From positions 1-33,638 of the forward strand of contig CAMOKZ010000003.1 in the NCBI GenBank assembly GCA_946618155.1: DNA of 33,638 nucleotides, in the 5' to 3' direction. Below are positions 1-33,638 of this stretch, piece after piece. Under the pieces are notes generated by a model, which was given only the letters and a program-made list of their open reading frames with translations, was not told the DNA's origin and did not search any database. Source of the stretch: an uncultured Lachnospiraceae bacterium. Its GTDB lineage: Bacteria; Bacillota; Clostridia; Lachnospirales; Lachnospiraceae. The translations under genes were made by a program, and so were the position numbers. The stretch's first letter is position 1, and each line of letters begins with the position of its first letter.

Positions 1-1058
1 GGCAGCGCCATGGTGATGCCCTCTCCGGAATAGCCGCCGCCGGTCAGGGAAGTGACCCAGCAGTTGGACGGGTTCGTGGCATAATCGGCAAAGTTGTTCA
101 CGATGGTGGAAATGGTCTTGTTGTTGTCCTTGCGCAGGGTGACCCAGCCGTAGTCCTTCGCGCTGATGACGGGATCCGTCTCGGCCTCGTCGATCGTCCA
201 GCCGTCCTCGACCAGAACGCTGACCGGGACCGGAAGCACATAGAGCGCGCCGTCAAAGTCTACCGTGAAGGAGGTAAGATCATCGCCGAGCGCCTCGGGA
301 CGCGCGTAGGCCGCGACCGCCTCGGGGACCTCGTCGTTCGCTTCACCGGTCACAAAGCCCTCGGGCACGACGAAGTTGCGGATCTCCACGTCCTCCAGGA
401 CGCCGGACTCGGTGCCGACCTTCAGTTCGACCCTCTTGTCGTAATCCATCTCGTAGGTCACCGAGGTGTAGTAATCCCCTTCGTAGACATCCGTCGCGTC
501 GCCGTATGCGGCGTAAATGTCATCCAGAGTGGAGACGCCGCGGGTGATGCCGCCGGGAAGCACGGTATCCAGACCCTTTCCGGGTTCTACATAGAAGGCT
601 TCGATCTCGAGGCCGGCCACCACGCACTCCTCCATCGGAAGGGTGTTGATGTCAAAGTTGATCACATAGGCCGTCGCCTTGTCGGCGGAGAAGCCGTTCT
701 TCTTCTCTGCCGTCACCATCGCGTACTGCCTCGGGGCAAGGTCCTCAGTCTCCTCAAGGGTCCAGCCCTTCGCCTTGAACTCATCAACGGTCATCGGGAA
801 GGCGTAGGTCTCCCCGTCCACCAGACAGGTAAAATCATAGAGCTCGCTGCCGGCCAGCGCGTCCGCGCCGCCCTCTGCCGGTGCCGCCGCTTCCGTTCCG
901 GGTTCCACTGCCTCGGCCGGTTCCTCCGCCGGGGCCGGTTCCTCGACCTGGGCCGGCTGCGGTGCGCCGAAACTCGTCACCTGCTCAGCCATGGCGCCCT
1001 GCGCCATGAGGGCTGCGGCAAGAAGCATACCTGCTGCTGCGTATATTCTCTTTCTCAT
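1..1058 (-). CDS. secreted protein with two tandem repeats, function unknown (3' end outside window)
   Basis: I do not recognise the family. The readable part is 352 codons with no stop before the window edge, so the C-terminus is missing. Residues 1-25 form a signal peptide: a basic MRKR start, an Ala/Leu/Met-rich core and an AMA|EQ cleavage site; there is no lipobox Cys. Residues 34-70 are a Pro/Glu/Ala-rich linker. Two related blocks follow, at about 73-170 and 263-352; both carry a pattern of Asp-Gly, Tyr, Leu/Phe-Pro, then GWT..E, and both then have a stretch ending near a Gly-rich turn. Between them a segment (about 171-260) has alternating Tyr/Asp beta-like sequence. The start at 1058 is supported by AAAGGAGAG eight bases upstream. 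The gene follows parC but has its own promoter. The protein is probably exported and either wall-associated or soluble; any role is unknown. Confidence 0.8.
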   Translation of the reverse strand, partial: MRKRIYAAAGMLLAAALMAQGAMAEQVTSFGAPQPAQVEEPAPAEEPAEAVEPGTEAAAPAEGGADALAGSELYDFTCLVDGETYAFPMTVDEFKAKGWTLEETEDLAPRQYAMVTAEKKNGFSADKATAYVINFDINTLPMEECVVAGLEIEAFYVEPGKGLDTVLPGGITRGVSTLDDIYAAYGDATDVYEGDYYTSVTYEMDYDKRVELKVGTESGVLEDVEIRNFVVPEGFVTGEANDEVPEAVAAYARPEALGDDLTSFTVDFDGALYVLPVPVSVLVEDGWTIDEAETDPVISAKDYGWVTLRKDNNKTISTIVNNFADYATNPSNCWVTSLTGGGYSGEGITMAL

Positions 1059-1112
1059 GTTGACTCTCCTTTCGCACTGCCGCCAGCTGCGGCGCCTTTA
1101 CCCAACAAAGCC

Positions 1113-1142
1113 ATTATAGCGCATTCCCGGAAAATCTATCTA
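1113..1142 (-). promoter_or_regulatory. sigma-A-type promoter of the secreted repeat protein
   Basis: A perfect -10 TATAAT lies at 1118-1113 on the minus strand. TAGATA at 1142-1137 is a 4/6 match to the -35 consensus with an 18-base spacer. It sits between the parC stop and the start at 1058, which suggests this gene is transcribed separately from the topoisomerase genes. I see no convincing terminator between parC and this promoter. Confidence 0.55.
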
Positions 1143-1183
1143 CAAAAAAGCCCATTTTTAAGAAAATCATTATGAATTATCCA

Positions 1184-3421
1184 TCATTTCGGACGGCTTC
1201 CGCGGGTCGCGCGGCTCCCGGTCCGCAGCTTCGCCAGCTCTACGGTCTTTGCCCCCACCGTGGCGCAGGCGCCCGGGTCTGCGGCAAGGTCATAGACGGC
1301 GCTGAGGGCGTCTCCCGAGGTCAGCCGGATGCCCTGCACCCCGACCGCGGTCTTCTTCTTGACCGGGATATCGGCAACGGAAAGCTTTAAGAGATAACCG
1401 TTCTTCGTCTCCAGCACGACCTGCCCTTCTTCCCCGGAAAGCGGGAGGATGGACAGCACTTTGTCGCCGTCCTGGAGCTTCGCGGCAGCGATGGTCTTTC
1501 TCGTCAGGGCAAACTCCGACGGCTCCACCCGCTTGACAAAGCCCATCTTCGTCGCGAACAGCAGGACCTGCCCCTCCAGGGCGTCCGACCGGAAGATGGC
1601 GACGATGCTCTCCTGGGCGCTGTCATAGTTGCACAGGTTGTCGACCGGCGTGCCCTTGTCCCGGAATTTGCCGAAGGGGATGGCCGAGACCTTAAGCAGG
1701 TGCTGCCTGCCCACGTCGGTGTAGACGCACAGCACCGAGCTGTTCATGCAGTGCAGGATAAGGCGGCACTCCGACTCGGCGGCCTCCCGGTTGCGCTCGA
1801 AGACGGTCTCATCCACCGCGCGCACATACCCGAAGCGATCCATCAGCACCACGACCGGGAAATCCTCCGGCTCCTCCTCGCGGATGACGGCCTGGGCCGC
1901 ATTCTCGATGCCGGTGCGCCTCGGGCGGCCGAATTCCTTCTTGATCTGCTTTAAGTCCCTGACGATGACCGCCGCCATGGAGCTGTAATTGTCCAGGATA
2001 TCCTGGTAGCGGTCGATCTTCTTCAGCGTCTCCTCGTGCTCCTTGATCAGGGCTTCCATCTCGAGGCCGATCAGCTTGGCCAGGCGCATCTCCAGGATCG
2101 CGTCCGCCTGCACCTCGGTGAAGCGGAGCTTCGCGGCCAGCCTGCGGGATTTCTCCGTCTTGAATTTGATGTCGTCGGTGATGCCCCGGATGAGGCAGTC
2201 CCGCACCTGCTTCTGGCTGCGGCTGCCGCGCAGGATCTCGATGATCAGGTCGATGACGTCCACCGCCCGGATCAGGCCCTCCTGCACCTCGCTCTTTTTC
2301 CTCTCCCGCTCCAGCAGGGTGCGGTACTTGCGCGTCGCCACCTCGAACTGGAAATCGATGTGATGCTCCAGCACGGAGCGGAGGCTTAAGGTCTCCGGTT
2401 TCCCGTCGGCCACCGCCAGCATGTTCACGCCGAAGGTGTCCTCCAGCCTCGTCTTTTTATAGAGGAGATTCTTCAGGTTCTCCACGTCTGCGCCTTTGCG
2501 CAGCTCAAGCACGATTCGGATGCCGTCCTTGGAGGACTGGTTCGAGATATCCGTAATGTCCGGCGCCTGCCTGGACTCGGCCAGGGCGGCGATGTCGCTC
2601 ATGAACTTGCCGATGTTCGCGCCGAGCATGGTGTAGGGGATCTCGGTGATGACCAGGCGCGTCTTCCCGCCCTTGACCTCTTCCGTCTCCACGCGGCCGC
2701 GCACCCGGATCTTGCCGGTGCCGGTCTGATAGATCTGCGCCAGCTCGTCCTTGTTTGTCACGATGCCGCCGGTGGGGAAATCCGGTCCGGGGATGAGGGT
2801 AAACAGCTCTTCGTCGGAGATGTCCCCCTTCTCGATCATGGCGACGACCGCGTCGATGACCTCGCCCAGGTTGTGCGGCGGGATGCTCGTGACCATACCG
2901 ACCGCGATGCCCTCCGAGCCGTTGACCAGCAGGTTCGGGAACCTGGCCGGCAGCACCAGCGGCTCCTTCTCCGTCTCGTCAAAGTTCGGGCCGAAGTCCA
3001 CGACGTCCTTGTCCAGGTCCGCCAGGAACATATCCTCGGTGATCTTCTCCAGCCTTGCCTCCGTGTAACGCATCGCGGCAGCCCCGTCGCCCTCGATGGA
3101 GCCGAAGTTGCCGTGGCCGTCCACCAGCGGAACGCCCATCTTGAAATCCTGGGTCAGCACCACCAGCGCGCCGTAGATCGAGCTGTCCCCGTGGGGATGG
3201 TATTTACCCATCGTGTCGCCCACGATTCTCGCACTCTTCCGGTAAGGCTTGTCGTGCCGGATGCCCAGCTCATGCATATCGTAGAGCGTGCGCCTCTGCA
3301 CGGGCTTTAAGCCGTCCCGCACATCGGGCAGCGCGCGGGAAACGATGACGCTCATCGCGTAATCGATATAGGACTTCTGCATGATCTCGGAATATTCTGT
3401 CCGGATGATCTTTTCTTCCAT
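1184..3421 (-). CDS. parC: DNA topoisomerase IV-type subunit A (type IIA, GyrA/ParC family)
   Basis: This is the breakage-reunion subunit of a type IIA topoisomerase, which passes one duplex through another to decatenate or relax DNA; it pairs with the ATPase subunit just upstream. From Met at 3421 it is 745 aa. The winged-helix region holds [10 protein letters not shown] and the catalytic AMRYTE motif (Tyr about 119). The C-terminal beta-pinwheel is present, with a degenerate repeat in place of the classic GyrA box (QRRGGKG), which favours ParC over GyrA. In the quinolone pocket Ser is kept (about 80), but the usual acidic residue four positions on is Gly (about 84). An upstream ATG at 3448 would overlap parE by 8 bases and has no ribosome site; the ATG at 3421 has AGAAGGG, so I chose it. 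The gene is tightly packed behind parE. A divergent gyrA cannot be fully excluded from sequence alone. Confidence 0.9.
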
Positions 3422-3440
3422 ACCCCTGTCCCTTCTTCTC

Positions 3441-5363
3441 TCAGACATCCAGCAGCGCGTCCTGCGCGTGCTCGTAAATGAACGCCCTGCGCGGCGGCAC
3501 GTCGTTGCCCATCAGCATCTCCGTCACATCGGAGGCCATGCGGGCATCCTCGATCTCCACCCGCTTTAATACGCGGGTCTCGGGATTGAGCGTCGTCTCC
3601 CACAGCTGCTGCGCGTCCATCTCGCCAAGGCCCTTATACCGCTGCAGGGTAAAGGAGCCGCGGTGGGTCTTCCGGTATTTTTCCAGGGCCGCGTCGTCGT
3701 AGAGGTACTCTTCCTTGCCTCTGGACGGAATGGCCTTGTAGAGCGGCGGCATCGCGATATAGACATGCCCCTCGTAGATCAGCTCCGGCATGAACCGGTA
3801 GAACAGCGTGAGCAGCAGCGTGCTGATGTGGGCGCCGTCCACGTCGGCATCCGCCATGATCACGATCTTGTCGTAGCGGAGCTTCGAAATGTCAAAGTCA
3901 TTGCCGTAGCCCTCGGAGAAACCGCAGCCGAAGGCGTTGATCATCGTCTTGATCTCCGCATTGGCCAGGACCTTGTCGATGCTGGCCTTCTCCACGTTCA
4001 GGATCTTGCCGCGGATCGGCAGGATGGCCTGGGTATTGCGGTCCCTCGCCATCTTGGCGGAGCCGCCGGCGGAATCACCCTCGACGATAAAGATCTCGCA
4101 CTTCGACGCGACCCGGCTCTCGCAGTTGGCCAGCTTGCCGTTGCTGTCGAAGGAGTACTTCGGCTTGGTCAGCAGGTTGGTCCGCACCCTCTCCTCGGTC
4201 CGGCGGATCTTCGCCGCGCGCTCCGCGCAGGAGAGGACCTGCTTTAATGTCTCCAGGTTCTTGTCGAAGAAAAGGACCACTTCCTCGGAGGTGACCTTGG
4301 CCACGGCCCGGGCCGCGTCCTGGTTATCCAGCTTGGTCTTGGTCTGTCCCTCAAAGCTGGGGTCCGGATGGCGGATGGAGATGACGGCGGTCATGCCGTT
4401 GCGCACGTCCGCGCCGGTATAGTTGGGATCCTTCTCCTTGAGGATGCCCAGCTCCCTCGCGTAGGAATTCATCACCTGGGTGAAGGCGGTCTTGAAGCCG
4501 GTCAGATGGGTGCCGCCCTCCGCATTGTAGATATTGTTGCAGAAGCCCAGCACGCTCTCGTGGAACTCGTTGACGTACTGGAAGGCGCACTCCACGACGA
4601 TGCCCTCGCTGCTGCCCGTAAAGTAGACGGGCGGCGTGACGGCCTCGTTGGTCTTATTCAGGTCCCGGATGAAGCCGATGATTCCGTCCGGCTCATGGAA
4701 CTCGCTGCGGACGGCCGGCGTCTGCCTGCGGTCCTCAAAGATAATGGTCAGGGTCGGGTTGAGGTACGCGGTCTCGTGCAGGCGGCTGGAAATGTCCCCC
4801 GCCGAAAAGCGCACGGTCTCAAAGATCTCGGGATCAGGCAGGAAGCGGACCCTGGTGCCGGTCTTTCTCGTCTTGCCGAGGGTGGGAAGCTTTCCGTTCT
4901 CGAGGGCGAGCACGGGGGTTCCCCGCTCATAGCGGTCGTGCCAGATCTGTCCGTCCCGGGAGATCTCCACATCCAGCCACGTGGAAAGCGCGTTCACCAC
5001 CGAGGAGCCCACGCCGTGCAGGCCGCCGCTGGTCTTGTAGACGGTGTCGTCGAATTTGCCGCCCGCGTGCAGGGTCGTAAAGACCAGCCGCTCCGCCGGC
5101 ATGCCTTTCTCGTGCATGCCCACCGGGATGCCGCGGCCGTCGTCCTCCACCAGGGCGGTCCCGTCCGCCTCCAGCGCCACGAAGATGCGGCTGCAGAAAC
5201 CGGCCAGATGCTCGTCGACGGCGTTGTCCACGATCTCATAGACCAGATGGTTAAGACCCTTCCGGGATGTGCTTCCGATATACATGCCGGGCCTTCTGCG
5301 TACCGCCTCAAGGCCCTCCAGCACCGTTATGCTCTTCTCGTCATACGTCCTGCTTTTTGCCAT
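3441..5363 (-). CDS. parE: DNA topoisomerase IV-type subunit B (ATPase, GyrB/ParE family)
   Basis: This ATPase subunit partners the ParC-type protein downstream. From the chosen start it is 640 aa, a length that fits ParE and Gram-positive GyrB. The GHKL ATPase has EIVDNAVDE (catalytic Glu about 43), DDGRGIP (about 74-80) and GGLHGVGSS (about 113-121). The TOPRIM domain has EGDSAGG (Glu about 428) and the metal-binding DADVDG (about 505-510). The C-terminal QRYKGLGEM motif is present. A longer frame reaches an ATG at 5462, but its extra 33 residues are Arg/Ala-rich shadow sequence inside topB; MAKSRTYDEK at 5363 is the normal family N-terminus and has GAAGGA just upstream. The gene overlaps the end of topB by 23 bases, which indicates translational coupling. 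Confidence 0.92.
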   Translation of the reverse strand: MAKSRTYDEKSITVLEGLEAVRRRPGMYIGSTSRKGLNHLVYEIVDNAVDEHLAGFCSRIFVALEADGTALVEDDGRGIPVGMHEKGMPAERLVFTTLHAGGKFDDTVYKTSGGLHGVGSSVVNALSTWLDVEISRDGQIWHDRYERGTPVLALENGKLPTLGKTRKTGTRVRFLPDPEIFETVRFSAGDISSRLHETAYLNPTLTIIFEDRRQTPAVRSEFHEPDGIIGFIRDLNKTNEAVTPPVYFTGSSEGIVVECAFQYVNEFHESVLGFCNNIYNAEGGTHLTGFKTAFTQVMNSYARELGILKEKDPNYTGADVRNGMTAVISIRHPDPSFEGQTKTKLDNQDAARAVAKVTSEEVVLFFDKNLETLKQVLSCAERAAKIRRTEERVRTNLLTKPKYSFDSNGKLANCESRVASKCEIFIVEGDSAGGSAKMARDRNTQAILPIRGKILNVEKASIDKVLANAEIKTMINAFGCGFSEGYGNDFDISKLRYDKIVIMADADVDGAHISTLLLTLFYRFMPELIYEGHVYIAMPPLYKAIPSRGKEEYLYDDAALEKYRKTHRGSFTLQRYKGLGEMDAQQLWETTLNPETRVLKRVEIEDARMASDVTEMLMGNDVPPRRAFIYEHAQDALLDV

Positions 5364-7443
5364 TTGTCCTTCGTCTTCCTCCGGCAGCGCCGCTGCCGCT
5401 TCCCTTCTTATAGTACTGCGCCGACGCGGCGAACGCGGTGCGCAAGCTTGCCTGGTTGCCAAGCCCCATCACGGCGCTGGTCCGTCTGCGGATAAACCCG
5501 TCCAGTTTATCCCGGTATTCCCCCGGCGTGATCTCTCCCTGCGCCACATAGGTCAGTCCCTTCTCCCAGCTGGCCGTCAGGTCAGGGTTCAGGAGCTGGC
5601 GCAGCGACGAGTCCACCACGTCGTAGATCATCTCGCCCATCTGGGTGGGCGTCAGGATCTGTGTTTTCTTATTCAGCTGAAGATAGCCGATGGAGACCAG
5701 CTTCTTCAGGATCTCCGCCCGGGTCGCGCTGGTCCCGATCCCGCTTCCCCGGATCTGCTCGCGCAGCTGCTCGTCCTCGATCAGCTGCCCGGCGTTCTCC
5801 ATGGCCAGGATCATGGAACCTGAGCTGTAGCGCTTGGGCGGCGTCGTCTCCCCTTCCTTGATGAAAAGGTCCGAGACGGGAAGCCGGCTTCCCTTGCGCA
5901 GCCGCGAGATGGCGGCGAGCAGCGCCTCGCTGTCGGCCCCTGCCGTCTCCCCGGCGCCCTCTTCCCCTTCGGGCTTTTCCTCCTCCGGGGATCCCTCCCC
6001 GGGTTTCGCGCCGGCCGCGCCCTGTCCCGGGCGCTTTGCCGCCTTCAGGTATCCCTCCTCCAGAAGGACCCGGAGGCTGGTGAAGAATTTTTCCTTCCCG
6101 ATCTGCGTGATCAGGCTTACCTTCAGGTAAACGGCGGGCGGCAGGAAAATGCCGAGGAACCGCCGCACGATCAGGTCATAGACGCCCTTTGACCGGGGCG
6201 AAAGGGAACCTAAGGCCTGGAACCCCTGTCCCGTCGGGATGATCGCGTAGTGGTCCGTGATCTGCTTGTCGTCCGTGTACCGGGTCTTCCCGATCTTCTT
6301 CCACTCCTCGCCGGAGAGGATCTCCGCGGCGATCTGCGCCGCCGGTCCGTAGCTCTTCAGCCCGCCCAGGTTCCTGCCGATCTCCTTCGCGACGGCGCTC
6401 GAGAGCACCCTCGCGTCCGTACGGGGATAGGTGACCAGCTTCTTCTCGTACAGCTCCTGCACCACGCGCAGGGTCTCGTCCGGGCTGATCCTGAACATCT
6501 TCGAGCAGTCATTCTGCAGCTCAGCCAGGTTGTAGAGCAGCGGCGGGTTTTTCTTTTCCTTCTTTTTCTCCGCTGAGACCACGACGGCCTCGAAGGGATC
6601 CGTCCCCTTCAGGCTCTCGATCATGGCCGCGGCGTCCTTTTTCTCTTTGAAGCCGTTCTCCTTATAGAGGAGCGGCGACTGGTAATAGGCCGAGCCTTCC
6701 ACCGCGCGGAACTCGCCCTCGATGGGCGTTCCTAAAGCGTCGAGACGGCACAGGACCCGGTAGAAGGGCTGCTTGACGAACCCGCGGATCTCCCGCTCGC
6801 GCCGCACCACCATGCCCAGCACGCAGGTCATCACCCGGCCGACGGAGATCACGCAGTAGCGCATGCCCAGGAATCCGGACACAGTATCCCCGTATTTTAA
6901 GGTGAGCAGCCGGGAAAAGTTGATCCCCATCAGATAGTCTTCCTGGGCGCGCAGATAAGCGGCCGCAGCCAGGTCGTCGTAGGCGGAGAGATCCTTCGCC
7001 TCCGCGATTCCGCGCAGAATCTCCTCCCTGGTCTGGGAGTCGATCCACACCCGCTTCTGGACCTTGCCCGTCACGTGGGCCTCCTGGGCGACGAGCCGGT
7101 AAATGTACTCGCCTTCCCGCCCCGAGTCGGTGCATACGTAGATCACGTCAACGTCACCCCGAAGAAGCAGGCCTTTGACGATACTGAACTGTTTTTTGAC
7201 GGAAGGGATCACTTCATACAGAAAGGTGTCCGGAATAAAAGGAAGTGTCTGCAGGCTCCAGCGTTTGAGCTTCGGGTCATAGACCTCGGGATAGCTCATC
7301 GTGATCAGATGTCCGACGCACCAGGTCACCACGTACCGTTCCGATTCCTGGTACCCGTCGCGCCGTTCGAAGGATTCGCCGAGCGCGGCGGCAAATTCCA
7401 TCGCCACGCTCGGTTTCTCAGCAATGAAGAGAGATTTCCCCAT
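5341..7443 (-). CDS. topB: DNA topoisomerase III (type IA)
   Basis: This enzyme cuts one strand through a 5'-phosphotyrosine and acts on single-stranded or catenated substrates such as replication and recombination intermediates. It is 700 aa. The TOPRIM domain opens with IAEKPS (Glu9) and has TDSGREGE (105-112); Gly in place of the second Asp is usual for Bacillus-type TopB. The catalytic motif is TYPRTD with Tyr339. The motif usually written GRVQTPTL reads GRVMTCVL (202-209), a divergence from the textbook enzyme. There is an acidic, low-complexity insert (Gly/Glu/Ala/Pro) at about 480-520, and I see no C-terminal zinc fingers. GGAG precedes the ATG at 7443 by about six bases. It lies 39 bases after asd and overlaps parE by 23 bases, so the three topoisomerase genes probably share an mRNA. 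No mobile-element neighbours are visible, although related topB genes often occur on integrative elements. Confidence 0.92.
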   Translation of the reverse strand: MGKSLFIAEKPSVAMEFAAALGESFERRDGYQESERYVVTWCVGHLITMSYPEVYDPKLKRWSLQTLPFIPDTFLYEVIPSVKKQFSIVKGLLLRGDVDVIYVCTDSGREGEYIYRLVAQEAHVTGKVQKRVWIDSQTREEILRGIAEAKDLSAYDDLAAAAYLRAQEDYLMGINFSRLLTLKYGDTVSGFLGMRYCVISVGRVMTCVLGMVVRREREIRGFVKQPFYRVLCRLDALGTPIEGEFRAVEGSAYYQSPLLYKENGFKEKKDAAAMIESLKGTDPFEAVVVSAEKKKEKKNPPLLYNLAELQNDCSKMFRISPDETLRVVQELYEKKLVTYPRTDARVLSSAVAKEIGRNLGGLKSYGPAAQIAAEILSGEEWKKIGKTRYTDDKQITDHYAIIPTGQGFQALGSLSPRSKGVYDLIVRRFLGIFLPPAVYLKVSLITQIGKEKFFTSLRVLLEEGYLKAAKRPGQGAAGAKPGEGSPEEEKPEGEEGAGETAGADSEALLAAISRLRKGSRLPVSDLFIKEGETTPPKRYSSGSMILAMENAGQLIEDEQLREQIRGSGIGTSATRAEILKKLVSIGYLQLNKKTQILTPTQMGEMIYDVVDSSLRQLLNPDLTASWEKGLTYVAQGEITPGEYRDKLDGFIRRRTSAVMGLGNQASLRTAFAASAQYYKKGSGSGAAGGRRRTNGKKQDV

Positions 7444-7482
7444 TCATATCTCCAATTCAGGTTTTTCTTAGTCAGCCCCGAA

Positions 7483-8568
7483 TCACTTTTCCGCGATATA
7501 GCCCAGGCTGACCAGCGTCTCGGCACAGAGCACCGCGCCGCCGGCGGCCCCGCGGAGGGTATTGTGGGCGAGACCGATGAATTTATAATCGTAGATGCTG
7601 TCTTCGCGGAGGCGTCCGATGCTGACCGCCATGCCGCCCTCGAGATCCACATCCAGCGCGACCTGCGGCCTGTTCTCTTCCTCCATCACATGGATGAACT
7701 GCTTCGGCGCGCTCGGAAGCTCTTTCTCCTGCGGGATCCCGCGGTAAGTGCGGAGGCACTCCTTGAGCTCCTCCAGCGTCGGTTTCTTTCTGAACTTAAC
7801 AAAAACGGCAGCCGTATGCCCGTTCAGCACGGGGATGCGGACGCACTGGCAGGTGATCTTCGGCTCTTCGGCCGGTACGATCTGTCCGTCCTCGACTCTG
7901 CCCAGGATGCGGAGCGGCTCTTTCTCGCTCTTCTCCTCCTCGCCGCCGATAAAGGGAATGACGTTCCCCACCATCTCCGGCCAGTCCTTGAAGGTCTTGC
8001 CGGCACCGGAGATCGCCTGGTAGGTGGTCACCACCACCTCCACGGGCTCAAAGCGGCGCCATGCAGCCAGCGCGGGGGCGTAGCCCTGAATGGAGCAGTT
8101 GGGCTTGACCGCGATAAAGCCGCGCTTCGTGCCGAGGCGCTTCTTCTGCGCTTCGATCACGGCAAAGTGGTCCGCGTTGACCTCCGGGATGACCATCGGC
8201 ACATCCGGCGTCCAGCGGTGCGCGCTGTTGTTGGAAACCACGGGCGTCTCCGTCTTCGCGTACGCTTCCTCGATGGCGCGGATCTCGTCCTTGGTCATGT
8301 CGACGGCGGAAAAGACGAAATCGACCTGCGCCGCGACGGCTTCCACTTCATTGACATTCAGCACGCGCATTCCGCGTACCTGCTCCGGCATGGGCACATC
8401 CATCTTCCAGCGGCCGCCCACGGCCTCCTCATAGGTCTTTCCCGCGCTCCTGGGGCTTGCGGCCAGGGCTGCGATCTCAAACCACGGATGCTGCGCCAGC
8501 AGGGTGACAAAACGCTGTCCCACCATGCCGGTCGCGCCAAGAATTCCTACTTTCAGCTTTCGGTCCAT
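7483..8568 (-). CDS. asd: aspartate-semialdehyde dehydrogenase
   Basis: It reduces aspartyl phosphate to aspartate semialdehyde with NADPH, the branch point to lysine/diaminopimelate, threonine and methionine; it is cytoplasmic. It is 361 aa from the chosen start. The nucleotide-binding motif GATGMVGQR is at 11-19, the catalytic Cys158 is in KPNCSIQG, and the substrate region RIPVLNGHTA follows. The longer type, with KPNCS in place of the E. coli pattern, resembles the archaeal/fungal-like branch. An upstream ATG at 8610 adds 14 residues with no family support, while ATG 8568 has GGAGGAAG at good spacing. It has its own promoter overlapping the argH end and heads the run into topB-parE-parC. 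Combining amino-acid and topoisomerase genes in one transcript is inferred from spacing only. Confidence 0.94.
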   Translation of the reverse strand: MDRKLKVGILGATGMVGQRFVTLLAQHPWFEIAALAASPRSAGKTYEEAVGGRWKMDVPMPEQVRGMRVLNVNEVEAVAAQVDFVFSAVDMTKDEIRAIEEAYAKTETPVVSNNSAHRWTPDVPMVIPEVNADHFAVIEAQKKRLGTKRGFIAVKPNCSIQGYAPALAAWRRFEPVEVVVTTYQAISGAGKTFKDWPEMVGNVIPFIGGEEEKSEKEPLRILGRVEDGQIVPAEEPKITCQCVRIPVLNGHTAAVFVKFRKKPTLEELKECLRTYRGIPQEKELPSAPKQFIHVMEEENRPQVALDVDLEGGMAVSIGRLREDSIYDYKFIGLAHNTLRGAAGGAVLCAETLVSLGYIAEK

Positions 8569-8631
8569 TTTTTCTTCCTCCGCTCTAGAGGGAAACGATA
8601 TTCCACTCAATCAGACACTTGTCGCTGGCAA

Positions 8632-8674
8632 ACTATATTCAACTTACCTTACGCTTCGAACCTTTGTTTGTCAA
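8632..8674 (-). promoter_or_regulatory. promoter region of asd (two overlapping candidates)
   Basis: The first candidate has a perfect -35 TTGACA at 8674-8669, a 17-base spacer and a weak -10 TAAGGT at 8651-8646. The second has TTCGAA at 8660-8655, a 17-base spacer and a strong -10 TATAGT at 8637-8632. I cannot tell which one is used. The TTGACA contains the TGA stop codon of argH. Confidence 0.5.
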
Positions 8675-10044
8675 GATAGGTATGCTTTACATTCCTTCAG
8701 ATACGCCTCCATCGCCTCCGGGCCGGGACCGCCGGCCGTCAGGCGGGCCTTCACGCAGGTCTCCAGGGAGACCGCCTCATAGAAGTCCTCGTCGATCTGA
8801 TCGCAGAACCCGCGCAGCTCCTCCATGGAGAGAGCGTCCAGGGCGCAGCCTTTTTCCATGCAGGCAAGGACCATGCGCCCCACGATCCCGTGGGCATCGC
8901 GGAAGGGCACGCCTTTGCGCACCAGGTAATCCGCCGCGTCGGTCGCGTTGGTAAAGCCGCCGGCCGCCGAAGCCGCCATCCTCTCGTTCCTGAAGCGCAT
9001 CGAGGCGATCATCCCGGTGAAGAGCCGCAGGCAGGCCGCCGCGGTATCCATCGCATCGAAGCTGCCCTCCTTGTCCTCCTGCATATCCTTATTGTAGGCC
9101 AGGGGAATGCCCTTCATCGTCGTCAGCAGGCCAAACAGCGCGCCGTAGACGCGCCCGGTCTTGCCGCGGACCAGCTCCGCGATATCCGGGTTCTTCTTCT
9201 GCGGCATGATGCTGCTGCCGGTGCTGTAGGCGTCATCGATCTCCACGAAGCGGTACTCGTCGCTGTTCCAGATGATGATCTCCTCGCAGAAGCGGGAAAG
9301 GTGCATCATGATGATGGAGAGCGCCGAGAGGAACTCGAGCAGGTAATCCCTGTCCGAGACGGAGTCCATGCTGTTCCGCGTGGGTCCGGCAAACCCGAGC
9401 AGCGAGGCCGTCAGCGCCCGGTCCAGGGGATAGGTCGTCCCCGCCAGCGCCCCGGCGCCGAGGGGGCAGTAATTCATCCTGCGGTAAATATCCGCCAGCC
9501 TCTCCCGGTCTCTGCGCAGCATCTCGAAATACGCGCCGAAGTGATGGGCCAGGGTGACCGGCTGCGCCTTCTGCAGGTGGGTGAACCCGGGCATGAAGGT
9601 CTGCGTGTTTGCGGCCATCACGTCGTAGAGGGCCTCCAGCAGGCTCTTTACCAGTTCGTCCGTCTCCTTTACCTTATCCCGGGTATAGAGCCGCATGTCG
9701 AGGGCGACCTGGTCATTGCGGCTGCGCCCGGTGTGCAGCTTCTTGCCGAGCTCCCCGATCCGCTTAGTCAGCACAGATTCCACGAAGCTGTGCACATCCT
9801 CGCAGGTCTCGTCCACGGGCAGGGTGCCGGCCTGGACATCCTGCAGGATGCCCTCCAGTCCCTCCCGGATGCGGGCGCTCTCCTCCTCCGTGAGGATGCC
9901 CGCCTTTTCCAGGGTCCGCACATGCGCGAGACTCCCCCGGATATCCTGGGGGAGAAGCCGCTTGTCAAATCCGATCGATGCGTTGAATGCGTAGACCATC
10001 TGGTCTGTTTCTTTGGTAAACCGTCCGCCCCAGAGCTGCGCCAT
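8671..10044 (-). CDS. argH: argininosuccinate lyase
   Basis: It splits argininosuccinate into arginine and fumarate, the last step of arginine synthesis; the family acts as a cytoplasmic homotetramer. At 457 aa it has the normal length. Visible signatures are TGRSRNDQ (about 106-112), FTHLQKAQPVTLAHH with catalytic His156, and the fumarase-superfamily loop GSSIMPQKKNPD with the catalytic Ser at 277/278. The start at 10044 has AGGAGGG eight bases upstream and only one base separates it from the queH stop, so it belongs to the dut-queH run. No argG or other arginine gene is present in the window. The end of the gene also carries the -35 element of asd. Confidence 0.95.
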   Translation of the reverse strand: MAQLWGGRFTKETDQMVYAFNASIGFDKRLLPQDIRGSLAHVRTLEKAGILTEEESARIREGLEGILQDVQAGTLPVDETCEDVHSFVESVLTKRIGELGKKLHTGRSRNDQVALDMRLYTRDKVKETDELVKSLLEALYDVMAANTQTFMPGFTHLQKAQPVTLAHHFGAYFEMLRRDRERLADIYRRMNYCPLGAGALAGTTYPLDRALTASLLGFAGPTRNSMDSVSDRDYLLEFLSALSIIMMHLSRFCEEIIIWNSDEYRFVEIDDAYSTGSSIMPQKKNPDIAELVRGKTGRVYGALFGLLTTMKGIPLAYNKDMQEDKEGSFDAMDTAAACLRLFTGMIASMRFRNERMAASAAGGFTNATDAADYLVRKGVPFRDAHGIVGRMVLACMEKGCALDALSMEELRGFCDQIDEDFYEAVSLETCVKARLTAGGPGPEAMEAYLKECKAYLS

Positions 10045-10045
10045 G

Positions 10046-10714
10046 TTATCCCTCCTGCATCTCGCTCTTCGCCTTTTCCCGTTCCGCTTCCTTTTCCCTC
10101 TGCCGCTGCGCGCGGGAAAATGCGCAGCCGCAGTAATCCTGCCGGTAGAGTCCGTAGAGCCGGGAAAGCTCGATGGACCGCAGATAACCGTTCTTTTTCT
10201 TAAAATCCGAGGGAAGATGCTTCACCCCGTATTCCCGGGCAAGCTCTTCTCCGATCTCGTTGATCTTCTGCGCGTTCTTCAGCGGGCTGATCGACAGGGT
10301 CGTCGTAAAATAGTCGTACCCGCCCTCGGCCGCCCGCCGGGCCGCCTCCCGCATGCGCAGGCGGTAGCAGACAAAGCATCTCTCCCCGCCCTCCGGCAGG
10401 TCTTCCATGCCCCGCACGGCCTGATAGAACTCGTCCGCGTTGTAGGGCGCCTCCTCGAAGCGCACCGGATTCGCCAGAGGCATCTCGCTGATCAGCCTCT
10501 TCAGTTCTCCTGCCCTCCGCCGGTATTCCTCCTCCGGCGAAATGTTCGGATTGTAATAGAAATCCGTGATGGAAAAATACTGGGACAGGTATTCCAGCAC
10601 GTAACTGCTGCAGGGTGCGCAGCAGCTGTGCAGAAAGAGCCTGGGCACCTCCCCCTCGCGCAGGGAGCCGGTCAGCGCATCCAGCTCCTTCTGATAATTC
10701 CGTTTCCCGTTCAT
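10046..10714 (-). CDS. queH: epoxyqueuosine reductase QueH
   Basis: QueH (the former DUF208 family) reduces epoxyqueuosine to queuosine in tRNA, replacing the cobalamin-dependent QueG. From ATG 10714 it is 222 aa. The diagnostic cysteines are all present: SCCAPCSS near the N-terminus, ERCFVCYRLR in the middle and DYCGCAF near the C-terminus, matching the known iron-sulfur and redox Cys set. The tail is charged and Lys/Glu-rich. A longer frame to 10840 runs through the end of dut and has an implausible Ser/Arg/Ala-rich N-terminus, so I reject it. It lies 10 bases after dut and 1 base before argH. Its substrate is the product of QueA, encoded about 550 bases upstream. Confidence 0.93.
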   Translation of the reverse strand: MNGKRNYQKELDALTGSLREGEVPRLFLHSCCAPCSSYVLEYLSQYFSITDFYYNPNISPEEEYRRRAGELKRLISEMPLANPVRFEEAPYNADEFYQAVRGMEDLPEGGERCFVCYRLRMREAARRAAEGGYDYFTTTLSISPLKNAQKINEIGEELAREYGVKHLPSDFKKKNGYLRSIELSRLYGLYRQDYCGCAFSRAQRQREKEAEREKAKSEMQEG

Positions 10715-10724
10715 TCTCCCCGCC

Positions 10725-11165
10725 TTACTGCCTGCCCGTCGAGCCGAAGCCGCCCCGGGCCTCGCCGCCCAGCGACTCCACCTCGGTAAAGGTGATCCGC
10801 GGCTGGTGCTCAAGGATACGGAACTGGCAGATCCGGTCATTGACGTGGATCACGGTGTCCCGCATGGCCAGGGCCGGATAGCGGATGATGTCCTCGTCGG
10901 AGGAGTAGCTCTCATCCACGACCGCCGGTGAGTTCGGCTGCAGAATGCCGAAGTTTTTGTATGTCGAGCTGCGCGGCGCGATGATCATCTCGTACCCCTC
11001 GGGCAGGCGCACCGAGATGCCGAGGCTGATGTAGCGCAGCTCCCCCTTTTTCATCTCGACCTCCTCGGCGGCGCGCAGGTCGATCCAGTCGCTCTTGCCG
11101 CCGATATAGTCCAGTTTTTCGATCTCGTCAGAATGGTATTTGATCAGGATAGTCTTTTCCGCCAT
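10725..11165 (-). CDS. dut: dUTP diphosphatase (dUTPase)
   Basis: It hydrolyses dUTP to dUMP and pyrophosphate, keeping uracil out of DNA and feeding thymidylate synthesis. It is 146 aa, typical of the trimeric family. Motifs are IDLRA (about 28-32), PRSSTYKNFGIL (64-75), the uridine/catalytic region VVDESY with Asp84, NDRICQF (109-115), and the C-terminal P-loop-like RGGFGSTGR (137-145). The third motif lacks the common YRGE sequence and has a Ser/Asp-rich loop instead; from memory a modified loop there is common in clostridial relatives. AAGGAG precedes ATG 11165 by eight bases. It heads the tight dut-queH-argH run, 101 bases after queA, with a hairpin in that gap. Confidence 0.93.
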   Translation of the reverse strand: MAEKTILIKYHSDEIEKLDYIGGKSDWIDLRAAEEVEMKKGELRYISLGISVRLPEGYEMIIAPRSSTYKNFGILQPNSPAVVDESYSSDEDIIRYPALAMRDTVIHVNDRICQFRILEHQPRITFTEVESLGGEARGGFGSTGRQ

Positions 11166-11239
11166 CTGCCGCTCCTTCCCGCGCCGTGGTCATTCCCCGG
11201 CCCTTGCCGGCGATCCTGTTCACGGCTGCATATTCAAGT

Positions 11240-11263
11240 CAGGCAGGGATCGCTCCCTGCCTG
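11240..11263 (-). terminator. strong hairpin after queA, without a U-tract
   Basis: A perfect 10-bp stem (CAGGCAGGGA / TCCCTGCCTG) closes a four-base loop. On the minus-strand RNA the loop reads GCGA, a GNRA-type tetraloop. The hairpin begins three bases after the queA stop. The sequence after it (ACTTGAAT) is not U-rich, so it is a weak intrinsic terminator at best; it may instead be a processing or stability element between queA and dut. Confidence 0.5.
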
Positions 11264-11266
11264 TAA

Positions 11267-12292
11267 TCATTTTATAAACATCGCGTCCCCAAAGGAGAAG
11301 AACCGGTAGCGCTCCCGCACGGCCTCCTCATAGGCGGCCAGGATATGGTCCCTGCCGGCCAGCGCGGAGACGAGCATCAGCAGCGTCGACTCCGGCAGAT
11401 GGAAGTTGGTGATCAGGGCGTCCGTGATCTTAAACCGGTATCCGGGATAGATGAAGATGTCTGTCCAGCCGCTTTTTGCCTGCATGGTGCCGTCTTCGGC
11501 CGCCGCTGTCTCCAGCGTCCGGCAGCTGGTCGTGCCGACGCAGATGATGCGCCCGCCCGCCGCTTTTCTCTCGTTGATCAGCGACGCCGCTTCCTCATCC
11601 ACGTTGTAGTACTCGCTGTGCATGTGGTGCTGCGTCACGTCCTCCACCTTGACCGGGCGGAAGGTGCCGAGGCCGACGTGCAGCGTGATCTGTGCGATTC
11701 CCGTCCCCTTCTCCCTGATGCGTTCCAGAAGCTCCGGCGTGAAGTGAAGCCCGGCGGTCGGCGCCGCGGCCGAGCCGTCGTACTTTGCGTATACGGTCTG
11801 GTAGCGCCCCTTATCCTGCAGCGGATGCGTGATATAGGGCGGCAGGGGCATCTGCCCCAGGCGGTCCAGGATCTCCTCAAAGATCCCCTCGTAGGAAAAC
11901 CGGACGATGCGGTTCCCCTCTTCGCCGACCTCCAGGATCTCCCCGGTCAGGACGCCGTCCCCGAAGGAGACGACCGTCCCCGGCTTACATTTTTTGCCCG
12001 GCTTGACCAGCGTCTCCCAGGTATCGTCCGAAAGGCGCTTCAGAAGCAGGATCTCGATCGCCGCTCCCGTGCCGGCCTTATTCCCCAGCAGCCTTGCCGG
12101 GATGACCTTGGTATTGTTGATGACCAGGCAGTCCGCGGGATCCAGCAGATCCACGATCTCGCTGAAGACCCTGTGCTGCGTCTGTCCGGTCGTTTTGTCC
12201 AGGACCATCAGGCGGGAGGACGACCTGTCCTCCAGCGGGTCCTGGGCGATCAGCTCTTTTGGAAGATCATAGTAAAAATCAGCAGTTTTCAT
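11267..12292 (-). CDS. queA: tRNA S-adenosylmethionine ribosyltransferase-isomerase
   Basis: QueA transfers and rearranges the ribosyl part of S-adenosylmethionine onto preQ1 at position 34 of tRNAs for Tyr, His, Asn and Asp, giving epoxyqueuosine. It is 341 aa, the standard length. It opens with the family N-terminus [19 protein letters not shown] and has [37 protein letters not shown], a Thr-Ala-Gly-Leu-His motif (PTAGLHFT), [10 protein letters not shown] and the C-terminal [14 protein letters not shown]. The upstream ribosome site is weak (AAAGAGAG). It starts 26 bases after the pheT stop, so it is probably on the pheST transcript. The next step of the pathway is encoded by queH two genes downstream. 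Confidence 0.95.
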
Positions 12293-12318
12293 GTTGTCTC
12301 TCTTTGCGCAGCGCCTGT

Positions 12319-14748
12319 TCAGGAGCGAAGCTCAATGCCCATGGCGGAAAGCTTCTTCAGGATCCTGGAAACATAGCCGTCCACGGCGCCCGCCGACTGG
12401 GGCTCGTCGCCCGCGCGGAAGGTCACGGTAAAGGCCATGCTCTTTTTGCCCGGGCCGACCTGTGCGCCCTCATAGAGGTCAAACAGGGTGACATCCTTCA
12501 CGGCGCCGCAGGCCGCGCGGATCGCTTCCTCGACCTGGCGGCAGGTCACGCTCTTGTCCATGACCAGCGCGAGGTCGCGCTTCTCCGGCGCCTCCCTGGG
12601 CGGCGCGGTAAAGACCGGTACAGCGCCGAACCATCCGGCCAGCTTCTCCAGGTCGATCTCCATCACAAAACAGGACTCTCTGCGGTTCCTGTCTACGTTC
12701 ATCTCATCTTCGAGTTCATAGGCCATCTTGCCCAGGTACCCGATCTTCTCGCCCCTGCAGAAGATCTCGGCCGTCTGGCCGGGATGCAGGAAGGGGAGCC
12801 TGGCGGGCTCGTAGGTAAAGTCGAGCAGCAGCGTCTCCGCTACCGTATCCGCAAGTCCCTTCAGGGTAAAGAAGCTCTCGCCCTGCCCGAAAATGCCCGC
12901 GCACAGCGTCTCTCTCTCATCCGGATACTCGGTGAGGGGCAGGCTCTTCGGCACGAACCGGCGGCCGATCTCGAACAGTCTTCCGGCCATGCGGCCCCTG
13001 TTCTGGTTCCGGTAGATCGCGCGGATCATCTGCGGCGCCAGCGTCGTGCGCATCAGGGAAAGATCCTCGTTGATCGGGTTGATCAGGCGGATGGCGTTCC
13101 TCCACTCGTGATCCGGCTCCAGGCGCAGCAGATCAAGGTCTGCCGGCGAGAAGAAGGAATAGTGGATGCACTCGAAGGCGCCTGCCGCGCACAGGGCGCG
13201 CTTGATCTTCAGCAGGGTCTTCTGGCGGATATTGCGGCCGCCCATGGTCACCTTCGCCTGGGACAGGAAGGTCGGCTTGATGTGGTCGTAGCCGTACATC
13301 CGGATGACTTCCTCAGCGATATCCGGATAGGACTCCATGTCCTCTCTCCAGGCCGGTACTTTGATCGTCAGCTCGCCGTCCGTGATCACGGGCTCGAACT
13401 GCAGGCTCTTCAGGATGCGCAGGATATCCTCCTCGGGCACGGTGATGCCGAGGACGCCGTTCACCTTCTCCACGGAAGCCTTCATGACGCGCGGCTCCAG
13501 GGTGTTGCCGGTATTGACGTCGCGGTGGGTCCGCAGGACACGGCCGCAGCCCAGCTCCTGGACCAGATGCAGGGCGCGCTTCATGCCCATCACGGTCTGG
13601 TACTCCTGCACGCCCTTGGAGAAGCAGGCGCTGGAATCGGAGGACTGCCCGAGGGCCCTGGAGCTTCTGCGGATATTGTCGCGCATGAACTTCGCCGCCT
13701 CGAAGACAACGGTCTTCGTGGTGTCGCGGATCTCGGAATTCAGGCCGCCCATGATGCCGGCAAGGGCCACCGGACGGTCGCCGTCGCAGATGACCAGGTT
13801 CTCCGGCGTCAGGGAGAATTCCTTCTCATCGAGGGTGACGATCTTCTCGTCCTGCTTCGCGCGGCGCACGCGGATGGCGTTGCCCTGCAGGAATTCGCCG
13901 TCAAAGGCGTGCATCGGCTGGCCGATCTCGTACAGGACATAGTTGGTGATATCTACGATATTCGATATGGAGGAGCAGCCCACCAGGGCAAGTCTTCTGC
14001 GCATCCACGCCGGGGACTGGCCGATCTTCACCTGGTCGACGCAGTGTCCGATATAGCGCGGGCAAAGATCCGGGGCATCCACCGTCACGGTAAAGTCCGC
14101 ATTGTCCTCCTCGCTCTCCGTATAGTCGAGCGCCGGCTCGGTCAGCGGGGTGCCGAGCACCGCAGCGACCTCTCTCGCCAGACCGAAGATGTTCTGGCAG
14201 TCGGGGCGGTTCGCCGTGATGGAAACGTCAAAGATCCAGTCGTCCAGGCCCGTAAGGGGCTTTACATCCGCGCCGACGGGGGCGTCATCGGGCAGCACGA
14301 GCAGTCCGTTGTACCCCGCGCCCGGATAAAGATCTTCGGTAAGGCCGAGCTCAACGCCCGAGCAGAGCATGCCGAAGGACTCATATCCGCGCAGCTTGCC
14401 CTTTTTGATCGTGGCCACGCCCTTCACGGTCTTGTGGTCCTTCTCGGTCTCGATGACCGTCGCGCCGACCAGGGCCAGCGGATATTTTCCGCCCGCGCGC
14501 ACGTTGTCGGCTCCGCAGCAGACCTGGAAGGTCCCGTGCTCACCGGCGTTCACGCTGCACAGGGAAAGGTGCGTGTCCGGAATCTTCTCGCAGGTCTCCA
14601 CGAGGCCGACCACGACTCCGCTGATATCCTTGCCGACCTGGGTCAGCTCTTCTACTTCAAATCCGCAGGAGAAGAGCTTTTTCTCCAGCTCCTGCGCCGA
14701 TACATTGATCTCTGTATAATCTTTCAGCCAGCTAAGCGGCACTAACAT
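12319..14748 (-). CDS. pheT: phenylalanine--tRNA ligase beta subunit
   Basis: This is the large subunit of the alpha2-beta2 enzyme that charges tRNA-Phe. It is 809 aa, a normal bacterial length. The N-terminal domain ([11 protein letters not shown]) leads into an EMAP-like tRNA-binding domain (about 40-150). The editing B3/B4 region ([22 protein letters not shown]) lies at about 260-285, B5 at about 400-475, the catalytic-like core in the middle, and a C-terminal FDX-ACB anticodon-binding domain follows (about 715-809, with [14 protein letters not shown]). AGGAGGTTGG precedes ATG 14748. It lies 41 bases after pheS in the usual pheS-pheT order. No frameshift or truncation is visible. Confidence 0.96.
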
Positions 14749-14789
14749 ATCCCAACCTCCTGTATATACAAATCCCGGGCGTGATCCGC

Positions 14790-15833
14790 TCAGTCGTCGA
14801 TCTGGTCAAGGACCTCAAGGTCAGATTCGAACAGCAGCTTGATGTTGCCGATTCCGTACTTGAGCATGGCGGTGCGCTCGATGCCGATGCCGAACGCCAG
14901 TCCGCTGTATTCATCCGGGTCAATGCCGCAGTTCTCCAGAACCTTGCGGTTCACGATGCCGGCGCCGAGGATCTCGATCCAGCCGGTCCCCTTGCACAGA
15001 CGGCAGCCCTTGCCGCCGCAGGAGAAGCAGCTGCAGTCCACCTCGACGGAGGGTTCCGTGAAGGGGAAGAAGGACGGGCGAAGTCTCGTCCTGGTGCCCT
15101 CGCCGTAGATCTTCTGCACGAAGATGTCCAGCATGCCCTGCAGGTCGCTCAGCGCGATGTGCTTATCCACGACAAGGCCTTCCATCTGGGTGAACATCGG
15201 CGAATGGGTCGCGTCGTCGTCAGAGCGGAACACCTTTCCGGGGGAAAGGATCTTGATCGGGGGCCGGTCATTTTCCATGACATGGATCTGGCCGGAGGAT
15301 GTCTGCGTGCGCAGAAGGAATTCCGGGGAGAGATAGAAGGTATCCTGCATATCTCTGGCGGGATGGTCCTGGGGCGTATTGAGCGCGGTGAAATTGTAGT
15401 AGTCCGTCTCGATCTCGGAGCCCTCATAGATGGTAAAGCCCATGGAGGCAAAGATATCGATCAGCTGTTCGCGCACCTGCGTGATCGGATGCAGCTTGCC
15501 GGCGTGGGTGCGCTCGGCCGGAAGGGTGATGTCCACCTTCTCCTGCTCGTAGCGGCAGGCAAGTTCCCTTTCCTTTACCTGGCTGCCCAGCTCGTCGAAC
15601 CGCTCCTGGGCCCATGCCTTGAGCGCGTTGACGCGCTTGCCGTACTCAGCCCTCTGCTCTGCGGGAATGCTGCGCATTTCCTTCATCATCTCGCTGATGA
15701 CGCCCTTCTTCGGGTCCATGAAGCGCTTCATGCCCTCATATACTGCCTTCGTACTGTCCATGCCGGCGGCAGCTTCCTCGATCTTAGCCCGGATCGCCGC
15801 TACCTTCTCTTCTAGTCCGCTGAATTTTTCCAT
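14790..15833 (-). CDS. pheS: phenylalanine--tRNA ligase alpha subunit
   Basis: This catalytic subunit activates phenylalanine and transfers it to tRNA-Phe. It is 347 aa. The N-terminal coiled-coil arm spans about 1-90. Class II motif 2 is seen in [15 protein letters not shown] and motif 3 in [15 protein letters not shown]. Between them is a Cys cluster ([19 protein letters not shown]), a short insertion common in bacterial PheS. AGGAG lies about ten bases before ATG 15833. A promoter sits immediately after the end of the yihY gene, and the roughly 100-base leader has two small hairpins. I looked for the conserved T-box sequence that often controls pheST in Firmicutes and did not find one. Confidence 0.96.
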
Positions 15834-15859
15834 TCTGTTTTGCTCCTGTCTTTCCAGAT

Positions 15860-15915
15860 GCCGGCCCTTTAAGGACCGGCCGTTATCCCCGCCGCTTATT
15901 CCGGGGCTTTCCCCG
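15860..15915 (-). promoter_or_regulatory. pheS leader with two hairpins
   Basis: The 5' leader of pheS can form CGGGG/CCCCG (15902-15906 with 15911-15915) and, nearer the gene, an 8-bp GCCGGTCC/GGGCCGGC stem with one G-U pair (15860-15867 with 15873-15880). Neither is followed by a U-run. The leader is too short for a T-box and has no conserved T-box sequence. Whether the hairpins regulate anything is unknown. Confidence 0.35.
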
Positions 15916-15935
15916 CGCGGCAGCAGCCAAAAAAG

Positions 15936-15964
15936 ATTATATTGAACGATGCCTGAAAAATCAA
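15936..15964 (-). promoter_or_regulatory. strong sigma-A-type promoter of pheS-pheT
   Basis: TTGATT at 15964-15959, a 17-base spacer and a perfect TATAAT at 15941-15936. The -35 shares bases with the TGA stop codon of the upstream membrane-protein gene. Confidence 0.75.
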
Positions 15965-16848
15965 GAGAACTTTCTGGCCCGCATATAGCGCAGCACCATC
16001 TCGAAGGGCTCCGGGTTCTCGCGGTAGGCGTTGATCTCCGCGCCGATGAACCACAGATACATGCAGAAGTACAGCCACAGCATGGTGATGACCAGGGTGA
16101 CCAGGCTCCCGTACAGCCATGAGAGGTTGCCCGCGTTATTCAGATAGATCATATAGAAAAAGGTAAATACCGCCCACGAGACCGTCGTAAAGACCGCGCC
16201 CGGCAGCTGACGCAGCGGATAATTGCGCCGGTTCGGGAGGAAGGTATAAAACACGAGATTGATGACGACCGCCAGCAGAAAGGCGATCAGGAACTGGGAG
16301 TACGGGAAGAGAAGGCTGACCGGCTTTAAGAGGGGAAAGAGCTGCAGAAGGCGGGTCTGCATGCTGAGACCGCCGAGAAGCACACGGAAGGCCAGAATGA
16401 TCATAAATACCAGAAGCACGGTATAGAGGGAAGCGATCAGCCGCCGTATCACGTAATTTCTCTTTTCCGTCACCTGCCAGATCGTATTGAGCCCGTTCAT
16501 CAGTCCCATTACGCTCCGCCCTGCCACCCACAAAAGGGAGATCATCGCGAAGGAGAAGGTGGTAAACGATCCGTGGTAAACGCTGCTCACCAGTGTCCTC
16601 GTCCCCTCCGCCACCTCAGGCGCCAGGGGGGAGACCAGGGTGGAGATCGTCTCCAGCATGACCTCCTCGGTCAGCGGCGTAAACTTCAGGAATGCAAGCA
16701 GGAGGACGATGAAGGGCGCCACGCTCATGATGATGTAGAAGCTTGTCTGCGCGGCGTACGTATCGATCCGGTCATAGATGATCTTACTGTAAAAGAGGGA
16801 GAAGAGCCTTCTCCACTCGATCTTTCCGCGTCTTCTTCTGGACCTCAT
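15961..16848 (-). CDS. YihY/BrkB family inner-membrane protein
   Basis: This is a multi-pass membrane protein of 295 aa in the YihY (BrkB, formerly 'ribonuclease BN') family; the molecular function of the family is unsettled. A basic, cytoplasmic N-terminus (MRSRRRRGK) is followed by about six hydrophobic segments, roughly at 36-56, 95-115, 140-165, 185-210, 220-240 and 245-272. The family signature is in the last segments: [17 protein letters not shown] and [10 protein letters not shown]. The ribosome site is weak (AAAGAG about 11 bases before ATG 16848). It lies after the 6S RNA terminator, so it probably has its own transcript, but I see no clear promoter in the short remaining gap. Confidence 0.88.
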
Positions 16849-16881
16849 AAAAACCGTACTCTTTCTTTATCTTTTATCCCC

Positions 16882-16921
16882 AAAAACGATTATGGGACGA
16901 AACCGTCCCATAATCGTTTTT
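16882..16921. terminator. perfect 18-bp bidirectional hairpin terminator after 6S RNA
   Basis: AAAAACGATTATGGGACG (16882-16899) pairs perfectly with its inverse at 16904-16921, around a four-base loop. On both strands the stem ends in five T, so it can terminate in either direction. On the minus strand its stem starts two bases after the closing stem of the 6S RNA. Confidence 0.85.
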
Positions 16922-16923
16922 GC

Positions 16924-17110
16924 ATACCCGGGGTGCCGTTCCCTCTCTTTTTGACTCCTAGCCAAGCCAGGTGGGTAACCGCAGCTGCAGTCTCTGTCTT
17001 CCACTGACAAAGGAGGCCTGACATCAAAAGCAGCGCTATAGGAATCCCGTTTAAAGTAAAATGTAGGTTCAAAACTGAGAGGGGTGTCGAACACCCCAGG
17101 CATTATCTTT
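16924..17110 (-). ncRNA. ssrS: 6S RNA
   Basis: 6S RNA binds sigma-A RNA polymerase by imitating an open promoter and tunes transcription in slow growth. I call it from structure. A 12-bp closing stem joins AUGCCUGGGGUG (17103-17092) with CACCCCGGGUAU (16935-16924). Then CCCUCUC (17083-17077) pairs with GAGAGGG (16947-16941). A large asymmetric bubble follows: an A/U-rich 30-base 5' strand (17076-17047) opposite five A. Beyond it, GAUUCCUA (17046-17039) pairs with UAGGAGUC (16960-16953), GUCAGG with CCUGGC, and a 7-bp terminal stem CUUUGUC/GACAGAG has a 7-base loop. The CCUGGGGUGUUCG start resembles known 6S 5' ends. The span of about 185 nt fits the family. G-U pairs form on the minus strand where the plus strand would have A-C mismatches, which supports this strand. 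Ends are approximate. Confidence 0.85.
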
Positions 17111-17118
17111 TCTTCATG

Positions 17119-17148
17119 ATAATACGAAACGGTCTGTCACGCAAGCAA
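17119..17148 (-). promoter_or_regulatory. promoter of 6S RNA
   Basis: TTGCTT at 17148-17143, an 18-base spacer and TATTAT at 17124-17119. A start about seven bases later (near 17111) places the 5' end a few bases before the 6S closing stem. It lies directly after the stop codon of the small membrane protein gene. Confidence 0.55.
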
Positions 17149-17158
17149 AACGTGGGAC

Positions 17159-17512
17159 TTACCAGAAGCGGCCCTGCGCTTTCTTCGTGCGCACGATGAA
17201 CCAGACCAGGACAGCCGCGAATACCACGTAGCCCGTCAGGTACAGCCAGCGGTTGACCGGGCCGACGTAATCCTGATAGAGGCCGATGGCGCCGCTGAGC
17301 ACGCCGCCCAGGCCGAGCAGAAGGGTCGGCAGGCCGATGTAGGCGGCGTAGCCTTCCTTATCCTTGCAGGTCTTTGCCGGAAAACGCTCGGAGACCAGAA
17401 GGCCGTCCTTGAATTCCTTTTTCGCCACCAGCAGGTAATAGCCGTACAGAATATAGAGGCCGGCTGCCAGGACGATGAGATCCATGATCCCGTTGATCGA
17501 TGTCATATCCAT
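17159..17512 (-). CDS. small three-helix membrane protein, function unknown
   Basis: I do not recognise a named family. The protein has 117 aa with three predicted membrane segments at about 10-29, 57-78 and 88-107. Between the first two is a charged loop (KKEFKDGLLVSERFPAKTCKD), and it ends in a short basic tail (RTKKAQGRFW). GGGAGG lies about nine bases before ATG 17512. It starts 15 bases after the thrC stop, so it is very probably on the thrC transcript, but nothing in the sequence ties it to threonine; a transport-related or unrelated role is equally open. The 6S RNA promoter follows its stop codon. Confidence 0.8.
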   Translation of the reverse strand: MDMTSINGIMDLIVLAAGLYILYGYYLLVAKKEFKDGLLVSERFPAKTCKDKEGYAAYIGLPTLLLGLGGVLSGAIGLYQDYVGPVNRWLYLTGYVVFAAVLVWFIVRTKKAQGRFW

Positions 17513-17527
17513 CTTATTATCCTCCCA

Positions 17528-19033
17528 TTAGGCGCGGTCCGCCCCGAGCAGGAGCCCGCGGACGAGCGCCTTCATCTGCGCGGCGTCCACGACCGTATCG
17601 TGCAGGACCGGCGCATCCTTCAGCGCGGTGACAGCAGCCGGGACCGGCACGCCGCTGATCGCGCAGAGGCGGTCTGCCTTTTCCAGATCGGAAAGGGCGG
17701 CGTTTCCATCGCCGGGCTCGAGGGCCTCAAGCACACTGCCCGTAAACTTATAGGGGCTGGCCGTCGACGCGATGACGGTCGGCGTCTCATCTCCCGTCTC
17801 TTTGCGGTAGCGCGCATAGACGAAGGAGGCGACGGCCGTGTGGGTGTCGATCACATAGCCCGCATCGGTAAAGAGGCGGCGGATCTCGCCCAGGGTCTCC
17901 TCCTGGGTGGCGCAGCCGCTGACGAAATCCTTCATGCCCCCGCGCATTTCCTCCGTGACCGCGTAGCGGCCGGTCGAGGAAAGCTCTGCCATGAACCCGG
18001 CGACCGCCTTCGTATCCTCCCCGCTCACCGCGTAGAGGAGGCGCTCCAGGTTGCTGGAGATCAGGATGTCCATGGAGGGCGAATTGGTCAGGACGAAGGG
18101 CCGGTTCCGGTCATAGCATCCCGTGCCGAAGAAGTCAGCCAGCACCCGGTTCTCATTGGAGGCGCACAGCAGCGTCTTCACCGGAAGCCCCATCTGCTTC
18201 GCGTACCAGGCCGCCAGGATGTTGCCGAAGTTTCCGGTGGGCACCGTCACATTCATCGGGTCGCCCGCCTTCAGCACCCCGTCTTCCAGGAGCCTGCCGT
18301 AGGCGTAGAAATAATAGACGATCTGCGGCACCAGACGGCCGATGTTGATCGAGTTGGCGGAGGAAAGACGTTTGCCGGCGCCGGCAAGCTCTTCCCGCAT
18401 CGCCTCGTCCCCGAAGATGGCCTTCACGCCGGACTGGGCGTCGTCAAAATTGCCGTGGATGCCGGCCACAAAGGTGTTCGCGCCCTTCTGCGTGACCATC
18501 TGTCTCTCCTGGATGGCGCTGACGCCGTTCTTCGGATAAAAGACGATGATCCGGGTCCCCGGAACGTCCGCGAAGCCTGCCAGGGCCGCTTTTCCGGTAT
18601 CCCCGGAGGTAGCGGTCAGAATAACGATCTCATCGCTCACGCCCTGCTTTTTCGCCGCCGTTGTCATCAGATGCGGCAGGATGGAGAGGGCCATGTCCTT
18701 GAAGGCGATGGTCTCGCCGTGGAACAGCTCGAGGAACCAGGCGCCGTCCGCCTCCTTAAGTCTCGTGATCTGCGGGATATCGAAGCGGGCGCCGTAGGCG
18801 CCGTCGATACAGGCCATCAGCTCTTCCCGGGTAAAATCCGTCAGGTAAAGGCTCATGACCGCAAACGCTGTCTCCCGGTAGGACATGCCGGCCAGCTCGG
18901 AAAGCGGGCGCGTATACGCCGGGATATGCTGCGGCACATACAGGCCGCCGTCGGGGGCAAGCCCCTGGAGGATGGCAGCCGAGGCTGGGACCAGCGGGCT
19001 GCTGTTTCTTGTGCTGTGATAAAGAAGTTCCAT
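17528..19033 (-). CDS. thrC: threonine synthase
   Basis: This PLP enzyme converts O-phosphohomoserine to threonine. It has 501 aa, the longer form of the family. The N-terminal YHSTRN and DGGLYVP motifs are typical, and HGETIAFKDMAL carries the PLP-binding Lys112. Other family signatures are TATSGDTGKAAL, the SANSINIGRLVPQ segment and NFGN (VPTGNFGNILAAW). GGGAG lies about ten bases before ATG 19033. It has its own promoter just after the terminator of the upstream hydrolase gene. It works downstream of Asd in the aspartate-family pathway, but asd is in a separate unit about 9 kb away; no hom or thrB is in the window. Confidence 0.95.
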   Translation of the reverse strand: MELLYHSTRNSSPLVPASAAILQGLAPDGGLYVPQHIPAYTRPLSELAGMSYRETAFAVMSLYLTDFTREELMACIDGAYGARFDIPQITRLKEADGAWFLELFHGETIAFKDMALSILPHLMTTAAKKQGVSDEIVILTATSGDTGKAALAGFADVPGTRIIVFYPKNGVSAIQERQMVTQKGANTFVAGIHGNFDDAQSGVKAIFGDEAMREELAGAGKRLSSANSINIGRLVPQIVYYFYAYGRLLEDGVLKAGDPMNVTVPTGNFGNILAAWYAKQMGLPVKTLLCASNENRVLADFFGTGCYDRNRPFVLTNSPSMDILISSNLERLLYAVSGEDTKAVAGFMAELSSTGRYAVTEEMRGGMKDFVSGCATQEETLGEIRRLFTDAGYVIDTHTAVASFVYARYRKETGDETPTVIASTASPYKFTGSVLEALEPGDGNAALSDLEKADRLCAISGVPVPAAVTALKDAPVLHDTVVDAAQMKALVRGLLLGADRA

Positions 19034-19060
19034 ATGTGTTCATCTCCCGGTTTTTCGAAA

Positions 19061-19089
19061 AGTATACCATAGAAAAAGCGGGCAAACAA
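19061..19089 (-). promoter_or_regulatory. promoter of thrC, overlapping the upstream terminator
   Basis: TTGTTT at 19089-19084, a 17-base spacer and TATACT at 19066-19061, with TGG just before the -10 (extended -10 type). The -35 falls inside the hairpin of the preceding terminator. The short leader has no room for a riboswitch. Confidence 0.6.
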
Positions 19090-19101
19090 GAGTTTGCCCG
19101 C
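19078..19101 (-). terminator. intrinsic terminator of the SleB-like gene
   Basis: A perfect 10-bp stem GCGGGCAAAC/GTTTGCCCGC with a four-base loop is followed on the minus strand by TTTTTCT. It lies 28 bases after the stop of the hydrolase gene. Confidence 0.85.
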
Positions 19102-19129
19102 GTACACACTGTTGCATATTGTTGCATTG

Positions 19130-19945
19130 TTATTCCCGGAAGGTATAGTATTCATGCCCGCCGTAGTCAAAGAGCCTGACCAGGGAGCTGTCGAACCAGG
19201 CGACATTCTCCGAGGAAGCCGTATCCCTCGCCACGAAGAACAGCGCACCCTGGGCGTTGTCATCGCCCCGCAGCGCCGCGTTCACCGCCTCGATCGTGCC
19301 CTCGGTGATCTGCGTGTTCCCCATGCGGCCGTCCGCCGTGGGAGAAAACTGCGCCGAGCCGTTCACCCGCTGCCAGACCACCTCCGAGATGGTGTCCGGG
19401 AAGCGCTCGTCCCGCACGCGGTTCAGGACCACGTTCGCGACCATCTTCTTGCTCTCGACGTCGCCGCCCGTCGCCTCGGCCTCCACGATGGCCAGAAGCG
19501 TCATGTACTCGTCATAGGGCAGCTGGTTGGACTGAATGGTCCGCAGCGCGTCCGCTCCCAGCGAACCCGCCTTCTCCAGATAGCCGGCCATGACCGCCCG
19601 CTCCGCGCAGGAATGGTCCACCACCCGCGGGCCGACCAGCGGCTCCTCACTGGGCGTGCGCAGCGACTGCGACCGCCCCGCCCTGCAGTACTCCTTCATG
19701 CTTTCCACGCCGGCGAGAACGCCCTGCAGGCCGCCGGGGATCTTTCCCTCCACCGCCTGCGGACGGCTGTCCGCCGCCGAAGCCTCCCCGATCGGCGAGA
19801 AATAATAGGATACCAGGAGCGAAAAGATGCCGGTCAGCAAAATGCCGGTCAGAATAAGCGCCGTCTCCCCACGGTAGCGCCAGGGCAGGTGCAGCAGCGA
19901 TTTCCCCGCTCGCCCGCGCTCTGTTTCTTTTTTCTTCCCTTTCAT
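19130..19945 (-). CDS. membrane-anchored SleB-type cell-wall hydrolase
   Basis: Predicted peptidoglycan hydrolase of the SleB/Hydrolase_2 family, a lytic transglycosylase fold known from spore-cortex lysis; many relatives act in vegetative cells. It is 271 aa. A basic N-terminus precedes one membrane helix (about 26-48), then a roughly 100-residue linker with a Cys pair (Cys87, Cys113). The catalytic domain (about 148-271) has LLAIVEAEATGGD with the likely catalytic Glu157, ANVVLNRV, the FPDTISEVVWQ motif, QFSPTADGRMGN and the C-terminal LFDYGGHEYYTF. AAGGGG precedes ATG 19945. It has a good promoter upstream and an intrinsic terminator, so it is a single-gene unit. It is anchored outside the membrane; whether it is sporulation-specific cannot be read from the sequence, although its promoter looks sigma-A-like. 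Confidence 0.87.
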   Translation of the reverse strand: MKGKKKETERGRAGKSLLHLPWRYRGETALILTGILLTGIFSLLVSYYFSPIGEASAADSRPQAVEGKIPGGLQGVLAGVESMKEYCRAGRSQSLRTPSEEPLVGPRVVDHSCAERAVMAGYLEKAGSLGADALRTIQSNQLPYDEYMTLLAIVEAEATGGDVESKKMVANVVLNRVRDERFPDTISEVVWQRVNGSAQFSPTADGRMGNTQITEGTIEAVNAALRGDDNAQGALFFVARDTASSENVAWFDSSLVRLFDYGGHEYYTFRE

Positions 19946-19978
19946 GACAAAATACCCCTTATTTCAGATTGTAAATAA

Positions 19979-20007
19979 ATCTAAACATATTTTAAGGATT
20001 TTGTCAA
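19979..20007 (-). promoter_or_regulatory. promoter of the SleB-like gene
   Basis: A perfect -35 TTGACA at 20007-20002, a 17-base spacer and TTAGAT at 19984-19979, in an AT-rich stretch. It argues for vegetative sigma-A control over a sporulation sigma factor. Confidence 0.7.
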
Positions 20008-20054
20008 TATTTGGTTCATATTTCTGTAACATTTTGTAATAATATGGAATAAGA

Positions 20055-20085
20055 AAACCTCTGCGCCATTCCAACGCAGAGGTTT
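20055..20085 (-). terminator. terminator of tRNA-Pro
   Basis: An 11-bp stem AAACCTCTGCG/CGCAGAGGTTT closes a nine-base loop and runs into TTC-TT on the minus strand. It starts 11 bases after the tRNA 3' end. Confidence 0.8.
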
Positions 20086-20095
20086 CTGTAAATAG

Positions 20096-20169
20096 TCGGG
20101 GCAACAGGATTTGAACCTGCGACCTCACGGCCCCCAGCCGTGCGCGCTACCAAGCTACGCCATACCCCG
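20096..20169 (-). tRNA. tRNA-Pro, anticodon GGG
   Basis: The 74-base gene folds as a cloverleaf: a 7-bp acceptor stem CGGGGTA/TGCCCCG with one T-G pair, a D arm with GTAGCTTGGTAGCGC, an anticodon arm CACGG-CTGGGGG-CCGTG with anticodon GGG, and a T arm GCAGG-TTCAAAT-CCTGT. The discriminator base is A. CCA is not encoded. GGG decodes CCC and CCU proline codons. It has its own strong promoter and terminator and is a lone tRNA gene here. Confidence 0.95.
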
Positions 20170-20213
20170 TGACCACAGCGGAGATACCTATGTATCATCC
20201 CGCGGCACAAAGC

Positions 20214-20242
20214 ATGATACCATTATTCAGGCGGATAGTCAA
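20214..20242 (-). promoter_or_regulatory. promoter of tRNA-Pro
   Basis: TTGACT at 20242-20237, a 17-base spacer and TATCAT at 20219-20214 with TGG immediately upstream (extended -10). It lies between the phosphatase gene stop and the tRNA; the tRNA precursor would have a leader of about 40 bases. Confidence 0.75.
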
Positions 20243-20281
20243 GTTCTTTTTAGCCTGCGGAGCCGTGAATGATCGATCCCA

Positions 20282-21109
20282 TCAGGAAAATGTATCCAGC
20301 GCATGTTCTGCAAACGCCGGCCTGCCGTCCGCGCCGCGCACCAGCATCAGCGTATGGGTAAACCCGCAGGCCATCGCCCTCTCCCGGGCGACAGCGAAGC
20401 CGCCGTCCAGCAGGTCCCGGCTGTGAGCGTCCGAGCTGATCAGGATCTGGCCGCCCATTTTCTGCAGAGACTGCAGCAGGAAGGTGTTCGGGTAAAGCTC
20501 TTTTTTGCGCCCCCGGTTTACGGCGCCGCAGTTGATCTCAAAGGGCACGCCCCTGCTCACCAGGTACTCCATCGCCTCGAGGGCCGGCCCCGTATAGCGG
20601 GGATCCGCCTCATCGAGGAAGTGCAGAGAATCGTTGAAGCGCGTGACCAGGTCAAAGTGGCCGATAAAGGTGCAGTCCGTCCGGTCCTTCACCCCGGCCT
20701 CCAGCCGGTAGTAGGCCTTCGCCAGGGCGTAGAAATCGCCGCCGAAATACTCGCGGCCAAGGCGGAGCATCATCTCCTCCGTATTGTCCACGGACATCGG
20801 CTCGGGGGAATCCACGTCAAGAAAATGCGTCGAGCCGATCACATACTCCGCTCCTGCCGCCCTCTCCTTCGGGTAGAGGCAGTCGAGCTCCGCGCCGGCA
20901 AAGATCTCCAGCCTGCCCCGGTACTCCTCCCGGAGCTTCCCGATCTCCTCCAGGTAAGCCGCCATGTCCATATGGATGTCCGGGTCCATGTGCCCGGAAA
21001 AGCCAAGATGGGTAAACCCGATCTCCAGCGCGCGCTGCGCCATCTCCCGGGGCGTATTGGTTCCGTCGCACATCGTCGTATGCGTGTGATAATTGCCGCG
21101 CAGTTTCAT
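20282..21109 (-). CDS. PHP-domain histidinol-phosphatase family protein
   Basis: Predicted metal-dependent phosphatase of the PHP superfamily, closest to the HisK/HisJ type that dephosphorylates histidinol phosphate in histidine synthesis. It is 275 aa. PHP motifs in order: NYHTHTTMCDG (His8, His10), FSGHMD, GAELD, GSTHFLD, FIGHFDLVTRF, and SSDAHS near the C-terminus; these supply the His/Asp/Glu ligands for a trinuclear metal site. GGAGGG lies seven bases before ATG 21109. No other his gene is in the window, so the exact substrate is inferred from family resemblance. It diverges from the plus-strand gene at 21285. Confidence 0.85.
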   Translation of the reverse strand: MKLRGNYHTHTTMCDGTNTPREMAQRALEIGFTHLGFSGHMDPDIHMDMAAYLEEIGKLREEYRGRLEIFAGAELDCLYPKERAAGAEYVIGSTHFLDVDSPEPMSVDNTEEMMLRLGREYFGGDFYALAKAYYRLEAGVKDRTDCTFIGHFDLVTRFNDSLHFLDEADPRYTGPALEAMEYLVSRGVPFEINCGAVNRGRKKELYPNTFLLQSLQKMGGQILISSDAHSRDLLDGGFAVARERAMACGFTHTLMLVRGADGRPAFAEHALDTFS

Positions 21110-21151
21110 CCGTTTCCCTCCTGTCCGGCCGTGAATTGTAACCTTATGTTC

Positions 21152-21185
21152 ATTATACCTTCCGGGGCCGGGATTTGCATATCCC
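21152..21185 (-). promoter_or_regulatory. promoter of the PHP phosphatase gene with a possible operator dyad
   Basis: A perfect -10 TATAAT is at 21157-21152. At the expected -35 there is only a poor match (ATGCAA at 21180-21175). That position is the centre of a dyad, GGGAT-N6-ATCCC (21170-21185). A weak -35 covered by a dyad would suit activator or repressor binding, but no regulator is encoded nearby. Confidence 0.4.
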
Positions 21186-21214
21186 CGAAAATATGTTAAA
21201 CTGTGGATACTGCA

Positions 21215-21243
21215 TTCGCCGGACGGCGTGCAGTCTGTATAAA
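21215..21243 (+). promoter_or_regulatory. possible promoter of the C39-like gene
   Basis: TTCGCC at 21215-21220, a 17-base spacer and TATAAA at 21238-21243, upstream of the plus-strand gene. The -35 is only a 3/6 match, so this is tentative. Confidence 0.3.
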
Positions 21244-21284
21244 GAATATACTTAAGAATAGAAGGAAAAGACAGGACTTATTAT

Positions 21285-22271
21285 ATGGGAAAGAAACGGT
21301 ATCAGAGAAGAAAGCGGCGCAACCGCCTCCTGCTGATCCTCTCCCTCATTGCCTGCATCGCGCTTCTGATTGCCCTGATGATCCTGCTGGTGCCGCTGAC
21401 GCTGCAGATCATGGAGGAAAACGATAAGCTGCCCTTCGGCACGCAGAATGAAACGGAGATGCTCACCGGCAGGGCGCCGGGTGAAGAAGAGACCGCGCCC
21501 GGTGAGGTAGAGACGCAGACCGAAGCCCCGGAGGAAGAAGGGGAAACGGAGGAGACGGAAAACAGCCGGCTCATCACCCAGGTCGATTTGACGGAGGATG
21601 AGATCTACACCTTTATGCAGGGGCCGAAGGCCTGGGCGGGGAAGGAGCCCTTCTCCGGCGCGTGGTGCGACATCGTGCTCGCGGACCAGGAATTCAGCGT
21701 GTTCGGCTGCGGCCTGTGCGATCTCGCGAACATCTACAGCACGCTCACGCCCTGCGTCTGCTCTCCCCTCGACATGTTCTACTACGCGAAGGAGATCTCC
21801 CGGTATACGCCGGTCAGCGGGTACGGCGCCATCGACTGGCCCTATCTGCGCAAGACCCTGACGACCTGCGGGATCGACACCCGGCTGATGCGCAAGGAAA
21901 AGACCTACGAGGAGTTCCAGCAGCATATCGCCGAGAGCATCACCTCCATCGTGCTGGTGGCCAGCCACTATGACGACACCTACTGGCAGGATGTGGAGGG
22001 CCACTACGTCAATATCTGGCTGTACGATCCGGAGGACGACACTGTCTTCCTGGCCGACTCGGGCAATCCGTCGCACAACCGCCAGCGCATCCCGCTGCGG
22101 TACATCTACGACGCCCTCAAGGTCTCCAGCAATTTCCAGTATCTGCGGGTCGTCTCCGTGGATCCGGAGGGCAATACCTGGGGACACGACGGGATCGACA
22201 TCGAATGGACCTCCCTGGAGGAGGCAAGGCGGATCAGGGAAGCCGAGACGGAGACGGAACCAGAGACATAA
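21285..22271 (+). CDS. membrane-anchored protein with a C39-like cysteine-peptidase fold
   Basis: The only plus-strand gene, 328 aa. A strongly basic N-terminus (residues 1-14) and one long hydrophobic helix (15-42) make a type II anchor. A Glu/Thr/Pro-rich linker (50-95) follows, then a globular extracellular domain. In it FSVFGCGLCDLANIYS resembles the active-site helix of C39-like (papain-fold) peptidases, with Cys142 (or Cys145) as the candidate nucleophile; VEGHYVNIWLYDPEDD supplies His240, and VFLADSG (Asp258) could complete the triad. Several extra Cys (128, 145, 157, 159, 195) are present. The C-terminus is acidic (ETETEPET). AGGA is eight bases before ATG 21285. No substrate or partner is encoded nearby: no ABC exporter or bacteriocin gene. 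It may cleave or bind wall or surface proteins; that is inference from the fold. Confidence 0.78.
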   Translation: MGKKRYQRRKRRNRLLLILSLIACIALLIALMILLVPLTLQIMEENDKLPFGTQNETEMLTGRAPGEEETAPGEVETQTEAPEEEGETEETENSRLITQVDLTEDEIYTFMQGPKAWAGKEPFSGAWCDIVLADQEFSVFGCGLCDLANIYSTLTPCVCSPLDMFYYAKEISRYTPVSGYGAIDWPYLRKTLTTCGIDTRLMRKEKTYEEFQQHIAESITSIVLVASHYDDTYWQDVEGHYVNIWLYDPEDDTVFLADSGNPSHNRQRIPLRYIYDALKVSSNFQYLRVVSVDPEGNTWGHDGIDIEWTSLEEARRIREAETETEPET

Positions 22272-22299
22272 TCCGCCGTTATACAAAACATTGCTATGC

Positions 22300-22329
22300 A
22301 AAAGACCGGTCAGGAACGACCGGTCTTTT
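22300..22329. terminator. bidirectional terminator between convergent genes
   Basis: AAAAGACCGGTC (22300-22311) pairs perfectly with GACCGGTCTTTT (22318-22329), 12 bp, loop AGGAAC on the plus strand. It follows the C39-like gene by about 28 bases and ends in TTTTCT on that strand; on the minus strand it ends in TTTTGC. The hairpin includes the last codons and the stop of the minus-strand radical SAM gene. Confidence 0.85.
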
Positions 22330-23953
22330 CTGTCATGGTGAATGCCGCCTCCCCGTTTACCGGAGAGCAGCTGCTGTAGTCGAACCGGATCAGCACCGGT
22401 CCTTCCCCGAAGTCAAAGGTGTCCTCCGCCTGCATCCTGCGGCTCGGGTGCACGTGAAGCTGCTGATCGAAGCGGATCAGTTCCGGCAGCAGCGCCTGCT
22501 CCTTCGCGGAAAGCACGCCGCTCTCCCGCATCCTGCCGCGCACAAAGGCGGAGAATATCTCATACCGGGCCCGCACGGAGGGCTTATTCGTCTCGTATCC
22601 GTTTTCCCGGTAATAAGCAGACAGCGCTTCAAACAGGGCAAAGGGATCCGGGAACAGTTTTTCCGCCAGCGGAAGGCTTCGCCTGAAGCCCTGGCTGTTC
22701 ACGAACTCCTCCACCCGGTCGCTCACCCTGTGGAGAAGATCCAGTTCTTCATAGGTGAGCCATTTCGTCTTCAGCACTTCGTAGGGCGCGTCCTCTGAGC
22801 ACACCAGCCCGTATTCCTCCCGCCGGTCATAGAGTTCTGTTCCCTTGAGCAGCTTAAGGAACCCCAGCTGCAGCTGGTGGGGACGCATCGCGTAGACCGT
22901 CCGGAAGGATTCCCGGAAGCTGTCCATGCCCTCGAAGGGCAGCCCCGCGATCAGGTCCAGATGCAGGTTGATGTTCTGCCTTGCCGTCAGCGCCGCCATG
23001 ACTTCCCGGACCCGGTCCAGGCGGGGACTGCGGTGCACGCTGCGCAGCGTATCCGGATTGGCGGACTGCACGCCGATCTCCATCTGGATGAGGCCCGGCC
23101 GGAAGGTCCCGATCAGCTCCAGCTGCCTGTCCGTGATCCGGTCCGCCTCGATCTCAAAGTGGAAATTCGTGATCCCGTTGTCGTGGTCGCGGATATAGGT
23201 CCAGATCTCCAGGGCGAAATCTTCATTCGCATTAAAGGTCCGGTCGATGAATTTGACCTGCCTTACCTTTTCATCCAGGAAAAACTGCAGTTCTTTCTTC
23301 ACCGTGGAAAGGTCCCTGCAGCGGACGCCTCTCTCCCGCCCGGAAAGGCAGTAGGCGCAGGAGAAGGGACAGCCCCGGCTCGCCTCGTAGTAGAGGATGC
23401 GGTTCTCGAACAGGGAAAGGTCGCTGTACAGGAAGGGGATGCGGTCCAGCATCACCGGCGGGGCCATTCCCGTGCGCTGGATCTCGCCATCACGCATGAA
23501 GGCAAGGCCTGCCAGGTCCTCGGGGCAGACAAAGCCATCCGTCCCGGATGAGGCGGCCCGGCCGACAAGCTGCGCAAAGACTTCCTCCCCCTCGCCAAGC
23601 ATGCAAAGATCCGCGCCGTCCGCGCGCAGGAGCGCGTCCGGGTAATAGGTCGCCTCCGGGCCGCCGGCCCAGATCAGGACGTCCCTGCCGCGGATCCGCC
23701 GGATATCCCGGATCAGCCTGCGCACCCTGTCGATGTTCCAGATATAGGTCGAAAAGCCGAGCACGTCTGCGTCCTGAGCCATGATCCCGGCCAGCACATC
23801 CTGATACCGGTCATTGATCGTATACTCGGCGATCTCTATTTGGACCTGCTCCCCAGGGCGGGGCGCCGAAGCCAGGGCGTAGGCTCTCAGGCTGTACACC
23901 GCCGGACAGGTGTGGATATATTTTGCATTCACTGCGATCAGCAAGACTTTCAT
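22310..23953 (-). CDS. B12-binding radical SAM protein, DUF4080-type, function unknown
   Basis: It is 547 aa. The N-terminal cobalamin-binding-like domain (about 1-140) has the MKVLLIAVNAKY start, DVLGFSTYIWN and WAGGPEATYYP. The radical SAM core (about 185-400) has SRGCPFSCAYCLSG with the CxxxCxxC 4Fe-4S motif (near residues 195-202), and FEIEADRI and QMEIGVQSANP later in the barrel. A C-terminal region of about 150 residues resembles the DUF4080 extension seen with such proteins. The reaction is unknown. The start ATG overlaps the stop of the ABC-F gene as ATGA, so the two are translationally coupled. AGAGG lies about seven bases upstream. The last residues are encoded within a terminator hairpin. 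It could be a tRNA, lipid or secondary-metabolite enzyme; I cannot choose. Confidence 0.85.
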   Translation of the reverse strand: MKVLLIAVNAKYIHTCPAVYSLRAYALASAPRPGEQVQIEIAEYTINDRYQDVLAGIMAQDADVLGFSTYIWNIDRVRRLIRDIRRIRGRDVLIWAGGPEATYYPDALLRADGADLCMLGEGEEVFAQLVGRAASSGTDGFVCPEDLAGLAFMRDGEIQRTGMAPPVMLDRIPFLYSDLSLFENRILYYEASRGCPFSCAYCLSGRERGVRCRDLSTVKKELQFFLDEKVRQVKFIDRTFNANEDFALEIWTYIRDHDNGITNFHFEIEADRITDRQLELIGTFRPGLIQMEIGVQSANPDTLRSVHRSPRLDRVREVMAALTARQNINLHLDLIAGLPFEGMDSFRESFRTVYAMRPHQLQLGFLKLLKGTELYDRREEYGLVCSEDAPYEVLKTKWLTYEELDLLHRVSDRVEEFVNSQGFRRSLPLAEKLFPDPFALFEALSAYYRENGYETNKPSVRARYEIFSAFVRGRMRESGVLSAKEQALLPELIRFDQQLHVHPSRRMQAEDTFDFGEGPVLIRFDYSSCSPVNGEAAFTMTEKTGRS

Positions 23954-25746
23954 TGCAGCGCCTCTACCATCTCCTGCAGCTCCAGGAAGCGCTCGATCTT
24001 CCGGTCAAGCTCTTCCTCCGTCCGCTCCAGTTCCTCCGTCAGTTCCTGCAGCTTTTCAAAGTCCGCCGCGGCTTCCTGCATCGCGGCCGAGAGCTGACGT
24101 GTCTTTTCCGTCAGTTCGTCGATCTCTCCCTCGATCAGGTCATACTCGCGCTGCTGGGAATAGCTCAGCTTCTTTTTGGGCGCGGCAGGCCTGGGCCTCT
24201 CTTTTTTCCCGGCCTGCGCCTGCTGTGCGCCGGCAGGCCTTTCTTCGGCGTCCTCCCCCGCCTCTTCCTGACGGAGCAGGTATTCCTCATATCCGCCCTC
24301 GCTGCGGCCGATCGTCCCGTCGCCCGCAAAGAAAAAGATGCGGTTGACCACCCTGTCCAGGAAGTACCGGTCATGGGAGACAGCGATCACGATCCCGGAG
24401 AAATGGTCCAGATAGTCCTCGAGAATCTGCAGGGTCTGGATGTCCAGGTCGTTTGTCGGCTCATCCAGGATCAGGACGTTGGGCGCGGCCATCAGGACCC
24501 GCAGCAGGCTGAGCCTGCGCTTTTCCCCGCCGGAGAGCCTGGACACCGGCGTGTACTGCTTGTGTTTATCAAAAAGGAAGCGCTCGCACATGACAGACGC
24601 GGAGACCAGGCCGTCCGCAGTCGGGATGAACTCCGCGATGTCCTTCACCACGGAGATGACCGTATCCCCCTGCTCCGGCAGCTCGTTTTCCTGGGCAAAA
24701 TAGCCGATGCGGATGGTCTGGCCGATCTCCACCTCCCCCGCATCCGCGGGGATCTGCCCGGTCAGGATCTTCAGCAGGGTCGATTTGCCGCAGCCGTTCG
24801 GCCCGATGATGCCGATCCGGTCATTGCGCAGGAAGGTGTAGGTGAAATCCCGGAACAGGCATTTCCCGCCGTAGGATTTGGCCAGGCCCCTCACCTCGAT
24901 GGTCTTGTTGCCCATCCTGGAGGGCAGCGATTCGATGAGGAGATTACGCTCCTCGGCGATCTTCTCCCGGTCCCGCAGCGCCTCGAAGCGCTGGATATGG
25001 GCCTTCTGCTTGGTCGATCTCGCCCTGGCCCCGCGCATCATCCAGGCCAGGTCCTGCCGGTAGATCGCCGCCATTTTGCGCTCCGCCGCCACGGCAAAGT
25101 CCATCCTGGCCTGCTTTGTCTCCAGGTATTTCTCGTAGTTGCCCGGGTAGCTGTAGACACTGGACCGGTCGATCTCCCAGATCACCGAGGTCACCTCATC
25201 CAGGAAATACCGGTCGTGGGTGACCATCAGCAGGGCGCCGCGGTAGGCGGCCAGCTGCTCCTGCAGCCACTCGATCATCCCGTGGTCCAGGTGGTTGGTC
25301 GGCTCATCCAGGATAAGCAGATCGCTCTCGGAGAGCAGGGCCGCCGCCAGGGCCGCCCGCTTGCGCTGGCCGCCCGAGAGGGTCTGGGGCATGGCCTGGG
25401 GATCCGGTATGCCGAGTTTTTCCAGCACCGCTGCCGCCTCGCCCTGCACGTTCCAGTATTCCTGCGACTGGCTGATGCTCCCGGCCACATTTTCGAGCAC
25501 GGTCTTCTCCGGATCAAACCGGGGGTCCTGGGGCAGGTAGGAGATCCGCAGGCCGTTTCGCATTACCCGCTCCCCGCTGTCCGGCTGCAGCTCCCCCGCC
25601 GCGATCCGGAGCAGGGTAGACTTGCCCGTGCCGTTTACGCCGATCACGCCGATCCTGTCGTATTCCTCTATTCCCTGCGTCACATCCTGCAGTATCCGGG
25701 TATCGCCCAGCGTCAGGCTGATCCCCTCAAGTGTCATGATGACCAT
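23950..25746 (-). CDS. ABC-F ATPase, Uup-like
   Basis: A soluble, tandem-ATPase protein of the ABC-F family, which acts on ribosomes or nucleic acids and not as a transporter. From ATG 25746 it is 598 aa. The first ATPase has IGVNGTGKST (about 35-44), LSGGQRKRAALA and LLILDEPTNHLD. The linker is Arg/Lys-rich (about 215-270). The second ATPase has IGPNGCGKST, LSGGEKRRLSLL and LILDEPTNDLD. The Glu/Lys-rich C-terminal coiled coil (about 530-598) points to Uup-type members. An upstream frame to 25842 would start inside a terminator and promoter, so I reject it; AGGAG with a seven-base gap supports 25746. It is coupled to the radical SAM gene by a 4-base overlap. Nothing specifically suggests antibiotic resistance. 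Confidence 0.9.
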   Translation of the reverse strand: MVIMTLEGISLTLGDTRILQDVTQGIEEYDRIGVIGVNGTGKSTLLRIAAGELQPDSGERVMRNGLRISYLPQDPRFDPEKTVLENVAGSISQSQEYWNVQGEAAAVLEKLGIPDPQAMPQTLSGGQRKRAALAAALLSESDLLILDEPTNHLDHGMIEWLQEQLAAYRGALLMVTHDRYFLDEVTSVIWEIDRSSVYSYPGNYEKYLETKQARMDFAVAAERKMAAIYRQDLAWMMRGARARSTKQKAHIQRFEALRDREKIAEERNLLIESLPSRMGNKTIEVRGLAKSYGGKCLFRDFTYTFLRNDRIGIIGPNGCGKSTLLKILTGQIPADAGEVEIGQTIRIGYFAQENELPEQGDTVISVVKDIAEFIPTADGLVSASVMCERFLFDKHKQYTPVSRLSGGEKRRLSLLRVLMAAPNVLILDEPTNDLDIQTLQILEDYLDHFSGIVIAVSHDRYFLDRVVNRIFFFAGDGTIGRSEGGYEEYLLRQEEAGEDAEERPAGAQQAQAGKKERPRPAAPKKKLSYSQQREYDLIEGEIDELTEKTRQLSAAMQEAAADFEKLQELTEELERTEEELDRKIERFLELQEMVEALQ

Positions 25747-25783
25747 ACTTTTCTCCTGTTCCGGCAATTGTTTATCAGACACT

Positions 25784-25812
25784 ATGGTAACGCGATTTCC
25801 CCTTTTTCTCAA
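25784..25812 (-). promoter_or_regulatory. promoter of the ABC-F/radical SAM pair
   Basis: TTGAGA at 25812-25807, a 17-base spacer and TACCAT at 25789-25784, just after the terminator of the beta-mannosidase gene. Confidence 0.6.
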
Positions 25813-25821
25813 CAGAAAAAA

Positions 25822-25848
25822 GGGCCTCCGCCGTACCGGCAAAGGCCC
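25822..25848 (-). terminator. terminator of the beta-mannosidase gene
   Basis: A 12-bp stem (GGGCCTTTGCCG with CGGCGGAGGCCC on the minus strand, two G-T pairs) with a three-base loop, followed by TTTTTTCTG. It starts 13 bases after the stop at 25861. Confidence 0.8.
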
Positions 25849-25860
25849 CTCAGGGGTTTC

Positions 25861-28359
25861 TCACCGGATATCATACACGCTGCGGATGCTGAGGGCGCCT
25901 GCCGCGCCGCGCAGCACCTTAAGCGTTCTGCTTCCCGGTTCCATATCAAAGTAGTTGTCCTCCAGCAGCAGATCCCCGTCCACAGGCAGGATCTCCACCG
26001 ACCTTGCGTAGGCGGCCGCCGTGACCGTCACGGTGCCGCCTGCCGGGTCCGCCTGTACCTGCAGATGCGGATCGGCAAAGGCATAGTGCTTGGGCGCCGC
26101 GAACAGGACGCTCCCCGCCGAGCCCGCCTTCTCCAGGCGGAAGGACAGGTGGTGCCGCCTCGGGTCGATGCCCTTCAGGTCGATCAGCGGGAAGGCCTCG
26201 GCGCTGAAAGGCGCCGTATGCGTCGCAAACCGGCCTTCTCTTTCGATCCGGCCCTCCGGCGTCCGCAGCTCCCAGATCACCGTATCCTCCACCGTCTCAA
26301 AGGTCTCGTTGCTGACGCAGAGCTTCGCGGAAAAGGCGGCCTCCTCCGGCTCGCTGATGCAGGTCCTGCCCAGCGACGGCAGGCTCGTCTCCTCACAGCT
26401 TAAGAGAACAGGCGCAAAAAAGCGCTTCGCACTGTAGTGCAGGGCTTTCCAGCGCCCGAAATAATCGATGGACGCCCAGGAGGCGACCGGCCAGATGTCG
26501 TTCAGCTGCCAGTAGATCGCGCCCATGCAGCGGTTCCCGCTGCGGTTCCTCCGCAGATGCTCAACGCCGTAGCGGATCGCGTCCGCCTGCAGAAGCTGCG
26601 AGGCGTAGACAAGCAGGGAAAGATTCGTCGGGTACAGATAGTTCTGGGACAGATACTGCAGGATCTTCCCGTTGGCCCCGCTGTTTCTCTGGTGCATCTC
26701 CATGACATAGGAAAAATTATTCAGGTCCTCCGGTCTGGTGAAGGACTCGATGGTCTTCATCGCCGGGAAGGACTGGAAGCCGAATTCCGACAGATACCGG
26801 AAATAGTAGTCCCGGTACCCGGTGAAGGGGATGCCGCCGTGCCACACATCCCAGTAGTGCACATCTCCCCTGTCGGGATCCCGCGGCGAGACGAACTTCC
26901 CTCCCGAGGAAGGCGAGGACGGCCAGTAGAACCGGTCCGGATCCTCCTCCTGCAGGATGCCGGGGATGATGTACTCGTTCTGGATGAGGTAGTCCGCTGC
27001 CGTCTCGTCTGTTCCCTCGTACTCCCGCTCGAGGGCGAACTGCTCCATCTCGTTGTTGCCGCACCAGAGCAGCAGGCTCGCATGGTGGCGGAGCCTCCGC
27101 ACGTTCTGCCGGATCTCCTCGGTGATGCTGCGCACAAAGGAATCGGTCAGCCGGTAGTTGGCGCAGGCGAACATCATGTCCTCCCAGACGACAAGTCCCA
27201 GCTCGTCGCACAGGTCAAAGAAGTCATCGTCCGGGTAGAACCCGCCGCCCCAGACGCGGACCGCGTTGAAATGCGCGTCCCGGCAGTCCTTCAGCAGCGC
27301 CTCGGTGCGGCTGCGGCTCCTTCTTGACAGGATGCAGTCCTCCGGGATGTAATCGGCGCCCATGGAAAAGAACGCCTGTCCGTTGACCATGGCCGCGAAG
27401 CTCTCGCCCCACTCGTCCGCCCTGCGCAGCATCGTCGCGGCGCGAAGGCCGATCCGCAGCGTTTTTTCATCCTCTTTTTTCTGTTCCCTGTCCGGAGACG
27501 CCCCGCCCGCATAAACAGCCGCGCGGAGGGTGTAGAGCGGCTGGCTGCCCAGGCCGTTCGGCCACCACAGGGCGGGTGACGGCACGGCAAAGCGCTCGCC
27601 GGCCCGGAATGTCCATGTCTGTCCATCCGGAGAAACAAGGGTAAGCTCCGTTTTCTCCGCAGTCCCTTCCGTAAGCACGTCCACGGTAAGGAATACGGAT
27701 ACGCGGCCCTCGCGCGCATACCGGGACCCGTCAGGCGCCTCGTTTACCGCCGTGCCGTCCGGCGTCAGAATCTCCTGCTTCACGCGCACGTCGAGAATGC
27801 GCGCATTCTCCCAGCCCACGAGCTGCACATCCTTCCAGATTCCCTGGTCGGGAAGCCGCGGGCCCCAGTCCCAGCCGAACATGCAGTGGGCCTTGCGCAG
27901 ATGCGGGAAGCCCCGCATTACCTCGTAGGACCCGCCGAGATGATGTTTCCTGTCCTCCTCGCGGATGAACCGCAGCGGGGAATGGGTGATCACCTTCAGC
28001 TCATTGTCCTTTTCCTTCAGCAGTCCGCGGACCGGGAATTCCCAGGCGATGTGCATGTTGTCCGTACTGCCGAGATGCTCTCCGTTCAGGTACACATCGG
28101 CAAGGGTATCGATCCCGTCAAACCGCAGGCACTGATGGGCGCACTGCGCGATGTCCTCCGGCAGGTCAAACCGCCGCCCGAAGGTATAATCCTCCTCCAT
28201 GAGGGGAAGGGCTTTCAGCTCATTGTCCCGGTAGTAGGGATCCTCCATCTGCCCTGCGTCAAGCAGGAAGGAATACACCGATCCCGGAATCTGTCCGGTC
28301 ACCGTATGTCCGTCACCGCAGATCATGTCCCATGATCCGTTTAAACTCCACTGCTTCAT
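25861..28359 (-). CDS. beta-mannosidase, glycoside hydrolase family 2
   Basis: Predicted cytoplasmic exo-beta-mannosidase that frees mannose from the non-reducing end of mannan or N-glycan fragments. It is 832 aa, near the family norm, and has no signal peptide. The N-terminal sandwich opens with SLNGSWDM and has IPGSVYS and DGIDTLADVYLNG; FGWDWGPRLP and RVWGGGFYP are typical of the beta-mannosidase branch. The acid/base Glu437 is in WCGNNE and the nucleophile Glu525 in SEFGFQS; WQLNDIWP also fits. GAGGTG lies about seven bases before ATG 28359. It is a single gene between two terminators, with no sugar transporter or regulator beside it, and starts inside a possible small ORF. The mannose specificity is from motif resemblance. 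Confidence 0.9.
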   Translation of the reverse strand: MKQWSLNGSWDMICGDGHTVTGQIPGSVYSFLLDAGQMEDPYYRDNELKALPLMEEDYTFGRRFDLPEDIAQCAHQCLRFDGIDTLADVYLNGEHLGSTDNMHIAWEFPVRGLLKEKDNELKVITHSPLRFIREEDRKHHLGGSYEVMRGFPHLRKAHCMFGWDWGPRLPDQGIWKDVQLVGWENARILDVRVKQEILTPDGTAVNEAPDGSRYAREGRVSVFLTVDVLTEGTAEKTELTLVSPDGQTWTFRAGERFAVPSPALWWPNGLGSQPLYTLRAAVYAGGASPDREQKKEDEKTLRIGLRAATMLRRADEWGESFAAMVNGQAFFSMGADYIPEDCILSRRSRSRTEALLKDCRDAHFNAVRVWGGGFYPDDDFFDLCDELGLVVWEDMMFACANYRLTDSFVRSITEEIRQNVRRLRHHASLLLWCGNNEMEQFALEREYEGTDETAADYLIQNEYIIPGILQEEDPDRFYWPSSPSSGGKFVSPRDPDRGDVHYWDVWHGGIPFTGYRDYYFRYLSEFGFQSFPAMKTIESFTRPEDLNNFSYVMEMHQRNSGANGKILQYLSQNYLYPTNLSLLVYASQLLQADAIRYGVEHLRRNRSGNRCMGAIYWQLNDIWPVASWASIDYFGRWKALHYSAKRFFAPVLLSCEETSLPSLGRTCISEPEEAAFSAKLCVSNETFETVEDTVIWELRTPEGRIEREGRFATHTAPFSAEAFPLIDLKGIDPRRHHLSFRLEKAGSAGSVLFAAPKHYAFADPHLQVQADPAGGTVTVTAAAYARSVEILPVDGDLLLEDNYFDMEPGSRTLKVLRGAAGALSIRSVYDIR

Positions 28360-28558
28360 ATTGCACCTCTTCTATCCAGGTAGCGCCGCCGTAATCCTCG
28401 GAGTCAAGATTCGTACGATGGTTGAATACGGTGATCGTCGTTTCGAGATCGGTGTAGTCCTCACCCAGCGTGATGTCGGCATATCCGTCTGCAAAAACCG
28501 GGACCGTCAGGGAAAGCGCCTGTTTTGAGGTAGAATAAAGCGTGTTAGATTTATTCAT
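28313..28558 (-). CDS. possible small protein of 81 aa overlapping the beta-mannosidase start
   Basis: I do not recognise this one. The ORF reads MNKSNTLYSTSKQALSLTVP... and ends 47 bases inside the beta-mannosidase gene. Its composition looks protein-like: balanced Asp/Glu, Thr, Tyr and Val, with varied third positions. No ribosome site precedes ATG 28558. A -10-like TATACT lies at 28568-28563, so a transcript from it would be nearly leaderless; there is no good -35. It may be a small gene, a fragment of a former one, or simply the mannosidase 5' leader. I would accept it only with homologues. Confidence 0.4.
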   Translation of the reverse strand: MNKSNTLYSTSKQALSLTVPVFADGYADITLGEDYTDLETTITVFNHRTNLDSEDYGGATWIEEVQYEAVEFKRIMGHDLR

Positions 28559-28579
28559 CGCAAGTATAATTTTAACACA

Positions 28580-28620
28580 AAAGAAGGATCTTGGGCTTTG
28601 ATAACCCTCGATCCTTCTTT
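28580..28620 (-). terminator. terminator of rpsB-tsf
   Basis: An 11-bp outer stem AAAGAAGGATC/GATCCTTCTTT (28610-28620 with 28580-28590) with an inner 5-bp GGGTT/AGCCC stem. The minus strand continues CTTCTTTTGTG. It lies about 75 bases after the tsf stop. The stretch between (28621-28696) holds nothing else I can support. Confidence 0.75.
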
Positions 28621-28696
28621 GCTTTTCAGGCTATGCTTTTTTCACAGCCCCTTCCATTCTGCCGGAAAAATCCAGCCTTATATTCTGAACTTAGAA

Positions 28697-29635
28697 TTAC
28701 ACGTTCATCTGCTTGGCAACTTCTGCCGCGAAGTCTTCCTGCTTCTTCTCGATGCCTTCGCCGGTCTCGAAGCGGACAAAGGACTTGACCGTGATCTTCG
28801 CGCCGTTGGCTTTCGCTACGCCGGCAACATACTGAGAAACGGGCTGCTTGCCGTCCTCGGCCTTGACATAGATCTGATCCATCAGGCAGATCTCTTTGAG
28901 CTCCTTGGCAAGACGACCCATGACAGCGCCTTTGATGACCTTCTCGGGCTTGCCGGCCATCTTCGGGTCATTCGCGATCTGCGCGGAGAGGATCTCGATC
29001 TCATGATCCTTGTACTCCTGGGAGATCTCATCAGCGGTCACATACAGCGGCTTAAGGGCTGCAACCTGCATTGCCAGGTTCTTCGCCATTTCTTTGATCT
29101 CATCGTTGACAACATCGGTCACGACATCGACCAGAACGCCGATCTTGCCGCCCATATGGGTGTAGGCAGCGACGAAGCCTTCCGGCTCTTCAACCTTCGC
29201 GAAACGACGGATGTTCATGTTCTCGCCGATAACGGAGATCTGTCCGGCAAGGGCTTCCTTAACGGTTCTTTCCGGCTCGAACTTCCACGGCTCTTCCATC
29301 AGAGCGTCAACATCAGCGGCGGAGGACTCCATGACCTGCTCCGCTACCTGCGCGACATAATTGCGGAACTTCTCGTTCTTCGCAACGAAGTCGGTCTCAG
29401 CGTTAACTTCGACAGCAACGGCGCGCTTCGCGTCATCGGAGACCAGAAGCATAACGATACCTTCAGCGGCGATACGGCCGGCCTTCTTCTGCGCGGTGGC
29501 AAGACCTTTTTCTCTCAGCCACTCAACAGCCTTGTCCATGTCGCCTTCGGTGGCAGTCAGGGCCTTCTTGCAGTCCATCATGCCGGAACCGGTCATCTCA
29601 CGTAATTCCTTAACCATTGCAGCTGTAATTGCCAT
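28697..29635 (-). CDS. tsf: translation elongation factor Ts
   Basis: EF-Ts is the nucleotide exchange factor that releases GDP from EF-Tu. It is 312 aa. The N-terminal UBA-like domain starts MAITAAMVKELREMTGSGMMDCKKAL; the TDFVAKNEKF motif, which contacts EF-Tu, lies at about 80-90, and the two core subdomains follow. GGGAGAG lies about six bases before ATG 29635. It follows rpsB by 97 bases in the conserved rpsB-tsf order, with a hairpin that could attenuate transcription between them and a terminator after it. Confidence 0.97.
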   Translation of the reverse strand: MAITAAMVKELREMTGSGMMDCKKALTATEGDMDKAVEWLREKGLATAQKKAGRIAAEGIVMLLVSDDAKRAVAVEVNAETDFVAKNEKFRNYVAQVAEQVMESSAADVDALMEEPWKFEPERTVKEALAGQISVIGENMNIRRFAKVEEPEGFVAAYTHMGGKIGVLVDVVTDVVNDEIKEMAKNLAMQVAALKPLYVTADEISQEYKDHEIEILSAQIANDPKMAGKPEKVIKGAVMGRLAKELKEICLMDQIYVKAEDGKQPVSQYVAGVAKANGAKITVKSFVRFETGEGIEKKQEDFAAEVAKQMNV

Positions 29636-29674
29636 TTTTCTCTCCCATCTGCCGCATGGCGCGGCTTAAAAAGA

Positions 29675-29712
29675 GGGCGGATCTCATCCGGTCACGCCGG
29701 TGAAAGCCGCCC
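29675..29712 (-). terminator. attenuator-like hairpin between rpsB and tsf
   Basis: A GGGCGG/CCGCCC outer stem (29712-29707 pairs with 29680-29675 on the minus strand) encloses a CCGG-N5-CCGG inner stem and is followed by TCTTTTT. It looks like an intrinsic terminator placed within the operon, which would lower tsf expression relative to rpsB if partly read through. Confidence 0.55.
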
Positions 29713-29732
29713 GTAAACCCTTCTGTACCTGT

Positions 29733-30479
29733 TTACTCCTCGGTGACGGCCTCGAGCGGGGCTTCCTCGCCTTCCATCGCCGGCTCCGCATTCTCAGCGC
29801 CCTGCTTTGCCTCGATGATAGCGTCAGCCATCTTGGAGACGATCAGCTTGACGGCACGGATGGCGTCGTCATTGCCGGGGATGATCACGTCGAGCTCTTC
29901 CGGATCGCAGTTGGTGTCGGCGATACCGAACAGCTTGATGCCGAGGGTGTGCGCTTCCTGTACGCAGATTCTTTCCTTCTTCGGGTCTACGACGAAGATC
30001 GCATCCGGCAGTCTCTTCATTTCCTTGATACCGCCGAGGTTCTTCTCGAGCTTCTCCTGCTCTTTCTTCAGCGCGATAACTTCCTTCTTCGGCAGAACGT
30101 CGAAGGTGCCGTCCTCAGCCATGGTCTCGATCTGTTTCAGACGGGCAATACGGCTCTGGATGGTCTTGAAGTTGGTCAGCATGCCGCCGAGCCATCTCTC
30201 GTTGACATAGAACATACCGCAGCGCTCAGCCTCAAGCTGAACAGCGTCCTGCGCCTGCTTCTTCGTGCCGACAAAAAGGACCGTGCCGCCGTCAGCAGCG
30301 ATCTGGGCCATCTCCCTGTAGGCATCGTCGACCATAACGACCGACTTCTGCAGATCGATGATGTAGATCCCGTTTCTCTCCGTGTAGATGTACGGAGCCA
30401 TTTTGGGGTTCCATCTTCTGGTCTGATGTCCGAAATGGACGCCTGCTTCGAGCAGCTGTTTCATGGAAAGTACGCTCAT
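29733..30479 (-). CDS. rpsB: 30S ribosomal protein S2
   Basis: S2 is a 30S subunit protein needed for late assembly and binding of S1-type factors. It is 248 aa from ATG 30479. The start [27 protein letters not shown], and later [32 protein letters not shown] and GIADTNCDP are conserved S2 signatures. The C-terminal tail is acidic (Glu/Ala-rich). A longer frame to 30545 adds an Arg/Glu-rich stretch that overlaps the leader hairpin, so I reject it; AAGGAG lies ten bases before the chosen ATG. It has a strong promoter and a structured leader of about 100 bases, as expected of an S2-regulated operon. Confidence 0.96.
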
Positions 30480-30524
30480 TTTTTCTCTTCTCCTTCTGGT
30501 TTTTTCTTCCGCAGAGTTCTTCTC

Positions 30525-30554
30525 CCGCCGCGACCTTTCCGGCACCAGCGGCGG
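30525..30554 (-). promoter_or_regulatory. rpsB leader hairpin, possible S2 control site
   Basis: CCGCCGC (30554-30548) pairs perfectly with GCGGCGG (30531-30525) across a 16-base loop. It sits in the transcribed leader of rpsB, about 45 bases before the start codon, and has no U-run. In other bacteria S2 represses its own operon through such leaders; that it does so here is inference. Confidence 0.4.
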
Positions 30555-30587
30555 AATCCTCCTGCGTGTGTGATTTGCAGCCTATTT

Positions 30588-30616
30588 AATATAGCATAAG
30601 AAAAAGGCGCGTGCAA
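30588..30616 (-). promoter_or_regulatory. promoter of rpsB-tsf
   Basis: TTGCAC at 30616-30611, a 17-base spacer and TATATT at 30593-30588 with TGC immediately before (extended -10). It begins just after the end of the MGMT-type gene. Confidence 0.75.
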
Positions 30617-30628
30617 CAAGAAATTGCT

Positions 30629-30964
30629 TTATCCAAAAAAGTCGTCCGCCACCTTCTCCCAGCGCCAGCGGGTAAGGTCCACCTGCCCGTCCGGGCAGGG
30701 TATTCCGTCCGCTTCCAGCAGTTGGATCTGGCGGTTTTCTCCGCCGAAGGCAAAGGCCCGGGAGACGCGCCCCTCGCGGTCCACGACCCGGTAGCAGGGA
30801 ATGCCCTCCGGGTCCGGGTTCGCGTGCAGGGCGTAGCCCACCACGCGCGCCCACCGCCTGTTTCCCGCCAGGGCAGCGACCTGCCCGTAGGTAGCCACCT
30901 TTCCGCGCGGGATCTGCCGCACGACGTCGTAGATCCGCGCAAAGACCGCTCCGTTTCCGCTCAT
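30629..30964 (-). CDS. MGMT-family protein (single-domain, PCYR active-site motif)
   Basis: A 111-aa protein equal to the DNA-binding domain of O6-alkylguanine-DNA alkyltransferases, without the N-terminal domain. Signatures: TYGQVAALAG (about 25-34), ARVVGYALHANP with the Arg finger (Arg40), and the active-site motif IPCYRVV. The reactive Cys57 is kept, but the usual His after it (PCHR) is Tyr58. Cys-less relatives (alkyltransferase-like proteins, with Trp at that place) only flag lesions; this one keeps Cys, so it may still transfer alkyl groups. AGGAG sits close to ATG 30964. It starts seven bases after the permease stop and is probably co-transcribed with it, without any clear functional link. 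Two overlapping frames of similar length are shadows. Confidence 0.85.
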   Translation of the reverse strand: MSGNGAVFARIYDVVRQIPRGKVATYGQVAALAGNRRWARVVGYALHANPDPEGIPCYRVVDREGRVSRAFAFGGENRQIQLLEADGIPCPDGQVDLTRWRWEKVADDFFG

Positions 30965-30971
30965 CTTCTCC

Positions 30972-32231
30972 TCATTCTCTTCTCAGCGCTTCGATCGGAT
31001 CCAGGTTCGCGGCCTTTACGGAAGGCAGGAACCCGAAGACGATGCCGATGACCATGGAAAAGACCACCGCGACCACCGCGGCGGGGATGCTGATTCCCAC
31101 GTCAAAGCCCAGTATCCGGTGCAGTACCTGCGCGGCGCCGATGCCGGACGCGACGCCCAGCAGGCCGCCGAGGCTCGTCAGCACGGCCGCCTCGGTCAGG
31201 AACTGGCCGAGGATAACGCCCTTCCTCGCCCCGAGCGCCTTCTTGAGGCCGATCTCGGAGGTACGCTCCGTCACGGACACCAGCATGATGTTCATGACGC
31301 CGATGCCGCCGACCAGCAGGGAGATGCCGGCGATCCACACCAGCTGCATGTTGGTGGTGTTGCGCAGCTCCTGCAGCTCCTGTACCTGTCCCTGCAGGTC
31401 AGCCGCCGCGTACTTGACCTCCGACTCCTGGTTCGTGATCGTCTTGTTCAGGATGTCCGCGGTCTTCTTGCCCGCCCTGGTCATGTCGTCCGTGCTCGTC
31501 GCCCGCACGACCACATTCTCCGGCTCGTCATAATTGAAGATGATCGGCCAGGATGCCTTCGGGATAAAGAGCAGACCGTTCTTGCCGTTCTGATAGTTGA
31601 TGTAATAGTCCTCTACCGACTCGATGTTCGGCTGGAACCGCAGCGCCTCCGTGACGACGCCCACCACCGTGAACGGGACTCCCTTGATCTCGATCACCTT
31701 GCCCAACGGGTTCTCCTCGTTGAACAGGGTCCGCCCCGCGGTCTCGTCCAGAATCAGGACCTTGCGGAAATCAGTATAATCCTTCTCCACAAACCCCCTG
31801 CCGGTCTGGGTAACATAGCCGCAGGTATCAAAATAGGTATCATCCACCCCGTACATGTACACGTCGGAGATGGAGACCGTCCCGTAGTAGATGTTGTCGG
31901 AAAGATAGCGCGAGCAGTAGGACGTCGCGGACTCCACCTCGCTCAGATCGCCGATGCTCTTCATTGTGCTCTCGGAGACCACGGGGATCCCCTGGGGGAT
32001 CGAGGAAGAGTCGTAGATCGTGTAGGGGTAGCCGCCCTCGTAGAGCTGCACGTCCACGGTATTCTTGCCGGAGCCGACCAGCTGGCTCTTGATCTTTTCA
32101 TTTGTACCGGTGATCGTCGAGACGATCGCAATGATCGCCGCGATACCGATGATGATCCCGAGCATGGTCAGGAAAGACCGCAATTTATGCGACCATATAC
32201 CCTGAAACGCAAGCCGGATATTTTCAAACAT
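30972..32231 (-). CDS. MacB-type ABC transporter permease
   Basis: Membrane subunit of a mechanotransmission-type ABC system for efflux or export. It is 419 aa. One helix (about 18-42) follows a short cytoplasmic N-terminus (FENIRLAFQGIWSHKLRSFLT). A large extracytoplasmic domain with the MacB-PCD pattern (about 45-290, including GRGF and NPLGKVIEIKGVPFTVVG) comes next. The last three helices follow (about 295-320, 345-375, 380-405), with the FtsX-type motifs ERTSEIGLKKALGA and a C-terminal DPIEALRRE. AGGAGG precedes ATG 32231. No ATPase lies between it and the adaptor 18 bases upstream, so the ATPase must be outside the window or elsewhere. Confidence 0.92.
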   Translation of the reverse strand: MFENIRLAFQGIWSHKLRSFLTMLGIIIGIAAIIAIVSTITGTNEKIKSQLVGSGKNTVDVQLYEGGYPYTIYDSSSIPQGIPVVSESTMKSIGDLSEVESATSYCSRYLSDNIYYGTVSISDVYMYGVDDTYFDTCGYVTQTGRGFVEKDYTDFRKVLILDETAGRTLFNEENPLGKVIEIKGVPFTVVGVVTEALRFQPNIESVEDYYINYQNGKNGLLFIPKASWPIIFNYDEPENVVVRATSTDDMTRAGKKTADILNKTITNQESEVKYAAADLQGQVQELQELRNTTNMQLVWIAGISLLVGGIGVMNIMLVSVTERTSEIGLKKALGARKGVILGQFLTEAAVLTSLGGLLGVASGIGAAQVLHRILGFDVGISIPAAVVAVVFSMVIGIVFGFLPSVKAANLDPIEALRRE

Positions 32232-32249
32232 GCCAAAGGCCTCCTGTTG

Positions 32250-33638
32250 TCAATAATAATAGCTCCCGCCGCCGGAGACATCGTCGGTCTCCTGGGTCTC
32301 GGCCCCCTCCACGACATTCTTTCCGTAGGGGAAGGCGATATAGTCGTCCTCCGTCAGGCCCTTGCGGATCTCGATGGCCTGGCCGTACATGGAAGAGCCG
32401 GTCTGCACATACTGCTTGGTCAGCATGCCGTCATCCCCGCGCTTGAAGACATAGCTTCTGCCGCTGGGCTCACGCCGCACGAAATAGTTCTCCAGGTAGA
32501 TGCCTCCGCTGGCGCTCGTGTTCTGCAGGGTCATCTCCACCTCGCCCTCGCCGAGTCCCGAAGCCTCATCCGCCTCGATGAACGCGTAGAAGGGATAGGC
32601 GGAACCTGCGCCGCTGCCCTCGTCAAAGTAGAAATAGTCATCCTTATTGTCGGACGGATAGACGGAGATCTCGGTGATCTCGGCGGTAAAGGTCTGGCCG
32701 TACTCGTAGGAATAGCCGCTGAGCCGGTCGCCGATCTTCACATCCTCCAGCTTCGATTCGCTGATCAGGCTCTTGACGTAGAGGCCGGCCGCGCCGGTGA
32801 TCACGATAAACTGCTCCTCGGCGACCGTATCGTCCACCGTACCCGCCGCGGAGACCACGCCGTCCATCGTGCTCTTGACGATCCTGCTGTCCAGCTTGCG
32901 CTCGTACTGCTTGATCTTCAGCTCGCTCTCGCGGATCTCGAGCTCGGTGGCCCTGATCGCTCTCTTCTGCCCCTCGATCGCATCTTTCAGCTCCGCCGCG
33001 GTGTATCCCCGCTGCGGCTCGTACTCCAGGCCTTCGTCCACGCCCCAGGGGAATTCCTCCCACTCTGTTTCCGGGAGGATCTCCTCATCACCGTCTTCGA
33101 TCGTAAAACGGTAATAATTATCCAGAGCGGTCACATAGGCGTCAAGCACATCTTTGACCCCGGCTGCATTATATTCAGCCCGTTTCTCCAGGCTTACCGC
33201 GTAATAGGCTTCGACCGTGTTCCGGATCTGCTCCTCCAGCGCCAGGAGAGTAGAAACGGGAAGATTACTGACCTCTTTTGCGTTCAGAGATTCCGGATCC
33301 AGCTTGTACAGTTCATGCTGGAACTTATAGGCACAGAGGTTCTCATAAGCCTTCTGTATTTCCTGCGCCGTCCCTGACCCGAGAATCTCTTCCACGATCT
33401 TCGGGACTTTATACAGGATGATCAGTCTCTGGTTTCCGTAAAGATCCTCCTCCATCTGCACATCCCTGGGCTCGCCCAGATACGTGCGGAAGATCTCCAG
33501 GCCCTTGTCAATATCCGTCTGGGAAACCGTCCCGATCCCGCCTGCAGCAAAATCGGCTGCAACAAACTGGTAACGGGCGAGGAAGTCACTGACATAGCCG
33601 ATATATTCGCTGAGCACATCCGGGTCGATGACGCCCTC
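32250..33638 (-). CDS. HlyD-like membrane-fusion adaptor of the efflux system (5' end outside window)
   Basis: The frame is open to the right edge, so the N-terminus is missing; 462 codons are readable. A GTG at 33617 in the same frame is an internal Val, not a start. Gram-positive relatives of such adaptors link a MacB-like permease to the wall side. A long helical region (to about 250 residues in) contains Glu/Lys-rich heptads such as AIRATELEIRESELKIKQYERKL. A lipoyl-like half follows (KSTMDGVVSAAGTV ... GLYVKSLISESKLEDVKIGDRL), then a beta-barrel region and a membrane-proximal tail (KGLTEDDYIAFPYGKNVVEGAE). It ends in GGGSYYY. It lies 18 bases before the permease gene and is probably co-transcribed with it. 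Confidence 0.8.
   Translation of the reverse strand, partial: EGVIDPDVLSEYIGYVSDFLARYQFVAADFAAGGIGTVSQTDIDKGLEIFRTYLGEPRDVQMEEDLYGNQRLIILYKVPKIVEEILGSGTAQEIQKAYENLCAYKFQHELYKLDPESLNAKEVSNLPVSTLLALEEQIRNTVEAYYAVSLEKRAEYNAAGVKDVLDAYVTALDNYYRFTIEDGDEEILPETEWEEFPWGVDEGLEYEPQRGYTAAELKDAIEGQKRAIRATELEIRESELKIKQYERKLDSRIVKSTMDGVVSAAGTVDDTVAEEQFIVITGAAGLYVKSLISESKLEDVKIGDRLSGYSYEYGQTFTAEITEISVYPSDNKDDYFYFDEGSGAGSAYPFYAFIEADEASGLGEGEVEMTLQNTSASGGIYLENYFVRREPSGRSYVFKRGDDGMLTKQYVQTGSSMYGQAIEIRKGLTEDDYIAFPYGKNVVEGAETQETDDVSGGGSYYY

Follow-up and report, generated by a model that had tools for sequence, protein, structure and literature searches.

6S RNA (SsrS, Rfam family RF00013) is a familiar small RNA: it imitates an open promoter, binds and holds the RNA polymerase holoenzyme with the primary sigma factor, and accumulates in stationary phase. 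Bacillus subtilis has two such RNAs, 6S-1 and 6S-2. The former, also called BsrA, makes a 14-mer product RNA (pRNA), GUUCGGUCAAAACU, from nt 40 (PMC8876501), so that its template is AGUUUUGACCGAAC. Within the Lachnospiraceae, one Rfam-predicted 6S RNA is listed for Clostridium phytofermentans (PMC5171806), and our search of the literature on 6S RNA in this family found nothing beyond that paper.

The DNA analysed here, referred to as the window, is a stretch of 33,638 nucleotides; the closest records that carry a name are metagenome assemblies of Lachnospiraceae. An element on its minus strand is, with a probability of about 0.98, the 6S RNA gene of this Lachnospiraceae-related bacterium, and nothing in the sequence counts against this reading. 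A cmscan search matched RF00013 at 16921-17105 over model positions 1-187 of 187, with a score of 72 bits against a gathering score of 46.4 and an E-value of 1.6e-12 for the window, and all remaining Rfam families scored far below their own gathering scores in this region. The earlier note had suggested a search with this covariance model and had placed a 6S gene at 16924-17110; its interpretation is supported, and strand and place were right, but the exact coordinates were not, the model match being shifted by 3-5 bases. The gene is an ordinary member of its family, sharing the rod, the closing stem, the second stem, the central bubble and the apical arm, and differs in nothing beyond the range of its own relatives. 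One more genome thus gains a correct annotation, and a reader of raw sequence proves able to recognise a 6S gene from its fold, with nothing new added on 6S biology.

Folding of minus-strand positions 16924-17110 gave -68.4 kcal/mol (z = -3.02; 2/200 dinucleotide shuffles were as good), compared with z = -1.90 for the plus strand. The minimum free energy (MFE) structure contains most of the predicted elements: the closing stem, expected at 12 bp, has 13 bp plus 2, and it is accompanied by the 7-bp second stem, an asymmetric central bubble rich in A and U on its 5' side, and additional paired stretches. G-U pairs, which had been noticed in the stems of this strand, make up 5 of the 55 MFE pairs. 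A 7-bp terminal hairpin was not clear as described, the apical end being weakly folded in the MFE structure; a short hairpin of 6 bp, CCUGGC-UUG-GCUAGG, is well conserved but belongs to the 3' side of the central bubble and not to the tip.

Covarying stems, proposed as a further check, were sought in an alignment of 30 homologues with a consensus structure of 45 pairs. Standard pairs occupied 94.1% of cells (85.6% in shuffles), two-sided changes were seen in 23/45 pairs (13.4 in shuffles), and the covariation score of 0.341 was twice the shuffled mean of 0.170; none of 500 shuffles reached any of these three values, and sliding the partners by 1-3 columns left 36-51% of cells paired, although shuffled and slid controls both favour the structure, since it was predicted on the same alignment and the sequences were picked by a structure-using model. 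The margin is nevertheless large, and the window's own 6S match is independent of the alignment. The closing stem, the large central bubble and the apical arm are all supported by covariation.

Two open reading frames of 78 aa (16867-17103) and 60 aa (16890-17072) overlap the 6S RNA on the minus strand, and relatives yield similar translations by tblastn, as might be expected if the stretch coded for a small protein and its fold were incidental. The frames, however, are interrupted by stops or shifted in the congener and most other relatives, variation among the homologues preserves base pairs, and the stretch fits the 6S model from end to end. The similar translations are explained by conservation of the RNA, and we consider a coding function to have practically no chance of being correct; for both overlapping frames it was rejected because they are broken in relatives, which makes them artefacts, as the earlier note had suspected.

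The 6S RNA gene lies in a gap at 16849-17158, which measures exactly the 310 bases attributed to it, between two membrane-protein genes on the same minus strand. Upstream stands a 117-aa membrane-like protein (17159-17512) that has no family match in Pfam or NCBIfam; the congener carries a homologue of 61% identity in the corresponding position. The downstream neighbour at 15961-16848 is yihY, which encodes a YihY/BrkB-family membrane protein (PF03631, E = 1.3e-44; TIGR00765 above cut-off) with 83% identity to its counterpart in the congener. The gene order thrC, 117-aa frame, 6S, yihY, pheS is common to both genomes.

As is usual for 6S RNA, the gene appears to have its own promoter and terminator, read here from sequence. 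The predicted sigma-A-type promoter (17116-17144, minus strand) combines a -35 element TTGCGT (17144-17139), a 17-nt spacer and a -10 element TATCAT (17121-17116), and both hexamers and their spacing are identical in the congener. A generic promoter scan found no site, since the -35 element matches at just 3/6 positions, and the promoter, which had been anticipated before the gene, therefore rests on the congener comparison. Behind the gene, likewise as anticipated, a Rho-independent terminator occupies 16882-16921, with an 18-bp stem, a 4-nt GUUU loop and a terminal UUUUU (-30.2 kcal/mol, z = -9.5); the congener has this hairpin too, slightly altered. With a predicted start at about 17109, the transcript would measure about 189 nt up to the terminator.

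The position of the element immediately ahead of yihY, in the same orientation, could also suggest a 5' leader or cis-regulator of that gene with a 6S-like fold and no free RNA, and three more Lachnospiraceae records likewise have 6S upstream of yihY. Against this stands the strong terminator between the element and yihY. The spacing also varies: in two further Lachnospiraceae contigs 6S precedes yihY in the same orientation but farther away (1.4-1.6 kb in L032 and L033), and in most relatives the 1.5 kb beside 6S contained no yihY that could be found. The intervening terminator and the variable distance led us to reject a yihY leader, the likelihood of which we regard as negligible.

The assembly, 1.96 Mb in size and about 89% complete, contains no RF00013 match other than the gene read as 6S RNA. 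Its single copy there and its neighbours, yihY and the 117-aa frame, set it apart from B. subtilis 6S-1. A survey of 61 genomes, comprising the window's own and 60 from its genus, family and order, yielded a 6S match in 57, with 53 above the curated cut-off. More than one copy was observed in a few of them. One same-order relative carries tandem matches (G056:C13:340673-340848 and 340900-341075; L003), 51 bases apart, on one strand and both far above cut-off, while genomes G041 and G025 each hold two copies on separate contigs. The lowest E-value of the survey belongs to a match of 87.5 bits on G041:C234 (L002:1501-1679), which also diverges more than any other row in the alignment, having UUUAGAACCAAC in place of UUUUGAACCUAC; its source genome has a second 6S copy, and this sequence may represent a different type of 6S or come from a stray contig.

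In the central bubble, UUUUGAACCUAC of the 5' side and ACCCACCU of the 3' side are nearly invariant in the 30 homologues. The former is the core of a putative pRNA template, AGUUUUGAACCUAC, at 17063-17076 (minus strand), proposed from this conservation and from its likeness to B. subtilis 6S-1: it agrees with AGUUUUGACCGAAC at 11/14 bases and keeps the initiating C (PMC8876501). In both RNAs, moreover, the free fold already shows a small hairpin on the bubble's 3' side (PMC8876501). By analogy, the pRNA of the window gene is probably GUAGGUUCAAAACU, starting opposite the C at 17063.

A mode of action can be proposed on the model of 6S RNA from Escherichia coli and B. subtilis. The RNA, with its 5' end near 17109 and its 3' end either near 16921 or at the terminator that follows, would fold into a rod whose central bubble mimics an open promoter. 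It would bind the RNA polymerase holoenzyme containing the primary sigma factor and damp transcription under nutrient shortage; copying of the 5' side of the bubble by the polymerase into a short pRNA would then release the 6S RNA. For B. subtilis 6S-1 a central bubble collapse helix has been reported. When 14, 18 or 22 template bases were blocked in silico, a weak test that considers energies only, no clear collapse helix of this kind was obtained and the apical arm was rearranged instead. This rearrangement is why release by a refolding unlike that of 6S-1 was proposed, which we consider improbable.

Elsewhere in the window and its relatives, two further observations were made. In L032 a T-box leader (L032:3894-4147) sits between yihY and pheS. 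A T-box search of the corresponding gap in the window (15834-15960) came back empty even with the cut-off set at E = 1, so these relatives may differ in how pheST is controlled. In addition, three topoisomerase genes follow one another on the minus strand at 1184-7443, encoding a type-IA topoisomerase (5341-7443) and subunits B (3441-5462) and A (1184-3448) of a gyrase or topoisomerase IV; the frames of the type-IA enzyme and subunit B, as listed, overlap by 122 bases, which probably reflects an over-extended TTG start.
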